Assembly (NCBI RefSeq): GCF_023167545.1
Contig: NZ_AP014647.1
Coordinates: forward strand, 186,001 to 250,000
Reading direction: 5' to 3'
Source of the DNA: Streptococcus constellatus subsp. constellatus
GTDB taxonomy: Bacteria > Bacillota > Bacilli > Lactobacillales > Streptococcaceae
DNA length: 64,000 bases
Below are positions 1-64,000 of this stretch, piece after piece (the first letter of the stretch is position 1; each line of letters starts with the position of its first letter). Both the position numbers and the translations under genes were made by a program. The notes under the pieces are model-generated. The model saw only the letters and a program-made list of their open reading frames with translations, did no database searches and was not told where the DNA came from.

Positions 1-1
1 T

Positions 2-250
2 GAATTTAAACAGTCTATTTACGGTATGTGGGAAATAGAGCATTATATCAGTCTGTTGATGGGAGAAATTCATCGTTTGTCAGATGATGAATCGGGCTAT
101 GGACCAAGGGGAAGAGGCTATATTTCGCATGTAGAAATTCCTATAGAGGTTAGAACTGCTTTTGAAACATTAAAGAAAAGTTATGGAGATTTGATTCGCA
201 TAGCAAATCCTCTCTATGCTTCTACTGATGAGATAGATAAAGGAGAATGA
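2..250 (+). CDS. Hypothetical protein, 5' end outside window
   Basis: The reading frame is open from the first base and ends in TGA at 248-250, so only the last 82 or so residues are visible. They are hydrophilic, with no membrane segment and no motif I recognise; a Gly/Arg-rich turn (GYGPRGRGY) lies in the middle. The stop overlaps the start region of the following glycerophosphodiesterase gene, which suggests one transcript. An internal ATG at 26 exists, but the frame continues upstream of it, so I read this as the tail of a longer protein. No function can be given. Confidence 0.7.
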   Translation, partial: EFKQSIYGMWEIEHYISLLMGEIHRLSDDESGYGPRGRGYISHVEIPIEVRTAFETLKKSYGDLIRIANPLYASTDEIDKGE

Positions 251-2004
251 TGAAACAACGTTTAGACTTTCATAAGCTGTATTACAACCTTGATAAAATT
301 TTATTTTTATTTTTTATCATTTTTATGGTAATGGAGTATCTCTGGTTACCTTTTAATTCCTGGGCTGCAGATTCTTTGCTGAGGCTGACAGGTTATCAAT
401 TTTTATCGTACAATAATGTCTTAGCGGTACTATCCAGCAATCTGTTGCTAACTCTAGCATTTATTGTATTATTTCTGGTGAACCTGCTAGTCGCTTATTT
501 TCAGGTTGGTTTGCTCTTTTTAGGTGCTCATAATTTGCTGACTCAGCAGGGAAGTACACTTTTTGCATTCACTAAAAAAACAGTCTCTGATGGTTTTTCA
601 CTTTTAAAACAAGTTCGTCCCAGCAAAGTTGCATTTGTTTTATTGTACATTGCTTTGCTTTTTCCGTTCATTCGGAAAATCTTGAAAATTTATTATTTAA
701 ATAAAATTTTAATTCCGAATTTTATCGTGTCTTATTTACGAGATACTTACTTTTTAGCTGGAATTGGACTTGCTTTACTAGTATTGCTGATGCTGTTGAT
801 TGCTGTCCGTTTGATGTTTGCGTTACCAAAAATTCTGATTGAGAATGTCTCCGTCGGAGAAGCGGTTCGATTTAGTTTGGAAAAAACACATAAGCGTTTG
901 CTGTTCTATTCTTGGCACTTGTTTTGGATTGTTACCAAGAGTTTTCTACTCTTTTTCGCTATAACGATTCCATTATTGTGCCTTCAAACTTATACGGACG
1001 ATCAGTCCAATCAAACTGCGCTTATAGCCGGAGTTGTCAATTATGTGCTGATGAAAACGACTCACTATTTGATGTTGACCTATTTTTTAGTTAAATTTGT
1101 AGCTTTTTTGACAGAGAAAAGACTTTGTCACAGTGCACGCAGGAAGTTAGATCGACTCTATCGTTGGGTTGTTATGTCGATTGCTTTTTTAGTATTTGCA
1201 GCTGAGGGTTATAGCTATCTTCAGATTCCGTTGAGCAACAATCCTGCTGTGATTTCGCATCGTGGTGTTTCACAGGCAAACGGTGTCCAAAATACGATTC
1301 AATCGTTAGAGAAGACAGCCTTATTAAAGCCAGACTATATTGAAATGGATGTTCAAGAAACAAAGGATGGACAATTTGTCATGATGCATGATGCGAATTT
1401 ATCTGCCTTGACTGGAGTCAACGCGAAGCCACAAGATTTGACGTTGACAGAATTAACAGCTTTGGATGTTACTGAAAATGGCTATCGTACAAAGATTTCG
1501 AGTTTTGATGCTTATTTAAAACGTGCTAATGAATTGGGTCAACGCTTGCTGATTGAAATAAAAACTAGTAAGAAAGATTCGCCTGATATGATGGATCGCT
1601 TTCTGAACAAATATGGGAACACCATTAAACAATATGGCCACCAAATGCATTCACTGGATTATAAAGTCATCAACAAAGTAGTTAAATATGATGCCAGCAT
1701 TCCAACTTTTTTCATTCTCCCTTACAATACCATTTTCCCACGCACTAAGGCAAGTGGCTATACAATGGAGTACTCCACACTTGATGATAATTTTATTTTC
1801 AAGCTGTGGCAAACGGATAAGAAACTGTATGATTGGACGGTCAATGATGAAAATGCTATTTCAAAATCGTTGCGTTTAGGTGTAGATGGCATTATCACTG
1901 ATGATGTGCAGTTGGTACAAACAGCTATTAAAGAATTGCAAAATAATCCTAAATACGCCGACTTGCTAATCAATCAAGCTTTTGACTTTTTTAATTTTAC
2001 ATAA
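250..2004 (+). CDS. Membrane-anchored glycerophosphodiester phosphodiesterase
   Basis: The protein of about 584 residues should hydrolyse glycerophosphodiesters to glycerol-3-phosphate plus an alcohol, probably at the membrane face. Residues 1-320 hold about seven hydrophobic segments, as in the GPDPase_memb domain family. A GDPD catalytic TIM barrel begins with SHRG near residue 335, followed by EMDVQ near 366 and MMHDANL near 378, which are the metal and catalytic motifs. Two ATGs lie in tandem at 247 and 250. The second is better spaced from AGGAG at 241-245, although both are close to it. The start overlaps the preceding gene's stop. A strong hairpin terminator follows. The family call is firm; the physiological substrate is unknown. 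Confidence 0.9.
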   Translation: MKQRLDFHKLYYNLDKILFLFFIIFMVMEYLWLPFNSWAADSLLRLTGYQFLSYNNVLAVLSSNLLLTLAFIVLFLVNLLVAYFQVGLLFLGAHNLLTQQGSTLFAFTKKTVSDGFSLLKQVRPSKVAFVLLYIALLFPFIRKILKIYYLNKILIPNFIVSYLRDTYFLAGIGLALLVLLMLLIAVRLMFALPKILIENVSVGEAVRFSLEKTHKRLLFYSWHLFWIVTKSFLLFFAITIPLLCLQTYTDDQSNQTALIAGVVNYVLMKTTHYLMLTYFLVKFVAFLTEKRLCHSARRKLDRLYRWVVMSIAFLVFAAEGYSYLQIPLSNNPAVISHRGVSQANGVQNTIQSLEKTALLKPDYIEMDVQETKDGQFVMMHDANLSALTGVNAKPQDLTLTELTALDVTENGYRTKISSFDAYLKRANELGQRLLIEIKTSKKDSPDMMDRFLNKYGNTIKQYGHQMHSLDYKVINKVVKYDASIPTFFILPYNTIFPRTKASGYTMEYSTLDDNFIFKLWQTDKKLYDWTVNDENAISKSLRLGVDGIITDDVQLVQTAIKELQNNPKYADLLINQAFDFFNFT

Positions 2005-2008
2005 GGTA

Positions 2009-2047
2009 AGCCCCTCTTAGTAATGAACTAGGAGGGGCTGGTTTTTT
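2009..2047 (+). terminator. Rho-independent terminator, shared by convergent genes
   Basis: A 12-bp stem with one bulge (AGCCCCTCTTAG against CTAGGAGGGGCT), a 7-nt loop and a following GGTTTTTT tract lie just after the glycerophosphodiesterase stop. The ebfC gene ends from the other side at 2055. Confidence 0.85.
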
Positions 2048-2054
2048 AGTGTAT

Positions 2055-2354
2055 TTAAAATGGTAACTTCCCTGCGAATGCACCCAATTTTTTCTTTGTT
2101 GCATTATCAATCTCATCAAGAGCTGCATTGATGGCTTGGGTTGTCATGTCAGATAAAGTTTCTAAATCTTCTGGATCTACAACGGCTTCTTGAAAGTCAA
2201 TTTTGACGATTTTTTTATCACCTGTAAGGGTTGCGACTACGAGACCTTGGGCAGATTTGCCAATAAATTCTGTCGCAGCCAGTTCTGCCTGTCCTTTTTC
2301 CATTTGTTTTTGTAGCTTTTGTGCTTGTTTCATCATTGATTGCATGTTCATCAT
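2055..2354 (-). CDS. ebfC: YbaB/EbfC family nucleoid-associated protein
   Basis: This small DNA-binding protein of 99 residues belongs to the YbaB/EbfC family, whose dimers bind and compact DNA. The sequence has the typical start [18 protein letters not shown] (an amphipathic helix), a central beta region around [14 protein letters not shown], and the acidic segment [13 protein letters not shown]. The family is usually about 100 residues long. I chose the ATG at 2354 because it matches streptococcal homologues as I know them and has AAAGGA upstream. A longer in-frame start at 2396 would add 14 residues with no family support. It is convergent with the preceding gene across a shared terminator. 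Confidence 0.92.
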
Positions 2355-2478
2355 AATAATTGGTGTCCTTTCAATTTTAAAAATATCTCTTGCCATTATA
2401 TCATGTTTCCTTGGAAATTCCTCTTAAAAACTGCGTTTTTATGCTATAATGAGGATAGAAGTATCAAGAGGAAAAGTT

Positions 2479-3025
2479 ATGAACACCAGAGAACAGGAAA
2501 ATTCAAAATTTTATATTATTGTTCCTAGTACTTCATCAAAAAATTGTTGTTATATTCCGATTGGCTTTTTAGGTGGTAGTGTTATTCCGACAAATTCAGC
2601 GATTATTATCGAAAACGCCACTCTATACGACCTCGGCATTCTCACCTCCAATGTTCACATGTCTTGGATGTGGGCGTTAGCAGGTCGTTTAGAAATGAGC
2701 TATCGCTACTCAGCTAAGAGTTCTCTACAACAATTTTCCATGACCTAAAGTAACAGAAGTGCAGAAGGACAAGATTACCCAAACTGATCAAGCTATTCTC
2801 AATGTGCATGCCCGTTCCCTCGACAGCTCCCTCGCAGACCTCTATGACGAACTCACCATGCAACCCGGATTCCGTAAAGTTCATCAAGCCAACGATCGTG
2901 CGGTCATGGGAGCTTACAACATGCCCAAAAAACTCAATGGCAAGAAAACCTGGAAAACCTGGATCAACGAAAGTGAAATTGTAACACAGCTGTTTGAGAT
3001 ATATGAGGGGACGATAGGAGGATAA
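2479..3025 (+). pseudogene. C-terminal remnant of a class I SAM-dependent DNA methyltransferase
   Basis: Two frames together encode a recognisable C-terminal end of a large restriction-modification type DNA methyltransferase. Residues such as NSKFYIIVPSTSS, YIPIGFLGGSVIPTNSAIII and GILTSNVHMSWMWALAGRLE are in the first frame (to 2748). NVHARSLDSSLADLYDELTMQPGF and VMGAYNM are in the second (to 3025). The join is broken by a frameshift near 2715-2720. The second frame would read YNNFP and then a TGA at the place where the family normally has Trp, so at least two lesions exist. The N-terminal target-recognition and SAM-binding parts are absent. A good -10 (TATAAT at 2445-2450) lies just upstream, and an ATG at 2479 opens the fragment. 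The family assignment rests on memory of homologues. Confidence 0.7.
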
Positions 3026-3207
3026 AAGTGCCTATAAGTAATGAAAATTATGTTTTTAAATTAAATGTTCAGCCTCAAGTGCTAAAAAGATTTGGGATTA
3101 AGGGTTTTGAAACATTGAAATCAGAAGTTATTCCGAATGCCATCTTTAATTCATATAATGATTTGTTGGTCCAAGTGGATATTCAACTAGATGGATTGTC
3201 TTTTATT

Positions 3208-3211
3208 ATAA
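3208..3211. repeat. Target-site duplication, left copy (ATAA)
   Basis: ATAA directly precedes the left inverted repeat of the IS30-family element. The same four bases follow its right end at 4269-4272. A 4-bp duplication is unremarkable for this family and defines the insertion as clean. Confidence 0.8.
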
Positions 3212-4268
3212 GATAAATTGTAAAATATAGTTCAACCAAAAAACTCATAGCGTTTCATTGGTGTAAACTGTAAGTAACCACACAAACAGAACCCGAGGAA
3301 AAACTATGAGCTACTCCCATCTTACCATAACCGACCGAATAAAGATAGAAACCTACTTGGAATTAGGTTTAAAACCTTGCCAAATTGCAAGTAAACTTGG
3401 CGTCCATAAGTCTACCATTTCAAGAGAGTTAAGACGATGTCAAAATGGTTATTCCGCAGTCTTAGCACAGGAACAGTACGACCACAGGGCTAAGCAAAAA
3501 GGTCGGAAGTCTTGTTTAACACCAAAGTTGAAAAAGGAAATTGAGAACGGTTTAAAATCCTCCTGGTCGCCTGAACAGATTTGTGGGCGCTATCAGCTTG
3601 AACAAAAGCCAATGGTAGCTTTTAAAACCATCTATAACTGGCTCTATGCTGGTTTGATTGATCTGGATTTAAGCGTCCTCCGTCGTAAAGGAAGAACTCG
3701 ACAACCCAAAGAAACACGTGGGACATTTAGGATTGGCACGCCGATTGCCAAACGTCCTAAAGAGGTTCGGAATCGTGAAACTTTTGGCCACTGGGAGCTT
3801 GATACTGTAGTGTCTTCCAGAGGCAAAAGCAAGGGGTGTTTAGCGACTTTTCTAGAGCGAAAAACTCGTTTTTACTTAGCTTTCAAGATACCAGATAGAA
3901 CAGCCAAAGCCATGTTTTCAGCCATCGAACAACTTTGTAGGCTATTTCCAAAAGAGACTCTTAAAACCTTCACTTCAGACAGGGGAAAAGAGTTCGCCTG
4001 CTATCCTCTAGTAGAGAATTTAGGAATTTCCTTTTTCTTTGCGGACGCCTATTCATCTTGGCAGAGAGGAAGTAATGAAAACGCAAATGGCTTACTAAGA
4101 GAATATTTCCCAAAGAAAACAGATTTAGCTGCTATCTCTGATGAGGCTTTGAACAAGGCCTTATATGATATCAATCACCGACCACGAAAATGTTTAGCTT
4201 ACAGAACGGCTTATGAAGCTCTAGTGGATGAGTTAGAGTAAATGTTGCACTTATTCTTGCAATTTATC
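3212..4268 (+). mobile_element. IS30-family insertion sequence, complete (1057 bp)
   Basis: The element has imperfect 25-bp terminal inverted repeats, 19 of 25 matching, each starting GATAAATTG (left end at 3212, right end at 4268 read in reverse). It carries one intact transposase gene filling almost all of it and is flanked by the ATAA duplication. Its length is normal for IS30-family elements. Both ends and the reading frame look intact, so it may still be active. Confidence 0.88.
3306..4241 (+). CDS. IS30-family transposase
   Basis: This is a 311-residue DDE transposase. An N-terminal helix-turn-helix spans about residues 18-45 (LGLKPCQIASKLGVHKSTIS). The catalytic triad can be placed at D166 (HWELDTV), D225 (TSDRGKEF) and E258 (GSNENANG), a 32-residue D-to-E gap typical of IS30. 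It starts 94 bases inside the left end, with AGGAAAAACT before the ATG, and stops 27 bases before the right end. No frameshift or early stop is visible. Confidence 0.95.
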   Translation: MSYSHLTITDRIKIETYLELGLKPCQIASKLGVHKSTISRELRRCQNGYSAVLAQEQYDHRAKQKGRKSCLTPKLKKEIENGLKSSWSPEQICGRYQLEQKPMVAFKTIYNWLYAGLIDLDLSVLRRKGRTRQPKETRGTFRIGTPIAKRPKEVRNRETFGHWELDTVVSSRGKSKGCLATFLERKTRFYLAFKIPDRTAKAMFSAIEQLCRLFPKETLKTFTSDRGKEFACYPLVENLGISFFFADAYSSWQRGSNENANGLLREYFPKKTDLAAISDEALNKALYDINHRPRKCLAYRTAYEALVDELE

Positions 4269-4272
4269 ATAA
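4269..4272. repeat. Target-site duplication, right copy (ATAA)
   Basis: This is the second copy of the ATAA flanking the IS30-family element. Joining the flanks through a single ATAA regenerates an uninterrupted reading frame (GLSFII-TNDFSY) across the site. Confidence 0.8.
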
Positions 4273-5072
4273 CAAATGATTTTAGTTACATTTCACAATC
4301 ATATGAATTTAATACATTATTAGAAGTAACGTCTGAAATAGCCTCTATGTATAAGGAAATTACGATTGATTATCAAAAAGAAAAGGGAATTTTTTATACA
4401 CCGGTATTTTTGGATAAGCTAGATGAGGCTATTGAGTTAAGAAAACAATTAATATCTCTATATCCTATTTTATATCAATCTTCTTCACATTATCTAAATA
4501 CTATGATTGAGAAAGAGATAGAAAAACAATATGACTTTAAAATTGATAATGATGTTGGTAAAGGAATAGACCATTTAAGACGAGTTAAAAAGATTGAATT
4601 ATACATAAATGAATTGCTTGAAAAAGATGAAGAAGATGTTTCGGTTTATTATGATTATGATAAAGAACAACTCATTATATACAATGTTAGTATAGAGGAC
4701 GCCTTAGAACATAGTAAAAGAATTGAAGAAAAAATAAATAGCCAAAAAACGGAGATTGGGAAGATAAAAATCAATCCTATTTATGAAACAGTCGTGCTAA
4801 CGAAAAATGACTTTTCTAGTATCGAATTAGTTACAACCTACCCTAACGGAACTAATGATGAACTTGATATCTTAGAGGAATCAGCCTCTCGTACGGGAGC
4901 ACGAGAGGTAAGGACTAAGCTCCTGGCTGCTGATGGACAACCTCTTGAACATTTTACAGATAAAGCCATAGAGTTGGCTAGACCAGCAGCACAAAAGGGC
5001 TATTTAAGTGATGTAAAATCAAATTCTAAAGGTGTTATTAATTACATTAAATCAAAAATAAGGAAAGTTTAA

Positions 5073-5606
5073 ATGAAATCAGAAGAAACAGAGAAAAATC
5101 CACTAAAGATTGTTTGGATTGCTAGAAAAAATTTATTGCCTAAAAGCATCTGGAAAGTATTTATCTCCGTTATTTTACTAATTTGGATTCTTGATAATTT
5201 TGTACCTGATAGTATAGTTAGAATAAATTATAGTGCTGTTTCATTAGACAAGTTTATTGTTTTATCTGTATCCGCTCTAGCATTTATCTTGTCAATGTTC
5301 ACTTTTTGTAGAGAGACATACAGTATGAATGATTTTTCTGATTTTTTTGTAACAAGACCTAAAGTTTATTATGAGTATTTGGCAGATTATTTATTTCCAA
5401 GTTTTTTATGGTTTTCAATTTTAATAATGTCTGTTATACGCTTGATAATAATATTAACATTACCAGACACGATAATTCATAATTTGAAACTGTTCTATCT
5501 ATCGGTAGTATTTTTGGCGTTAATAACAACAATGACAGTTATTATTCGGAATATGAATAGATTTACTAATAAAGTGGTTATGCAAGGAAAGCGGGATGAA
5601 ACTTAA
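5073..5606 (+). CDS. Four-helix integral membrane protein, unknown function
   Basis: The 177-residue protein has a charged N-terminus (about 30 residues), then four hydrophobic segments near residues 28-45, 60-78, 110-130 and 140-160, with a short basic tail. I do not recognise a family. Its ATG directly follows the stop of the IS-interrupted gene, with AAGGAAAG upstream, so the two were probably co-transcribed and work together. A soluble protein paired with a small multi-pass membrane protein, beside a DNA methyltransferase remnant and a toxin-antitoxin pair, resembles two-gene anti-phage modules. That reading is inference only. The insertion upstream may now reduce its expression. Confidence 0.7.
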   Translation: MKSEETEKNPLKIVWIARKNLLPKSIWKVFISVILLIWILDNFVPDSIVRINYSAVSLDKFIVLSVSALAFILSMFTFCRETYSMNDFSDFFVTRPKVYYEYLADYLFPSFLWFSILIMSVIRLIIILTLPDTIIHNLKLFYLSVVFLALITTMTVIIRNMNRFTNKVVMQGKRDET

Positions 5607-5898
5607 TGGTGTTTTTCTCCCTTATATCTTTCCCTTTTCTCATTTTAAACTAAATATAGAAAAAGGAGTTGCGCTAATAATCTCCTTGCAGAACCGTTAA
5701 AGAAGGTAGCTTTATTTAAAGATTATTTTTTATCGTGTATCAGGATTTAGCAAACTGGTGATGCTGGTATTAGGTTGATTGTCTATAATTAATAACAATT
5801 AAAAAATGGCTAGCATTAACTTTAAAAATAACTCTCTTTTTGTAGTGTTTTCTTTTAAAAAATGATAAAATAATTAAAAGAAACACAGAGGTGATGTA
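5607..5898. other. AT-rich intergenic region, nothing firm seen
   Basis: These 292 bases separate the membrane protein from the toxin gene. There is no reading frame of note and no clean terminator. A possible -10 (TAAAAT at 5866-5871) lies ahead of the toxin gene, but the best -35-like hexamer (TTGTAG at 5840) is 20 bases away, so the promoter is uncertain. Confidence 0.4.
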
Positions 5899-6633
5899 AT
5901 GGAAAATCCTACAGATTTATTTGATGAGATTCAAGGACAGAAAGTTGTAAATGCTTTGATGCTGGGGCAGAGGCGCTATATTGATGAGCGACTAGAGAAA
6001 CAGAGAACAATGGCGGTGTCTGATGGTTATGCTTGGACACGCTCTAATCATATAGATGATGCTTTTGCTAAATCTGAAATGTTTCCTTATCAATTAAAAC
6101 GTGCAGGGCAAGCTTGGGGTTACTTAGAGTTTAAAGCAGATGCGGAACAATATGGAAATGTACTGCTAATTATTAAAGGTAAAAAACGTATTGAGTCCAA
6201 ATTTTCAGAAGTACAAAAAAGTGGAACAGGGTATTTGTTTGAATACGCTACAATTAATACTCCTTATCTAAAGAGAGCTGGATTGGTAGATCAAACTGAT
6301 AGTTCAGTGCTTCTTGGTGTGCAGATGGAGTTGATCTCTGATGATATGATACAAGAAATTGAAGAAGCAACTAGTCAGTCAAATATTGATAACTTCTTTA
6401 TTTTGACACATGAGGCTGATAGTGAAAACAATATCGTATCAGTTCAAGTCTATATGCCAGATGCACGCAATGGGAAATTGCATCCGATTCAAGATTTATC
6501 AGAATATATTGCAAATAGTCCTTATACTTTAGCAAATGAGACCTATCAAAATCTTCCTAATTTCTCTGAACTGACTGAAACAGAAGAATTTGGTATCATT
6601 CCAGGAACGGCAGAACAAGAACAAGAAAACTAA
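5899..6633 (+). CDS. spr1630-family ClpXP-sensitive toxin
   Basis: The 244-residue soluble protein precedes an HTH/ImmA-type regulator, and together they look like the spr1630/spr1629 pair of Streptococcus pneumoniae. There, spr1630 was reported to be responsible for the lethality of clpX loss, consistent with a toxin that ClpXP removes. Recognisable parts are MLGQRRYIDERLEKQR and the basic segment LIIKGKKRIESKF. The C-terminus is acidic and Gln-rich (GTAEQEQEN). The start has AGGTGAT upstream. The following gene begins 13 bases after the stop, so the two form one operon. The mechanism of toxicity is not evident from the sequence, and the assignment is by recall of the family and the pairing. 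Confidence 0.72.
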   Translation: MENPTDLFDEIQGQKVVNALMLGQRRYIDERLEKQRTMAVSDGYAWTRSNHIDDAFAKSEMFPYQLKRAGQAWGYLEFKADAEQYGNVLLIIKGKKRIESKFSEVQKSGTGYLFEYATINTPYLKRAGLVDQTDSSVLLGVQMELISDDMIQEIEEATSQSNIDNFFILTHEADSENNIVSVQVYMPDARNGKLHPIQDLSEYIANSPYTLANETYQNLPNFSELTETEEFGIIPGTAEQEQEN

Positions 6634-6646
6634 TAAGAGGTACACT

Positions 6647-7801
6647 ATGTTTAACGGCCAAGTGTTAAAGGAGTTACGTCTCCTAAATGGGATGAGTAGG
6701 GCAGATCTTGCTCAGAAAATGGACTTGACTGAGCAGGCAATTTGGCAGTTTGAGTCCAACACTACTCAACCAAAACTCGAAACACGTTTACAGCTTGCCA
6801 ATCAATTTTATGTTGATTTAACTTATTTTGAGCAAGAAGAAGAGGTGGAAAATTTTGATATCTCAGCTATTGCTTTTAGAAATGCGGACTTATCTACACG
6901 AAAAACTATAGATATTCAAACAGTTTATCTACACAAGATTGACCAATTTATTGATTATTTGGAAGGTTTTGTCATTATTCCCAATATTACCATTTATGAT
7001 TTGAGTGAGAGGACGAACAAAGAGTATCAAGCTGGAAAATCCATAGAAGAGATTTCTCTTTTTGCGAGAAACTTTTTAGAGATTGCTGAAGATAATCATG
7101 ATATCCTTTATAAAATAGAGCGTTCGGGCGTTTATGTATCAGAACGACTGATAAATGGTCAGGCGGATGCTTATAGTGCTTGGTCAAAATCCGACAGACC
7201 CTATATTGTATTAGGAACAAATAAATCAGCCGTTCGGAGAAATTTTGATTTAGCTCATGAGTTAGGACATCTTCTACTACATAAAAGCTGTGAAAAGGAT
7301 GAAAATTTAGAGTTGTTAGAGCAGGAAGCAAACTTTTTTGCATCATGTTTTCTCTTGCCCAAAAACGATTTTTTTAAAGTATTTACAGAAAAAGTGGGAA
7401 AACGAGTAAGTAATCCAGATAGCTATGTTTCCATGAAAGTATTAAAGAATGTTTCTATCCAAGCTTTGGAATATCGTGCTTTCAAACTCGGTTTACTGAC
7501 ACCACAACAGCATTCGTATTTTTATCGTCAGATTGCTAAGAAGAAGTACAAGGTGGTAGAACCGTTGGATGAAGATATTCCTATCAGACGTCCAAGTAAA
7601 GTGAAGAGCATTTTAGATGTTATCTTGACGAATGGTTTAGCGAGTTTAACAACTTTAACTTCCCAACACAAAGTACATTTGAAGTATATTAGTGAACTTT
7701 TTTCATTTGATACTAGTTTTTTTGATAAGTATAAGGAAAGTAGTACGACTGAGCGACTTGATAATATTATTCCATTACTAAATGGGAAAAAAGCTAAGTA
7801 G
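6647..7801 (+). CDS. spr1629-family repressor/antitoxin (HTH plus ImmA/IrrE peptidase domain)
   Basis: The 384-residue protein has an N-terminal XRE-type helix-turn-helix (residues about 5-60, LRLLNGMSRADLAQKMDLTEQAIWQFE). A ImmA/IrrE metallopeptidase-like domain carries the zinc motif H204-E205-L-G-H208 in AHELGHLLLH. A C-terminal helical region follows. Family members of this layout act as a repressor and antitoxin for the upstream toxin. The ATG at 6647 has AAGAGG 6 bases upstream; an in-frame ATG at 6590 lies inside the toxin gene and is less likely. A bidirectional hairpin follows, separating it from pepX. Confidence 0.85.
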   Translation: MFNGQVLKELRLLNGMSRADLAQKMDLTEQAIWQFESNTTQPKLETRLQLANQFYVDLTYFEQEEEVENFDISAIAFRNADLSTRKTIDIQTVYLHKIDQFIDYLEGFVIIPNITIYDLSERTNKEYQAGKSIEEISLFARNFLEIAEDNHDILYKIERSGVYVSERLINGQADAYSAWSKSDRPYIVLGTNKSAVRRNFDLAHELGHLLLHKSCEKDENLELLEQEANFFASCFLLPKNDFFKVFTEKVGKRVSNPDSYVSMKVLKNVSIQALEYRAFKLGLLTPQQHSYFYRQIAKKKYKVVEPLDEDIPIRRPSKVKSILDVILTNGLASLTTLTSQHKVHLKYISELFSFDTSFFDKYKESSTTERLDNIIPLLNGKKAK

Positions 7802-7815
7802 AGATTATATCAAAC

Positions 7816-7846
7816 AACCTCCTAGTCTCCTAGGAGGATTTGTTTT
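7816..7846 (+). terminator. Bidirectional rho-independent terminator
   Basis: An 8-bp stem (CCTCCTAG / CTAGGAGG, 7818-7825 with 7830-7837) and a 4-nt loop are followed by TTTGTTTT. It sits between the antitoxin gene and the end of pepX on the other strand. Confidence 0.75.
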
Positions 7847-10121
7847 ACTTCATCGTTGGTACTTCAAGACTAGACTGGCTCAGATCAATAGTCAAGTAAT
7901 AGTCTGTATGATCACGGACGGTATGTTCAAAGTCAGTTGTGTAGAGAACGAGGCGGAGAGTATCGCCTGCTGCCATTTTATAGATAGTGGGTTGAAGTTC
8001 AAACGAAAATTCCATCCATTGGTCTGGTGTGACTTCTTCAACGGTTAGCAAATCAGTGCGATTTTGCAGGTTTAGGAATCCTTTGGTGATGACGCGGTGC
8101 GGTGTTTCCTTGAATGGCAATTCCATTAAATGATCGAGCATGTAAAAACGACCGTTGTCCATGACTTTTGGTGCAAGAACAGCAGGTAGAGGAAGAAGAC
8201 GCTTAGCTGAACTAATATCTAATAGTTGTGCAGAAATCAAGCCTTTGTCAATGCTTGATTTGAGTCGAAGGTTGAGTTTGACAGGACCGTTTAAGAACAA
8301 ATCCTTTTCTAGTAGCATATCAACTGTTACTTGATTGGCTTTTCCATCAAATAATTCATTTTTGAAGGTTTGATAGGTCTTGCTAAAGCGGTCGTAATCT
8401 TCTTGAGTATATTGATTTTTGATTTCTTGAGTGCTTTCACCCAGATTGAAATGAGTGTAGTGCTCTTGGTCGCCAAATGTTTCCAAAGACAGCCAACTTT
8501 GTGCTTGACGATTATCCTGCCAGATGACAGTTGGCAATTCAAACTGAGAATCGTATCCTAGCAATTTTTTGCTAAGAAGCGCATTCATGGACTCACGAAA
8601 GTCAATGGATTGCCAGTTATTCATATAGATATGGGCGCCATTGTGGAAGAAGAGGTGCTTTTTGATGTGTTCTGGTAGCGCGTGGAACATATTGTAGACA
8701 TTCAGCGGCTTGACATTCCAGTCTTGAGAGCCATGCGTAAAGACAACTTCAGCTTTGACTTTGTGCGCGTGAATCAGATAGTTCCTGTCATGCCAAAATT
8801 GATTATAATCACCCGTTTCGCGATCTAAATTTGCCTTTAATTCTGTTAGACGAGATTGGTATGCTGCATTGTGGCGGAGATTTTCACCTGCCAGAAGATT
8901 GCGTGAGTAAGTTAATTCTGTCAAAGAGTCAAAATCTTCACCAGGATAGCCCCCAGGACTTGTCACCAAACCATTTTCACGATAATAATTGTACCAAGAA
9001 GAAATGCCAGCTTCAGCAATAATGACCTCAAGACCATCTACGCCAGTTGTAGCTAGCCCATTTGACAGAGTTCCGAGGTAAGAGATTCCTGTTGTAGCAA
9101 CCTTCCCATTGGACCAAGTGGCTTTGATTTCTCGTTGTCTGGTATGGTCTGTGAAAGCACGACAGCGACCATTTAACCAATCAATAACATTTTTATAAGC
9201 CTCGATTTGATAATAATCTCCGCTCGTCATAAGACCGTCAGAGTCCTTTGTTCCCACACCTGATACATATAAATTAGCAAAACCACGAGGAAGAAGGTAG
9301 TCATTGAGTGTATAAGTTCCGATATGACCGAGTGTTTCTTCCGTTTGCTCAACTAATGTAGCTTGTCCTTGAGGTTCAACCAAGTGCAGTTCTGGGTCAT
9401 GAACAGTAATTTTTCCAGTTTCTTTTTTAATCAAGTCCACATTCATGTTATACAGAGCTTTGTCGCTAGCCTTATCATTCGTTCCTTGATGATAGGGACT
9501 AGCAGTCATAACCGCAGGAATTTGTCCGTCAAAACGAGGACGAATGATACTGACCTTAATCAAATCAGGTAGACTATCCTTATCAGTATCCACGCGCGAT
9601 TCTACATAAGCAACTTCACGGATAGCATTGTGACTGGTAAAAGTAGCTAAACTCTTTCCGTTGAAATAGTGATAGGTGTTGTCTTCGGGGATCAAGCCGT
9701 CGCTGATGAGTTTGTCAATCAAAAGATTACCATTTTTGGTGCGCGTATTGAGCAACTGATAGAGATTTTCAAGTAGGTTTCCATAGATAATGGGGAAATT
9801 TACGTTCTTTCGGAACTTTTCTACATCGTCAAAGTCAACAAATGGCACAAATTCTAGCAATTGAAAAGCAATCGTATAAAAAATTTTTGCTGTCAATTTC
9901 TGATTGGACGTAAAAAAGCTGAGTAAGTCTGTTTTTGAATTGGCAACCAAAGATTTTAAGGCATAGTCTGTATTTTTATAATTAAAAAAAGTTTTACGTA
10001 CAAAAGTCTCTAAATTTTCTTTATCAGAATACTCTTGGCGGAAAGAAAATCCAATGCTTTCCATTTCAGCTAGGATTTTTTCGCTTGTTTCTGGTGTATA
10101 ACTATACTGGTTGTAACGCAT
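7845..10121 (-). CDS. pepX: Xaa-Pro dipeptidyl-peptidase
   Basis: PepX releases Xaa-Pro dipeptides from peptide N-termini in the cytoplasm, helping use of proline-rich peptides. The 758-residue length and the start [10 protein letters not shown] match the lactic-acid-bacterial S15 family. The catalytic serine is in TGISYLGT at about residue 347, and the region around [11 protein letters not shown] and GAHIYMNNW is typical. The start has AAGGAG upstream on the minus strand. It stands alone, divergent from the aquaglyceroporin gene, an arrangement I know from other streptococci. Confidence 0.96.
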
Positions 10122-10159
10122 ATTTTTACTCCTTTTTTACATTTTGTCAAAAAATAACC

Positions 10160-10188
10160 TTTACATTATCCATTGTAACTGATAAAAT
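10160..10188 (+). promoter_or_regulatory. Promoter of the aquaglyceroporin gene
   Basis: TTTACA (10160-10165), a 17-base spacer and TAAAAT (10183-10188) lie about 40 bases before the start codon, with AGAGGAG as ribosome binding site. Confidence 0.55.
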
Positions 10189-10229
10189 AGGATTTGTCTA
10201 AAATTTTTTAATGAAAGAGGAGAACAAAA

Positions 10230-11081
10230 ATGGACGTCACATGGATTGTGAAATATATTACAGAATTTCTTGGAACGGCAATTCTCATTATCTTGGGGAA
10301 CGGAGCTGTTGCCAATGTTGAGTTAAAGGGTACGAAAGGTCATCAAAGTGGCTGGTTAGTCATTGCAGTTGGTTACGGTATGGGGGTTATGATTCCTGCT
10401 CTTATGTTTGGAAATGTATCAGGAAACCATATCAATCCTGCTTTCACACTAGGACTTGCGATTAGCGGTTACTTCCCTTGGGTGCAAGTCGCACCTTACA
10501 TTATTGCACAGTTATTAGGAGCAATGTTTGGTCAAGCACTAGTAGTAGCAAGTCACCGCCCTTATTACTTACAAACAACCAATCCAAATGCTATTTTGGG
10601 TTCGTTCTCAACCATTGTGAATACAGATGATGGAAGCAAGCAATCACATGCTGCTTCTATGATAAATGGTTTTATCAATGAATTTATTGGATCGTTTGTG
10701 CTGTTCTTTGCGGCAATGGCGATGACCAAAAATTATTTTGGTGCAGAAGTTATCAAATACGCTGCAACTCGAGGAGTTGATGCAACACAACTTCAAGGAA
10801 AAGTTGCCATTGGATCCCACATCAATGCTGGTCTCGCTGTGGCTCATTTAGCGCTTGGTTTTCTTGTGATGGCATTGGTGACATCACTCGGTGGTCCTAC
10901 AGGTCCAGGTCTGAACCCTGCACGTGACTTAGGCCCACGTATTCTTCACTTCCTTCTTCCGAAATCAGTTCTTGGTGAACATAAAGGAGATTCAAAATGG
11001 TGGTATGCTTGGGTACCAGTCGTATCTCCGATTCTTGCCGGTATTGTTGCTGTGGCACTTTACAAGTTGATTTATGGATAA
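10230..11081 (+). CDS. glpF: Aquaporin / glycerol facilitator (MIP family)
   Basis: This 283-residue channel has six transmembrane segments and the two signature half-helices: HINPAFTLG near residue 69 and GLNPARDLGPR near 229. The aspartate after the second NPA motif (NPARD) is usual for glycerol-conducting members, so glycerol, and perhaps water or dihydroxyacetone, is the likely cargo. It has an extended loop between segments 3 and 4 (PYYLQTTNPN to NTDDGSKQS). It is a single-gene unit with its own promoter and terminator. Confidence 0.9.
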   Translation: MDVTWIVKYITEFLGTAILIILGNGAVANVELKGTKGHQSGWLVIAVGYGMGVMIPALMFGNVSGNHINPAFTLGLAISGYFPWVQVAPYIIAQLLGAMFGQALVVASHRPYYLQTTNPNAILGSFSTIVNTDDGSKQSHAASMINGFINEFIGSFVLFFAAMAMTKNYFGAEVIKYAATRGVDATQLQGKVAIGSHINAGLAVAHLALGFLVMALVTSLGGPTGPGLNPARDLGPRILHFLLPKSVLGEHKGDSKWWYAWVPVVSPILAGIVAVALYKLIYG

Positions 11082-11096
11082 TCCGTAAAAATGAAG

Positions 11097-11120
11097 AACG
11101 GTTCTTGCGAGCCGTTTTTT
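11097..11120 (+). terminator. Rho-independent terminator after glpF
   Basis: An 8-bp stem AACGGTTC / GAGCCGTT (one G-T pair) and a 4-nt loop are followed by TTTT. Confidence 0.75.
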
Positions 11121-11217
11121 GATGGGCAAGCGACAGATTGAGCTAAAAATGGGAAAGTGACTAGACGCTTACTGAGTGAAAATGTTATACTGGCAGGTTA
11201 GAGATAACAAATGTAAT

Positions 11218-11398
11218 GAGTTTGAGACCAAAATGTTTCAGCCTCTTACAATATATATTATTTTTACAACGAAACGCAGTGGTTGACTGGTAGTTCTAAA
11301 TTCTTGCTGTGTGAAAAATGACAACAAAGTTAGTCATTATGCGGGAGTGAGAAGGCAAAATCGTTTTTTGCGAAATACCGATTTTGTCCTGCTCCCAT
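11218..11398. repeat. Composite hairpin repeat between glpF and a membrane-protein gene
   Basis: A degenerate left hairpin (GAGTTTGAGAC to GTTTCAGCCTC, 11218-11249) and a right hairpin (about 11342-11398) frame some 100 bases of non-coding sequence. The right hairpin has arms GGGAGTGAGAAGGCAAAATCG and CGATTTTGTCCTGCTCCC around TTTTTTGCGAAATAC. A segment of the right hairpin (CGAAATACnGA, TTTTGTCC) recurs at 28644-28692, so this is a dispersed repeat and not a gene-specific signal. A possible -10 TATACT near 11187 lies before it. The 338-base gap holds no gene. Confidence 0.5.
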
Positions 11399-11419
11399 CT
11401 TTTATTTGGGAGAGATGAG

Positions 11420-12685
11420 ATGGAATTAGATAGATTAAGTGGCAGACGGACACTGTTATTCGGCATTTTGGCGATTCTTTTTGGAGTCATTATTATCGCA
11501 AATGGTGTTGATGTTACAAAATTCGCTCTAGATTTATTAGGTATCTACTTTATATTTGTCGGAGTTAGCAACCTCTTCTTTCGTTTTTTAGTCAAGAAGA
11601 ATCGTATTAGTCTAAGCTCTGCTTTTTTTCATGTTCTTGTAGGACTGGTTGTTGGCTTTTTCAACCGTGCCAGTAATTTGCCGGTCAATATTATCATTAT
11701 TATATTAGGTTGTTATCAGTTGTGTACGGCGGCAGTTTATGGTATTACTTATCTTCTTTATCGTCAAAATAAATTAAAAGGTGGTTTTCGCTATTTTTTT
11801 GATACCGTACTTTATGGAGGAATTGGTTTAACAACCATTTTTTCACCCAGTACAGATGGGCGTTTACAATTTTTGATCGTTGGTATTTACCTGATATTGT
11901 TAGGCTTTTCCAATGTTCGTGATGGTGCTTTTTTCAATACAGATTTGGAACAAAAACAGCTTTGGCGCCGTATTCGGATTAATCTGCCTGTCATTATTGC
12001 CGCCTTTTTTCCAGCAGAGCAATTGAATCGTTTCAATCATTTGTTGCAGGGTGAAAAACGAGGTCACCAAAAAGTTTACAGCCGTATTCAAAATGATCAA
12101 AAGTCGGTTGACTTAGAAGTGCTCGTTCATACATCGGATCAAAATCTTTTTGGGATGATTGGGCATGTTGATATTTGTTATCAAGGAAAAGTTATTTCTT
12201 ATGGCAGTTATGATGTCTTTTCAGAGCGTTTATTTGGTACGATCGGAGATGGTGTTTTGTTTAAAGTGGATAAAGATGCTTATATTGAACTGTGTAAGCA
12301 AGAAAGCAAGAAAACCTTGTTTGGCTATGGTTTATATTTGACGGATGAGCAGAAGATCGCTGTGGAGAAACGCTTGGCTGAAATTGATGAACTACTGGCA
12401 GTGTGGAATCCATCGGCTGAGTTAAAAAATAATGACCATACATATGCTTATAAATTGAAGCATGGATTAGGAGCTCAATTATATAAGTTTAAAACGAGTC
12501 GTTTTAAAACCTATTTTGTCTTGTCTACTAATTGTTGCTTGCTTGCAGATAGTATCATTGGACAAGCTGGAACAGCCATTTTAGATATGCGTGGGATTAT
12601 TACTCCGGGAACTTATCAATCTTACCTTCAATATGAATTTGAGTCAGCGAATGATTTAGTAGTGGCGCAAAATATTTATCAGTAA
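11420..12685 (+). CDS. Membrane protein with N-terminal HdeD/DUF308-like region
   Basis: The 421-residue protein has about six hydrophobic segments in residues 8-175, arranged as short paired helices like DUF308/HdeD proteins. A soluble C-terminal half of about 240 residues has repeated Gly-containing strands (FGMIGHVDICYQGKVISYGSYD, LFGTIGDGVLF). I do not recognise the C-terminal domain with certainty; it recalls DUF4105-like lipocalin or cysteine-peptidase-like folds. The ATG at 11420 follows GGGAGAGATGAG. An in-frame start at 11384 falls inside the repeat hairpin and is unlikely. Function unknown. Confidence 0.72.
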   Translation: MELDRLSGRRTLLFGILAILFGVIIIANGVDVTKFALDLLGIYFIFVGVSNLFFRFLVKKNRISLSSAFFHVLVGLVVGFFNRASNLPVNIIIIILGCYQLCTAAVYGITYLLYRQNKLKGGFRYFFDTVLYGGIGLTTIFSPSTDGRLQFLIVGIYLILLGFSNVRDGAFFNTDLEQKQLWRRIRINLPVIIAAFFPAEQLNRFNHLLQGEKRGHQKVYSRIQNDQKSVDLEVLVHTSDQNLFGMIGHVDICYQGKVISYGSYDVFSERLFGTIGDGVLFKVDKDAYIELCKQESKKTLFGYGLYLTDEQKIAVEKRLAEIDELLAVWNPSAELKNNDHTYAYKLKHGLGAQLYKFKTSRFKTYFVLSTNCCLLADSIIGQAGTAILDMRGIITPGTYQSYLQYEFESANDLVVAQNIYQ

Positions 12686-12717
12686 TAGTACAATTTTTTC
12701 TATTTGAACATAAATAT

Positions 12718-12746
12718 TTGTAAAATATACAAAAATTATTTAAAAT
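12718..12746 (+). promoter_or_regulatory. Possible promoter of cppA
   Basis: TTGTAA (12718-12723), 17 bases and TAAAAT (12741-12746) lie just ahead of GGAGG and the cppA start. The transcript leader would be very short, so this is tentative. Confidence 0.35.
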
Positions 12747-12766
12747 AGAAAGGCTTGGAGGAAGTT

Positions 12767-13507
12767 ATGCATTCAACAAATAAAATTGTAAATACGATAC
12801 CAGTATTAAAAATCAATAATCGGAAAAACAATCTTGCCTTTTATTGTCAAACTTTAGGGATGAAAGATCTGTTAGAAGAAGGAGCTTTTGTCAGTCTTGG
12901 AGATCAAACAAAGGTTGAAAAATTACAGCTAGAAGAGTCACCCAGTATGCGGACTCGCAAAGTTGTAGGAACAAAGAAATTAGCTAAAATTATTATCAAA
13001 GTAGCCAATCCACGAGAAATTGAAGCACTTTTAGCGCGTGGCAATAAGATTGATACGCTGTATCAAGGGAAAAATGGTTATGCCTTTGAAGCAAGCTCTC
13101 CAGAAGGAGATAAGTTTTTATTGCATAGTGAGGAAGACTGGACGACTTTGGATAGAATGCTGATAGTCCCAGCATTTGAGCCGCTAGAGGATTTTATTGG
13201 ACTTAGTCAATTTACCATAGAGCAAATTCAGATTAACGTTCTAGATGAGGAAAAGGCAGTCACTTTTTATCGGGAATGGCTAGAAAATCAGTCTATTCTA
13301 GCATTCTCACAAGCAGATGGGCCAGATTTGGTGACAGAGAGCAGTCAAACTTGGGACTTGGCAATGTTTAAATTTACCGTTGAACAGTTCGACGTAGCAG
13401 CTTTGCAAACCTTATTTCAAGGAAGAGAAAATTTTATACCTAAATCGGGTAAATTTTTCTTAACAAAAGATGACAGCCAGATTGAAGTTTGGATTGAAGC
13501 AGTATGA
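12767..13507 (+). CDS. cppA: CppA family protein (glyoxalase-fold)
   Basis: The 246-residue protein has two glyoxalase/VOC-like halves and matches the streptococcal CppA family. CppA was named as a putative complement-C3-degrading proteinase, a function that is not well established. Visible features are the N-terminal TIPVLKINNRKNNLAFYCQTLGM, the family block EESPSMRTRKVVGTKKL, and NGYAFEASSPEGDKFLLH. The ATG at 12767 is 5 bases after GGAGG; an upstream TTG at 12755 is inside that site. Its stop overlaps the next start (ATGA), so it is translationally coupled to the serine hydrolase. Confidence 0.85.
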   Translation: MHSTNKIVNTIPVLKINNRKNNLAFYCQTLGMKDLLEEGAFVSLGDQTKVEKLQLEESPSMRTRKVVGTKKLAKIIIKVANPREIEALLARGNKIDTLYQGKNGYAFEASSPEGDKFLLHSEEDWTTLDRMLIVPAFEPLEDFIGLSQFTIEQIQINVLDEEKAVTFYREWLENQSILAFSQADGPDLVTESSQTWDLAMFKFTVEQFDVAALQTLFQGRENFIPKSGKFFLTKDDSQIEVWIEAV

Positions 13508-14439
13508 GTTTGAATAAGATTCTCTCAAAAGTCGAACAGCAGATATTGCAGCAAATCTATCCTGGAGCTAGCTTAGCTTTATATGCTCATGGAAAGTGGC
13601 AAGAATACTATTTTGGTGAGAGCAATCCTGAACAGGGTGAGAAAAGTCGGGCGGGATTATTGTATGACTTGGCAAGCGTCAGTAAGGTTGTGGGTGTCGG
13701 AACGATACTTGCTTTCTTGGTGGATCAGCAAGCTGTTGATCTTAATCAGCCTTTGACGAATTACTACCCAGCTTTTCAGGATGATTCTGTCACGGTGAGG
13801 CAGCTAGCCACTCACACATCAGGGGTCGATCCTTTTATTCCCAATCGTAATAAACTCAATGCCACAGAATTAACGGATGCCTTGAATCATTTGACAGTAC
13901 TAGACGACAAGAGTTTTCGTTATACAGATGTGAATTTCTTGTTGTTAGGGTTTATGTTGGAAGAAATCTTTGGTCAATCTTTGACTGACATATTTAAGCA
14001 GAAGATTTTTCAACCATGGAATATGAAAAAAACAGTCTTTGGACCTGTCGCACAGGCAGTTCCGACTGTTCGTGGTGTAAAAGCAGGAATTGTACATGAC
14101 CCAAAAGCGCGTGTATTGGGCAGACATGCAGGGAGTGCGGGTCTGTTTTCTACTGTTCAAGATTTAGAAATATTTTTGGAACATTATTTGCAGGATGATT
14201 TCGCAGCAATCTTGACGCAAAATTTTTCAAGAGAAGTTGGGAAAAAGCGCAGTCTTGCTTGGGATTTAGATGGAGAATGGTTGCAACACACAGGTTATAC
14301 AGGAACGTTTATTATGCTTAATCGTGCGCAGCAGAAAGCAGTTATTTTTCTTTCCAATCGGACGTATGAGAAGGATGAACGTGAGCAGTGGATTTTAGAA
14401 CGCAATAAGCTCATGGATTTTATAAAACAAGAACTGTAA
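13504..14439 (+). CDS. Serine hydrolase, beta-lactamase class C / DD-peptidase-like family
   Basis: The 311-residue protein belongs to the PF00144 group of penicillin-recognising hydrolases. The active-site SxxK is S58-V-S-K61 (LASVSKVVG), the YxN-type motif is YTDVNF near residue 140, and HTGYTG near residue 261 stands in for KTG. There is no signal peptide, so it is probably cytoplasmic, and the substrate is unknown (a peptide or ester). It overlaps cppA by 4 bases. Role inferred from family only. Confidence 0.85.
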   Translation: MSLNKILSKVEQQILQQIYPGASLALYAHGKWQEYYFGESNPEQGEKSRAGLLYDLASVSKVVGVGTILAFLVDQQAVDLNQPLTNYYPAFQDDSVTVRQLATHTSGVDPFIPNRNKLNATELTDALNHLTVLDDKSFRYTDVNFLLLGFMLEEIFGQSLTDIFKQKIFQPWNMKKTVFGPVAQAVPTVRGVKAGIVHDPKARVLGRHAGSAGLFSTVQDLEIFLEHYLQDDFAAILTQNFSREVGKKRSLAWDLDGEWLQHTGYTGTFIMLNRAQQKAVIFLSNRTYEKDEREQWILERNKLMDFIKQEL

Positions 14440-14458
14440 AAATAAAGACAGTAGGAGT

Positions 14459-14485
14459 AAGAGCTGGGTTTCCTGCTCTTTTTCG
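14459..14485 (+). terminator. Rho-independent terminator
   Basis: The stem AAGAGC / GCTCTT with a partly paired GGG/CCT inner region is followed by TTTTC, after the serine hydrolase gene. Confidence 0.65.
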
Positions 14486-14604
14486 CTGTTTTAAGGGTTG
14501 AAATAAATTAGTTTGTAATATAAAAGGAATTGAAAAATAACGATCGCTTTTTTCTCTGAATTATATTAAAATAATAGATGAAGTATGTGATATAGAGAGA
14601 GACT

Positions 14605-15483
14605 ATGACGAAAAAAGTAGGTGTCGGTCGGGCACACAGTAAAATTATTTTGATAGGGGAACATGCTGTTGTATATGGTTACCCTGCGTTAGCCTTGCCT
14701 TTAAATAATATCGAAGTGACTTGTCGTATTCTACCGTCAAATCATACGTGGGTTTTATACGAGGAAGATACCCTCTCTATGGCGGTTTTTGCTTCTTTAG
14801 AATTTTTAGGGATACAAGAGGCTGATATTCGGTGCGAGATTGAATCAATGGTACCTGAAAAGCGGGGAATGGGTTCTTCGGCAGCAGTGAGCATTGCTGC
14901 GATTCGAGCTGTCTTTGACTATTATGAGCAAGATTTAGATAAAGAAACTCTTGAGATTTTAGCGAATCGAGCGGAGATGATTGCCCACATGAATCCGAGT
15001 GGATTGGATGCGAAGACTTGCTTGAGCGATCGTGCTATTAAATTTATCAAAAATGTTGGTTTTTCAGAGTTCGAGACGAATCTTGGAGCTTATCTTGTGA
15101 TAGCAGATACAGGGATTTATGGGCATACACGCGAAGCGATTCAAAAGGTGGAAAGTATTGGAAGAAGGGCTTTGCCACATTTGCATCAGCTTGGTAAATT
15201 GACGAATGAAGTTGAAGCGGCGTTGAAAATTAAAGATTTAGAAGCAATTGGTATGGCTATGTCAGAAGCTCATCTAAGCCTAAAAAGTTTAGGTGTTAGT
15301 TGCTCAGAAGCAGATAAACTGGTTTCCATAGCGCAAGCAAATGGAGCAGTTGGTGCGAAAATGAGCGGTGGTGGTCTTGGCGGTTGCATCATTGCTCTAG
15401 TGGCTAACAAAGAAAAAGCTAGTTGGCTATCCCAGTTATTGAGAGAGAAAGGAGCGGTGCATACATGGATCGAAAGTCTGTAA
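14605..15483 (+). CDS. mvk: Mevalonate kinase
   Basis: The enzyme phosphorylates mevalonate to 5-phosphomevalonate, the third step from acetyl-CoA toward isopentenyl diphosphate. The 292-residue GHMP kinase has the N-terminal substrate motif KIILIGEHAVVYGYPA, the nucleotide loop PEKRGMGSSAAVS near residue 88, and the C-terminal GAKMSGGGLGGC. It leads a four-gene operon. The next gene starts inside its last 19 bases. Confidence 0.95.
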   Translation: MTKKVGVGRAHSKIILIGEHAVVYGYPALALPLNNIEVTCRILPSNHTWVLYEEDTLSMAVFASLEFLGIQEADIRCEIESMVPEKRGMGSSAAVSIAAIRAVFDYYEQDLDKETLEILANRAEMIAHMNPSGLDAKTCLSDRAIKFIKNVGFSEFETNLGAYLVIADTGIYGHTREAIQKVESIGRRALPHLHQLGKLTNEVEAALKIKDLEAIGMAMSEAHLSLKSLGVSCSEADKLVSIAQANGAVGAKMSGGGLGGCIIALVANKEKASWLSQLLREKGAVHTWIESL

Positions 15484-16401
15484 ACGTGCGGTCTTATGCC
15501 AATATTGCCATTATCAAATATTGGGGTAAGAAAGATACTGCTAAGATGATTCCTGCGACGAGCAGCATTTCTTTGACCTTGGAAAATATGTACACAGAAA
15601 CGAGCTTATCAAGTTTGCCGGTCAGTGCCCAGTCAGATGAATTTTACATCAATGGTATTTTGCAAGATCAAACTGAACACAAAAAAATGGGTGAAATCAT
15701 AGATCGTTTCCGTCCTGCAGGATCTGGGTTTGTGCGAATTGATACAAAAAATAATATGCCGACAGCAGCAGGGTTATCTTCTAGTTCAAGCGGTTTATCT
15801 GCCCTCGTTAAGGCATGCAATGAATTTTTTGGACTACACTTGTCCACAAAACAACTGGCGCAAAAAGCAAAATTAGCTTCTGGCTCGTCTTCGCGGAGTT
15901 TTTATGGTCCAATTTCGGCTTGGGACAAAGATAGTGGTGAAATTTATCCAGTAAAGACGGATTTGAAATTAGCCATGATTATGTTGGTCTTATATGATCA
16001 GAAAAAGCCTATTTCGAGTCGTGAAGGTATGAAACGGTGTGCAGAAACTTCAACAATATTTGATGATTGGGTGAGACAGTCAGAAGAAGATTACAAAGCT
16101 ATGCTGATTTATCTTTCTAACAATCATTTTTCTAAAATTGGAGAACTAACAGAAAAAAATGCGCTTGCCATGCATGCTACCACTCAGACTGCAAGCCCTC
16201 CTTTTTCTTATTTGACCGAGAAAAGTTATGAAGCAATGGATTTTGTTAAGCAATTACGAAGTGAGGGAGAGCGCTGCTATTTCACCATGGATGCAGGACC
16301 AAATGTAAAAGTTTTGTGTTTAGAAGAAGATTTGGAACACTTAGTACCAATATTTGCTGAAAAATATCATCTCATTGTTTCTAAAACGAAGGAATTACCA
16401 G

Positions 16402-16409
<8 letters not shown>
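15465..16409 (+). CDS. mvaD: Diphosphomevalonate decarboxylase
   Basis: This enzyme converts mevalonate diphosphate to isopentenyl diphosphate with ATP hydrolysis and CO2 release. The 314-residue sequence has the family's N-terminal ANIAIIKYWGKKD, the GHMP loop PTAAGLSSSSSGLSAL near residue 100, and TMDAGPNVK near the C-terminus. I chose the ATG at 15465 (MDRKSVNVRSYAN), with AAGGAG 10 bases upstream, which overlaps the end of mvk. A longer frame from 15423 would be unusual for the family. Confidence 0.95.
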
Positions 16410-18439
<2,030 letters not shown>

Positions 18440-18441
18440 GC

Positions 18442-19722
18442 TTATGATTTTTGACGAAAGTCTTCTAAAATTTCTTGCGCTCTTTTGAGACTAAAATTTT
18501 TCTCGGAAATGAGTTGAGAAACCAAAGGAGAGATTTCTGTGTCTTGAGCTCCGGCTAAAAGAGCGAGAGATTTAGCTTGCAGTTTCATGTGACCCTGCTG
18601 AATGCCGGTGCTGACCAGTGCTTTCAAAGCCGCAAAGTTTTGTGCTAAACCAATAGACGCAATGATACTGGCTAACTCTTTGGCGGTTGGTTGGTTTAGC
18701 AAGTCAAAGCTAACTTCTACTGTAGGATTGAGTCCGATGGAACCGCCTTTTGTAGCGATGGGAAGTGGAAGAGTAATCTCTCCGTAGAGTGTTTGAGTAG
18801 CTTCCTTGATGGACCAAGTCGTCAATCCTTGATAAGTTCCATTTCTGCTAGCATAGGCATGTGCGCCCGCTTCAATTGCCCGCCAGTCATTTCCTGTTGC
18901 CAGTACGACGGCGTCAATCCCATTGAAGATTCCTTTGTTGTGGGTGCTGGCGCGATAAGGATCTTGCTTGGCAAATTGGCTTGCTAACACTATTTTCTTA
19001 GCAATATCAAGGGCTTCTGACTTATTTCGGTCGAGAAAACGGATATCAATTTCACAGGTGGCAGTTACTAAGGCTTCCGTCGCATAATTTGATAAAATTG
19101 CCATCAAACTTTTACCACCAGATAACTCTTCTAATGGTGATTTTAATGCTTCTAGCATGGTATTGAGGATATTGGCTCCCATAGCTTCTTGGGTGTCAAC
19201 TGTTAGGTAGACGATTAGAAATTCAGCTTCACCATTTAGGTATTCCGCATGCAAATGGCGTGCTCCACCTCCACGTTTGACAATTGATGGATGGGCTTGA
19301 TTTGCCAATTCTAGTAACTTTTGCTTCTTTTCCTGAATGTTGTTTATGGCATTTTTAATATCTGGCACATGACAGAGGGCAACTTGTCCAATCATTTGGC
19401 GATTGTGAATGGTTGTTTTGAAGCCTCCAGAACGTTTAATCATTTTTGCTGCAAAGCTGGCAGCCGCAACGACAGAAGGTTCTTCTGTTACAAAAGGAAC
19501 TTGATAAACTTGTCCGTCTACCATGACATCGGGAACGAAAGCGTAAGGAAGGGCAAAGGTTCCGATGACATTTTCGCTCATTTGATCAGCCGTTGAAAGA
19601 GGAAGTGTGTGATTATATTCAAGGTTTGCTTGATTGTTTTCGGTTAGCAAGTGATAATCTTGCAGGAACTTTAATCGTTCTTGTAGCGATTTTTTAGAAA
19701 AACCTGTCCAACTTAACTTCAT
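18442..19722 (-). CDS. mvaA: Hydroxymethylglutaryl-CoA reductase, class II
   Basis: The enzyme reduces HMG-CoA to mevalonate, the committing step of the pathway. The 426-residue sequence is of the bacterial class II type, with NVIGTFALPYAFVPDVMVDG, EEPSVVAAAS, MGANILNTMLE and NKGIFNGIDAVVLATGNDWRA. The ATG at 19722 lies one base past the mvaS stop, with AAGGTGG inside the mvaS end as ribosome binding site. The longer frame from 19764 would overlap mvaS and is rejected. It forms an operon with mvaS, convergent with the mvk operon. Confidence 0.95.
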   Translation of the reverse strand: MKLSWTGFSKKSLQERLKFLQDYHLLTENNQANLEYNHTLPLSTADQMSENVIGTFALPYAFVPDVMVDGQVYQVPFVTEEPSVVAAASFAAKMIKRSGGFKTTIHNRQMIGQVALCHVPDIKNAINNIQEKKQKLLELANQAHPSIVKRGGGARHLHAEYLNGEAEFLIVYLTVDTQEAMGANILNTMLEALKSPLEELSGGKSLMAILSNYATEALVTATCEIDIRFLDRNKSEALDIAKKIVLASQFAKQDPYRASTHNKGIFNGIDAVVLATGNDWRAIEAGAHAYASRNGTYQGLTTWSIKEATQTLYGEITLPLPIATKGGSIGLNPTVEVSFDLLNQPTAKELASIIASIGLAQNFAALKALVSTGIQQGHMKLQAKSLALLAGAQDTEISPLVSQLISEKNFSLKRAQEILEDFRQKS

Positions 19723-19723
19723 G

Positions 19724-20896
19724 TTATTTTTCCACCTTGATGTATCTACGTTGGTGCTCAACAATTTCTGCTAAAGCAAAGTCCTGGTTTTCATAGTTTG
19801 TAAAGCTAGCAGATCCGTTTTTATCCAGATTTGCTTCTTCAAAAAATAGTTTCTCATAATCTGGAATGCTTAACAGCGTGCGATTGTTGAGTATTTCCAG
19901 ATGATTGGTTTGCAGTTGCTGCTTAAAGCCTGCTACGAGCTGACCACTAAAGATTTCTGACACAGCCCCGCTCCCATAGCTAAAAAGTGCAATCCGGTCA
20001 CTTGCTTTAAGAGACGTACTATTTTCAAGCAGAGAAAGTAGACCTAAAAAGAGAGAGCCTGTGTAGATATTCCCAACCTTTTGGCTGTAAAGAATAGATT
20101 GCTCGAAATTCGCTTGTAGTTGCTCTTGCTGCTCAATTGGCAAACTCTTATCCATAATCTTTTTCAGCCCTTTTAAGGCTAGTTTGGGATAAGGCAGATG
20201 GAAGCAAATTGCTGCAAAATCTTTTAAGGACACTTGGTTGCGTTTTTGATATTCTATCCAAGTCGTTTCTAAACTATCCAAATATTGCTGAGTAGAATAT
20301 AGACCATTGACAAACGGCGTTGTAGAATAATTTGGTCGCCAAAAGTCCATAATATCTCGCGTCTGAGCAACATTATCTTCATTAAAAATGAGAATCCGTG
20401 GGTTATTTGTGATGAGCATAGCCACTGCTCCAGCCCCTTGTGTTGGCTCTCCCGGTGTTTCAATACCATACTTGGCAATGTCACTTGCAATGACCAATAC
20501 TTTTGAACTAGGATGCTTTTCGACATGCAGCTTCGCATAATCCAGTGCGGCAGTAGCGCTATAGCAAGCCTCTTTCATTTCAAAGCTGCGTGTGAATGGC
20601 TGAATTCTGAGCAGACCATGAACAAAAACAGCGGAAGCCTTGCTTTGGTCAATTCCAGATTCGCTGGCTACGATAACCATGTCAATCTCATTTTTATCTT
20701 CTTCTGTCAAAATGGCTGCAGCAGCGCTTGCTCCCATCGTTACAATATCTTCTGTAACAGGAGCGACACTGAATTCCTTTACCAGAAGTCCCTTACTTAA
20801 TTTTTCTGGCGCAATATTACGTGCCTCTGCTAAATCGGCTAACTTTAATACATAATTGGCTGTTGCAAAGCCAATTTTATCAATTCCAATGTTCAT
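19724..20896 (-). CDS. mvaS: Hydroxymethylglutaryl-CoA synthase
   Basis: The enzyme condenses acetyl-CoA with acetoacetyl-CoA to HMG-CoA, the first dedicated step. The 390-residue thiolase-fold protein starts MNIGIDKIGFATANYVL. It has the acylated cysteine in EMKEACYSATAALDYA near residue 110 and the conserved histidine in CFHLPYPKLALKG near residue 232. Of two tandem ATGs (20899, 20896) the second is better spaced from AGAGGT. It is transcribed with mvaA. Confidence 0.95.
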   Translation of the reverse strand: MNIGIDKIGFATANYVLKLADLAEARNIAPEKLSKGLLVKEFSVAPVTEDIVTMGASAAAAILTEEDKNEIDMVIVASESGIDQSKASAVFVHGLLRIQPFTRSFEMKEACYSATAALDYAKLHVEKHPSSKVLVIASDIAKYGIETPGEPTQGAGAVAMLITNNPRILIFNEDNVAQTRDIMDFWRPNYSTTPFVNGLYSTQQYLDSLETTWIEYQKRNQVSLKDFAAICFHLPYPKLALKGLKKIMDKSLPIEQQEQLQANFEQSILYSQKVGNIYTGSLFLGLLSLLENSTSLKASDRIALFSYGSGAVSEIFSGQLVAGFKQQLQTNHLEILNNRTLLSIPDYEKLFFEEANLDKNGSASFTNYENQDFALAEIVEHQRRYIKVEK

Positions 20897-21029
20897 CATT
20901 ACCTCTATATATTTTTCGGTTTGATACCAAACTTATTCTATTCCATTTTATCATAATTAAAGTGGAAACTGAGAAAAAAGCCTTCTTGCGAAAAGAAAGA
21001 CTTGGGACATTTTCAGGAGTTATGTCGAA

Positions 21030-21479
21030 TTATGAGGAGCGATGCTTTTGTAGATAATGGTATAGTCTAAGCACCACTGTGCCACTTGCCATTCCGATCG
21101 AAATCACTAAGGCCAGAATTACCACTAGTGTGGCATTTACCATAGCGTGGCTATAATTTCCGGTAACGAAAAAAGCGGTTGTACGATAGGAAAGGTAACC
21201 TGGAACCAAAGGAGCCAAAATGGCTAAGATAAAAACGACTGCGGGCGTTTTGTAGAGAATACTCAACACTTGACTAATGCAAGACCCAATAATAGCTGCG
21301 ATGAACGTAGCAATGATGACATTTGTCGGACCTTTTAGTACATAATATAATAGCCAGATAAACATTCCAAGAGCTCCCCCTGGAATGAGCATGCTTTTTT
21401 GAACATTTAAAACGATTAAGAACGTTACAATCGCAAGAAAACTTGCTGCAGCTTGTAGTAAGACAATCAATGGATTCAC
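21030..21479 (-). CDS. Threonine/serine exporter, small (ThrE_2/DUF3815) subunit
   Basis: The 149-residue membrane protein has about four or five transmembrane segments and matches the C-terminal domain of ThrE-type amino-acid exporters, encoded here as a separate gene. Its start lies 4 bases from the stop of the larger DUF1212 subunit upstream. The two probably form one transporter that exports threonine and serine by proton exchange, as known for Corynebacterium ThrE. The actual substrate is inferred. Confidence 0.82.
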   Translation of the reverse strand: MNPLIVLLQAAASFLAIVTFLIVLNVQKSMLIPGGALGMFIWLLYYVLKGPTNVIIATFIAAIIGSCISQVLSILYKTPAVVFILAILAPLVPGYLSYRTTAFFVTGNYSHAMVNATLVVILALVISIGMASGTVVLRLYHYLQKHRSS

Positions 21480-21482
21480 CTT

Positions 21483-22259
21483 TTATTTCATTAGGACGAG
21501 AGCTACGGAAGTGCCTGCTCCTAGCGCTAGGGTAATTAGCAATGTTTCAAAGATTTTGCTCATTCCAGAGTTGAGATGATTGGTCATTAAATCACGTACA
21601 GCATTGGTTAGAGCAATACCAGGAACAAAAGGCATGACAGCACCTGCGATGATTAAGTCAGCACTTGAAGGAAAGCCAGAATAGCGTGCCCAGATTTGTG
21701 CCAGCAGTCCAAAAACAAAAGCACCGGCAAAAGCTGTGACAAAGGGAATACGCACATATTTATTAACCAAAAGAGAAAAAGAAAAGCCAAAAAAGGTCGC
21801 AAGAGCAGCTCCGAGTGCATCATAGAGATTGCCACCAAACATGATGGAGAAAAAAGGGGCACTAATAGTAGCAGCTAGCGTTAGCTGTTTATTTGTATAA
21901 GGCGCTTTTTTCTTTTTTAGCTGAACTAATTTCTCAAATGCTTCTTCAAGAGTGATATCTCCACTAACAAGCTCGCGTGATACTTGATTGACATCACATA
22001 CTTTTTCAATATTATAATTTGAGTGAGTAATCCGTTTCATACGCGAAATATTGGTGTTTTCAATTGAAAAGAAAATGGCAACTGGCATTGCGAGTGCATT
22101 ACAATCCATAATTCCTTGAGAATGAGCAATCCGAATCATGGTATCTTCAACCCGATAAATTTCAGAACCACTTTGAAGCAGAAGCGTACCTGCTAACATC
22201 AGGACATCAACAGTTAGATTAAATTTGTCTTCCCTTTCTACATCTCTTTTCTCCATCAT
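21483..22259 (-). CDS. Threonine/serine exporter, large (DUF1212) subunit
   Basis: The 258-residue protein has a soluble N-terminal half (about 120 residues, with LLQSGSEIYRVEDTMIRIA and the block CNALAMPVAIFFSIEN). Five hydrophobic segments follow. This is the DUF1212 domain seen as the N-terminal half of ThrE exporters. It precedes and almost touches the smaller partner gene. AAGGG lies 7 bases before the first ATG. Export of small amino acids is likely but not proven. Confidence 0.83.
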   Translation of the reverse strand: MMEKRDVEREDKFNLTVDVLMLAGTLLLQSGSEIYRVEDTMIRIAHSQGIMDCNALAMPVAIFFSIENTNISRMKRITHSNYNIEKVCDVNQVSRELVSGDITLEEAFEKLVQLKKKKAPYTNKQLTLAATISAPFFSIMFGGNLYDALGAALATFFGFSFSLLVNKYVRIPFVTAFAGAFVFGLLAQIWARYSGFPSSADLIIAGAVMPFVPGIALTNAVRDLMTNHLNSGMSKIFETLLITLALGAGTSVALVLMK

Positions 22260-22316
22260 CTGTACACCCTTTTCTTTTAACTAACAATACCTCTATTATA
22301 GCATAAAAAAGAAGAA

Positions 22317-22341
22317 AACCAGCTGGAATTTCCAACTGGTT
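22317..22341 (-). terminator. Terminator of pflB
   Basis: An 11-bp stem with one mismatch (AACCAGCTGGA / TCCAACTGGTT) and loop ATT is followed on the minus strand by TTCTTCTTTTTT. It lies directly after the pflB stop and ahead of the exporter genes. Confidence 0.8.
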
Positions 22342-22359
22342 TTTGAGAATAGAATTGAA

Positions 22360-24675
22360 TTAGCTAAGGGCGTCATCCATTGAAAGCACTTCGTGGAAGA
22401 CACGTTGAGTCAATTCAGTTTTTTGTTCTTTAGTAAGGTATTTGGTATTGACACAGTAACCTGAGATACGAACGATAACATCTTCACCATTCATAATCTT
22501 ATCATAGACATCTTTAAGATCCATAACGTTCAAGTTGACGTGTTGTCCTCCATTTTCAAAGTAACCGTCAAGAATTGTGACCAAGTTATCCACTTGTTCT
22601 TCACGAGTCTTACCAAGAGCACGAGGTGAAACTTGTGTAGTGAGAGAGATACCATCTGCTGCATAGCCAAAGTCAAGGCTGGCTAGTGAGTTGAGGTTTT
22701 GCAACCAACCACCACGAGCTTTGTTAGATGGGTTTGCACCTGGTGAGAAGAATTCCAATTTAGATAAGTTCACTGAACCATCTTCGTTGAGGTATACCCC
22801 TTTGTGGACCGGTGAGTTACCAGTTTGTTTAGAGTAGGCAACGTTAGACGTGATTGTAAGAAGGGATACAGTAGCTTCTGCGTTCTTGTAGAGTTTGTGG
22901 CTGCGCAGACGAGTAGTGTAAGCTTCAATCAACCATTCAGCCAATTCGTTTGAGCGAGGATCGTCTTCGCCCCAACGTGGGTATTCGCCAGTAGTTTCGT
23001 AGTCGTAGATATAACCATTTTCGTCACGGATTGGTTTGACCGTCGCATACTTAATAGCTGACAATGTATCAACTGTATTGGCAAATCCACAGATACCAAA
23101 TCCCATATTAGCACGTTGGTGGGTTGGCAAGAAGGCCATTTGAACAGCTTCGTAGTTGTACTTATCTGTCATGTAGTGAATGATATTCAATGCATCTACG
23201 TAAGTATCTGTCAACCAATCGAGCGATTTTTCAAAGTTTGCCTTAACAGTATCAAAGTTAAGGACTTCATCACGAATAGGTTCAATGTCAAATACTTTGT
23301 AATCTTTGTGAACATCATCGTAACCACCGTTAAGACCTGTAAGAAGAGCTTTTAACACGTTTACACGAGCACCGAAGTATTGGATATTATGGCGTTGTTC
23401 TTCATTTTCTGGGTCAAGCGGAGACACACAGCATGAAATACAACTCATTTCACCATAGCCATCTTTCGCCATTGTTGTTACACCTTCGTATTGGATAGAA
23501 GAGTGTTTGTGACTCATGTGCATGCAGTAATGACGGAATGCATATGGTAATTTATCTGTCCAAAGAACTGTTAAGTTTGGCTCTGGTGAGTTACCGATAT
23601 TGTCAAGTGTATTCAAGAAACGGTAGTCCATTTTTGTCACACGGTGACGACCATCATTTCCCATACCTGCCATAGACGTTGTGATGAAGGTTGGGTCACC
23701 TGAGTAGAGTTGATCGTATGCTTTTGTACGAGCAAATTTTACAGTACGAAGTTTCAAGACGAAGTCATCAACGAATTCTTGGATTTCTGATTCTGTGAAA
23801 GTACCACGAGCAAGGTCGCGTTCTGCATAAATATCAAGAACGATTGGCACACGTCCAAGAGAAGTAGCAGCACCATTTACGACACGGCAGACAGCCATGA
23901 AAGCGATATTCACCCATTGAATAGCTTCTTTTACATTCATAGCAGGTCTGCGAACATCAAGACCATAAAGGTCACCTAGACGGACAACTTCTTTCAATGA
24001 TTGGTATTGAAGGTTGATTTCTTCGCGGAGACGGATTGTTTCTTCGTCAATTTCAGTTAAAGCATTCCAATCTTCAACTTTTTCTGCCATCAAGTAATCT
24101 GCACCGTAAAGAGCAAGACGTGCGTAAACACCAATGATACGTCCGCGTGAGTAAGCATCTGGCAAACCTGTAACAGTATGCGCATGGCGTGCACGGCGGA
24201 TATTTGTTGTGTACGCACGGAAAATACCGTCATTTACAGTTGTTACATATTTTGTAAAAATTTCATGCATTTTAGGATCTGGTTCATAGCCATGTTCCTT
24301 CAAAGCAGTTTCCGCCATACGGATACCACCTTTTGGCATGAAATTCAACTTAAACAATTCATCATTTTGGATACCATAAATCAATTCATTATCTTTGTCA
24401 ATATATCCAGCTGGGATGTCAGCGATTGAAGTGGCGCGTGTATCCATTGGGAAACGCGTTTCTTCATAGTGTGCTTTTGTATCTTCAATGATTTTTTTAA
24501 TGTGAAGAGAACGTTCAGTTGGTCCAGCTAAGAAACTTTCATCTCCATCATAAGGAGTGTAGTTTGCTTGTACAAAACGAGATACACTGGCTTTTTCTCG
24601 CCAATCTTCACCCTTGAAGCCTTCCCAGGCTTTGTCAAAAATATCTTGTGCTTCGACAACAGTTTTAACAACCAT
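22360..24675 (-). CDS. pflB: Formate acetyltransferase (pyruvate formate-lyase)
   Basis: PflB converts pyruvate and CoA to acetyl-CoA and formate under anaerobic conditions, the key enzyme of mixed-acid fermentation in streptococci. The 771-residue sequence has the catalytic cysteine pair in [14 protein letters not shown] near residue 415. The glycyl-radical site is in [13 protein letters not shown] near residue 743; the Cys after Tyr, where Escherichia coli has Ala, is to my knowledge usual in streptococci. Activation by PflA, encoded elsewhere, is required. It is a single gene with its own terminator and a cre-like site upstream. Confidence 0.97.
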
Positions 24676-24741
24676 GTTTTTTCCTCTTGTATCTTTCTAG
24701 CAACAGAAAACTGTTACATTTATAAAGTAAGTATATCATAT

Positions 24742-24755
24742 AGTAATCGTTTCCA
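24742..24755 (-). promoter_or_regulatory. Cre-like (CcpA) site upstream of pflB
   Basis: On the minus strand TGGAAACGATTACT resembles the catabolite-responsive consensus TGWAARCGYTWNCW with two mismatches. It lies just before a possible -10 (TATACT). pfl genes in streptococci are known to be CcpA-influenced; binding here is inference. Confidence 0.4.
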
Positions 24756-24910
24756 CAAATAGAATCTGGTTATAAAAGCACTTTCTTTTATAATACAGAT
24801 TTAAAAACAAGAAATAATTGTATTATATATTTGAAAAAGCACAAGCTATTTTCAAATATTATATAAAAATTGTATAATGAAAGAACAGAAGCAAGAAAGG
24901 AGTTGTGTTG

Positions 24911-25978
24911 ATGTTAATCTTTCCTCTAATCAATGATACGTCTCGGAAAATTATTCACATTGATATGGATGCCTTTTTTGCCGCTATAGAAGAAAGAGAT
25001 AATCCAGCACTAAAAGGTAAACCAGTCATCATTGGAGCTGATCCCCGTTTGACAGGTGGACGAGGCGTTGTCTCGACTTGTAATTATGAAGCGCGAAAGT
25101 TCGGCGTGCATTCAGCAATGAGTTCCAAAGAAGCGTACGAACGTTGTCCGCAAGCGATTTTCATTTCGGGAAATTATGAAAAATATCAGGCAGTAAGCCA
25201 GCAAATTCGAGAAATTTTCAGGCGATATACAGATGTGATTGAGCCCATTAGTATTGATGAAGCCTATCTAGATGTGACCAAAAATAAGCTGAGAATGAAA
25301 TCTGCTGTCAAGATAGCCAAGTTAATCCAGCACGAGATATGGACAGAGCTTCATTTAACAAGTTCTGCGGGTGTTTCCTATAACAAATTTTTGGCAAAAA
25401 TGGCTAGTGACTATGAAAAGCCTCACGGGCTGACCGTGGTTTTGCCGGGAGAAGCAGAATCTTTTCTGTCTCAAATGGATGTTGCCAAATTTTACGGTGT
25501 TGGGAAAAAGACAGTAGCAAAGCTGCATGATATGGGTGTTTATACGGGGGAAGATTTGTTGAAAATTTCTGAGCTGACCTTAATTGATTTGTTTGGGCGG
25601 TTTGGTTTTGACCTTTATCGCAAGGCAAGAGGCATCAGCAATTCACCAGTGAAAGTCAATCGTATTCGTAAGTCTATTGGTAAGGAAAGGACTTACGGAA
25701 AATTACTATATGACGAAGACGACATAAAAAAGGAATTGACACTTTTATCGCAAAAGGTTGCTCGTAGTTTAAAAAAACATGAAAAGTCTGGAAAGACGAT
25801 TGTCCTGAAGATTCGTTATGCAGATTTTTCGACGTTGACAAAGAGGCAAAGTTTAGTGACCAGGACGCAAGATGCAGAGCAGATTGAGCGCATTGCACAT
25901 GAGATTTATGATAGCTTAGATGAGCAAGCAAGAGGTGTACGCCTTTTGGGTGTGACAGTAACTGGATTTGGAATGTAA
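24911..25978 (+). CDS. dinB: DNA polymerase IV (Y family)
   Basis: DinB is a low-fidelity translesion polymerase. The 355-residue protein has the metal-binding motif [15 protein letters not shown] (D18 and D20), [10 protein letters not shown] near residue 106 and the little-finger domain ending [12 protein letters not shown]. The ATG at 24911 is 8 bases after AAAGGAG; an in-frame GTG at 24905 overlaps that spacing and is less likely. A -10 TATAAT sits at 24873-24878. It is monocistronic, followed by a repeat region. Confidence 0.95.
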
Positions 25979-25981
25979 AAT

Positions 25982-26254
25982 GAGGCTGAAACGAAAGTCT
26001 TCAGCCTCAAAAGATATGATGCAATAAATCAAGAGTGTAGTAGCTAATGGCTCAAAGTGATGCTTTGGGGTTGAAGTTAGGATTTGCGAAGGAAGTCCTT
26101 CTTCATTCACTTTTTTAGATCGGAAGAGGATTTTTGATGAACGCTTCGTTTTTGTCATTCACCAACTCAACAGTTTTCGGGTTGTTGAGCAATTCTATGG
26201 GGGTGAGGTTAGGAATTAAAAATTTTCAAGTTTTAGTTCTGCCTCGCTCCTATT
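25982..26254. repeat. Composite hairpin repeat between dinB and recD2
   Basis: The left hairpin GAGGCTGAA / TTCAGCCTC (25982-26008) could terminate dinB. The right hairpin (about 26199-26254) has arms GGGGGTGAGGTTAGGAATT and AGTTCTGCCTCGCTCC. About 190 non-coding bases lie between. The plan (a GAGGCTGAAAC-type hairpin, spacer, GGGAGTGAGG-type hairpin) matches 11218-11398, so this looks like a dispersed element. Confidence 0.5.
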
Positions 26255-26259
26255 TTATA

Positions 26260-28614
26260 TCATTCTCCAAAAACACTTTGAATATCCTCATCCGTTATTC
26301 CAATCATAGGGTTGATTTTCAAGAAATTTTCCTCAGTCAAGATATATTTTTCCACAGTTGTTTCCAAATTATCCACAGAAGTGTGTATAACTTTTTCTAC
26401 ATTGAGAAAGTCTTCAAAGCGCTCTTTCAGATAGGTTTTACGTGTTGTCCCAGTATTTTGGACAGCAAAAGCAAAGGCAGACTTTTCCCCAAGAAGAATC
26501 AATTTGCTCTTGGCACGGGTGATAGCAGTATAGATAAGATTGCGTTGCAGCATACGGTGGCTGCTGGATGTAATCGGTAAAATGACTACAGGAAATTCAC
26601 TACCCTGAGATTTGTGGATACTCATAGCGTATGCCAGACGAATTTTATACCATTCACTGCGTTGATAAACAATCTCATTGCCGTCAAAGTTGATAGTCAA
26701 TTCGTCCTGTTTAGAGTCCGTATATTTTGCTGGCAGCAAATCGGTGATATAACCCAAGTCACCGTTGAACACATTGCTTTCCGCATCATTGACCAGATGA
26801 ATCACCTTGTCGCCTTGTCGGTATTGGCAATCCGTTGCTTCAAAGACGAGTTGTTCTTTTTCGGCAGGGTTGATTAGATTTTGCATGAGTTGATTGATGT
26901 GGTCAATCCCAGCCTGTCCGCGGTACATAGGCGCAAGTACCTGCACATCTTGAGCTGGAATGCCACTGCGGATAGCAGCTTCTACAATACGTTCAATCAT
27001 CTGCGGAATATGTTCACTACGCGCTTCAAAATAAGAACGGTCAGCCTTTTTTTCTATAAAATCAGTTGGCAGGATGCCTTTTTGAATCTGACTGGCTAAG
27101 GTAACGATAGTGGAATCTTTGCTTTGTCGATAAATTTTTTCTAATTTGGTCTGTGGAAGAAGAGGGATTTTCAGTAAATCTGCCAGCACTTGTCCGGGGC
27201 TGACAGAAGGCAGCTGATCAGCATCTCCGACAATTAGGAGTTTGGTGTTTGATGAAATGTTGCTGAGGAGTTGATTGGCTAACCAAGTATCTACCATTGA
27301 AAATTCGTCGACAATAATAAAGTCTGCGTCCAAATAATCGTCTAAATGGCTAGTGTCATCGTCTCCTGTCATGCCTAAATGCCGATGAATCGTAGCGCTT
27401 GGAAGCCCTGTTAATTCATTCATGCGTCTGGCAGCACGCCCAGTCGGAGCTGCTAGCAGGATAGGCAAATCGTGAGATTTACGCAAATCCAACCCATTCA
27501 GCAGAGCGTAAACAGCAATGATTCCATTGATGACGGTCGTTTTTCCCGTTCCGGGACCACCCGTTAGGATAAAAATTTTGTGATTGATAGCGTCACAAAT
27601 CGCTTGTTTTTGAATCACATCATAGGAAATGGCAAACTCAATTTCGATTTGGGTAATAGCAGCTTCGATTTTTTCCGGTTCATATTTATTTTGATTTTCC
27701 TTCTCCAGAATGCGTAAGAGATTGTTGCAGATTCCTTCTTCAGCAAAAAAGAGACTGTTTTCAAAAATCTTCGTATCGACATTTTGGACTTTATCTTCTT
27801 CAATCAAATGAGCTAGCTCATCTGCAACAGAATTTGGAGCTAGTTCGATCTGTCGGGAGCTTTCCAGAAGTTCAATCGTATGTTCCAGAAGCTCTTTTGC
27901 TTCAAGATAGGTGTCGCCTTTTTCCATGGACTGGGTTAGAAGTGTGTGGAGTAATCCTGCACGGAAGCGCTCTGGAGCAGTACTTTCAATTCCTAAGCTT
28001 TGCGCCAGTTGGTCGGCAATTTTAAATCCTATTCCTTGAATATCTTCCACTAATTGATAAGGATAGTGTTCGACAATTTCGAGAGTCTCTTCTTTGTAAA
28101 AATCTTGAATCTGAAAGGCAAGTTTATTTGAAATGCCGTATTCAGATAGCTTTGCAAGGACTCGCTCGGTACCGTAGTTCTGTCTTAGTTTCATAATAAA
28201 GGCTTCGCGATTTTTAGCAGAAAGGCCTACAATATCATGTAATTTTTCGGGTTCTGCCAAGACCTTATCAATCGTGTTATCGCCGTAGAGATCCACAATT
28301 TTTTGTGCTGTTTTTACACCGATTCCTTTAAAATGGTCGCTTGAAAAATATTTGACCAAGCCTTTGCTGGTTGGTTTAGCACGCTCATAGCGTATTAGTT
28401 TGAGCTGTTCACCATATTTAGGGTGTTGCACGAGATTTCCCCAGAAAGTATAGTCTTCCCCCTCTATAATATCTGCCATAGTGCCGGTGACAATAATCTC
28501 AAAATCATCAAAATCCGCATCGGTGTCGTCAATATTTAGCAACAGAATCCGAAAAAAACTGCTGGGATTTTCAAAGATAATACGTTCGATGGTACCTGAA
28601 AAGTAAAATTCCAT
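26260..28614 (-). CDS. recD2: RecD-like DNA helicase (RecD2)
   Basis: RecD2 is an ATP-dependent 5'-3' helicase of genome maintenance, present in bacteria lacking RecBCD. The 784-residue protein has an N-terminal OB-like region and helix-hairpin-helix repeats (FKGIGVKTAQKI, GIGFKIADQLA). Next come Walker A FILTGGPGTGKTTVING near residue 352, Walker B DADFIIVDEFSMVD, and the C-terminal motif YAMSIHKSQGSEFPVV with YTAITRAK. It is downstream of rnhC and lepB on the same strand, 228 bases after lepB. Confidence 0.95.
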   Translation of the reverse strand: MEFYFSGTIERIIFENPSSFFRILLLNIDDTDADFDDFEIIVTGTMADIIEGEDYTFWGNLVQHPKYGEQLKLIRYERAKPTSKGLVKYFSSDHFKGIGVKTAQKIVDLYGDNTIDKVLAEPEKLHDIVGLSAKNREAFIMKLRQNYGTERVLAKLSEYGISNKLAFQIQDFYKEETLEIVEHYPYQLVEDIQGIGFKIADQLAQSLGIESTAPERFRAGLLHTLLTQSMEKGDTYLEAKELLEHTIELLESSRQIELAPNSVADELAHLIEEDKVQNVDTKIFENSLFFAEEGICNNLLRILEKENQNKYEPEKIEAAITQIEIEFAISYDVIQKQAICDAINHKIFILTGGPGTGKTTVINGIIAVYALLNGLDLRKSHDLPILLAAPTGRAARRMNELTGLPSATIHRHLGMTGDDDTSHLDDYLDADFIIVDEFSMVDTWLANQLLSNISSNTKLLIVGDADQLPSVSPGQVLADLLKIPLLPQTKLEKIYRQSKDSTIVTLASQIQKGILPTDFIEKKADRSYFEARSEHIPQMIERIVEAAIRSGIPAQDVQVLAPMYRGQAGIDHINQLMQNLINPAEKEQLVFEATDCQYRQGDKVIHLVNDAESNVFNGDLGYITDLLPAKYTDSKQDELTINFDGNEIVYQRSEWYKIRLAYAMSIHKSQGSEFPVVILPITSSSHRMLQRNLIYTAITRAKSKLILLGEKSAFAFAVQNTGTTRKTYLKERFEDFLNVEKVIHTSVDNLETTVEKYILTEENFLKINPMIGITDEDIQSVFGE

Positions 28615-28643
28615 AATTTTCCTGTTTAATACTAAAAGAATGG

Positions 28644-28692
28644 GAATGGGACAAAAGTCAGTATTTCGTAAGAAGTTACTTTTGTCGTCCCG
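28644..28692. repeat. Dispersed hairpin repeat after lepB
   Basis: The arms GGGACAAAAGT and ACTTTTGTCGTCCC enclose a loop with GTATTTCGTAAGAA. Read in reverse, the loop and arm (TACGAAATACTGACTTTTGTCC) nearly match the right hairpin at 11342-11398. No clear T-tract follows, so a terminator role is uncertain. Confidence 0.5.
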
Positions 28693-28858
28693 CCTTCACA
28701 TAAGCAACTAGCTTATCCACCTTTCTTGCTTGACAAGGAGCTAGAATGATTAACCAACCGTTATGATTTGTCATCAAAAAGATATGGTAAAAGCCTGGAA
28801 ACGGATGTTCCAGACTCAAATAATCAAAGTAAAATTCCTTGACTAGAAAGTGCCGATT
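28676..28858 (-). other. Open frame overlapping the lepB end, possible tiny gene or remnant
   Basis: A minus-strand frame of about 60 codons runs from 28858 to a TAA at 28676-28678. It has protein-like composition: FYFDYLSLEHPFPGF, YHIFLMTNHNGWLIILAPC, ARKVDKLVAYVK. It overlaps the last 16 bases of lepB. The only ATG (28774) would give 32 residues; a longer product would need a non-ATG start. It may be a remnant or a missed small protein. No family recognised. Confidence 0.25.
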
Positions 28859-29457
28859 CTATTCAAAGGCCAGAAGCGGAATTTTGCTTCACCTTGAAGT
28901 TGACTAGCTTTAAACGTTCCTACCTGACGGCTATCTTTTGAAACGAGACGATCATCTCCTAGAAGTAGGTACTCACCTTTTGGAACTTCAATGGTGAAGT
29001 TTGTGTTGCCATTGGCATCTTGCGTAAAGGACTTGGCTTTATCTGCTAAAGATTGGAAATAACTATTATAAGAATAGGTTGACTGCAATTTATCTTCTTT
29101 GAATCTTGCTATATAGTTTTTAAGGTAGGGTTCATTAGTCTTTTTACCATTTATATAAAGTTGGTCATTTTCGTAACGGATAGTGTCTCCGGGAAGACCG
29201 ATAACACGCTTGACAATTTGCTTGGTTTTTCCATCTTCGTCTTTTTCGCTTGCAACGACAATATCAAAGCGATTGACAGGGAGGTGTTTGACCACAAATA
29301 AATATTCTCCGTTAGCTAAAGTCGGATCCATTGAATGACCATCTACCTTGACAGGAACCCAGAAAAAGGCGCGTGATAAGAATAGAATCACCATAAAGAG
29401 GATAAAAAATCCCCATTCTTTCATAAATTTTGAAAAAGTAGTTGATTTTGCTTGCAT
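28843..29457 (-). CDS. lepB: Signal peptidase I
   Basis: LepB cleaves signal peptides from exported preproteins at the outer membrane face. The 204-residue protein has one N-terminal transmembrane segment (residues 15-33), the catalytic serine S42 in VDGHSMDPTL, and the catalytic lysine K83 in QIVKRVIGLPGD. Box E is YLLLGDDRLVSKDSR. It starts 3 bases after the rnhC stop, so the two are co-transcribed. Confidence 0.94.
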   Translation of the reverse strand: MQAKSTTFSKFMKEWGFFILFMVILFLSRAFFWVPVKVDGHSMDPTLANGEYLFVVKHLPVNRFDIVVASEKDEDGKTKQIVKRVIGLPGDTIRYENDQLYINGKKTNEPYLKNYIARFKEDKLQSTYSYNSYFQSLADKAKSFTQDANGNTNFTIEVPKGEYLLLGDDRLVSKDSRQVGTFKASQLQGEAKFRFWPLNRIGTF

Positions 29458-29460
29458 AAC

Positions 29461-30351
29461 TTACCTTTCTAGAAGTTTTTTTGCTTTTTCAGTATTTTTA
29501 AAATGTAGTTTTGCGCTCGCTTCCAAACTCTTCATACCGTAGGTTTGAAGAAGCTGACTTGCGATTTTATCGGACTTTACTCCTGCTCCACTAGGTAATT
29601 CGTAGCCGAGCTCTTGACTTAAATTTTCAAGATTTTCTAAAAATAAGTCGCGTGCGATCATAGAACTGACTGCTACCGCTAGGTATTTGCCTTCAGCTTT
29701 TTCCTCCAACGTAATAGAGTTTGGAAAGTGATTGCTTTCTCGCTGGAGATATTTTTGATAATTTTTGTCGCTGGTGAAAGCATCAATAACGATTTTTTGA
29801 GGCTGTACTCCTGTTTGTAGTAACAAATAAATAGCTTGATTGTGGAGAGCAACCTTGACAGAAACTGCGTTATAGCCAGCAGCAATGACTTGATTGTATT
29901 TTTTTGGAGACAGTAACAGAGCTTGGTGCTGAATCTTTTCCTTTAACAAAGGAACGATTTGCCTGATTTTCTGGTCTGTCAGGCTTTTAGAGTCATCAAC
30001 TCCCAGCTTTCGTAGAAACCTATGCTGTTCTGGTGTGACAAAAGATGCCACAACAGCAAGCCCGCCGAAATAAGAGCCATTTCCGACTTCATCTGTCCCG
30101 ATAAGAGGACAATTTTGCTGAGGAACTGTCGTTTCTTCTCTGGAAGACTGATAGCCAAAAAATTGTGCTGCCTGCTCTGCTTTTTCTCCTTGGAAGAGGA
30201 CTTTTCCTGAAGTGTAGATGGAGGCAGTTGCCTTATCAAGCTTAAAAAGGTAACGAATATAAGGATTTTTACTAGAAACAAGCTGTTCCTGGTATTGGGC
30301 AACAAAATCTTGAATTTGTTTCTCACTGGGTTGTAAGGTAATACTTTCCAT
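29461..30351 (-). CDS. rnhC: Ribonuclease HIII
   Basis: RNase HIII degrades RNA in RNA-DNA hybrids. The 296-residue length, the N-terminal substrate-binding extension of about 80 residues, and the catalytic motif [14 protein letters not shown] (near residue 85) separate it from the shorter RNase HII. Further acidic residues are in VDDSKSLTD and IVIDAFTS. It is divergent from zapA with about 85 bases between, and is followed by lepB. Confidence 0.93.
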
Positions 30352-30436
30352 ATTGTTATTGTACCATAAAAGTGATAAATTTCTTTAAAAACTGACAAAA
30401 TGGCTTCCTTTTGGTATAATATTTTGAGGTGATTTT

Positions 30437-30742
30437 ATGGCAAACTTAAATCGATACAAATTTATTTTCGGAAAGAAAAGCGTAACCTTAACAACAGAAC
30501 ACGATAATTTATTCATGGAAGAGGTCGAAAAGGTTGCGACAGAAAAATATCACGCAATTAAAGAAAAGATGCCTATGGCTGATGATGAAACACTAGCTAT
30601 TTTACTGGCAGTCAATAGCTTAGCGACACAATTGTCACGTGAAATTGAGTTTGATGACAAGGAGCAAGAGCTGGAAGAACTTCGTAAGAAAGTGCTAGAA
30701 GCCAACAAGCAAAAAGTGAGCGAGCAAGAGGAAACCGTATGA
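30437..30742 (+). CDS. zapA: Cell division protein ZapA
   Basis: ZapA promotes bundling of FtsZ filaments at mid-cell. The 101-residue protein has the N-terminal FGKKSVTLTTEHDNLFMEEV and a long C-terminal coiled coil (residues about 55-95, rich in Glu/Lys). AGGTG precedes the ATG. The stop overlaps the next start by 4 bases, and the zapA-cvpA-mutS2 order is common in streptococci. Confidence 0.88.
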   Translation: MANLNRYKFIFGKKSVTLTTEHDNLFMEEVEKVATEKYHAIKEKMPMADDETLAILLAVNSLATQLSREIEFDDKEQELEELRKKVLEANKQKVSEQEETV

Positions 30743-31287
30743 TTTCGTTAGTGATTTTGCTGATTTTAGCTTGGAGTTTTTACATTGGCTACTCGCGCGG
30801 AATTGTACTACAAACTTATTATACTATTTCGGCGGTCGTTTCAGCTATTATCGCAGGGCTACTATACCAATCTTTAGGTGAACAAATCAATCTTTTAGTA
30901 CCTTATGCGAGTGCCCAGGAAGGGACATTTACGTATTTTTTCCCAAGTAGCCAATTGTTCCAGTTGGACAAGGTATTTTATGCTGGTCTGGCTTATCTCG
31001 TCATTTATACGATTGTGTATAGTGTAGCTCGTTTTATTGGAATTTTTATCCACTTGGTTCCAAATAAAAAAGCTAAAGAGCGTTGGTACAATGTTGCTAG
31101 TGGTGTTTTAGCTCTTTGTGTTACCTTGTTTGGGATTCAAATGTTCCTAACCGTTTTGGCGACGATTCCCTTGCCAGTTGTTCAAAATCATCTCAATACA
31201 AGTAGTATAGCTCGTTTTATTATTAGTCACACACCGATTACTTCAGGAGTGTTAAAACAACTCTGGGTGACCAAAATCATTGGATAA
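30739..31287 (+). CDS. cvpA: CvpA family membrane protein
   Basis: This 182-residue protein has four hydrophobic segments (residues about 2-20, 28-46, 80-102, 122-142) and the CvpA-type start SLVILLILAWSFYIGYSRGI. CvpA was named for colicin V production in Escherichia coli. Its role here is not established, though envelope maintenance is often suggested. It overlaps zapA by 4 bases and ends at a terminator. Confidence 0.85.
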   Translation: MISLVILLILAWSFYIGYSRGIVLQTYYTISAVVSAIIAGLLYQSLGEQINLLVPYASAQEGTFTYFFPSSQLFQLDKVFYAGLAYLVIYTIVYSVARFIGIFIHLVPNKKAKERWYNVASGVLALCVTLFGIQMFLTVLATIPLPVVQNHLNTSSIARFIISHTPITSGVLKQLWVTKIIG

Positions 31288-31294
31288 TACAAAG

Positions 31295-31327
31295 ACTCAG
31301 TTGGTGGTGCTAGCTGAGTTTCTTTTT
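31295..31327 (+). terminator. Rho-independent terminator after cvpA
   Basis: The stem ACTCAG (31295-31300) with CTGAGT (31314-31319) is followed by TTCTTTTTC. Confidence 0.7.
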
Positions 31328-31346
31328 CATCGAGAAAGATAAGCAT

Positions 31347-33677
31347 ATGAATAGAAAAATTTTAGAAACATTAGAATTTGGGAAAATCAAGGCACTCTTT
31401 GAACCCTATCTGTTAACAGAACAAGGCCGTTTAGAGCTAGGACAGCTTTTTCCATCTAATAAACAGGAACGGTTGGAGACAGCATTTTTAGAAATGACGG
31501 ACATGCAGCAGATTTTTGTGCAACGTCCGCATTTCAGCTTAGCTGCGACTCAAGACATTACTGGACTGACCAAGCGTTTGGAGCTGGAAGGCGACTTAAA
31601 TATTGAAGAATTTCTTGCTCTGAAGCGTATTTTAACTGTCACGCAAGAATTAACTGATTTCTATGATAAGTTGGAAAATGTTGATTTGCAACGCTTGAAC
31701 CGTCTTTTTGAAAAATTACTGGCTTTTCCTAACCTGCAAGGATTGCTGCAAGCCATCAATGAGGGTGGATTTGTCGAAAGCTTTGCGAGTGACAATTTAG
31801 CTCGCATTCGCCGGAAAATTCAAGAAAATGAAGTTCAAGTGAGAGATATTTTGCAAGATATTCTCAAAACGAAGGGCGATATGTTGGTAGATCAAGTAGT
31901 AGCCAGTCGAAATGGTCGCAATGTTTTGCCAGTTAAGAATACATTTCGTAATCGGATTTCAGGCGTGGTACATGATATTTCTGCTAGTGGAAATACAGTA
32001 TATATCGAGCCGAGGGCGGTAGTCAACCTCAATGAAGAAATCACCAATGCGCAGGCAGACGAGCGTCATGAGATTCTACGTATCTTGCAAGAGTTGTCCG
32101 ATCGAATACGTCCTCATATTGTTGAAATTGCTAATAACGCTTGGATTATTGGGCATTTGGATCTAGTTCGGGCAAAAGTGTGTTTTATGCAGGAGAGAGG
32201 CGCGGTGGTGCCGATGCTGTCTGATAGTAAGTATATTCGCCTGCTCCATGTTACTCATCCCTTGATAGAAAATGCAGTGGCTAATGATTTGTACTTTGCA
32301 TCGGATTTAACGGAAATCGTCATTACTGGTCCTAATACAGGTGGGAAGACAATTATGCTGAAGACCTTGGGCTTGGCTCAGCTCATGGCGCAGTCTGGTC
32401 TGCCTATTTTGGCGGATAATGGTAGTCGAGTGGGGATTTTTGACCAAATTTTTGCCGACATCGGAGATGAGCAGTCTATTGAGCAGAGCTTATCGACTTT
32501 CTCTAGCCACATGACCAATATTGTTGCCATTTTAGAGCAGTCAGACGAAAATTCTTTGGTGCTTTTGGACGAGCTGGGAGCTGGAACCGATCCGCAGGAA
32601 GGAGCAGCTCTTGCAATGGCTATCCTTGAGGACTTGCGGCTGCGGCAGGTCAAGACAATGGCAACGACTCATTACCCAGAGCTTAAGGCTTATGGGATTG
32701 AAATGGCTGGCGTACAAAATGCTAGCATGGAGTTTGATACGGCAAGTCTAAGACCAACTTATCGCTTTATGCAGGGAGTGCCGGGCTGCTCCAATGCCTT
32801 TGAGATCGCAAGGCGTTTAGGTCTATCTGATAGAGTGGTCAAGGATGCTCAAGAATTGACCGATACGGACAGCGATGTTAATCGAATCATTGAGCGACTG
32901 GAGGAGCAAACGCTGGAAAGCCGCAAGCGCTTAGACAATATCCGTGAGGTTGAGCAGGAAAATCTCAAATTTAACCGAGCACTTAAAAAACTTTACAATG
33001 AGTTTAACCGAGAGAAAGAAACCGAGCTCAATAAGGCACGGTTGGAAGCTCAGGAAATTGTTGATCTGGCTTTGTCAGAGAGTGAGAGCATTCTCAAAAA
33101 TCTCCATGATAAGTCCAGTCTTAAACCGCATGAGATTATCGAAGCCAAAAGCCAGCTGAAAAAATTAGCTCCGGAAACGGTGGACTTGTCACAGAATAAA
33201 GTGCTGAAACAAGCTAAAAAAGCACGGAAACCAAAGGTGGGAGACGATATTCTGGTGATTAGCTACGGTCAGAGAGGGACACTTGTCAATCAGCTCAAGG
33301 ACGGCCGGTGGGAAGCACAAGTTGGACTCATCAAAATGACCTTGGAGGAAGCAGAGTTTAATCTGCTCAAATCCGAAAAAGAACAACCTAAGCGCAAGCA
33401 GGTCAATGTGGTGAAACGAACAACCACAAGCGGACCAAGAGCCCGACTGGATTTGCGAGGAAAACGTTATGAAGAAGCCATGCAAGAGCTGGACACCTTT
33501 ATCGACCAAGCCCTGCTCAACAATATGGCACAGGTGGACATTATCCACGGAATTGGGACAGGCGTCATTCGCGAAGGCGTCACCAAATATCTCCGCCGTA
33601 ACAAGCATGTCAAGAGTTTTGGCTATGCACCGCAAAATGCCGGAGGCAGCGGAGCAACGATTGTGGTGTTTAAGTAA
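31347..33677 (+). CDS. mutS2: Endonuclease MutS2
   Basis: MutS2 is a MutS-like ATPase with a nuclease domain. It limits recombination and, in Bacillus subtilis, acts in rescue of collided ribosomes. The 776-residue protein lacks the mismatch-recognition domain. It has Walker [15 protein letters not shown] near residue 330, Walker [22 protein letters not shown] near 403, a long coiled coil (about 510-640), and a C-terminal Smr domain ([16 protein letters not shown] to [13 protein letters not shown]). It begins about 20 bases after the cvpA terminator. Confidence 0.95.
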
Positions 33678-33746
33678 ATAGAGAGTTGATGAACAAAGCA
33701 AGGCTATTCAGGATAAAAAAAGAAAGATAGAAGAGAGGAAACATTT

Positions 33747-35165
33747 ATGAGACAAAAAGGTATGCAAGATTCTTGTACGACGATTTTAGTTGGGAAAAAA
33801 GCGAGTTATGATGGTTCAACTATCGTTGCACGTACAGAAGATTCACAAAATGGTGTGTTTACGCCCAAGAAATTTATTGTTGTTAGCCCAGAAGATCAGC
33901 CGCGGCATTACAAATCTGTGCTGTCAACCTTTGAGATAGATTTACCGGACAATCCAGTCCGCTATACAGCAGTACCTGACGCCATTCCTAAGGACGGGAT
34001 TTGGGGCGAAGCAGGCATCAATGTTTACAATGTAGCCATGAGCGAGACAGAGACGATTACCACGAATAGTCGAGTATTGGGAGCCGATCCTTTGGTGGCG
34101 ACTGGTATCGGAGAAGAAGACATGCTGACCTTGGTGTTGCCTTATATCAAAACGGCGCGTGAGGGCGTGCTGCGCTTGGGAAAGATTCTTGAAGAATACG
34201 GCACTTATGAGTCAAACGGGATTGCCTTTTCTGATGTGGACGAAATCTGGTGGTTGGAGACAATCGGCGGACATCACTGGATGGCACGACGCGTGCCTGA
34301 CGATGCCTATGTGACCAATCCAAACCAGCTAGGCCTTGATTATTTTGAATTTGATAACCCAGAGCATTTCCTCTGCCATCCAAATCTTAAAAGTTTTATC
34401 GAGGAAAATCATCTCAATCTTAATTACTCGAATGAGGGCTTCAATCCGCGCTATGCTTTTGGTAGCCAGAAGGACAAGGATCGCCATTACAATACACCGC
34501 GGGCTTGGGATATTCAGCGTTTTCTCAATCCGGAAATTGAGCAAGACCCACGCTCCTTTTTCCTTCCTTGGTGCCAAAAACCATACCGTAAAATCACGAT
34601 TGAAGATGTCAAGTATGTTCTCAGCGGTCATTATCAAGACTCTCCTTATGATCCTTATGACTTAGAAGGTACATCTCACAGTCAGCGGACCTTCCGCACG
34701 ATTGGGATCAACCGTACAAGTCAAACGTCGATTTTACAGTTGAGACCCAATAAACCGCAAGAAACGACAGGCGTTCAATGGTTGTCCTATGGTTCTATGC
34801 CTTACAATACGGCGGTGCCTTTCTTTACCCAAGTCTCTACAACACCAGCCTACTTTGCCAACACGACGGACAAGGTTTCGACGGATTCCTTCTACTGGAC
34901 CAATCGCTTAATTGCTGCTTTGGCTGATGCTCATTTTTCTAGTCATCTGGGAGATTTAGATGATTACCAAGAAACAACCATGGCTCTGGGGCATGAAATG
35001 ATTGGTCGAGTTGACCGATCTTTGGCAAATGGCGATCCAGTTGACTTTGAAGCAGAAAACCAGACGATAAGTGATAAAGTACAAGAAGCAACTGACCAAC
35101 TTCTAGATAAAATCCTCTTAGACGCTAGCAACTTGATGACGAATCATTTTTCTTTGAGTGACTAA
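33747..35165 (+). CDS. pepDA: C69-family dipeptidase
   Basis: The 472-residue N-terminal-nucleophile hydrolase of the PepD/C69 family cleaves dipeptides. The likely nucleophile is Cys10 in [15 protein letters not shown], and [33 protein letters not shown] and [15 protein letters not shown] are typical. AGAGAGGAAA lies upstream of the ATG. The coding region is more GC-rich than its neighbours, as is the 3' part of mutS2. It is monocistronic. Confidence 0.9.
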
Positions 35166-35361
35166 CTCTGCTCTGTAACACATTCTGTCACAATCGATGA
35201 TTAATCTTAAGAACTTGCTGATTTATAAAAGACTATTTCTGGAATTATTGAATGCTAATCTGCTCCGTAGCAAATATTTTGCAAATTTCTCTTTTTAGTG
35301 TAGAATGTTGTCAAGAAATGAAATAGAGCGATGGCATCGGTCATCGTCAGAGGAGAACAAT

Positions 35362-35676
35362 ATGGTAACAGCAATTACAGATGCAAATTTTGCAGAAAAA
35401 ACAAAAGATGGACTTGTCCTCATTGACTTTTGGGCAGCATGGTGTGGTCCTTGCCGCATGCAAACACCGATTTTAGAGAAATTAGCTGAAGAAGTGCATG
35501 AAGATGAATTGAAGATTTTCAAAATGGACGTGGATGCAAATCCAGCCACACCAGCTGAATTTGGGATTATGTCTATTCCAACACTTCTCTTTAAAAAAGA
35601 TGGGCAAGTAGTGAAAAAACTGGTTGGTGTTCATTCAAAAGATCAGTTGAAAGCTATTGTAGCGGAATTGAGCTAA
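35362..35676 (+). CDS. trxA: Thioredoxin
   Basis: TrxA is a small redox protein that reduces disulfides of ribonucleotide reductase and other targets. The 104-residue sequence has the active site C28-G-P-C31 in WAAWCGPCRM and the cis-proline motif MSIPTL. The ATG at 35362 follows AGGAG by 6 bases; an in-frame ATG at 35305 has no ribosome site and is rejected. It is followed at once by the IS1182-family element. Confidence 0.95.
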   Translation: MVTAITDANFAEKTKDGLVLIDFWAAWCGPCRMQTPILEKLAEEVHEDELKIFKMDVDANPATPAEFGIMSIPTLLFKKDGQVVKKLVGVHSKDQLKAIVAELS

Positions 35677-35691
35677 TGATCCTATCAAAAA

Positions 35692-37408
35692 GAGTCTGGG
35701 ACAATAGTCCCTTTGCTACAAAAAAAGCAACGGATTTGCCGTTGCTTTTTGCATGGTTACGATAGTCTTGGTAAAATAGAATTGCCCAATAAACCATTTA
35801 GAAAGGCTATCCCATGCATATTCACTATAACACAAATCAAACAACTTTACCACTAGAAATCAGTTCTTTCTTGCCACAAGACCATCTCGTCTTTACTATT
35901 GAAAAAGTGGTGAATGCCTTGGAGGATCGTCACTTCCACACGTTCTATCATAACTTTGGTCGCCCGTCTTATCACCCTAAAATGCTTTTAGCCGCTCTAC
36001 TATTTGCCTACTCGCAAGGGATTTTCTCTGGACGAAAAATCGAAAAAATGATGATTGAAAATCTGGCTATGCAGTACCTAACAGGACAGTTGGTTGTCAG
36101 CTATCGCACCATCAATCGTTTTCGAGTCGCTGAAGGAATGGAAGAGCTCATTCGTGATCTTTTCATCGACCTCAATCTTCGTTTAAAAATGGAAGAGTTA
36201 GTGACCTTAGATTGTCTGTTTATTGACGGGACTAAGATTGAAGCCAACGCTAACAAGTATAGTTTCGTGTGGAAAAAGGCCACAGACAAGTTTTCCGTCA
36301 AACTTCAAGAACAGATACAGGTCTATTTTCAAGAAGAAATCACTCCCCTTATCCATCAGGCCATTAGGCTGGACGAAGAAGAACCGATTGCTTCAGAGCA
36401 GTTGATTGAATTCGCTCAAGTCCTCGAAGAAGAATTGGAAAAACTGAACCAAGACATTGAGGAGACACCCGTTAAAGGAAAGGATGAACGTAAAACTCAA
36501 CGTCGGAAACTCAAGAAAGTCCTGCGTAAAGTCAAGGATGATTTTTCAGTACGTGCTGAAAAATATGAAGGCTACCAAGAGACATTTGAAGGGCGTAACA
36601 GCTTTTCCAAAACAGATACAGATGCCACTTTTATGCGGATGAAAGAAGACCACATGAAGAATGGTCAACTCAAGGCTGCTTACAATCTTCAAATCGCTAC
36701 TGAAAATCAATTTGTTCTTCATTATGATGTCTTCTCAAATCCGACAGATACCAAGACTCTCCTGCCATTCCTTGAAACTTATCCACATGACTTGAAGACC
36801 GTTGTCGCAGATGCCGGCTATGGAAGTGAAGAGAACCTCCTTCGTTTAGATGAAAATGAGGTGAACCATCTGATTAAATATGCCATGTTTGATCAGGAAC
36901 AGAAGAAAGGGTATAAACAGTCGGCTAGAAACTTAGCGAATTGGTACTATGATGACAAGGAGGATAGCTACACTCATCCTGATGGCTGGTGCTATCGTTT
37001 TCATCATATCAAACATCAGAAAACACAGACGGACTTTCAACAGGAAATCAAGGTTTACTACGCTGATGAACCTAAATCAGCCCCTCAAAAGGGACTATAT
37101 ATCAACGAACGTTATCAACACTTAAAAGCTAAAGAATGCCAAGCGCTTTTCTCTCCCGAAGGTAGACAGATTTTCAATCAACGTAAGATTGATGTGGAAC
37201 CTGTCTTTGGGCAGATAAAGGCTTGTTTGGGTTACAAGAGATGTAACCTAAGAGGCAAGCGTCAGGTGAAAATTGACATGGGATTAGTGCTCATGGCCAA
37301 TAATCTCCTTAAATACAATAAGAGAACGACTCAAACTTAAAAAGCTAGAGTTCCATAATTGGGAATCTCTAGCTTTTTTGTGACTGAGAACTATTTTGTC
37401 TCAGACTC
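35692..37408 (+). mobile_element. IS1182-family insertion sequence, apparently complete
   Basis: The ends carry imperfect inverted repeats, GAGTCTGGGACA at 35692-35703 and TGTCTCAGACTC at 37397-37408, around one intact transposase gene. Internal hairpins near each end (GCAACGG / CCGTTGC at 35727-35745; AAAAAGCTAGAG / CTCTAGCTTTTTT at 37340-37379) would stop transcription entering or leaving it. About 1.7 kb is the usual size. Exact ends and a target duplication were not resolved. Confidence 0.75.
35814..37340 (+). CDS. IS1182-family transposase
   Basis: The 508-residue DDE transposase has the N-terminal domain typical of IS1182 (FTIEKVVNALEDRHFHTFYHNFGRPSYHPKML). Its core includes LDCLFIDGTKIEANANKYSF, TDTDATFMRMKEDHMKNGQLKAAYN and VVADAGYGSEENL. 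The C-terminal block is IDVEPVFGQIKACLGYKR. The frame is full length with no lesion, so it may be active. Confidence 0.93.
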   Translation: MHIHYNTNQTTLPLEISSFLPQDHLVFTIEKVVNALEDRHFHTFYHNFGRPSYHPKMLLAALLFAYSQGIFSGRKIEKMMIENLAMQYLTGQLVVSYRTINRFRVAEGMEELIRDLFIDLNLRLKMEELVTLDCLFIDGTKIEANANKYSFVWKKATDKFSVKLQEQIQVYFQEEITPLIHQAIRLDEEEPIASEQLIEFAQVLEEELEKLNQDIEETPVKGKDERKTQRRKLKKVLRKVKDDFSVRAEKYEGYQETFEGRNSFSKTDTDATFMRMKEDHMKNGQLKAAYNLQIATENQFVLHYDVFSNPTDTKTLLPFLETYPHDLKTVVADAGYGSEENLLRLDENEVNHLIKYAMFDQEQKKGYKQSARNLANWYYDDKEDSYTHPDGWCYRFHHIKHQKTQTDFQQEIKVYYADEPKSAPQKGLYINERYQHLKAKECQALFSPEGRQIFNQRKIDVEPVFGQIKACLGYKRCNLRGKRQVKIDMGLVLMANNLLKYNKRTTQT

Positions 37409-37415
37409 CTTTTTG

Positions 37416-37445
37416 TGATAAAAATAGAGGGGCATTTGCCCCTCT
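37416..37445 (-). terminator. Terminator of the small minus-strand membrane-protein gene
   Basis: A 9-bp perfect stem AGAGGGGCA / TGCCCCTCT with a 2-nt loop is followed on the minus strand by ATTTTTATC. A second small hairpin (CTCTGC / GCAGAG) lies between it and the small gene's stop. Confidence 0.7.
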
Positions 37446-37468
37446 ACCTCTCTGCTAAGGCAGAGATA

Positions 37469-37639
37469 TTAATGATTCTCTTTATCTAGCCAACGATAAA
37501 CAATGTATGCAGAAGAAGTAGTTGCAATAGTAATCCACCATCTAAATGGAATTTTTAAAAATCTAGTTAATACGAATATAATGATCAAAGCCAGAATGTT
37601 ATACATAAACAATTCTTTAAAGTATTTATTTCTTTTCAT
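37469..37639 (-). CDS. Small two-helix membrane protein, 56 residues
   Basis: A minus-strand frame starts MKRNKYFKELFMYNILALII and continues with a second hydrophobic stretch (WWITIATTSSAYIVY), ending RWLDKENH. Both ends are charged, and a strong terminator follows. It has no ribosome binding site of its own and starts 10 bases after the stop of a 15-codon frame that does have one, so translation is probably coupled. I do not recognise the family. The local organisation (site, peptide, membrane protein, terminator) argues that it is a real gene. Confidence 0.5.
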   Translation of the reverse strand: MKRNKYFKELFMYNILALIIIFVLTRFLKIPFRWWITIATTSSAYIVYRWLDKENH

Positions 37640-37649
37640 AAATCAAATA

Positions 37650-37697
37650 TTAAAAATTGATTCGTCCATTATTTGGGACAGCATCTCTTGGTTTCAT
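37650..37697 (-). CDS. 15-residue peptide or leader frame (MKPRDAVPNNGRINF)
   Basis: The frame starts with ATG at 37697, preceded on the minus strand by AGGAAAGGATAACT, a good ribosome binding site at normal spacing. It ends TAA at 37650 and is followed 10 bases later by the 56-residue membrane protein. It could be a leader that couples translation, or a short functional peptide. It is hydrophilic with no signal sequence. Confidence 0.4.
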   Translation of the reverse strand: MKPRDAVPNNGRINF

Positions 37698-37775
37698 AGT
37701 TATCCTTTCCTAAAATTAGAAGTAAAAAAGTAGTAATAGTATTTTGATAATATTTAGATATGGTTGTATTTGTAG

Positions 37776-38003
37776 AATAATTATTTTAATGATTGTTGTC
37801 GTATTACAAATCGTGCATTTGAGTTGGCTAGGAAGTTGAAACGTTATGATCAATTGGGCTTCTCGCAGGTTCGGTTGGGTATCTGTAGGCATGACGAACA
37901 GTTAATTACTCAAGGGCTACAGTTATTAGAATTAACAAGGGAATTAGAATTTCATCGTATCCTTACAGAAGAAGTTCGTCATTTCCATCGTTCGGATTTT
38001 TAA
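37776..38003 (+). pseudogene. C-terminal gene fragment, regulator-like
   Basis: An open frame with no start codon encodes RITNRAFELARKLKRYDQLG, then FSQVRLGICRHDEQLITQGL and QLLELTRELEFHRILTEEV, ending RHFHRSDF. The helical, Leu-rich pattern resembles the TPR tail of Rgg/MutR-type or similar regulators, but I cannot name it. It lies next to an IS element and a repeat array, so it is probably debris of a deleted gene. Confidence 0.4.
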
Positions 38004-38042
38004 TCATTCTTTTTCAGAAAATTTCCTATAATTTCCCATTCA

Positions 38043-38051
38043 TGTTATACT
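38043..38051 (+). promoter_or_regulatory. Possible extended -10 promoter reading into the repeat array
   Basis: TGTTATACT (TG-N-TATACT) lies about 20 bases before the first degenerate repeat. No terminator is seen between here and the DUF6261-type gene, so the array would be within that gene's 5' leader of about 300 bases. The -35 is poor. Confidence 0.4.
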
Positions 38052-38071
38052 AAATGAGATGATTTTTCTGA

Positions 38072-38317
38072 ATTTTGTTGACTGATGAGGTGAAACGAGA
38101 CAATTTCACTTCGTCCGCGCGGCTGACAAGGCAAACGGCTTGTAGTTCAGACCGTCCGCCCGGCGGACGAGATAAATTTCTTTTGATTCATGCTGTCCGC
38201 CGAGCGGACGGAGTAAACCAAAAGGAAGAGAAACTTTCCGCCGAGCGGACGAAGCAAACGAAAAGTAGTTGAGGTCATCCGCCGCGCTGACGGAAAAAGG
38301 AGAGGTCATTGAGACTG
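38072..38317 (+). repeat. 41-bp-period array of GC-rich palindromes
   Basis: Five 15-bp palindromic cores start at 38113, 38154, 38195, 38236 and 38277, exactly 41 bases apart each time. The best form is GTCCGC-CGA-GCGGAC (six-base-pair stem, three-base loop). Each core is followed by a conserved tail like GRAGYAAAC and then 17 bases that differ between units. The first and last cores are degenerate (GCTGAC in place of GCGGAC). A sixth, partial unit at 38072 keeps only the tail (GAGGTGAAAC). The GC content stands out sharply from the AT-rich surroundings. Because 41 is not a multiple of three, this is not a coding repeat. No cas gene is in the window. Confidence 0.85.
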
Positions 38318-38356
38318 TTGCTTTAAGTGACAAGTAAAAGAGGAAAGAAGGAATGT

Positions 38357-39097
38357 ATGAAGCAAGAAAAGCTCATTGGACTTAAAATTAGCAATCTCCG
38401 CTCAGCCGAGTTTGTTCAGTTTATCACTCGGTTTTTGGATGATGTGGAAAAAGAAGGGTTAGACTTCAAAAATGAAGAAGTGTTAGCTGCTTTGGTAAAG
38501 AAGCTAAAAGCGGCTCTGCCATCTTATCAGGCTTCGCTGGGTCAGATTCGGGCGAGCGAAAAGTCAGCTTCGATTAGCGCGGCTGACGAGTTGCGTGACG
38601 CGGATTTGCAAGCTCTTCGTGATGCGATTAAGCCTTATCGAGCAGCCAAGCGTGAAGAGGAAAAGTCAGCGTATGAAAGTTTGAAACGCCTCTTTGAGCA
38701 GTACAAGGGTGCACACACCAAGCACTACGAGGAAGAAACAGCCCTCATTGACAGCTTGCTGGAAAAACTCAAAACAGCCCCCTATAAGGAGCAGGTGGGG
38801 ACTTTGGCGATTGGGAAATTTGTCGACAATCTGACGGAGAGCCACGCCGCTTTTGAGCAACTCTTTGCCTCGCGCTCACAAGAGAAGTTACAAAAAGTGA
38901 GCTATGATGTCAAACAATTGCGCAAAGAAGTGGCGACGCCTTACCAACAGTTGGCAGACTATGTCGAAATTTTAAGTCAGGTCAAATCCGATGAGTTTTA
39001 CCAAAATGTCCTTTCCGTACTCAACAACAGCCGCAAACATTATGCGGATATCCTTGCCCGCCGCAAGGGGAAAGTGCCTAAAGTAGAAGTGAACTAA
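38357..39097 (+). CDS. DUF6261-type protein
   Basis: The 246-residue protein is soluble and almost entirely helical (Lys/Glu/Ala-rich, start MKQEKLIGLKISNLRSAEFVQ). I assign it to the DUF6261 family from memory; no function is known. The ATG at 38357 follows AAGGA by 5 bases; an in-frame start at 38327 is weaker. The segment at 38577-38590 (GCGCGGCTGACGAG) matches 13 of 14 bases of repeat unit 1 in the upstream array, so gene and array share sequence. GC content is higher than in flanking genes, which may indicate transfer. Confidence 0.7.
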   Translation: MKQEKLIGLKISNLRSAEFVQFITRFLDDVEKEGLDFKNEEVLAALVKKLKAALPSYQASLGQIRASEKSASISAADELRDADLQALRDAIKPYRAAKREEEKSAYESLKRLFEQYKGAHTKHYEEETALIDSLLEKLKTAPYKEQVGTLAIGKFVDNLTESHAAFEQLFASRSQEKLQKVSYDVKQLRKEVATPYQQLADYVEILSQVKSDEFYQNVLSVLNNSRKHYADILARRKGKVPKVEVN

Positions 39098-39108
39098 TTA
39101 AAAAATGA

Positions 39109-39132
39109 GGTTGGGATCTTCCCAACTTTTTT
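39109..39132 (+). terminator. Rho-independent terminator
   Basis: The stem GTTGGGA / TCCCAAC with loop TCT is followed by TTTTTT, after the DUF6261-type gene. Confidence 0.8.
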
Positions 39133-39206
39133 GTACTCGTAGATGAGGTGAAAGCCAGATAAATTATCCTTGACGACAGAGTACGTGCGCCGATAAGACT
39201 CGGATA

Positions 39207-39215
39207 TGGTATAAT
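39207..39215 (+). promoter_or_regulatory. Extended -10 promoter of the MscS gene
   Basis: TGGTATAAT (TG-N-TATAAT) lies 22 bases before the start codon, with AGGAGG between. No good -35 is present, as is common with extended -10 elements. Confidence 0.6.
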
Positions 39216-39236
39216 AGAAATAAGTAGGAGGTAGCT

Positions 39237-40094
39237 ATGCTATTTGCGAACAAGAATGTATTCTCTCGTTATTTTGAAAAACTCAACTGGTCTCATTTGG
39301 TAGATGATGTCTTTAGCAAGCTCGTTTCACTTTTGCTCTTGCTAGCTCTCTTTTACCTCGCTAAAAAGCTGGTACATGTACTCGTAAGAAAGATTATCTC
39401 CCCCTCTTTGAAACTCTCTAGTCAAGACGAAGGGAGGCAAAAGACCCTCACTCGTTTGATGGAAAATTTGCTGAATTACACCCTTTACTTTCTCTTGATT
39501 TATTGGATATTAGCGATTTTAGGCTTGCCGGTGTCTAGTTTACTAGCAGGAGCTGGGATTGCTGGGGTGGCAATCGGGATGGGAGCGCAAGGCTTCTTGT
39601 CTGATTTAGTCAATGGTTTCTTTATTTTGTTGGAGCGGCAGTTGGATGTCGGAGACAGCGTTCGTCTGACTAATGGCTCGATTAAAATCGCAGGAACAGT
39701 TGTGAGTGTCGGAATTCGGACGACACAAGTGCGCGATGCAGATGGCACTTTGCATTACGTTCCTAATCGCAATATTACTGTCGTCAGCAATCTCTCACGC
39801 GGTAATATGCGAGCGCTCATTGATATTCCATTATACGCTCAGACGGATTTGGAGAAGGTCACTCGGATTATCCAGCAGGTCAATCAAGAATATGCGGGCG
39901 ATCAAGTAGAAATTTTGCAGGAACCGACGATTTTAGGTCCGCAAGTTAGCGAAAATGGTCAATTTTATTTTCGTATTAGTATCACCGTCCAAAGTGGTAG
40001 CCAAAGCATCGTTTACCATCAATTTTACAGACTGTATCATGACGCTTTATTAAAGGAAGGAATTGATTTGCCAACGATTTATGCACCAGCGTAA
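39237..40094 (+). CDS. Small-conductance mechanosensitive channel (MscS family)
   Basis: The 285-residue channel should open under hypo-osmotic stress to release solutes. Three transmembrane segments (residues about 24-45, 80-100, 102-125) are followed by the family's Gly/Ala-rich pore helix (LAGAGIAGVAIGMGAQGFLSDLVNG). The beta domain comes next (LDVGDSVRLTNG, VVSVGIRTTQVRDADG, VPNRNITVVSN). AGGAGG lies 5 bases before the ATG. The following gene starts 17 bases after the stop and may be co-transcribed. Confidence 0.9.
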   Translation: MLFANKNVFSRYFEKLNWSHLVDDVFSKLVSLLLLLALFYLAKKLVHVLVRKIISPSLKLSSQDEGRQKTLTRLMENLLNYTLYFLLIYWILAILGLPVSSLLAGAGIAGVAIGMGAQGFLSDLVNGFFILLERQLDVGDSVRLTNGSIKIAGTVVSVGIRTTQVRDADGTLHYVPNRNITVVSNLSRGNMRALIDIPLYAQTDLEKVTRIIQQVNQEYAGDQVEILQEPTILGPQVSENGQFYFRISITVQSGSQSIVYHQFYRLYHDALLKEGIDLPTIYAPA

Positions 40095-40111
40095 GCAGAA
40101 AGGAGATTATT

Positions 40112-40699
40112 ATGGAAGAACAAGTACCGCATGAAATAAAAACCCCTGCCGGTCACGTCTATCGCTTGAAACAGCCCCTGTATAAGCAGCCTTTGTTTTG
40201 GACGACCATCATTAGCTGTGTCATGCTTGTATTCATGACCCTCGTGGTGGCTGGTTTAAGTATTTTTAACTTTGCCGTTCTAGGGCATGGTGTTCGAACT
40301 GCAGTTTATCAAGATAGTTATAAACATCACCGTCTGGGAGACAGCGTGCGTTTTGAAAATGGAATGAAAATCACTGTTCAATACATTCATGTGGACTCCA
40401 AAGAGCGGATGAAAGGGCAAGCAACAGGAGCAATGATTACCGCCAAGGTCATTATCGAAAATACCTCTAGCGAATCTCTCCCTCTCAATGTCTATGACTT
40501 TGATTTACAAGACGAAATGGGAGAATCCTATGTCTTGGATGACGCTACTTTTGACACTGCCAACATAAAAGAGGAGCTTGCGGCGGGCGAAAAGGTGGAA
40601 TGGAAGCTGATGTATGACGGTGAGGACGGCTCGCAGCAGCCCTATACTCTCGCTTATGACAATGTCAAGTGGGGAGAAACCAAAAGCGTGAAGTTTTAG
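40112..40699 (+). CDS. Membrane-anchored DUF4352-like protein
   Basis: The 195-residue protein has one transmembrane segment (residues about 29-55). An extracellular immunoglobulin-like domain follows (VRFENGMKITVQYIHVD to TAKVIIENTSSESLPLNVYDFDLQDEMG), which resembles the DUF4352/telokin-like group. Function unknown. AAAGGAG precedes the ATG, and the gene follows the MscS gene closely. A strong terminator shared with gdhA follows. Confidence 0.75.
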   Translation: MEEQVPHEIKTPAGHVYRLKQPLYKQPLFWTTIISCVMLVFMTLVVAGLSIFNFAVLGHGVRTAVYQDSYKHHRLGDSVRFENGMKITVQYIHVDSKERMKGQATGAMITAKVIIENTSSESLPLNVYDFDLQDEMGESYVLDDATFDTANIKEELAAGEKVEWKLMYDGEDGSQQPYTLAYDNVKWGETKSVKF

Positions 40700-40737
40700 A
40701 AATAGCGATTGATTGCTTATTTCAGCAGAAGAACAGT

Positions 40738-40771
40738 AAAAGGCTGTGGACAAACCTGTCCACAGCCTTTT
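40738..40771. terminator. Bidirectional terminator between the DUF4352-like gene and gdhA
   Basis: A perfect 15-bp stem (AAAAGGCTGTGGACA / TGTCCACAGCCTTTT) with loop AACC serves both convergent genes. Confidence 0.88.
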
Positions 40772-40784
40772 GTCATGTATTCGT

Positions 40785-42218
<1,434 letters not shown>

Positions 42219-42291
42219 TTATCTTTTTTCTGAAGTTTTTAGGTCGAGTTCAATTACGCTGAACATGCTAGACTTTCGTCCGAGTTCGGTT

Positions 42292-42322
42292 GCAATAAGA
42301 TACTAAGACCGTGAAAAACAAA
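42292..42322. repeat. 31-bp direct repeat, copy 2 (gdhA leader)
   Basis: This is an identical copy of 42145-42175, 147 bases further from gdhA. The region 42132-42524 holds no protein-coding gene that I can support. Confidence 0.85.
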
Positions 42323-42524
42323 AGCATTCACATGACTATGTTTCTTAATATCCATGTCCGTAATTCACTATGCTCAAACGGTCATGGAAAAAATAGGTAG
42401 CCGAATAGAGATTGCTTTATATGATTAGTTAGATTTATCTCTTCTAGCTTTCAACAATCCTAGCTCCATCACAGAACGAGACTTTCGTCCAAATCAGTGT
42501 AGATTATCGTTTATTACGTGTGTC

Positions 42525-42553
42525 ATTATAGCAGAAAAATTTTATACTGTAAA
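42525..42553 (-). promoter_or_regulatory. Probable gdhA promoter
   Basis: On the minus strand TTTACA, 17 bases and TATAAT form a near-consensus sigma-A promoter. Transcription would begin near 42517 and cross both 31-bp repeats before reaching gdhA. Confidence 0.65.
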
Positions 42554-42683
42554 GAAAAAAGTTGAATTTTCTGAAAATTCCGACGGAGTTTGATGCCAGA
42601 ATTTTGCGTATCAAAAATTTATTTGTTTATCCCGAACATTTTTTTCTTCTATTCTGTTCAAAGAGTCATATTTCTGCTTTTAG

Positions 42684-42692
42684 TGGTACAAT
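42684..42692 (+). promoter_or_regulatory. Extended -10 promoter of pyrD
   Basis: TGGTACAAT (TG-N-TACAAT) is 23 bases ahead of the pyrD start, with AAAGGAG between. Confidence 0.55.
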
Positions 42693-42715
42693 AGAAAAAA
42701 CTAAAGGAGTATTTC

Positions 42716-43651
42716 ATGGTATCAACTCAAACACAAATTGCTGGTTTTTCTTTTGACAATTGCCTGATGAATGCGGCTGGAGTAGCTTGTATGACAATAG
42801 AGGAGTTAGAAAAAGTCAAACAATCTGCTGCAGGAACCTTTGTCACTAAGACAGCCACTTTGCAAGCGAGAGTAGGAAATCCTGAACCTCGCTACCAAGA
42901 TGTGCCGCTCGGCTCAATCAATTCAATGGGGTTACCAAATCATGGACTAGATTACTATCTGGATTACTTGTTAGATTTGCAAAAGATAGAACCCGATCAA
43001 ACATTCTTTTTATCTCTTGTGGGGCTGTCACCAGAAGAAACTCACATTCTTTTGAAAAAGGTACAAGACAGTGATTTTAAAGGATTGACCGAGCTTAATC
43101 TGTCTTGTCCCAATGTTCCTGGCAAGCCACAAATTGCCTATGATTTTGAAATGACGGAAAAAATTTTGAGTGAAGTATTTGCCTATTTCACTAAACCGTT
43201 GGGGATTAAATTACCACCTTATTTTGATATTGCGCATTTTGATCAGGCAGCAGCGATTTTCAATAAATTACCACTTTGTTTTGTCAACTGTGTTAATTCA
43301 ATTGGTAACGGGCTGTATATTAACGATGAAACAGTTGTCATTCGTCCGAAAAAAGGCTTTGGTGGTATTGGTGGTGAATACATCAAACCAACTGCACTTG
43401 CTAATGTTCATGCTTTTTATCAACGACTTAATCCTTCGATTCAAATCATTGGTACGGGCGGTGTATTGACAGGTCGGGACGCTTTTGAGCACATTCTTTG
43501 CGGAGCCAGTATGGTGCAAGTTGGAACAACGCTGCATAAAGAAGGTGTAGGGGCTTTTGAGCGCATTACAAATGAGCTGAAAGCGATTATGGAAGAAAAA
43601 GGCTATGAAAGCATAGAAGATTTTCGTGGGAAATTGCACTATCTGGACTAA
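42716..43651 (+). CDS. pyrD: Dihydroorotate dehydrogenase, class 1A
   Basis: The soluble FMN enzyme oxidises dihydroorotate to orotate with fumarate as acceptor, in pyrimidine synthesis. The 311-residue length and lack of a PyrK-binding extension point to class 1A. Motifs are [24 protein letters not shown], the active-site cysteine in [13 protein letters not shown] near residue 130, [10 protein letters not shown], and [26 protein letters not shown]. It is a single gene apart from other pyr genes. Confidence 0.94.
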
Positions 43652-43767
43652 CCACAAGTGGTATTTGGCAGTTCATTGCCACATCATTCTCAAGAAAGTT
43701 CTAATCAAATCCTTATAACATTTTAGGAATTTGTGAGAAAATAAGAACAAAGAAATGAGGTGTTTTT

Positions 43768-44703
43768 ATGTCTGAAATTTATCTAGCAGGAGGCTGTTTT
43801 TGGGGGTTAGAAGAATATTTTTCTCGTATCAAAGGTGTGACTGCTACAACTGTCGGTTATGCCAATGGGCAGGTTGAGACGACAAACTATCAGCTGGTTA
43901 AGCAGACAGACCATGCGGAAACGGTTCATGTGACTTATGATGAAAATCTGGTTAGCTTGCGAGAAATTCTGCTCTACTATTTCCGTGTGATTGATCCGCT
44001 GTCTATCGATAAGCAAGGAAACGATGTTGGCCGTCAATACCGCACAGGTATTTATTATACAAATGACACGGATATGTCAGTCATCAATGAAGTCGTGAAA
44101 GAGCAAGAGCGGCAATGTGGTCAGGAGATTGCAGTAGAAGTAGAAGCACTGCGTCATTATGTATTGGCAGAGGACTATCATCAAGATTACCTCAAGAAAA
44201 ATCCCAGTGGCTATTGTCATATCAGTGTTAATGACGCTTACCAACCTTTAGTAGATCCGAAACAATATGTGAAACCGAGTGAGCCAACTTTAAAGGAAAC
44301 ATTGTCTGAAGAAGCTTATCAGGTCACCCAACATGCTGCAACTGAACGACCATTCCAAAATGAGTATTTTGCAACTTTTGAAGAAGGCATTTATGTAGAT
44401 GTGACAACAGGAGAACCACTGTTCTTTGCCGGTGATAAATTTGATTCGGGTTGTGGTTGGCCGAGTTTTACAAGACCAATTGCCAAAGATGTGATTAAGT
44501 ATTATCAAGATAAAAGTCACGGTATGGAGCGAATCGAGGTACGTTCTCGTTCTGGAAATGCGCATTTGGGGCATGTCTTCACAGATGGTCCTCAAGACCA
44601 AGGCGGACTGCGCTACTGTATCAATTCAGCAGCACTACGCTTTATCAAAAAAGAAGAAATGGAAGCAGCAGGATATGGCTACTTACTTTCACATATGAAG
44701 TAG
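43768..44703 (+). CDS. msrAB: Fused peptide methionine sulfoxide reductase MsrA/MsrB
   Basis: This protein repairs both stereoisomers of methionine sulfoxide in oxidised proteins. The 311-residue fusion has MsrA first (GGCFWGLEE with catalytic C10) and MsrB from about residue 170 ([26 protein letters not shown], catalytic C284 in LRYCINS). There is no signal peptide, so it is a cytoplasmic form. AGAAATGAGG precedes the ATG. It is monocistronic, with a terminator. Confidence 0.95.
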
Positions 44704-44734
44704 CGTGGGACGAACTGCCATTAGAATAAAAAAG

Positions 44735-44770
44735 AAGGACTGGGCAAAAAGCTTAGTCCTTTCATCTTTT
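44735..44770 (+). terminator. Rho-independent terminator after msrAB
   Basis: The stem AAGGACT (44735-44741) with AGTCCTT (44755-44761) is followed by TCATCTTTT. Confidence 0.6.
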
Positions 44771-44803
44771 ATAAGTACGATTGAAATAATTTGTTATAAA
44801 TAT

Positions 44804-44975
44804 AAAAAGAGGCTGGGACAAAAGTCCGACCTCAAATATAAAAAGCGAACAAAACTAGTTTTCTGGTAATCAGAATTCTGCTTTATTCGCTTTTCGCATT
44901 TAATTATAGATTAGAAGGGCTTAATAATTAAGATTTTTAAAAATTGAAATCTTTTTGTCCCAAACTCTTTTTTAC
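44804..44975. repeat. MITE-like element with GAGGCTGGGACAAAA ends
   Basis: About 170 non-coding bases have imperfect inverted ends: AAAAAGAGGCTGGGACAAAAG on the left and, in reverse, AAAAAAGAGTTTGGGACAAAAA on the right. The ends resemble those of the IS1182-family element in this window (GAGTCTGGGACA), so this may be a non-autonomous relative. The right end reaches the stop of the ROK gene and could terminate it. Confidence 0.5.
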
Positions 44976-46154
44976 TTAAACACTCAGCAATTCTTTTTGC
45001 AGACAAAGCGCAACGCCAGCTGTTGCACCAGTGAAGTCATTGTAGGGCTCGATAATGAGTTCAGGCAAGTCTTTGAAGAGTAGTTTTGGTTGTTGTGAGA
45101 TTTCTTGATAGAAAGCTGCAATGACTTTGTCATCAGTCAAGATGGGACTGTGCAGATAAATTTTCTTTGCATCAATCATCATGCTAAGGTTTAGCAGGGA
45201 TTGTGCCAAATACTTAAATGCCAAATGCAGGAGATTGAGAATAGCTTGGTCTCCTAAGTTATATGCTGTGAGGATAGTTTGAATCGTGATCTCTTCTTTA
45301 TCTGTGACAAGTGATTTTAAATGTGTCAACTCGGCAGTTTCAAAGATGATTTTTGCTTTTTTTATCAGCCAGCTTTCACTAGCATAAGTCTGTAAACAGC
45401 CTCTGCGTCCACAACCACAGACTTCTCCGTCAGGACAAACGACGGTATGACCAATTTCGCCGATGACAATATTGCTTTTGCCGTAGATTTTGCCATTGTA
45501 CATATAAGAGCAGTGCATACCCCGTGCAAAATGAAAATAGATAAAATTCTCATCCAGTTGGTAAGCAGAAAAAAGGCGCTTTGCTAGTGCCATGCAATTG
45601 ACATTATTAGAAAAGTAAATTGGAAAAGAAAACTCGTTTTTAATCTTCGCTAGATCAAATTGTTTCCATGTTTGATTGTTTGTTGTAATCAAATCATTGT
45701 GCAAATAGCGTCCAGGGATAGCTACTCCCACGGCTTGAATTGTATAGGAATTGTTCCGAAAAATGAATTGTTCAAGTAAATGACAAAATAAATCAGCGCC
45801 TTCTGCTAGAATTTTTTCCGAGGTGATGGTTGCTTTATCTTTATCAATCACATTTCCTGTATTATCACTCAACACAAAAGAAAAATATTTTTCTGATAGT
45901 TCGCAACCGATGAAATAAGAGTGCTGTTTTTTTATACCCAAGAGGATTTTCTTTCGCCCGACTTTTGTGTGTTCTTCATCTTCCCCCAGCTCATACAGCA
46001 GTTTTTCTTGGATCAAACTTCCTGTAATCGCACTAACTGTAGCAGGAGTAATGCCCGTCTCTTTTGAAATATCAATGCGAGAAATTGGCCCCTTGGCGTA
46101 AATTTTATCTAAAATAATTGTTCGTAATTCAGCTTGTTTTTTCGTTTGATTCAT
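44976..46154 (-). CDS. ROK-family transcriptional repressor
   Basis: The 392-residue NagC/XylR-type regulator has an N-terminal winged helix (GPISRIDISKETGITPATVSAITGSLIQ, residues about 18-45). A sugar-kinase-like ROK domain follows, with the zinc motif CGCGRRGC in the signature GEIGHTVVCPDGEVCGCGRRG. It is divergent from a PTS operon with 172 bases between, so it probably represses that operon until a sugar or sugar phosphate binds. The inverted TTGATTATAA sequences in the gap are candidate half-sites. Confidence 0.88.
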   Translation of the reverse strand: MNQTKKQAELRTIILDKIYAKGPISRIDISKETGITPATVSAITGSLIQEKLLYELGEDEEHTKVGRKKILLGIKKQHSYFIGCELSEKYFSFVLSDNTGNVIDKDKATITSEKILAEGADLFCHLLEQFIFRNNSYTIQAVGVAIPGRYLHNDLITTNNQTWKQFDLAKIKNEFSFPIYFSNNVNCMALAKRLFSAYQLDENFIYFHFARGMHCSYMYNGKIYGKSNIVIGEIGHTVVCPDGEVCGCGRRGCLQTYASESWLIKKAKIIFETAELTHLKSLVTDKEEITIQTILTAYNLGDQAILNLLHLAFKYLAQSLLNLSMMIDAKKIYLHSPILTDDKVIAAFYQEISQQPKLLFKDLPELIIEPYNDFTGATAGVALCLQKELLSV

Positions 46155-46186
46155 TATCTACCATCCTTCCCTGCATCTATTATATA

Positions 46187-46312
46187 TTGATTATAAAAAA
46201 TTATCAAATATAAGTGAAAGCGCTTGACTTTTTGGAATAATTGTTTTAAAATATAATTAAAAAGCGAGATAAAGTTGATTTTGTCTGCTATTTAATAATA
46301 TATTATAATCAA
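46187..46312. promoter_or_regulatory. Candidate ROK operator half-sites
   Basis: TTGATTATAA (46187-46196) and its exact reverse complement TTATAATCAA (46303-46312) flank the divergent promoters, 106 bases apart. The second overlaps the ribosome-binding region of the PTS gene. A looping repressor site is a reasonable guess, not shown. Confidence 0.4.
46215..46252 (+). promoter_or_regulatory. PTS operon promoter with overlapping cre site
   Basis: TTGACT (46224-46229), 17 bases and TAAAAT (46247-46252) form a good promoter. TGAAAGCGCTTGAC (46215-46228) is a strong match to the CcpA cre consensus and overlaps the -35, so CcpA would block the operon when glucose is present. Confidence 0.75.
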
Positions 46313-46326
46313 AGGAGATTGTAAAG

Positions 46327-47592
46327 ATGGATAAATTTTTACAAGCAAAACTAATGCCTATTGCTATTAAGTTGGGGAACAATAAAGGCTTAGTAGCAAT
46401 TCGGGACGGCATTACGCTTGCGGTACCATTACTGTTGATTGGTTCTTTGTTTATGGTCATTGCTAGTTTTCCTGTTCCAGGATGGGAAGCTTATTTGACA
46501 AAAATTGGGGTTTCTGCCTATCTATGGAAAGGCGTGGATAGTAGTTTTGGTCTGATTGGTTTGGTAGCCAGTTTTGGGATTGCCTACTATATGAGCCGCC
46601 AATACAAAGTGGATGGGATTCCTTCTGGGATTATCTCGCTTGCTGCCTTTATCACAGTGACACCATTTCTTGCTACTAAAACAGGAAACGGTGTTCCCAC
46701 AGCATTTTTAGCTTCACAAGGCCTTTTTGTAGCAATCATTCTTGGTTTGGTAAATGGTTATATCTATCAATGGTTCATCAATCATAATGTCCAAATTAAA
46801 ATGCCTGATGGTGTTCCACCAGCAGTTTCAAAAAGTTTCAGCGCCATTATTCCAGGTGCAGTGATTATCACAGGCTGGTTGTTGGTTTATGCCCTTTTAG
46901 CCAGTTTAAAACTACCAAATTTGCATGCGGTAGCTCAAACTGTTTTAGGAAAACCGCTAGGTCTACTAGGTAATAATTTATTTGGTTTGATGATTCTAGT
47001 TGCTTTAAATAGTTCATTCTGGTTTGTTGGACTTCATGGAGGAAATGTTGTCAATGCGGTTATGAAACCATTGTGGCTTTCGAATCTCGATGCCAATAAA
47101 GTTGCTTATCAAGCAGGGGAAAAACTACCGCATATCTTTACCAGTGTCTTTATGGATAATTTTGTCTTCATTGGCGGTGGCGGCGCAACTATTGGCTTGG
47201 TATTAGCGATTGGTTATTTGGCGAAAAAGAGAAAATCAAGCAAGCAGATCAAAACACTGGCACCTATTACAGTGGTTCCAGGTTTGTTCAATATCAATGA
47301 GCCAACGATGTTTGGTGTTCCAATTGTCTTAAATATCTTGCTTCTGTTCCCATTCATTTTGGCACCGATTGCGAATCTCATCGTTGCATGGTCATCCATG
47401 GCAAGTGGTCTTGTACCGTTAACATATACTGACCCAGGTTGGACAACTCCTCCGATTATTAGTGGCTTACTGGCAACGGGAAGTTTTAAAGCGTCTATTT
47501 TACAAGCTGTTCTTATTGTGATTGATATTTTAATCTATATTCCATTTGTAATTACTATTGAAAAACGCTTTAAAGCAGAAGAAAATCAGTAG
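46327..47592 (+). CDS. PTS lactose/cellobiose-type EIIC permease
   Basis: The 421-residue membrane permease of the CelB type imports and phosphorylates a beta-linked or related sugar with separate EIIA and EIIB proteins. It has about ten hydrophobic segments, the start KFLQAKLMPIAIKLGNNKGLVAIRDGI, and the block VVPGLFNINEPTMFGVPIVLN, typical of the family. AAAGGAG precedes the ATG. It heads an operon with a DUF7916-type gene, EIIB and EIIA. The sugar cannot be deduced, as no hydrolase is in the operon. Confidence 0.9.
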   Translation: MDKFLQAKLMPIAIKLGNNKGLVAIRDGITLAVPLLLIGSLFMVIASFPVPGWEAYLTKIGVSAYLWKGVDSSFGLIGLVASFGIAYYMSRQYKVDGIPSGIISLAAFITVTPFLATKTGNGVPTAFLASQGLFVAIILGLVNGYIYQWFINHNVQIKMPDGVPPAVSKSFSAIIPGAVIITGWLLVYALLASLKLPNLHAVAQTVLGKPLGLLGNNLFGLMILVALNSSFWFVGLHGGNVVNAVMKPLWLSNLDANKVAYQAGEKLPHIFTSVFMDNFVFIGGGGATIGLVLAIGYLAKKRKSSKQIKTLAPITVVPGLFNINEPTMFGVPIVLNILLLFPFILAPIANLIVAWSSMASGLVPLTYTDPGWTTPPIISGLLATGSFKASILQAVLIVIDILIYIPFVITIEKRFKAEENQ

Positions 47593-47604
47593 GGAGATGA
47601 GAAT

Positions 47605-48501
47605 ATGAAACGATTAATTAGTGCAAATCCTTCGGAAATTTTGAATATGACAGCCCAAGAGCTCAAGCAAAGCATTCAAGCGAGTGAAGGGCGAGTTGTT
47701 TTATCCGAAAATGTTGTCATTCGTGAAACCTTTATCGGAGATATTACCAATGCTGAGATTGCAAGAGCTTTTGGTGCAGATATGATTTTGCTGAATTGCT
47801 TAGATGTTTTCCAACCAGAAATATTTGGCTTAGATTGTAAAAAAGAGCAAATTGTTCACGAATTGCATCGCTTGGTAGGCGCTCCGATTGGAGTGAATTT
47901 AGAACCTGTTGATTTGGAAGTTGATATGTTGGAAGAAGTGCAAGTGATTGCTGCTGGTCGGCAAGCTAGTCAGGCTTCTTTTGAACAAATTGAAAAATTA
48001 GGCTTTGATTTTGTCTGCTTAACAGGTAATCCAGGAACAGGAGTTAGCAATAAAGAAATTATTGATGCAGTAAAATTAGCTAAGCAGCATTTTTCAGGTT
48101 TGATTATAGCTGGGAAAATGCATGGTGCAGGGGTATCTGAGCCGGTTGCAGACATTCAGATAGCTGAACAATTATTAGAAGCTGGTGCAGATGTGATTTT
48201 GGTGCCAGCGGTTGGTACAGTTCCTGCTTTCAGTGATGAAGAAATGAGAGCTGTCGTAGATCTAGTACATAGTAAAAGAGGTTTAGTCTTAAGCGCTATT
48301 GGCACTAGCCAAGAGACGTCGGATATTGAAACAATTAAACAAATCGCACTTCGTAATAAAATTTGTGGTGTTGATATTCAACATATTGGGGATGCAGGTT
48401 ATGGTGGTTTGGCAGTAGTGGATAATATTTATGCACTGAGCAATACTATTCGTGGTGTTCGACATACTGTGTCACGTTTAGCAAGATCCGTTAATCGGTA
48501 G
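47605..48501 (+). CDS. DUF7916-type TIM-barrel protein within the PTS operon
   Basis: The 298-residue soluble protein has the alternating beta/alpha pattern of a TIM barrel: RAFGADMILLNCLDVF, APIGVNLEPVD, GFDFVCLTGNPGTGVSN, GLIIAGKMHGAGVSEP, GADVILVPAVGTVPAFS, and VDIQHIGDAGYGG. I know such proteins as PTS-associated DUF7916 members with no proven function. An aldolase- or isomerase-like role on the imported sugar phosphate would fit, but that is inference. It lies 12 bases after the EIIC gene, with AGGGAGATG upstream. Confidence 0.7.
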   Translation: MKRLISANPSEILNMTAQELKQSIQASEGRVVLSENVVIRETFIGDITNAEIARAFGADMILLNCLDVFQPEIFGLDCKKEQIVHELHRLVGAPIGVNLEPVDLEVDMLEEVQVIAAGRQASQASFEQIEKLGFDFVCLTGNPGTGVSNKEIIDAVKLAKQHFSGLIIAGKMHGAGVSEPVADIQIAEQLLEAGADVILVPAVGTVPAFSDEEMRAVVDLVHSKRGLVLSAIGTSQETSDIETIKQIALRNKICGVDIQHIGDAGYGGLAVVDNIYALSNTIRGVRHTVSRLARSVNR

Positions 48502-48539
48502 AAAAGATCGTTAACTTTAATGAATAGAAAGGAACAATT

Positions 48540-48860
48540 ATGACTAAAGTTACCATTATGTTGGCATGTGCTGCGGGTATGAGTACCAGCTTGCTTGTTA
48601 CAAAAATGCAAGCTGCAGCCGATGAAAAAGGATTAGATGCAGAAATTTTTGCAGCTCCAGCACCAGAAGTAGATGATATCCTTTCTGAGAAGAAAGTAGA
48701 TGTTTTGTTATTAGGTCCACAGGTGCGCTATCTTTTAGATCAATTCACAGAAAAGTTAGCACAAAAGAATATCCCAGTTGGAGTTATCCCAATGGTGGAT
48801 TATGGCATGATGAACGGTTCAAAGGTGCTAGCGTTAGCTGAGGAACTGATCGGAGGCTAG
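48540..48860 (+). CDS. PTS lactose/cellobiose-type EIIB
   Basis: The 106-residue phosphocarrier has the phosphorylated cysteine C10 in MLACAAGMSTSLLV and the pattern VDVLLLGPQVRYLL of the family. It passes phosphate from EIIA to the sugar bound by EIIC. GAAAGGAAC precedes the ATG. The third gene of the operon. Confidence 0.93.
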   Translation: MTKVTIMLACAAGMSTSLLVTKMQAAADEKGLDAEIFAAPAPEVDDILSEKKVDVLLLGPQVRYLLDQFTEKLAQKNIPVGVIPMVDYGMMNGSKVLALAEELIGG

Positions 48861-48869
48861 AAGATTGAT

Positions 48870-49193
48870 ATGGAAAATTCAAATTTAGAAAGTATCATGT
48901 CCCTCATTATGTATGGTGGCGAGGCGAAGAGCAATGCTTTTGAAGCGATTCAAAAAGCTAAGAACGGTCTCTTTGAAGAAGCACATGAAAAGTTAAAAGC
49001 AGCAGATGAGGCATTAGTTTTAGCACACAAGTCACAGACAGTGATGCTGACACAAGAAGCTCAAGGTGAAAAAATTGAGCTCAGTCTTTTGATGGTGCAT
49101 GCTCAAGATCACTTGATGACGAGCTTAACGTTTATTGATTTAGCAAAAGAAGTTGTTGTAGTGTATGAACGACTAAATCAAATGGTTAAATAA
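48870..49193 (+). CDS. PTS lactose/cellobiose-type EIIA
   Basis: The 107-residue helical phosphocarrier has the active histidine H77 in MVHAQDHLM. The start (ESIMSLIMYGGEAKSNAFEAIQKAK) is typical of the LacF/CelC family. It is the last gene of the operon, 9 bases after EIIB, and is followed by a terminator. Confidence 0.93.
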   Translation: MENSNLESIMSLIMYGGEAKSNAFEAIQKAKNGLFEEAHEKLKAADEALVLAHKSQTVMLTQEAQGEKIELSLLMVHAQDHLMTSLTFIDLAKEVVVVYERLNQMVK

Positions 49194-49214
49194 TCTAATA
49201 ACATTCTCTTTAAG

Positions 49215-49252
49215 AACTTTGATAGGTTGAACGACTTGTCAAAGTTTTTTTA
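49215..49252 (+). terminator. Terminator of the PTS operon
   Basis: The stem AACTTTGA (49215-49222) with TCAAAGTT (49239-49246) is followed by TTTTT. Confidence 0.75.
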
Positions 49253-49353
49253 AATAATTAACAGACGATTATTTTATTTATCACCTGATAATTATTTAAA
49301 AAAGTTTTAGAAACCGCTCGCAAATCTCAAAATTTGTGCTATGCTTAATTCAT

Positions 49354-49382
49354 GGATTGTTACTGGTCATGCAGGCAAAACC
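49354..49382 (+). promoter_or_regulatory. RAT antiterminator site (BglG/LicT type)
   Basis: GGATTGTTACTG followed by GCAGGCAAAACC matches the ribonucleic antiterminator bound by BglG/LicT-family proteins. It overlaps the left arm of the terminator that follows, as the mechanism requires. The downstream gene is a beta-glucoside PTS pseudogene. Confidence 0.88.
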
Positions 49383-49445
49383 TAGACAAATACGAGATAT
49401 AAGGTAGGAAAACTACTTTCTATTTGGTGTATGTTTAGGTTTTTT
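49377..49445 (+). terminator. Conditional leader terminator paired with the RAT
   Basis: AAAACCTAGACA (from 49377) pairs with TGTTTAGGTTTT (to about 49443), followed by TTTTG. It is mutually exclusive with the RAT hairpin. Confidence 0.75.
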
Positions 49446-49509
49446 GTTACAGTTTTCTATATTTATATGTGTAACAAATGGCTGGCCTAAAAATTAAAGG
49501 AGGTCTATT

Positions 49510-50495
49510 ATGGAAAAAGATTATACGGACTTAGCTCAGGATATTCTCAATCACGTCAGAGGCTGTGATAAGTTAGCAGTGTTAAGCACTGTGTAACCCG
49601 TTTACGCTTTACTCTAAAAGGTAAAAGCAAGTCAGATACTGACTATCTTATGGCGCGTGATAGTGTAATGACCGTAGTGAAGGCTGGAGGTCAGTATCAG
49701 GTTGTGATTGGAAATCATGTCCCTGATGTTTATGCAGCGGTATTGGCAGTCGGTGGTGTGCAGGTGTGGAAGCACATGAAGAAGCGGTGAAGAAAAATCC
49801 ACTCGATGCCTTTATTGACTTTCAACCCTTCCTTGGTCCTTTAGCGGCAGCTGGGATTATTAAAGGTGTGGTCGCTATCCTGACCGCAATCTTAGGCTGG
49901 ACAGCAAAGAACAATGGTGTTGCACTTGTCTTGACAGCAGCAGGTGACGGATTCTTCCAATTCTTACCGATTATGATTGCTCTCAATGCTGCTCGTAAGT
50001 TCAAAATGAATGACTTCACTGCATTAGCAATTGCAGCGGCTCTAGTCTATCCGAACTTGGAAGCTACTATGACAGCTTTGGGGAAAGTTGGAGCAGTAAA
50101 CTTCTTTAGTATTCCATTGATCTTGCCGACAGGAGACTATCTGTCAACGGTTATTCCTGCTATTTTGGTAGTTTGGGCAGCATCTCACATAGAGAAATTC
50201 ATGAAAAAAATCACGCCAGACTTTGTCAAAGTGTTCATGGTTCCATTCGTGACTCTTATATTGCAGTATCTTTGACCTTCTTACTTGTGGGACCAATCGC
50301 TAATACAGCTTCTAGCTTGATTGGTTCTGGTTTGACAGCTATTCAAGGTTTCAGACTGATTCTTTATGGTGTGCTGCTGGGTGCTCAGTTACGACTCCTA
50401 TCATTGTTACCGATACAGCTAATTATAAGGCAGTTGAAGCGCTAGCTCATGGTGATGTACGGATAGGCAACGCATTATTAAAAGTAAGTAAATAA
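49510..50495 (+). pseudogene. Beta-glucoside PTS EIIBCA (bglP-type), decayed
   Basis: Pieces of an EIIB-EIIC-EIIA transporter are spread over several frames. They are MEKDYTDLAQDILNHVRG; CVTRLRFTLKGKSKSDTDYL to QVVIGNHVPDVYAAV; then EIIC from KKNPLDAFIDFQPFLGPLAAAGIIKG. Later come SLTFLLVGPIANTASSLIG, and finally an EIIA tail VTTPIIVTDTANYKAVEAL to LLKVSK. Frameshifts lie near 49579-49593, 49760 and 50258. A large internal deletion near 50380 joins EIIC to the last residues of EIIA. AAAGGAGG and the RAT leader are intact, so the loss is recent or the leader is still transcribed. Confidence 0.85.
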
Positions 50496-50501
50496 TTTAA
50501 G

Positions 50502-50588
50502 AAAAAGGACAAGTATTTATACAGTTTCAAACAGTTGGTCGAAAAATCCAATTGAAGAACAGTATAATCTGCTTCGTCCTTTTTATTA
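50502..50588 (+). terminator. Hairpin with T tract after the PTS pseudogene
   Basis: AAAAAGGAC pairs with GTCCTTTTT across a loop of about 65 bases. Probably the original terminator of the transporter gene or operon. Confidence 0.45.
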
Positions 50589-50651
50589 TTTATCATTTCT
50601 TGCGTCATGTTTGCTTCTTTGTGCTACAATGTAGATAGAGGAGAATGGAAC

Positions 50652-51917
50652 ATGAAAAGATCAGAACGAAAAATACAGTCAGCAACTAATTGGCAGTTTA
50701 TTTTAGGCTTGCTTTGCGTAGTGTTTTTAGTAGCAAGTGGGATTTTATTAGCTGAGAAAATAAACGATAGTGTTAAGATTAAGGCAAAGCCGACAAAAAC
50801 AAATGTTGTACAAAAGAAAAAAACGTCCTCTTTCCCAAACGGTGTACAGACGGCTCGTATCATGGCAAATGGAGATTTGCTGTATCATGACCTTCTATAT
50901 ATGAGTGTCTTACAGTCAGATGGGACCTATGATTTCACAGAAAATTATCAATATGTCAAGCCTTGGTTGAAAAAGGCGGACTTGGTATTAGGAGACTTCG
51001 AGGGGACTATCCGACCAAATTATCCTTTGGCGGGTTACCCACTGTTCAATGCGCCAGAGTCGGTGGTGTCAGCTATCAAAGATGCTGGTTATCAAGTTGT
51101 GGATTTGGCACACAATCATATTTTGGATTCTCAATTGAAAGGTGTTTTTTCAACGGCAAAAGCATTTGAGCAGCACGGAATTACACCGATTGGGGTTTAT
51201 ACACATAAAAATAGGGACAAAACCTCACTTGTGATTAAAAAAGTGAATGGGATTAAAATTGCGCTCTTAGCTTATTCCTATGGATTTAATGGCTTAGAGG
51301 AAAATCTCTCTCAGGCAGACTATAATCATCATTTGTCGGATTTAAATGAAGAAAAGATGAAAAAAGAAATTGAGCGAGCCGAAAAAGAGGCTGACATTAC
51401 CGTTGTCATGCCACAAATGGGCGTGGAATACAAGCTTGAACCGACAGAGGAACAAGTCACTCTTTATCATAAAATGATTGAATGGGGAGCGGACATTATT
51501 TTTGGAGGACATCCGCATGTCGTTGAGCCGTCAGAAGTCGTCACACAAAATGGGCAAAAGAAATTCATTATCTATTCTATGGGAAATTTCCTCTCCAATC
51601 AACGAATCGAGACGATGGACGGTGTGGAAAATAAGAAATGGACAGAACGCGGCGTGCTCATGGACGTGACAGTTGAGAAATCAAAGAAAGGGACGATTAT
51701 CAAGAAGGTACAGGCACATCCAAGTTGGGTTAGTCGTGTGGCGAAAGGGACGTATTCACCAGAAGGCTATCCTCTCTACACCTACCAGACCTATATTTTA
51801 GAAGATTTCATTGAAGGTGGAAAATACCGTAATCAATTAGACCAAGCCACCAAAGAACGAATTGACACAGCTTATCAGGAAATGAATGAGCATGTAAATT
51901 TGAAATGGGACAAATAG
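50652..51917 (+). CDS. CapA-family protein (PGA_cap metallophosphatase-like)
   Basis: The 421-residue protein has an N-terminal membrane anchor (residues about 14-33) and an extracellular CapA/PGA_cap domain: MANGDLLYHDLLY, LVLGDFEGTIRP, DLAHNHILDSQ, MPQMGVEYKLEPT and GGHPHVVEPSE. In Bacillus, CapA acts in poly-gamma-glutamate export; in streptococci the role is unknown and no other cap genes are nearby. The ATG at 50652 follows GGAGAATGGAAC. A longer frame from 50607 is not supported. Confidence 0.87.
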   Translation: MKRSERKIQSATNWQFILGLLCVVFLVASGILLAEKINDSVKIKAKPTKTNVVQKKKTSSFPNGVQTARIMANGDLLYHDLLYMSVLQSDGTYDFTENYQYVKPWLKKADLVLGDFEGTIRPNYPLAGYPLFNAPESVVSAIKDAGYQVVDLAHNHILDSQLKGVFSTAKAFEQHGITPIGVYTHKNRDKTSLVIKKVNGIKIALLAYSYGFNGLEENLSQADYNHHLSDLNEEKMKKEIERAEKEADITVVMPQMGVEYKLEPTEEQVTLYHKMIEWGADIIFGGHPHVVEPSEVVTQNGQKKFIIYSMGNFLSNQRIETMDGVENKKWTERGVLMDVTVEKSKKGTIIKKVQAHPSWVSRVAKGTYSPEGYPLYTYQTYILEDFIEGGKYRNQLDQATKERIDTAYQEMNEHVNLKWDK

Positions 51918-51930
51918 TTGAGATTAAAAT

Positions 51931-51979
51931 AAAAAGCGCTTAAAAGAGTCTTGCAGCAGACAATGTTTAAGCGTTTTTT
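51931..51979. terminator. Terminator between convergent genes
   Basis: AAAAAGCGCTTAAA and TTTAAGCGTTTTTT form a stem with one bulge around a 21-base loop. Confidence 0.65.
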
Positions 51980-51996
51980 AGATATTCAAAATGGCT

Positions 51997-52506
51997 TTAG
52001 TTTAACCGGGCAGAAAATTGTTTTCCTAACCAAAGTGCAAAAAATAGATTGCTGATAACGATGAGAACGCCAATGAGACTGAAAACAAGAAGTTCAATTG
52101 TGTTGATATGAAGTAAAGTGGTGGTTTTCCAAATGATAATACTGCTAACAGGTAAACACAAGATAGAGGTTGCAAGAGCTGGTATATAGCGCCTAATCCA
52201 GATAGCTTGCAGGATATGAAGCACCAGATGAAGAGCGAAAGCGACGAATCCACCCAACCAGATGAGGTAAAGGAAGCGAGTATGGTAAAAAATAGCAAAG
52301 AAAGAGACAAAGAAAACCACGACAAATTCTTCTGCTACAGCTAGTGCGAACCCTTCTGTGGATAAGTCTTTGTGGGCCTTTAGAATGACCGTGGCTTTTT
52401 TGACCAGTAGCTGCTCATTCCGCTGTAGCCATGGTATGAAACCAATGATTTCTTCTAAATCATGAAAAATGAAAAGCAGCGGAAATAACCAGATAATATC
52501 TTTCAT
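51997..52506 (-). CDS. HXXEE domain membrane protein
   Basis: The 169-residue protein has about five hydrophobic segments and the signature H-D-L-E-E in FIFHDLEEIIGFIPW near residue 15. A second acidic pair (VAEEFVV) and LHLVLHILQA follow, as in the HXXEE family (PF13787). Function unknown. It lies 14 bases after the AraC regulator stop on the same strand, so the two are probably co-transcribed. Confidence 0.8.
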   Translation of the reverse strand: MKDIIWLFPLLFIFHDLEEIIGFIPWLQRNEQLLVKKATVILKAHKDLSTEGFALAVAEEFVVVFFVSFFAIFYHTRFLYLIWLGGFVAFALHLVLHILQAIWIRRYIPALATSILCLPVSSIIIWKTTTLLHINTIELLVFSLIGVLIVISNLFFALWLGKQFSARLN

Positions 52507-52520
52507 GGAGTCCCTCCTTG

Positions 52521-53390
52521 TTATTTTTTACGATATTGACTAGGAGTTAGTTGGTAATACTTTTTAAACTGCCGATTGAAGTTAGAGAGGTTGTTAAAGC
52601 CAGATTGGGCAGCAATTTCTAGGACGGGTAAGGTAGAATGCTGCAAGAGTTCAGCCGCTTTTCGCAAGCGAAATTGAATTACATATTCTATACAAGACAC
52701 CCCCAAATGTTTTTTAAAGAAATTCATGAAATGCGTATCGCTGTAACTACAAATTTTGGCAAGTTGGTCAATAGTGAGCTCTTCTTGATAATGAGCGCTG
52801 ATATAGTCAATAATGGTACGGATTTTTTCTTCCTTGCGATAGCCTTCTAAGGTTTGCTCTTTTGAAATGACATAACCATTTTCAAATAAAAGATAAAAGA
52901 GTTGATTGAGCTGGGCTTTGAGTTGAAATTCAAAATATTTTGTGCGATAATAGCCTATTTTCATAGCATCAAGTAAACATTGCCGAATGTCTGTATAGGC
53001 TGGTTGATTAGGCTTGATGACGTGTACAAAATCTAATTGTCCATTGTAAAGTGGCTGCAAATAGTCAATACTGGCTTGGTCCATAGTAGAATAGCCCATC
53101 AAATCCAAATGAAAGTTGAGAGCATCCATGTAATGGCGGCGATTTTCAATCGGGTGAATCGAGTGAAGAGCATTGGGACGAATAAGGATAATATCACCTG
53201 CTTCACTATTAAAGTAATCATAATCAATGTGAAACTGTGCTGTCCCCTCATGGACGTAAATCAGTTCAATATCCGTATGCCAATGAAAGAGAATGTCTGG
53301 TTGACCATTTCGGGTAATGGTTCGTGTGAGAGAGTACGGAGTACCTTGGTTTTTGTAAACGATATCTTTATGTAATGTTCCCAGATCCAT
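52521..53390 (-). CDS. AraC-family regulator with cupin sensor domain
   Basis: The 289-residue protein has an N-terminal cupin domain (ILFHWHTDIELIYVHEGTAQFHID). A C-terminal pair of AraC helix-turn-helix motifs follows (LTIDQLAKICSYSDTHFMNFFKKHLG and LPVLEIAAQSGFNNLSNFNRQFKKYYQLTPSQYR). It is divergent from the 6-phospho-beta-glucosidase gene with 111 bases between, and may control it. The ligand is unknown; a carbohydrate is likely. Confidence 0.88.
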   Translation of the reverse strand: MDLGTLHKDIVYKNQGTPYSLTRTITRNGQPDILFHWHTDIELIYVHEGTAQFHIDYDYFNSEAGDIILIRPNALHSIHPIENRRHYMDALNFHLDLMGYSTMDQASIDYLQPLYNGQLDFVHVIKPNQPAYTDIRQCLLDAMKIGYYRTKYFEFQLKAQLNQLFYLLFENGYVISKEQTLEGYRKEEKIRTIIDYISAHYQEELTIDQLAKICSYSDTHFMNFFKKHLGVSCIEYVIQFRLRKAAELLQHSTLPVLEIAAQSGFNNLSNFNRQFKKYYQLTPSQYRKK

Positions 53391-53480
53391 AAGTGTAGCC
53401 TCTTTCGTAGAATAATACCAATTTATAAGAGAATTGTGCTAGAAAATACTCTTGCCTAAGATTATAATATAATTAAGTGA

Positions 53481-55317
<1,837 letters not shown>

Positions 55318-55338
55318 TTTGATAAATTTGCTCCTTAT

Positions 55339-55372
55339 AAAAAAGGCCGAATCTTTCGATTCAGTCTTTTTC
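55339..55372 (+). terminator. Rho-independent terminator
   Basis: The stem GAATC / GATTC, extended by AAAAAGGCC against AGTCTTTTT with mismatches, is followed by TTTTT, after the VOC gene. Confidence 0.7.
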
Positions 55373-55521
55373 AGATTACACAAATGAATTGAAGAATTGT
55401 AACAGAGGGGCAAGGGAAAATGGTTGAAGTGTAGATTATTGTAGTTTTGTCTTCAAAAATTTCTCAATAGAGAAATCATTTTAATAGTATTCTTTTTCAG
55501 TGGTATTTATTGGCTGGAAAT

Positions 55522-55551
55522 CAAAAAGACAAACCTCAAAAAGAAGTTTGT
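55522..55551 (-). terminator. Terminator of the MetE-like gene
   Basis: On the minus strand ACAAACTTC / GAGGTTTGT (one mismatch) with loop TTTTT is followed by CTTTTTG. The rest of the gap 55373-55597 shows no gene. Confidence 0.6.
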
Positions 55552-55597
55552 TTTCGCGTTTTTGTCAGTGTTCGCTAAATAGTCATGTGCTTGCAGT

Positions 55598-56743
55598 TTA
55601 ACCCCAAAATTTCTTAGCAATTTCTTGGCCTTGTTTGATTTTGGCCCATTGCTGCGGGATAGCCAACTCATTGCCAGAATCACAAGAAGCAAAACCGCAT
55701 TGATGGGACAGCAGCAAACGTTCCTTAGGCAAAATGGTGCTGGCTTGTTCTAATAACTTGAGAACACGTTCTTCATCATCAAGATCAGTTGTCTTACTGG
55801 AAAGGAGTCCAAGAACAACCTCAGCATCTTTATCTTTAAGAGAAGCAAGGGCTTTCAAATCACCTGAGACGTCACTGTCCCATTCTAAGAAGAAGCGGTC
55901 ATAGTGTTGCTCACGCAAGAATTTTTCCGCAATCGCTTCATAAGTTCCGCCTGAGGCAGAACGGCTTTCATAATTTCCGCGACAGTTATGTGTCCAAACT
56001 TTGAGTCCTAATTGATGACCGTAATCAGCTACTTCGTTATTGATCGCAATAAATTCATCCGCTAAGTCAGCTAGCGCAGCATTGCCATCAGCAAAAAACG
56101 AAGCAGGATTTGATTCATCAAAAAGTTCCCAAAGGCAATCATCAAACTGGATGATTGCCCCGCCAGCTTCCTTGTATTCTGTCAAGAATTCCTTGTAGGC
56201 CTTGATAAGACCAGCTTTTAATTCGTCATTGGTTTTGTAAACTTGCCCTTCACCAGCAAGTTTATCAAAGATAGCCAGTTCAGTATAAGCATGCGCAGGT
56301 CCCCAAATCGTTAATTTTGTTTGCGTATCACCAGCTTCTTCCTTGAGCAGTTTGTAACTATCTAAGAAATGATGATTTTTACCTGAAAGTGGCTGTCTAA
56401 TGCGAATACCGATGTCTTTACGTGTTTCGTACTGTCCGCCATCATGGTCTTTAAAAGTGTAGCCGTGGTCTGCAATGTAACGTTCAATACCTTTAAGTCC
56501 CCAAATAAAATCTAAATGCCACATGGACTTAGAATATTCACCATCTGTCAAAATATCAATACCATTTGCCTTTTCATCAGCAATGACCTTTTTAATCTCT
56601 GCTGTTTCTGTTTCACGATAACCCGGAAAACTATCATAAAAAGGATACTGAATGTCATCACGATGTTCAATTTTATTTTTATAATTAAGCAGATCAGCTG
56701 GACGAAGAAGAGATCCAACTAGTTGGAATTTTGATTGTGTCAT
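55598..56743 (-). CDS. Cobalamin-independent methionine synthase-like protein (MetE C-terminal type)
   Basis: The 381-residue protein corresponds to the catalytic C-terminal half of MetE, like YxjG/YxjH of Bacillus, and probably methylates homocysteine. Zinc-ligand motifs are visible: HNCRGN (His/Cys), a Glu in FFLEWDSD and the Cys in LLSHQCGFASCDSGNE. The substrate motif is VGSLLRPADLL. The second ATG (56743) is well spaced from AGAGG; the first (56749) is too close. A MET-box lies about 85 bases upstream of the start, so methionine control is likely. The methyl donor is uncertain. Confidence 0.85.
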   Translation of the reverse strand: MTQSKFQLVGSLLRPADLLNYKNKIEHRDDIQYPFYDSFPGYRETETAEIKKVIADEKANGIDILTDGEYSKSMWHLDFIWGLKGIERYIADHGYTFKDHDGGQYETRKDIGIRIRQPLSGKNHHFLDSYKLLKEEAGDTQTKLTIWGPAHAYTELAIFDKLAGEGQVYKTNDELKAGLIKAYKEFLTEYKEAGGAIIQFDDCLWELFDESNPASFFADGNAALADLADEFIAINNEVADYGHQLGLKVWTHNCRGNYESRSASGGTYEAIAEKFLREQHYDRFFLEWDSDVSGDLKALASLKDKDAEVVLGLLSSKTTDLDDEERVLKLLEQASTILPKERLLLSHQCGFASCDSGNELAIPQQWAKIKQGQEIAKKFWG

Positions 56744-56826
56744 ATACATGCCTCTTTCTAGATTTCTTGCTTTTTATTGTACAAAAGCTGAGCATGTTTG
56801 AAAAATAGTTAATTTAGAGAAAAGAA

Positions 56827-56843
56827 TATAGTTTTAAACTATA
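56827..56843. promoter_or_regulatory. MET-box (MtaR/MetR-type operator)
   Basis: The perfect palindrome TATAGTTT-T-AAACTATA matches the MET-box described for methionine genes in streptococci. It lies upstream of the MetE-like gene. The rest of 56744-57100 (357 bases) has no gene that I can support. Confidence 0.78.
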
Positions 56844-57100
56844 ACTAAAAAGACCAATCCTTGCTGGAATACAATTGTTTCCTCTTCAACTCTCTTTTTG
56901 GTAAAATAAAAGAAAAACTTTGTTTACTGGGATATATTTAGACGTAATATAATCCTTTTGAAATAAGATGTAAATGTAGCCAATAATGTTTTGCATTATC
57001 CAAGCGGAATTATAGAAATGGCGAAAGGATAGTCGAACATTATGAAATAAATGGATGACGAGATTTGAATTTGAAATGAATGATTGTTAGAGGTGATAAC

Positions 57101-57934
57101 ATGACAATTAAGATGATTGTGACCGATATGGACGGAACGCTCTTAGATGAAAAAGGGGAATTCGATCGAGGTCGGTTGAAAAATATATTGGATGAGCTGG
57201 ACAAGCGGGAGATTCGGTTTGTGGTGGCAACGGGCAATGAAATTCACCGAATGCGCTTGTTATTTGGTGATTTGCTGGAGCGCTTGACCTTGATTGCCGC
57301 AAATGGAGCGCGGATTTTTGATAAAAATGAGGTACTGCTGGGCACATGTTGGTCTCCGGACTTGGTGGCACAGGTTTTGTCTTATTTTGAAGGGAGAGAA
57401 TGCGATGTACACTTAGTTGTTACAGCTGAAAATGGTGCCTTTGTCAAAACGGGGACAACTTTTCCTATGATTGAAAAAGTTATGACAGCAGAAATGGCAC
57501 GAGAATTTTATCGAAAGATAAACTTTGTCGAAGCATTGCGCCCGGACGATTTTCCACAAGTCTTGAAAATGAGTATGATGGTAAACGAGCAAGTAGCAGT
57601 TCAAGCTACTCGACAGCTCAATCAGGATTTTGAAGGTACCTTAAATGCGGTCACAAGCGGTTATGGAGCGATTGATATTTTACAAAAAGGGATCCATAAA
57701 GCTTGGGGATTGAAACAACTGATGCAGAAATGGAAAATTCAAGAGCAGGACATCATGGCCTTTGGAGATAGTGAAAATGACATTGAAATGCTGCAATTAG
57801 CAGGGATTTCCTATGCTATGGAGAATGCTGATCCGAGAGTAAAAACAGTTGCCAATCACCTTGCACCAGCCAATACAGAGGCGGGCGTCCTGACAGTATT
57901 AGAGAACTATTTGATCAAAGGAGCGTGTATATGA
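57101..57934 (+). CDS. HAD-superfamily Cof-type phosphatase
   Basis: The 277-residue hydrolase has the HAD motif I VTDMDGTLLD (D9, D11), motif II VVATGNE, and motif IV MAFGDSENDIEML, with the C2-type cap of the Cof/YbiV group. These enzymes dephosphorylate sugar phosphates, FMN or PLP; the substrate here is unknown. The ATG at 57101 follows AGAGGTGA. Its stop overlaps the next start (ATGA). Confidence 0.9.
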   Translation: MTIKMIVTDMDGTLLDEKGEFDRGRLKNILDELDKREIRFVVATGNEIHRMRLLFGDLLERLTLIAANGARIFDKNEVLLGTCWSPDLVAQVLSYFEGRECDVHLVVTAENGAFVKTGTTFPMIEKVMTAEMAREFYRKINFVEALRPDDFPQVLKMSMMVNEQVAVQATRQLNQDFEGTLNAVTSGYGAIDILQKGIHKAWGLKQLMQKWKIQEQDIMAFGDSENDIEMLQLAGISYAMENADPRVKTVANHLAPANTEAGVLTVLENYLIKGACI

Positions 57935-58563
57935 CAGTTCAATTACTAGACCAATGGCTTTTAAATGAACAAGAACAAATTAGAAAAAAATACCAAGATT
58001 TGAATTGTATATCCATCAAAGATCCCGATGTACTTTTTCTGGGAGATTCTATAGTTGAATATTTTCCATTGTACGAGCTGTTGAAGACGCCCAAAACAGT
58101 GATAAATCGTGGTATTCGAGGTTATCGGTCGGATTTGCTACTAGAGCATTTAGACTCTCTCTTATTTGGGCAGGCAGTTGATAAGATTTTTCTTCTCATC
58201 GGCACTAATGATATTGGAAAGGAAATTCCGCAGCAAGAAACGGTGAAAAATGTGGAAACTATCATCCAAACGATTGCTAGAAATTATCCTCTTGCAGAAA
58301 TCTGCCTTCTGTCTGTTTTACCAGTCAATGAAAGCCCTACTTACAAAAAGCGCGTTCATCTAAGAAGCAATCGAAAAATTCAAAGTCTCAACCATGTCTA
58401 TCAAGAGTTGACTTCTGCTTATATGAATGTGACTTTTGTCAATGTCTACGACAGTCTGTTAGACGAAGTAGGACAATTGGCAGAAGCATTTACCACTGAT
58501 GGACTGCATTTGACCGTTGCGGGATACCAAGTGTTGGCAGGGCGAATAGCCATGCAGTTATAA
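57931..58563 (+). CDS. SGNH/GDSL-type hydrolase
   Basis: The 210-residue esterase-like protein has block I FLGDSIVEYF with the nucleophile S40, block III LIGTNDIG, and block V DGLHLTVAGY carrying the catalytic Asp/His. There is no signal peptide, so the substrate is cytoplasmic and unknown. The ATG at 57931 follows AAAGGAG by 7 bases and overlaps the HAD stop; an upstream GTG at 57925 is too close to it. Translationally coupled with the phosphatase gene. Confidence 0.9.
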   Translation: MTVQLLDQWLLNEQEQIRKKYQDLNCISIKDPDVLFLGDSIVEYFPLYELLKTPKTVINRGIRGYRSDLLLEHLDSLLFGQAVDKIFLLIGTNDIGKEIPQQETVKNVETIIQTIARNYPLAEICLLSVLPVNESPTYKKRVHLRSNRKIQSLNHVYQELTSAYMNVTFVNVYDSLLDEVGQLAEAFTTDGLHLTVAGYQVLAGRIAMQL

Positions 58564-58629
58564 TTTTTGCGTCAACTATAGATTAGCAATTTTGGCCTCG
58601 TTTCAATGAAACTAATATAAAAATCACTA

Positions 58630-58657
58630 TTGTCATATAAAATTAATTTTATATAAT
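58630..58657 (+). promoter_or_regulatory. Promoter and palindrome ahead of the HTH/TPR regulator
   Basis: TTGTCA (58630-58635), 16 bases and TATAAT (58652-58657) could drive the regulator. The interval 58635-58654 is a perfect 20-base palindrome (half-site ATATAAAATT), a likely operator. A second TATAAT is at 58671-58676. Confidence 0.5.
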
Positions 58658-58709
58658 TTAACTCATATGATATAATGAAAAATAAATTATAAAATGTTAA
58701 GGGAGTAGT

Positions 58710-59582
58710 ATGAGTACATTATTAGCCACAAGATTAAAAAGTAAACGATTGGAATTAGGGCTATCCCAAAAAGAATTAGCAGAAGGGGTATGTGAACAAG
58801 GTCAAATTAGTAGAATGGAAAAGGGCAAGTATATGCCTGGTTCGGATCTTTTATATTCATTATCAAAAAAAATGAATGTTACAATGAACTATTTTTTTGA
58901 TGATAGTGTACTTGGCGAGACATCTAAGTTGGTACAATTTAAAGAGTTGGTAGAATCTTTTCTAGTAAAGCGTGAGTATGATTCATTAAAATATTTATAC
59001 AGTTTAGAAATTGATAAATGGCATAGATTGTCACTATCAGATCAAAATTATCTTGAATGGATAGGAGCAATTGTTTCATTTCATTGTGATAATAAAAGAG
59101 AGGAGGCTATTATAAAATTAGAACAAATGCTTGTGCGATTAAATAAAGATGAGTTAATGTACCTTCGTATCTCTAATACCTTGCTTGATTTCTTTTTAGA
59201 AGAAAAAAATAATGATGAATTTGAAAAATGTTATCAAGCAATAATATCTAAACTTCAAAATATTGATTTTACTCATACAATAGAACTGAAAATTTATATT
59301 AAAATTAGATATAATTTTTGCCGATATCTTTGGAAAAGTTTTCAGATTGAGAAGGGAATAGAAGAAACGCTTGATGTTATTGAAAAATGTAATGAATACA
59401 GTTGTAGTTATTTATTAGCAGATTTATACTGTATATTAGCGAATATTAGCGAGGATTTTTCTAGCCAAAGTATTGTAAAACAATATTTTACAATTTCGCA
59501 GGTATTATATAAACTAAGCGGCAATGAAAAAATGACATTAACGCTTGAAAAGTATCTTCGTGATAATTTTCAAAAAGTGTAA
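58710..59582 (+). CDS. HTH/TPR regulator of RRNPP (PlcR/Rgg-like) type
   Basis: The 290-residue protein has an N-terminal XRE helix-turn-helix (LKSKRLELGLSQKELAEGVCEQGQISRMEKGKY, residues about 8-40). About 220 residues of TPR-like helices follow. This is the layout of peptide-responsive regulators such as PlcR, Rgg and ComR. GGGAG precedes the ATG. Its codon use and base composition are more AT-rich than its neighbours. The genes downstream (possible peptide, two lipoproteins, a surface protein) are candidate targets. The inducing peptide is unknown. Confidence 0.75.
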   Translation: MSTLLATRLKSKRLELGLSQKELAEGVCEQGQISRMEKGKYMPGSDLLYSLSKKMNVTMNYFFDDSVLGETSKLVQFKELVESFLVKREYDSLKYLYSLEIDKWHRLSLSDQNYLEWIGAIVSFHCDNKREEAIIKLEQMLVRLNKDELMYLRISNTLLDFFLEEKNNDEFEKCYQAIISKLQNIDFTHTIELKIYIKIRYNFCRYLWKSFQIEKGIEETLDVIEKCNEYSCSYLLADLYCILANISEDFSSQSIVKQYFTISQVLYKLSGNEKMTLTLEKYLRDNFQKV

Positions 59583-59599
59583 GTTAAAGATAAATTATA

Positions 59600-59657
59600 G
59601 AAAACACGAATAATCTTATGTCCAGTTGATCATGGGGCTAATTTTATTCGTGTTTTA
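59600..59657 (+). terminator. Terminator of the HTH/TPR regulator
   Basis: AAAACACGAATAA pairs with TTATTCGTGTTTT across a loop of about 30 bases and is followed by ATTTTT. Confidence 0.7.
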
Positions 59658-59757
59658 TTTTTGAAACTGCTACATTAAAACTAGAGGAACATATCCAAAT
59701 ACGCTAGATGATTATAGTTATAATTAAAAAAAAAATAACTATTATTATAAAAATCTA

Positions 59758-59786
59758 TTGAAATAGTTTATTCAAAGGTATATAAT
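59758..59786 (+). promoter_or_regulatory. Near-consensus promoter reading into a possible short peptide
   Basis: TTGAAA (59758-59763), 17 bases and TATAAT (59781-59786) lie downstream of an inverted repeat ATAGTTAT / ATAACTAT (about 59713-59742). AAAGGAG follows at 59797-59803. It is separate from the lipoprotein promoter at 59915. Confidence 0.6.
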
Positions 59787-59822
59787 GTGTACCTAGAAAG
59801 GAGATTTAACTCTGTTAAAACC

Positions 59823-59867
59823 ATGAAAAATGTTATCAAAATTTTGTTGTTCCTATCAGGAATATGA
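59823..59867 (+). other. Possible 14-residue peptide (MKNVIKILLFLSGI)
   Basis: The short hydrophobic frame lies on the transcript from the promoter at 59758, between a peptide-type regulator and surface genes. The basic start and hydrophobic tail recall SHP-type pheromone precursors, but it is shorter than those I know, and the AAAGGAG site is 19 bases before the ATG, which is too far. Tentative only. Confidence 0.25.
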
Positions 59868-59880
59868 GAATAAGGTAATT

Positions 59881-59897
59881 GTTACAAATAAATTACA
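59881..59897 (-). promoter_or_regulatory. WalR/VicR-type site, lipoprotein 1
   Basis: On the minus strand TGTAAT-N5-TGTAAC matches the TGTWAH-N5-TGTWAH direct repeat bound by WalR (VicR). It ends 17 bases before the -35 of the lipoprotein promoter. Confidence 0.6.
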
Positions 59898-59985
59898 AAC
59901 ATTTCTAAAATGTGTTGAATTTTACAAAACAAAGTTATATAATGACTTTGGAATTTAAAGATTTCTGAAAAAGAAAGGAAATACA
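59882..59985 (+). repeat. Duplicated 104-bp promoter/leader, copy 1
   Basis: These 104 bases before the first lipoprotein start are nearly the same as 60563-60666 before the second, with no gap. The similarity continues into both signal-peptide coding regions and then fades. It contains TTGAAT (59915-59920), 17 bases, TATAAT (59938-59943) and AAGAAAGGAAA. Confidence 0.9.
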
Positions 59986-60525
59986 ATGAAAAAATCATAT
60001 AAATTAGCAAGTGTAACCATGTTGTGCTCTATGCTCTTACTTGGTGCTTGTCATAAAAAAGAAGTCAAAAGTGGGACAAATGGACATTCAGTAAAAACAA
60101 CGAAAACAACAAAAAGTAGTAGCTCTAAAAAGACAAAAGCTTCTCAAAATAACAAAACGTCTACTAATAATAATAAAACAACTGATAAAGAGCAAGACAA
60201 TTCGGTTACAAATGCTCAATCATCAGAGATTAGTAATTCAAATAGCCAAAATAGTGCAAGTAGTCAGCGATCTTCGACACCTTCAATTGTTCAATCTCAA
60301 GGAGGAGGTACTCAAGTGACCTCTGGAACTCTTGAACTGTACCAAGACACGCCAGTTTATGCTTCACCAGATAAATCAAGCGAAGTTGCCTATACTTATC
60401 CTAAAGGAAATGTTGATTGGGATCAGTATGTTTTTGAAAACGGTGAAAATTGGTATAGTTTTGTAGTTTCTAATGGAGCAGAGTCTAAGCGTTACTACAT
60501 AGCCTATTCAGATGTAAAACATTAA
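59986..60525 (+). CDS. Lipoprotein with C-terminal SH3-like domain
   Basis: The 179-residue protein has a lipoprotein signal (MKKSYKLASVTMLCSMLLLG) and the lipobox LGAC with C22. A low-complexity Ser/Thr/Lys/Asn linker spans about residues 25-110. The C-terminal domain of about 65 residues (GTLELYQDTPVYASPDKSSEV to YYIAYSDVKH) resembles a bacterial SH3 domain. Attached to the outer membrane face, it may contact cell wall. It is a paralogue of the next gene in its leader and signal peptide only. Confidence 0.8.
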   Translation: MKKSYKLASVTMLCSMLLLGACHKKEVKSGTNGHSVKTTKTTKSSSSKKTKASQNNKTSTNNNKTTDKEQDNSVTNAQSSEISNSNSQNSASSQRSSTPSIVQSQGGGTQVTSGTLELYQDTPVYASPDKSSEVAYTYPKGNVDWDQYVFENGENWYSFVVSNGAESKRYYIAYSDVKH

Positions 60526-60561
60526 AGATATTGTTAACCTTTTTTCTTGGGCAAGAAAAAT

Positions 60562-60578
60562 ATTACAAATAAATTACA
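60562..60578 (-). promoter_or_regulatory. WalR/VicR-type site, lipoprotein 2
   Basis: On the minus strand TGTAAT-N5-TGTAAT occupies the same position relative to the -35 as in copy 1. The promoter is TTGATT (60596-60601), 17 bases, TATAAT (60619-60624). Confidence 0.6.
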
Positions 60579-60666
60579 AACATTTCTAAAATGTGTTGAT
60601 TTTTACAAAATAAAGTTGTATAATGATTTTGGAATTTGAGGATTCCTGAAAAAGAAAGGAAATACA
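60563..60666 (+). repeat. Duplicated 104-bp promoter/leader, copy 2
   Basis: This is the second copy of the promoter/leader at 59882-59985, differing at scattered positions only. Confidence 0.9.
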
Positions 60667-61317
60667 ATGAAAAATTCATATAAATTAGTAAGTATAACTA
60701 TGTTGTGCTCTTTGCTTTTACTGAGCGCTTGCCATAAAAATGAAACAAAAAGTGATTCGAATGACCATTCGACAGTAAAGACTGCACAAAGTAGTTCTAA
60801 AAAAGCAAAATCATCTAAAGCTAAGAAAAAGATGACTGCTAACGCGAGTAGTAATAAAAAAGCAGGGGACAGTACTCAATCTGCTGCTAGTGAACAGATG
60901 TCACCTGCTCAATCGTCAACTACTCAACCCTCTTCAAGTACAACTAACGCCGATAGTAATACTTCTCCTGCAGCAGAAGCAAAGTCTACAGTTGACGTAA
61001 ACGCTCTTGCTAGTGGTGATTTTTCAACAATTTCAGGAACTTGGAGTAATGACTTGGGAAAAAGTATTACCATTAATCCTAATGGTCAAGCTGCTTTTGC
61101 AGGTGAGAAAAGAGAGTATGGTCTTACTTCTGAAAAAATAGTCGCAAACACATTTTGGGGAACGATTTATCCTAAAGACGCTCAAGTAGGTGGTGCTGCT
61201 TTTATTGTGGTTCCTGCTGGTGTAGCTGATCCTGTTACGGGACAGGTTTCTAATACAGACCGGATTTTGAGTGGGCAAGATGAAAATGCCAATACACATC
61301 CTTTCTACAGAAATTAA
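60667..61317 (+). CDS. Lipoprotein with DUF6287-like C-terminal domain
   Basis: The 216-residue protein has a signal very like the first lipoprotein (MKNSYKLVSITMLCSLLLLS) and the lipobox LSAC with C22. A Ser/Lys/Ala-rich linker runs to about residue 110. The C-terminal domain (VDVNALASGDFSTISGTWSND, then KSITINPNGQAAF and GTIYPKDAQVGGAAFIVVPAG) matches what I know as DUF6287. Function unknown. No terminator separates it from the surface-protein gene 34 bases on, so both may be on one WalR-controlled transcript. Confidence 0.8.
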   Translation: MKNSYKLVSITMLCSLLLLSACHKNETKSDSNDHSTVKTAQSSSKKAKSSKAKKKMTANASSNKKAGDSTQSAASEQMSPAQSSTTQPSSSTTNADSNTSPAAEAKSTVDVNALASGDFSTISGTWSNDLGKSITINPNGQAAFAGEKREYGLTSEKIVANTFWGTIYPKDAQVGGAAFIVVPAGVADPVTGQVSNTDRILSGQDENANTHPFYRN

Positions 61318-61351
61318 GATGATAGAAATAAATTAGAAAGTAGGATAAGTG

Positions 61352-64000
61352 ATGAAAAAAATGTTTGATCACAAAGAACAACGTTTTTCCATTCGTAAAT
61401 ATTCGTGTGGTGCAGCTTCTGTTTTGATTGGGTGTGTCCTCTTTATGGGTGGTCAAGCAGTATCGGCTGATGAACAAGTTACAACAGACACTAGTATTGA
61501 AACGTCTCAAGTAAATACTGCCGCAAAAAATAATATTCAAAACACAACTGGATCAACTGCTGTGGCTCCTCAAACAGCAACAACTCAAAAAGAAACTGCT
61601 GTAACAACAACTGCGCCAACTAGTTCTTCAGCGGATAAAGCTGTTTCTGTAGCTACAGAGACGACACCTTCTCAAACAACGACTGTTGATGCAGCGACAC
61701 AGACAGAAGACGAAACAACAAATTCATCTGTTGATGCAACAACAGACACAGCTGATTCTTCAACAACTGCAAAAGTTGAAAAGAGTCCTGTCGAAAAAGA
61801 AGCAAGGAAAGAAGAAATTGATGTTGCGAAATTGATGGATAAAACGCAACCAGCACAACAAGCTCGTCTTGCAGAATCCAAAGTAACGCAAAGTGTACCT
61901 TCTTTACCAAGTCAGGGCTATTACACTTATACGAAACGTACGGAAGTGAAAAATGAACCGAAAGCAAGTGCAGCATTGCAATTTTATGTAAATGCGGGGG
62001 ATCGTGTTTTTTACGACCAAGTTTTGATTGCAGATGGATACCAATGGCTAAGTTACCGCTCTTATAGTGGTGTTCGTCGCTATGCGGCTATTAACAAGCT
62101 GATTCAATCTGAACCTCAACAGCCAGCAAAGCAAACACCTTCTTCAACAGGAACTTTCCCTTCTAGAGGAAGATATATTTTCTCTGGAACGACAGAGGTT
62201 AAGAATGAAGCCAAATTGTCAGCTCCGACACAATTTACTTTTAATAGAGGCGATAGCGTTAACTATGATAAAGTGCTGGAAAATGATGGTTATCAATGGA
62301 TTAGCTATATTTCTTATAGTGGAATGCGTCGTTATGCAGCTGTTACAAAGTTAGCTCAGCCAGCACCTCAAAGACCAGCTCAAAGTCAAGTGACAGGTAC
62401 GATTCACATTGAAAATAAGACCTCGCAAGGCTTTGATGTGGTGGTGACGAATGTCAACTCGACCAAGGGTGTGAAGACGGTGAAGTTGCCTATTTGGTCT
62501 AGCCAAGGCGGTCAAGATGACATCATCTGGTACGATGCCACTAAGCAAAATGACGGCACTTATAAATTGAGTGTGAACATTCGTCGTCATAAGAATAACT
62601 ACGGTGACTATAATGTGCACATGTATTACGTTCAGTCAGACGGCAGCTTGCAAGGTGTGACGGGTACCACGACTAAGGTGGAAGAACCTAAATATAGTGT
62701 GACCGGCACGATTCACATTGAAAATAAGACTTCGCAAGGTTTTGATGTGGTAGTGACAGATGTTAGCTCCACCAAAGGCGTGAAGACAGTGAAGCTGCCT
62801 GTTTGGTCCAGTCAAGGCGGTCAAGATGACATCATCTGGTACGATGCAGCCAAGCAAATAGACGGCACCTACAAGTTGAGTGTGGATATTCGTCGCCATA
62901 AAAATAATCGAGGCGAATACAACATTCACATGTATTACGTTCAGTCAGATGGTAGCTTGCAAGGTGTAACGGGTACCACGACTAAGGTGGAAGAGCCAAA
63001 ATATAGTGTGACTGGCACCATTAACATTCAAAATAAGACATCTCAAGGCTTTGATGTCCTGATTACAAATGCGTCAGACAGCAATGGAATTTCTAGAGTG
63101 AAAGTTCCTATCTGGACAGATAAGGGCGGTCAAGATGATATTATTTGGTATGATGCCGCTAAGCAAAGTGATGGAAATTATAAAGTTTCTGTCAATATTG
63201 ATAAGCACAAGGGTGAACGTGGCACCTATAATATTCACCTTTACTACATTGAATCAAACGGTAAAGTAAAAGGTGTTAGCGGCACTAAGACAAGTGTAGC
63301 TGAGCCAAGTTCTGCGAGAGAAATCATTCCGTCTCAAGGAGTTTATACTTTTAAAAAAGAGGTTGAAGTCAAAAATAGTCCCGTAATGGCGGCTAAGACT
63401 GAATTTACCTTTGCAAGAGGAGAACGGATTCGCTATGATAAGGTATTAGACGCAGATCATCATCAATGGATTAGTTATGTTAGCTACAGTGGTACACGCC
63501 GTTATATCCCAATTGCAACCTTAACAAATGAAGAAACTCCTAAGCCTGTTCAGGTGACTGGCACGATTCACATTGAAAACAAGACCTCGCAAGGTTTTGA
63601 TGTGGTGGTGACGAATGTCAGCTCGACCAATGGCGTGAAGACAGTGAAGTTGCCTATTTGGTCTAGCCAAGGCGGTCAAGATGATGTGATCTGGTATGAT
63701 GCAGCCAAGCAAACAGACGGCACTTACAAGTTGAATGTGGACATTCGTCGTCATAAGAATAACTACGGTGACTATAATGTGCACATGTATTACGTTCAGT
63801 CAGACGGCAGCTTGCAAGGTGTGACGGGTACCACGACTAAGGTGGAAGAACCTAAATATAGTGTGACCGGCACGATTCACATTGAAAATAAGACTTCGCA
63901 AGGTTTTGATGTGGTGGTGACGAATGTCAGCTCGACCAAGGGTGTGAAGACGGTGAAGTTGCCTATTTGGTCTAGCCAAGGCGGTCAAGATGATGTAATC
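61352..64000 (+). CDS. YSIRK-type surface protein with SH3 and GBS-Bsp-like repeats, 3' end outside window
   Basis: The frame is open for all 883 visible codons. A signal peptide with the YSIRK-like motif FSIRKYSCGAASVLIGCVLF is followed by a Thr/Ser-rich region to about residue 185. Next come two SH3_5-like domains (near residues 188-250 and 268-332), three GBS-Bsp-like repeats of 103 codons starting at 62390, 62699 and 63008, and a third SH3 domain (63319-63530). Two more repeats start at 63554 and 63863. The repeats begin VTGTIHIENKTSQGFDVVV and share QGGQDDIIWYDA. An LPXTG anchor is expected beyond the window. The ATG at 61352 follows TAGGATAAG. The role is probably wall binding, morphogenesis or adhesion. 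Confidence 0.88.
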   Translation, partial: MKKMFDHKEQRFSIRKYSCGAASVLIGCVLFMGGQAVSADEQVTTDTSIETSQVNTAAKNNIQNTTGSTAVAPQTATTQKETAVTTTAPTSSSADKAVSVATETTPSQTTTVDAATQTEDETTNSSVDATTDTADSSTTAKVEKSPVEKEARKEEIDVAKLMDKTQPAQQARLAESKVTQSVPSLPSQGYYTYTKRTEVKNEPKASAALQFYVNAGDRVFYDQVLIADGYQWLSYRSYSGVRRYAAINKLIQSEPQQPAKQTPSSTGTFPSRGRYIFSGTTEVKNEAKLSAPTQFTFNRGDSVNYDKVLENDGYQWISYISYSGMRRYAAVTKLAQPAPQRPAQSQVTGTIHIENKTSQGFDVVVTNVNSTKGVKTVKLPIWSSQGGQDDIIWYDATKQNDGTYKLSVNIRRHKNNYGDYNVHMYYVQSDGSLQGVTGTTTKVEEPKYSVTGTIHIENKTSQGFDVVVTDVSSTKGVKTVKLPVWSSQGGQDDIIWYDAAKQIDGTYKLSVDIRRHKNNRGEYNIHMYYVQSDGSLQGVTGTTTKVEEPKYSVTGTINIQNKTSQGFDVLITNASDSNGISRVKVPIWTDKGGQDDIIWYDAAKQSDGNYKVSVNIDKHKGERGTYNIHLYYIESNGKVKGVSGTKTSVAEPSSAREIIPSQGVYTFKKEVEVKNSPVMAAKTEFTFARGERIRYDKVLDADHHQWISYVSYSGTRRYIPIATLTNEETPKPVQVTGTIHIENKTSQGFDVVVTNVSSTNGVKTVKLPIWSSQGGQDDVIWYDAAKQTDGTYKLNVDIRRHKNNYGDYNVHMYYVQSDGSLQGVTGTTTKVEEPKYSVTGTIHIENKTSQGFDVVVTNVSSTKGVKTVKLPIWSSQGGQDDVI
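62390..64000 (+). repeat. 309-bp tandem repeats within the surface-protein gene
   Basis: Units start at 62390, 62699, 63008, 63554 and 63863 (last one cut by the window). Units 1, 2, 4 and 5 are nearly the same at the DNA level, while unit 3 has diverged. An SH3 segment separates units 3 and 4. Confidence 0.92.

Follow-up and report, generated by a model that had tools for sequence, protein, structure and literature searches.

Repeat arrays of conserved 41- to 42-bp spacing accompany DUF6261 genes in two bacterial phyla and may form a two-part system with their proteins

INTRODUCTION

One intergenic region of Streptococcus constellatus subsp. constellatus raises the question of why a strictly periodic array of short palindromes stands directly ahead of a gene for a DUF6261 protein, and whether the array and the protein belong together. 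The region lies in a window of 64,000 nucleotides (contig NZ_AP014647.1, positions 186,001 to 250,000), which is the whole stretch of DNA analyzed here. An earlier note, made from the letters of the window, had described the array as CRISPR-like in geometry, as a comb of small hairpins in a 5′ leader, or as a row of protein sites set close to four helical turns apart. Word searches of open-licence papers found no description of such arrays or of a DUF6261-array system, and they found DUF6261 (PF19775) in a single paper, as a mutated gene in a table (PMC10376253).

SAMPLES AND SCOPE

DUF6261 is carried by 90 of the 284 Streptococcus genomes searched at E ≤ 1e-3 (88 above the Pfam cut-off), by 11 of the 395 taken as a sample of the phylum Bacteroidota, and, in seven copies, by a genome of another Lactobacillales family (G307), the only non-Streptococcus carrier among 198 sampled from the order. 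One Streptococcus genome (G074) has 12 scored matches, some with internal stops. The spacing analysis covered 95 genes, namely, 68 of 143 Streptococcus matches (60 hand-picked upstream regions, the four genes of the window genome, and L059, L068, L074, and L069), the seven from G307, and 20 of 21 Bacteroidota matches, the one left out (L242) being below the cut-off. Start codons were assigned mechanically, and related genes among the 95 are not independent. Three DUF6261 remnants (L058, L067, and L110) were left out of the 95 despite having arrays; in these, the array is kept and a large internal deletion has reduced the gene to its first codons and its last part. A second protein search gave 175 matches, of which 120 were listed.

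RESULTS AND DISCUSSION

The array of the window

The window array consists of about seven units of 41 bp (38072-38358) upstream of the DUF6261 gene (Table 1). The exact 41-bp register reported for five cores was confirmed, the half unit ahead of them lies in that register as claimed, and a further degenerate in-register unit follows the five; both ends of the array are thus degenerate. Identity between units is highest in the 15-bp core (0.79), lower in the tail (0.63), and lowest in the 17-base segment (0.40). None of 500 mononucleotide shuffles of 37400-39600 produced four consecutive dyads with 5 or more of 6 pairs and a spacing of exactly 41 bp, and when the whole 64 kb was scanned in 335 windows of 380 bp, periodic identity of at least 56% at any lag from 25 to 60 was reached in four, three of which are the array; 41 or 42 was the best lag in 28 of the 335 (8 percent).

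Table 1. Features of the array and its gene in window coordinates
Feature	Positions	Strand	Evidence
Extended -10 element TGTTATACT, probable promoter 5′ of the array	38043..38051	+	By eye
First 41-bp unit, degenerate	38072..38112	+	In register with the array
Unit 1, core GTCCGCGCGGCTGAC	38113..38153	+	R2 model, 38.8 bits (unit in training set)
Unit 2, core GTCCGCCCGGCGGAC	38154..38194	+	R2 model, 39.4 bits (unit in training set)
Unit 3, core GTCCGCCGAGCGGAC	38195..38235	+	R2 model, 42.0 bits (unit in training set)
Unit 4, core TTCCGCCGAGCGGAC	38236..38276	+	R2 model, 40.9 bits (unit in training set)
Unit 5, core ATCCGCCGCGCTGAC, degenerate tail	38277..38317	+	Sequence register
Last in-register unit, degenerate; overlaps the probable ribosome-binding site and the start codon	38318..38358	+	Register
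DUF6261 (PF19775) gene, 246 aa	38357..39097	+	Pfam E 3e-39, residues 71-223
First 15 codons; counterpart in relatives replaced along with the array; residues 7-13 variable	38357..38401	+	

The array does not have the near-identical repeats and unrelated spacers of CRISPR, given cores that are on average 79% identical and 17-base parts that are alike across the family, and the earlier judgment that it is not a CRISPR array is upheld on these features. The suggestion that the 17-base segments could be spacers did not survive, since units of the family resemble one another there as well, weak as this likeness is within the window array itself.

The extended -10 element proposed ahead of the array is visible by eye, but a consensus scan reports no promoter there; the same element (TGTTATACT) stands 5′ of the arrays of L009, L059, L068, and L180. 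The scan of 37800-39250 bore out the absence of a terminator-like site on the + strand from array to gene, its sole + strand site (39107) coming after the gene. As the promoter precedes the array in genes of the window type, the array is probably transcribed there, and in the window it probably lies in the 5′ leader of the DUF6261 gene.

Elsewhere in the window, a DDE transposase gene (35814-37340) precedes the array region, and a tandem repeat of 309 bp in about 2.5 copies (62390-63167) may represent a repeated protein domain. Antisense to the gene, the array is traversed by an open frame of 75 codons both in the window (38106-38333, -) and at L009 (1983-2210, +), and the frames of these two paralogous arrays are similar. 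Large BOX elements likewise have open frames on both strands (PMC3049150).

A spacing shared by unrelated repeats

When the 380 bp upstream of each gene was scored at 36 lags (25 to 60), 41 or 42 was the best lag in 74 of the 95 genes, made up of 51 of 68 in Streptococcus, 7 of 7 in G307, and 16 of 20 in Bacteroidota. Periodicity with z ≥ 3 at any lag was found for 64 genes, 63 of them at 41/42 and one at 40, and the 51 upstream regions whose periodic identity was 56% or higher all had a lag of 41/42; with arrays up to 760 bp upstream included, z ≥ 3 at 41/42 applied to 70 of the 95. Downstream of the genes, 41/42 was the best lag in 3 of 60 controls, none of them strong. The interval of 380-760 bp upstream is an unclean control in which several arrays lie, and 41/42 was the leading lag in this interval for 11 of 68 Streptococcus, 6 of 7 G307, and 3 of 20 Bacteroidota genes.

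Local spacings, counted in 30-bp windows of identity ≥ 0.63 at lags 20-70, were 41 (186 cases), 42 (122), 40 (6), and 43 (3), with 98 spread over 47 other lags. At least one local 41/42 window was present for 82 of 95 genes, and 41 and 42 were mixed in 25. The other 13 had no such window within 760 bp upstream; the DNA further upstream of 12 of these yielded one clear array and one 41-bp window at chance level. Weighted by their counts, 41 and 42 average 41.4 bp, or four turns of 10.35 bp, so that the helical idea put forward for the window holds across phyla, strengthened by 42-bp and mixed 41/42 arrays.

Although the spacing is shared, the repeat sequences look unrelated between gene lineages, as illustrated by L193 (GTCGCTCGGAGCGAC), L249 (CCTTCGTA...TACGAAGG), L231 (CTCCGATACATTGGAG), and L234. 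The constant feature across phyla is the 41/42 spacing, while each gene lineage has a repeat sequence of its own. Of 70 arrays, only 28 had dyads that exceeded their column-shuffled controls, with 0 of 6 in G307, which rules dyads out as a general array feature. The general feature is therefore the spacing and not the palindrome, and neither hairpins nor a dimer-type site can be general; since this result weakens the hairpin and dimer-site readings equally, it leaves the odds between them unchanged.

The earlier note had named random spacing, or absence of arrays upstream of other DUF6261 genes, as outcomes that would speak against it. The survey, whose regions were the surroundings of DUF6261 genes, favors the note instead, in that arrays lie upstream of most genes examined in two phyla, and we regard the association of array and DUF6261 as near certain. 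A spacing common to unrelated sequences across phyla, beside one gene family, is more than ordinary explanations account for.

Arrays in the source genome and the anginosus group

The window genome (G000), a single contig of 1.90 Mb, contains four DUF6261 genes. An array related to that of the window precedes the second gene, L009; a 41-bp array of different sequence belongs to the third, L016; and the fourth, L017, has a degenerate 42-bp array (identity about 0.55) at a distance of 1.2-1.5 kb upstream, with the same 42-bp periodicity also present in G070 and G129. All four genes thus have an array, the case of L017 being weak. At this locus (L017/L264; C1 about 323200-324600), a transposase-like gene, which we take to be IS30-like, lies between the degenerate array and the DUF6261 gene. 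A third related array stands between alpha-amylase and histidine kinase genes, away from any DUF6261 gene.

The R2 unit model had matches at E ≤ 1e-4 in 5 of 284 Streptococcus genomes, and the genomes with R2-type arrays are G000, G070 (S. anginosus J4206), G129, G298, and G209 (S. massiliensis DSM 18628); the R1 unit model had matches at E ≤ 1e-3 in 4 of 147 genomes, including a weak one in G056 (S. cristatus). A survey of the anginosus group gave 27 arrays at nine kinds of site, comprising DUF6261 leaders and the intervals of amylase/kinase, metal-sensing repressor/tRNA-editing gene, membrane protein/ABC transporter, streptococcal histidine-triad protein/next gene, FeoB/ABC permease, and NFACT/acetolactate decarboxylase, together with MetG and one more. 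Of the 149 intervals scored in these arrays, 134 measure exactly 41 bp; most of the remainder come from units split or skipped by the detection, and L067 has a genuine deletion of 4 bp. Unit number at the same site varies by species (4-8 at amylase/kinase, 5-12 at site D), and the inner stem changes in pairs (GTCCGC/GCGGAC, GTCGAC/GTCGAC, GTCAGC/GCTGAC, GTCCGA/TCGGAT).

Exchange of the array with the protein N-terminus

Comparison of arrays with proteins was possible for 44 of the 63 genes with upstream arrays at z ≥ 3, those in which the script found its anchor. Five pairs with the same N-terminus and different bodies had a median array alignment score of 113, against 23 for 14 pairs with the same body and different N-termini; unrelated pairs scored 12.7 on average with a 95th percentile of 17, a level exceeded by 11 of the 14. 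Array sequence thus tracks the first ~17 residues of the protein more than its body. Since array and N-terminal codons are adjacent, much of this joint exchange could be linkage.

Individual cases illustrate the exchange at the level of DNA. L068 and L180 are exactly identical at -383..-329 and again at +45..+300, the end of the comparison, and unrelated in between, so that they have in common a 54-bp promoter block and the body from codon 16 to that end. At an orthologous locus, L151 (S. anginosus) differs from L012, L148, and L152 in its array (20-67% identity per 40-nt step) and in its first 20 codons (52-60%), followed by a gene that is 87-100% identical per 40-nt step; the DNA 5′ of the array differs in all four genomes, which leaves the left edge of the swap undefined there. 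In the cases traced, array and first 15-20 codons differ as a block and the rest of the gene is nearly identical. Strict pairing is countered by L009 and L059, which share an N-terminus and differ in their inner units (GTCCGCC and GTCGACC types).

The same contrast appears in the proteins, as in P0052 and P0121, whose bodies are 98% and N-termini 23% identical. Of 585 pairs whose bodies are at least 80% identical, 137 reach no more than 50% identity at the N-terminus, and in 180 the N-terminus fell below every other 13-column window; many of these pairs share members and are not independent. In a set of 122 proteins, the conserved K5-L6 and L14-x-x-A-E-F flank a variable stretch at residues 7-13 (entropy 1.6-2.8). 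Family-wide, the N-terminal block has an entropy of 1.68, matched or exceeded by residues 31-40 (1.92), residues 191-200 (1.84), and the C-terminal tail (2.77).

The DUF6261 protein

The window protein scores 134.9 bits against PF19775, where the Pfam gathering cut-off is 27, and this is its only Pfam match at E ≤ 0.001. Its pI is 8.74. The predicted fold is all-helical (mean pLDDT 88.4, pTM 0.65), and the monomer model begins with an N-terminal coil followed by helices at 16-32 and 41-90. A short alternating stretch followed by two helices invites the guess that the N-terminal segment might be used in a ribbon-helix-helix-like manner. No recognized DNA-binding domain was found in the protein, and Foldseek with the predicted fold gave no match at E ≤ 0.001 and no confident structural relative. 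NCBIfam and PADLOC made no assignment of weight, and a search for plasmid, phage, or viral homologues confirmed none.

DNA or RNA

Of the alternatives to a DNA-based system, the one that survives best, and which we nonetheless judge unlikely, is an RNA system resembling type III toxin-antitoxin modules, in which transcribed units of 41-42 nt would be RNA ligands or an antitoxin read by the N-terminal segment. If hairpins were read as RNA on the gene strand, G-T would be expected to outnumber A-C among dyad mismatches. An early, cruder count 5′ of DUF6261 genes leaned this way (G-T 28 versus A-C 18), while a count of the same kind in fixed-register cores of the extra arrays gave 65 versus 78, and the later counts on gene-strand dyads have no G-T excess, with 74 versus 81 overall (off-dyad ratio 1.04, p = 0.47) and 34 versus 40 in the 28 arrays with significant dyads (p = 0.42). 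In Bacteroidota, dyad mismatches are A-C 26 versus G-T 9, beyond the off-dyad ratio of 0.69, in small numbers. The RNA reading may draw on the two-sided stem changes of the anginosus units and on the fold of the window array as RNA, whose z of -6.1 against shuffles is what any palindrome array would be expected to give; hairpins in part of the arrays only are a point against it, as is the mixing of 41 and 42 within arrays, for which there is no simple RNA reason.

Promoter positions divide in the same manner. Strong matches stand 5′ of the arrays of L182 (TTGACA-16-TATACT), L074, L069, and L185, as transcription of the units would require, but a crude score places the better match between array and gene in L218, L225, L227, L228, L194, and L204. 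The mean promoter score upstream of 63 arrays, 8.06 versus 8.02 on the opposite strand, does not establish promoters on either side of the array as a general feature. The hairpin comb of the earlier note accordingly stands insofar as the window array probably belongs to a 5′ leader, and it falls as a general function, given the better promoter match between array and gene in these six loci, no wobble excess, and dyads in a minority of arrays. The lack of a G-T excess and the finding of arrays both before and after probable promoters make DNA the better fit, and we favor it over RNA at about two to one.

Type III loci have a transcription terminator between repeats and gene, whereas the window locus has none on the + strand in that interval, and 20 array loci gave no Rfam match at gathering. 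The layout itself is a real likeness, since ToxIN, CptIN, and TenpIN have private tandem repeats directly upstream of one protein gene and show partner specificity (PMC4627078), and tandem repeats upstream of a protein gene are also the arrangement at 74 of the 95 genes here. Repeat length varies greatly between type III loci and ToxN shows distant structural homology to Kid (PMC4627078), as against 41-42 bp throughout and a predicted all-helical protein here; nor do the arrays here have the wobble signal expected of such RNA systems.

Comparison with other known systems

A second alternative, which we find quite improbable, is that the array is the operator or attachment site of another DNA-binding protein, with DUF6261 merely its commonest neighbor or target. 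The extra arrays of the anginosus group, which adjoin unrelated genes, are what such a protein might leave, but the linkage to DUF6261 across phyla (in regions sampled around DUF6261 genes) and the tracking of array sequence with the DUF6261 N-terminus would each need a separate explanation, and the downstream control (3 of 60) also speaks against it.

Partition systems (ParR/parC, ParG) and ribbon-helix-helix arrays of the MetJ type use a short N-terminal DNA-reading segment and bind cooperatively on repeats near their own promoter. The arrays here resemble them in having repeated sites near the gene of a protein proposed, from prediction, to read DNA with its N-terminus. The repeats of those systems are 8-20 bp long, in contrast to 41-42 bp here, and partition has a motor ATPase. 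REP/BIME elements with RAYT transposases likewise form regularly spaced palindromes in intergenic DNA; a search with the Y1 (RAYT) transposase domain PF01797 gave matches in G070, G209, and G307 and none in the window genome, G129, or G298.

To our knowledge, BOX elements are not tied to one gene family. The boxA core pattern GGCAAGGCGACGCTGACG, presumably that of the BOX-A1R typing primer, had no match with one mismatch allowed in any of the five genomes with R2-type arrays, and the flanks of the anginosus-group sites, compared by eye, had no common end modules with terminal inverted repeats. Counted purely as pattern matches, an 18-base BOX core (one mismatch) is carried by 132 of the 284 Streptococcus genomes, which apparently extends its distribution beyond what could be examined in 2011 (Croucher et al., PMC3049150). 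BOX of pneumococcus and the BOX type of S. suis are modular palindromic intergenic repeats with a variable number of boxB (PMC3049150), a likeness in palindromes, intergenic location, and variable count of an internal unit; BOX differs in having boxA and boxC ends, terminal inverted repeats, and target duplications, the arrays here being without shared ends by eye. On the features examined, the arrays are not members of CRISPR, REP/RAYT, or BOX. The least probable of the alternatives, selfish or neutral BOX-like repeats that spread and slip, keep hairpins by palindrome-templated repair, and owe their spacing to history, would suit the intergenic location, the degenerate ends, and the copy numbers that differ between species at one site, but is countered by the 41/42 spacing of unrelated sequences in different phyla, the lack of shared ends or terminal repeats, and the missing BOX core.

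A candidate two-part system

We therefore return to the reading in which the DUF6261 protein and a DNA array form an undescribed two-part system, to which, judging from sequence comparison, we assign a probability of about one half; that the DUF6261 protein itself binds the DNA has chances that are about even. In the mechanism we propose, the protein would bind its own array as DNA through the N-terminal segment, with one complex per unit in a cooperative row; because 41-42 bp amounts to four turns, the complexes would lie on one helix face. At its own gene, binding of the array would control expression, and at the extra sites, which are mostly 3′ intergenic, its role may be to anchor or mark the chromosome instead of acting on promoters. 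We know of no counterpart to such a helically phased DNA platform.

A fuller form of this proposal, which we advance tentatively and with somewhat less confidence, is that DUF6261 could represent a new class of array-reading DNA-binding proteins, in which a variable N-terminal segment of ~10 residues would read the private repeat, one protein would be seated every four turns, and a regular nucleoprotein filament might form at the gene and also, in certain species, at scattered chromosomal sites, with array and reader exchanged between bacteria as a specificity cassette.

These findings describe a protein family of unknown function that travels with a cis array conserved in spacing, and not in sequence, across phyla. 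They offer a testable handle on the function of DUF6261 and suggest a naturally swapped specificity cassette made up of the array and ~15 codons. If the N-terminal segment does read the repeat, genomes would already hold dozens of matched pairs from which its code might be worked out.
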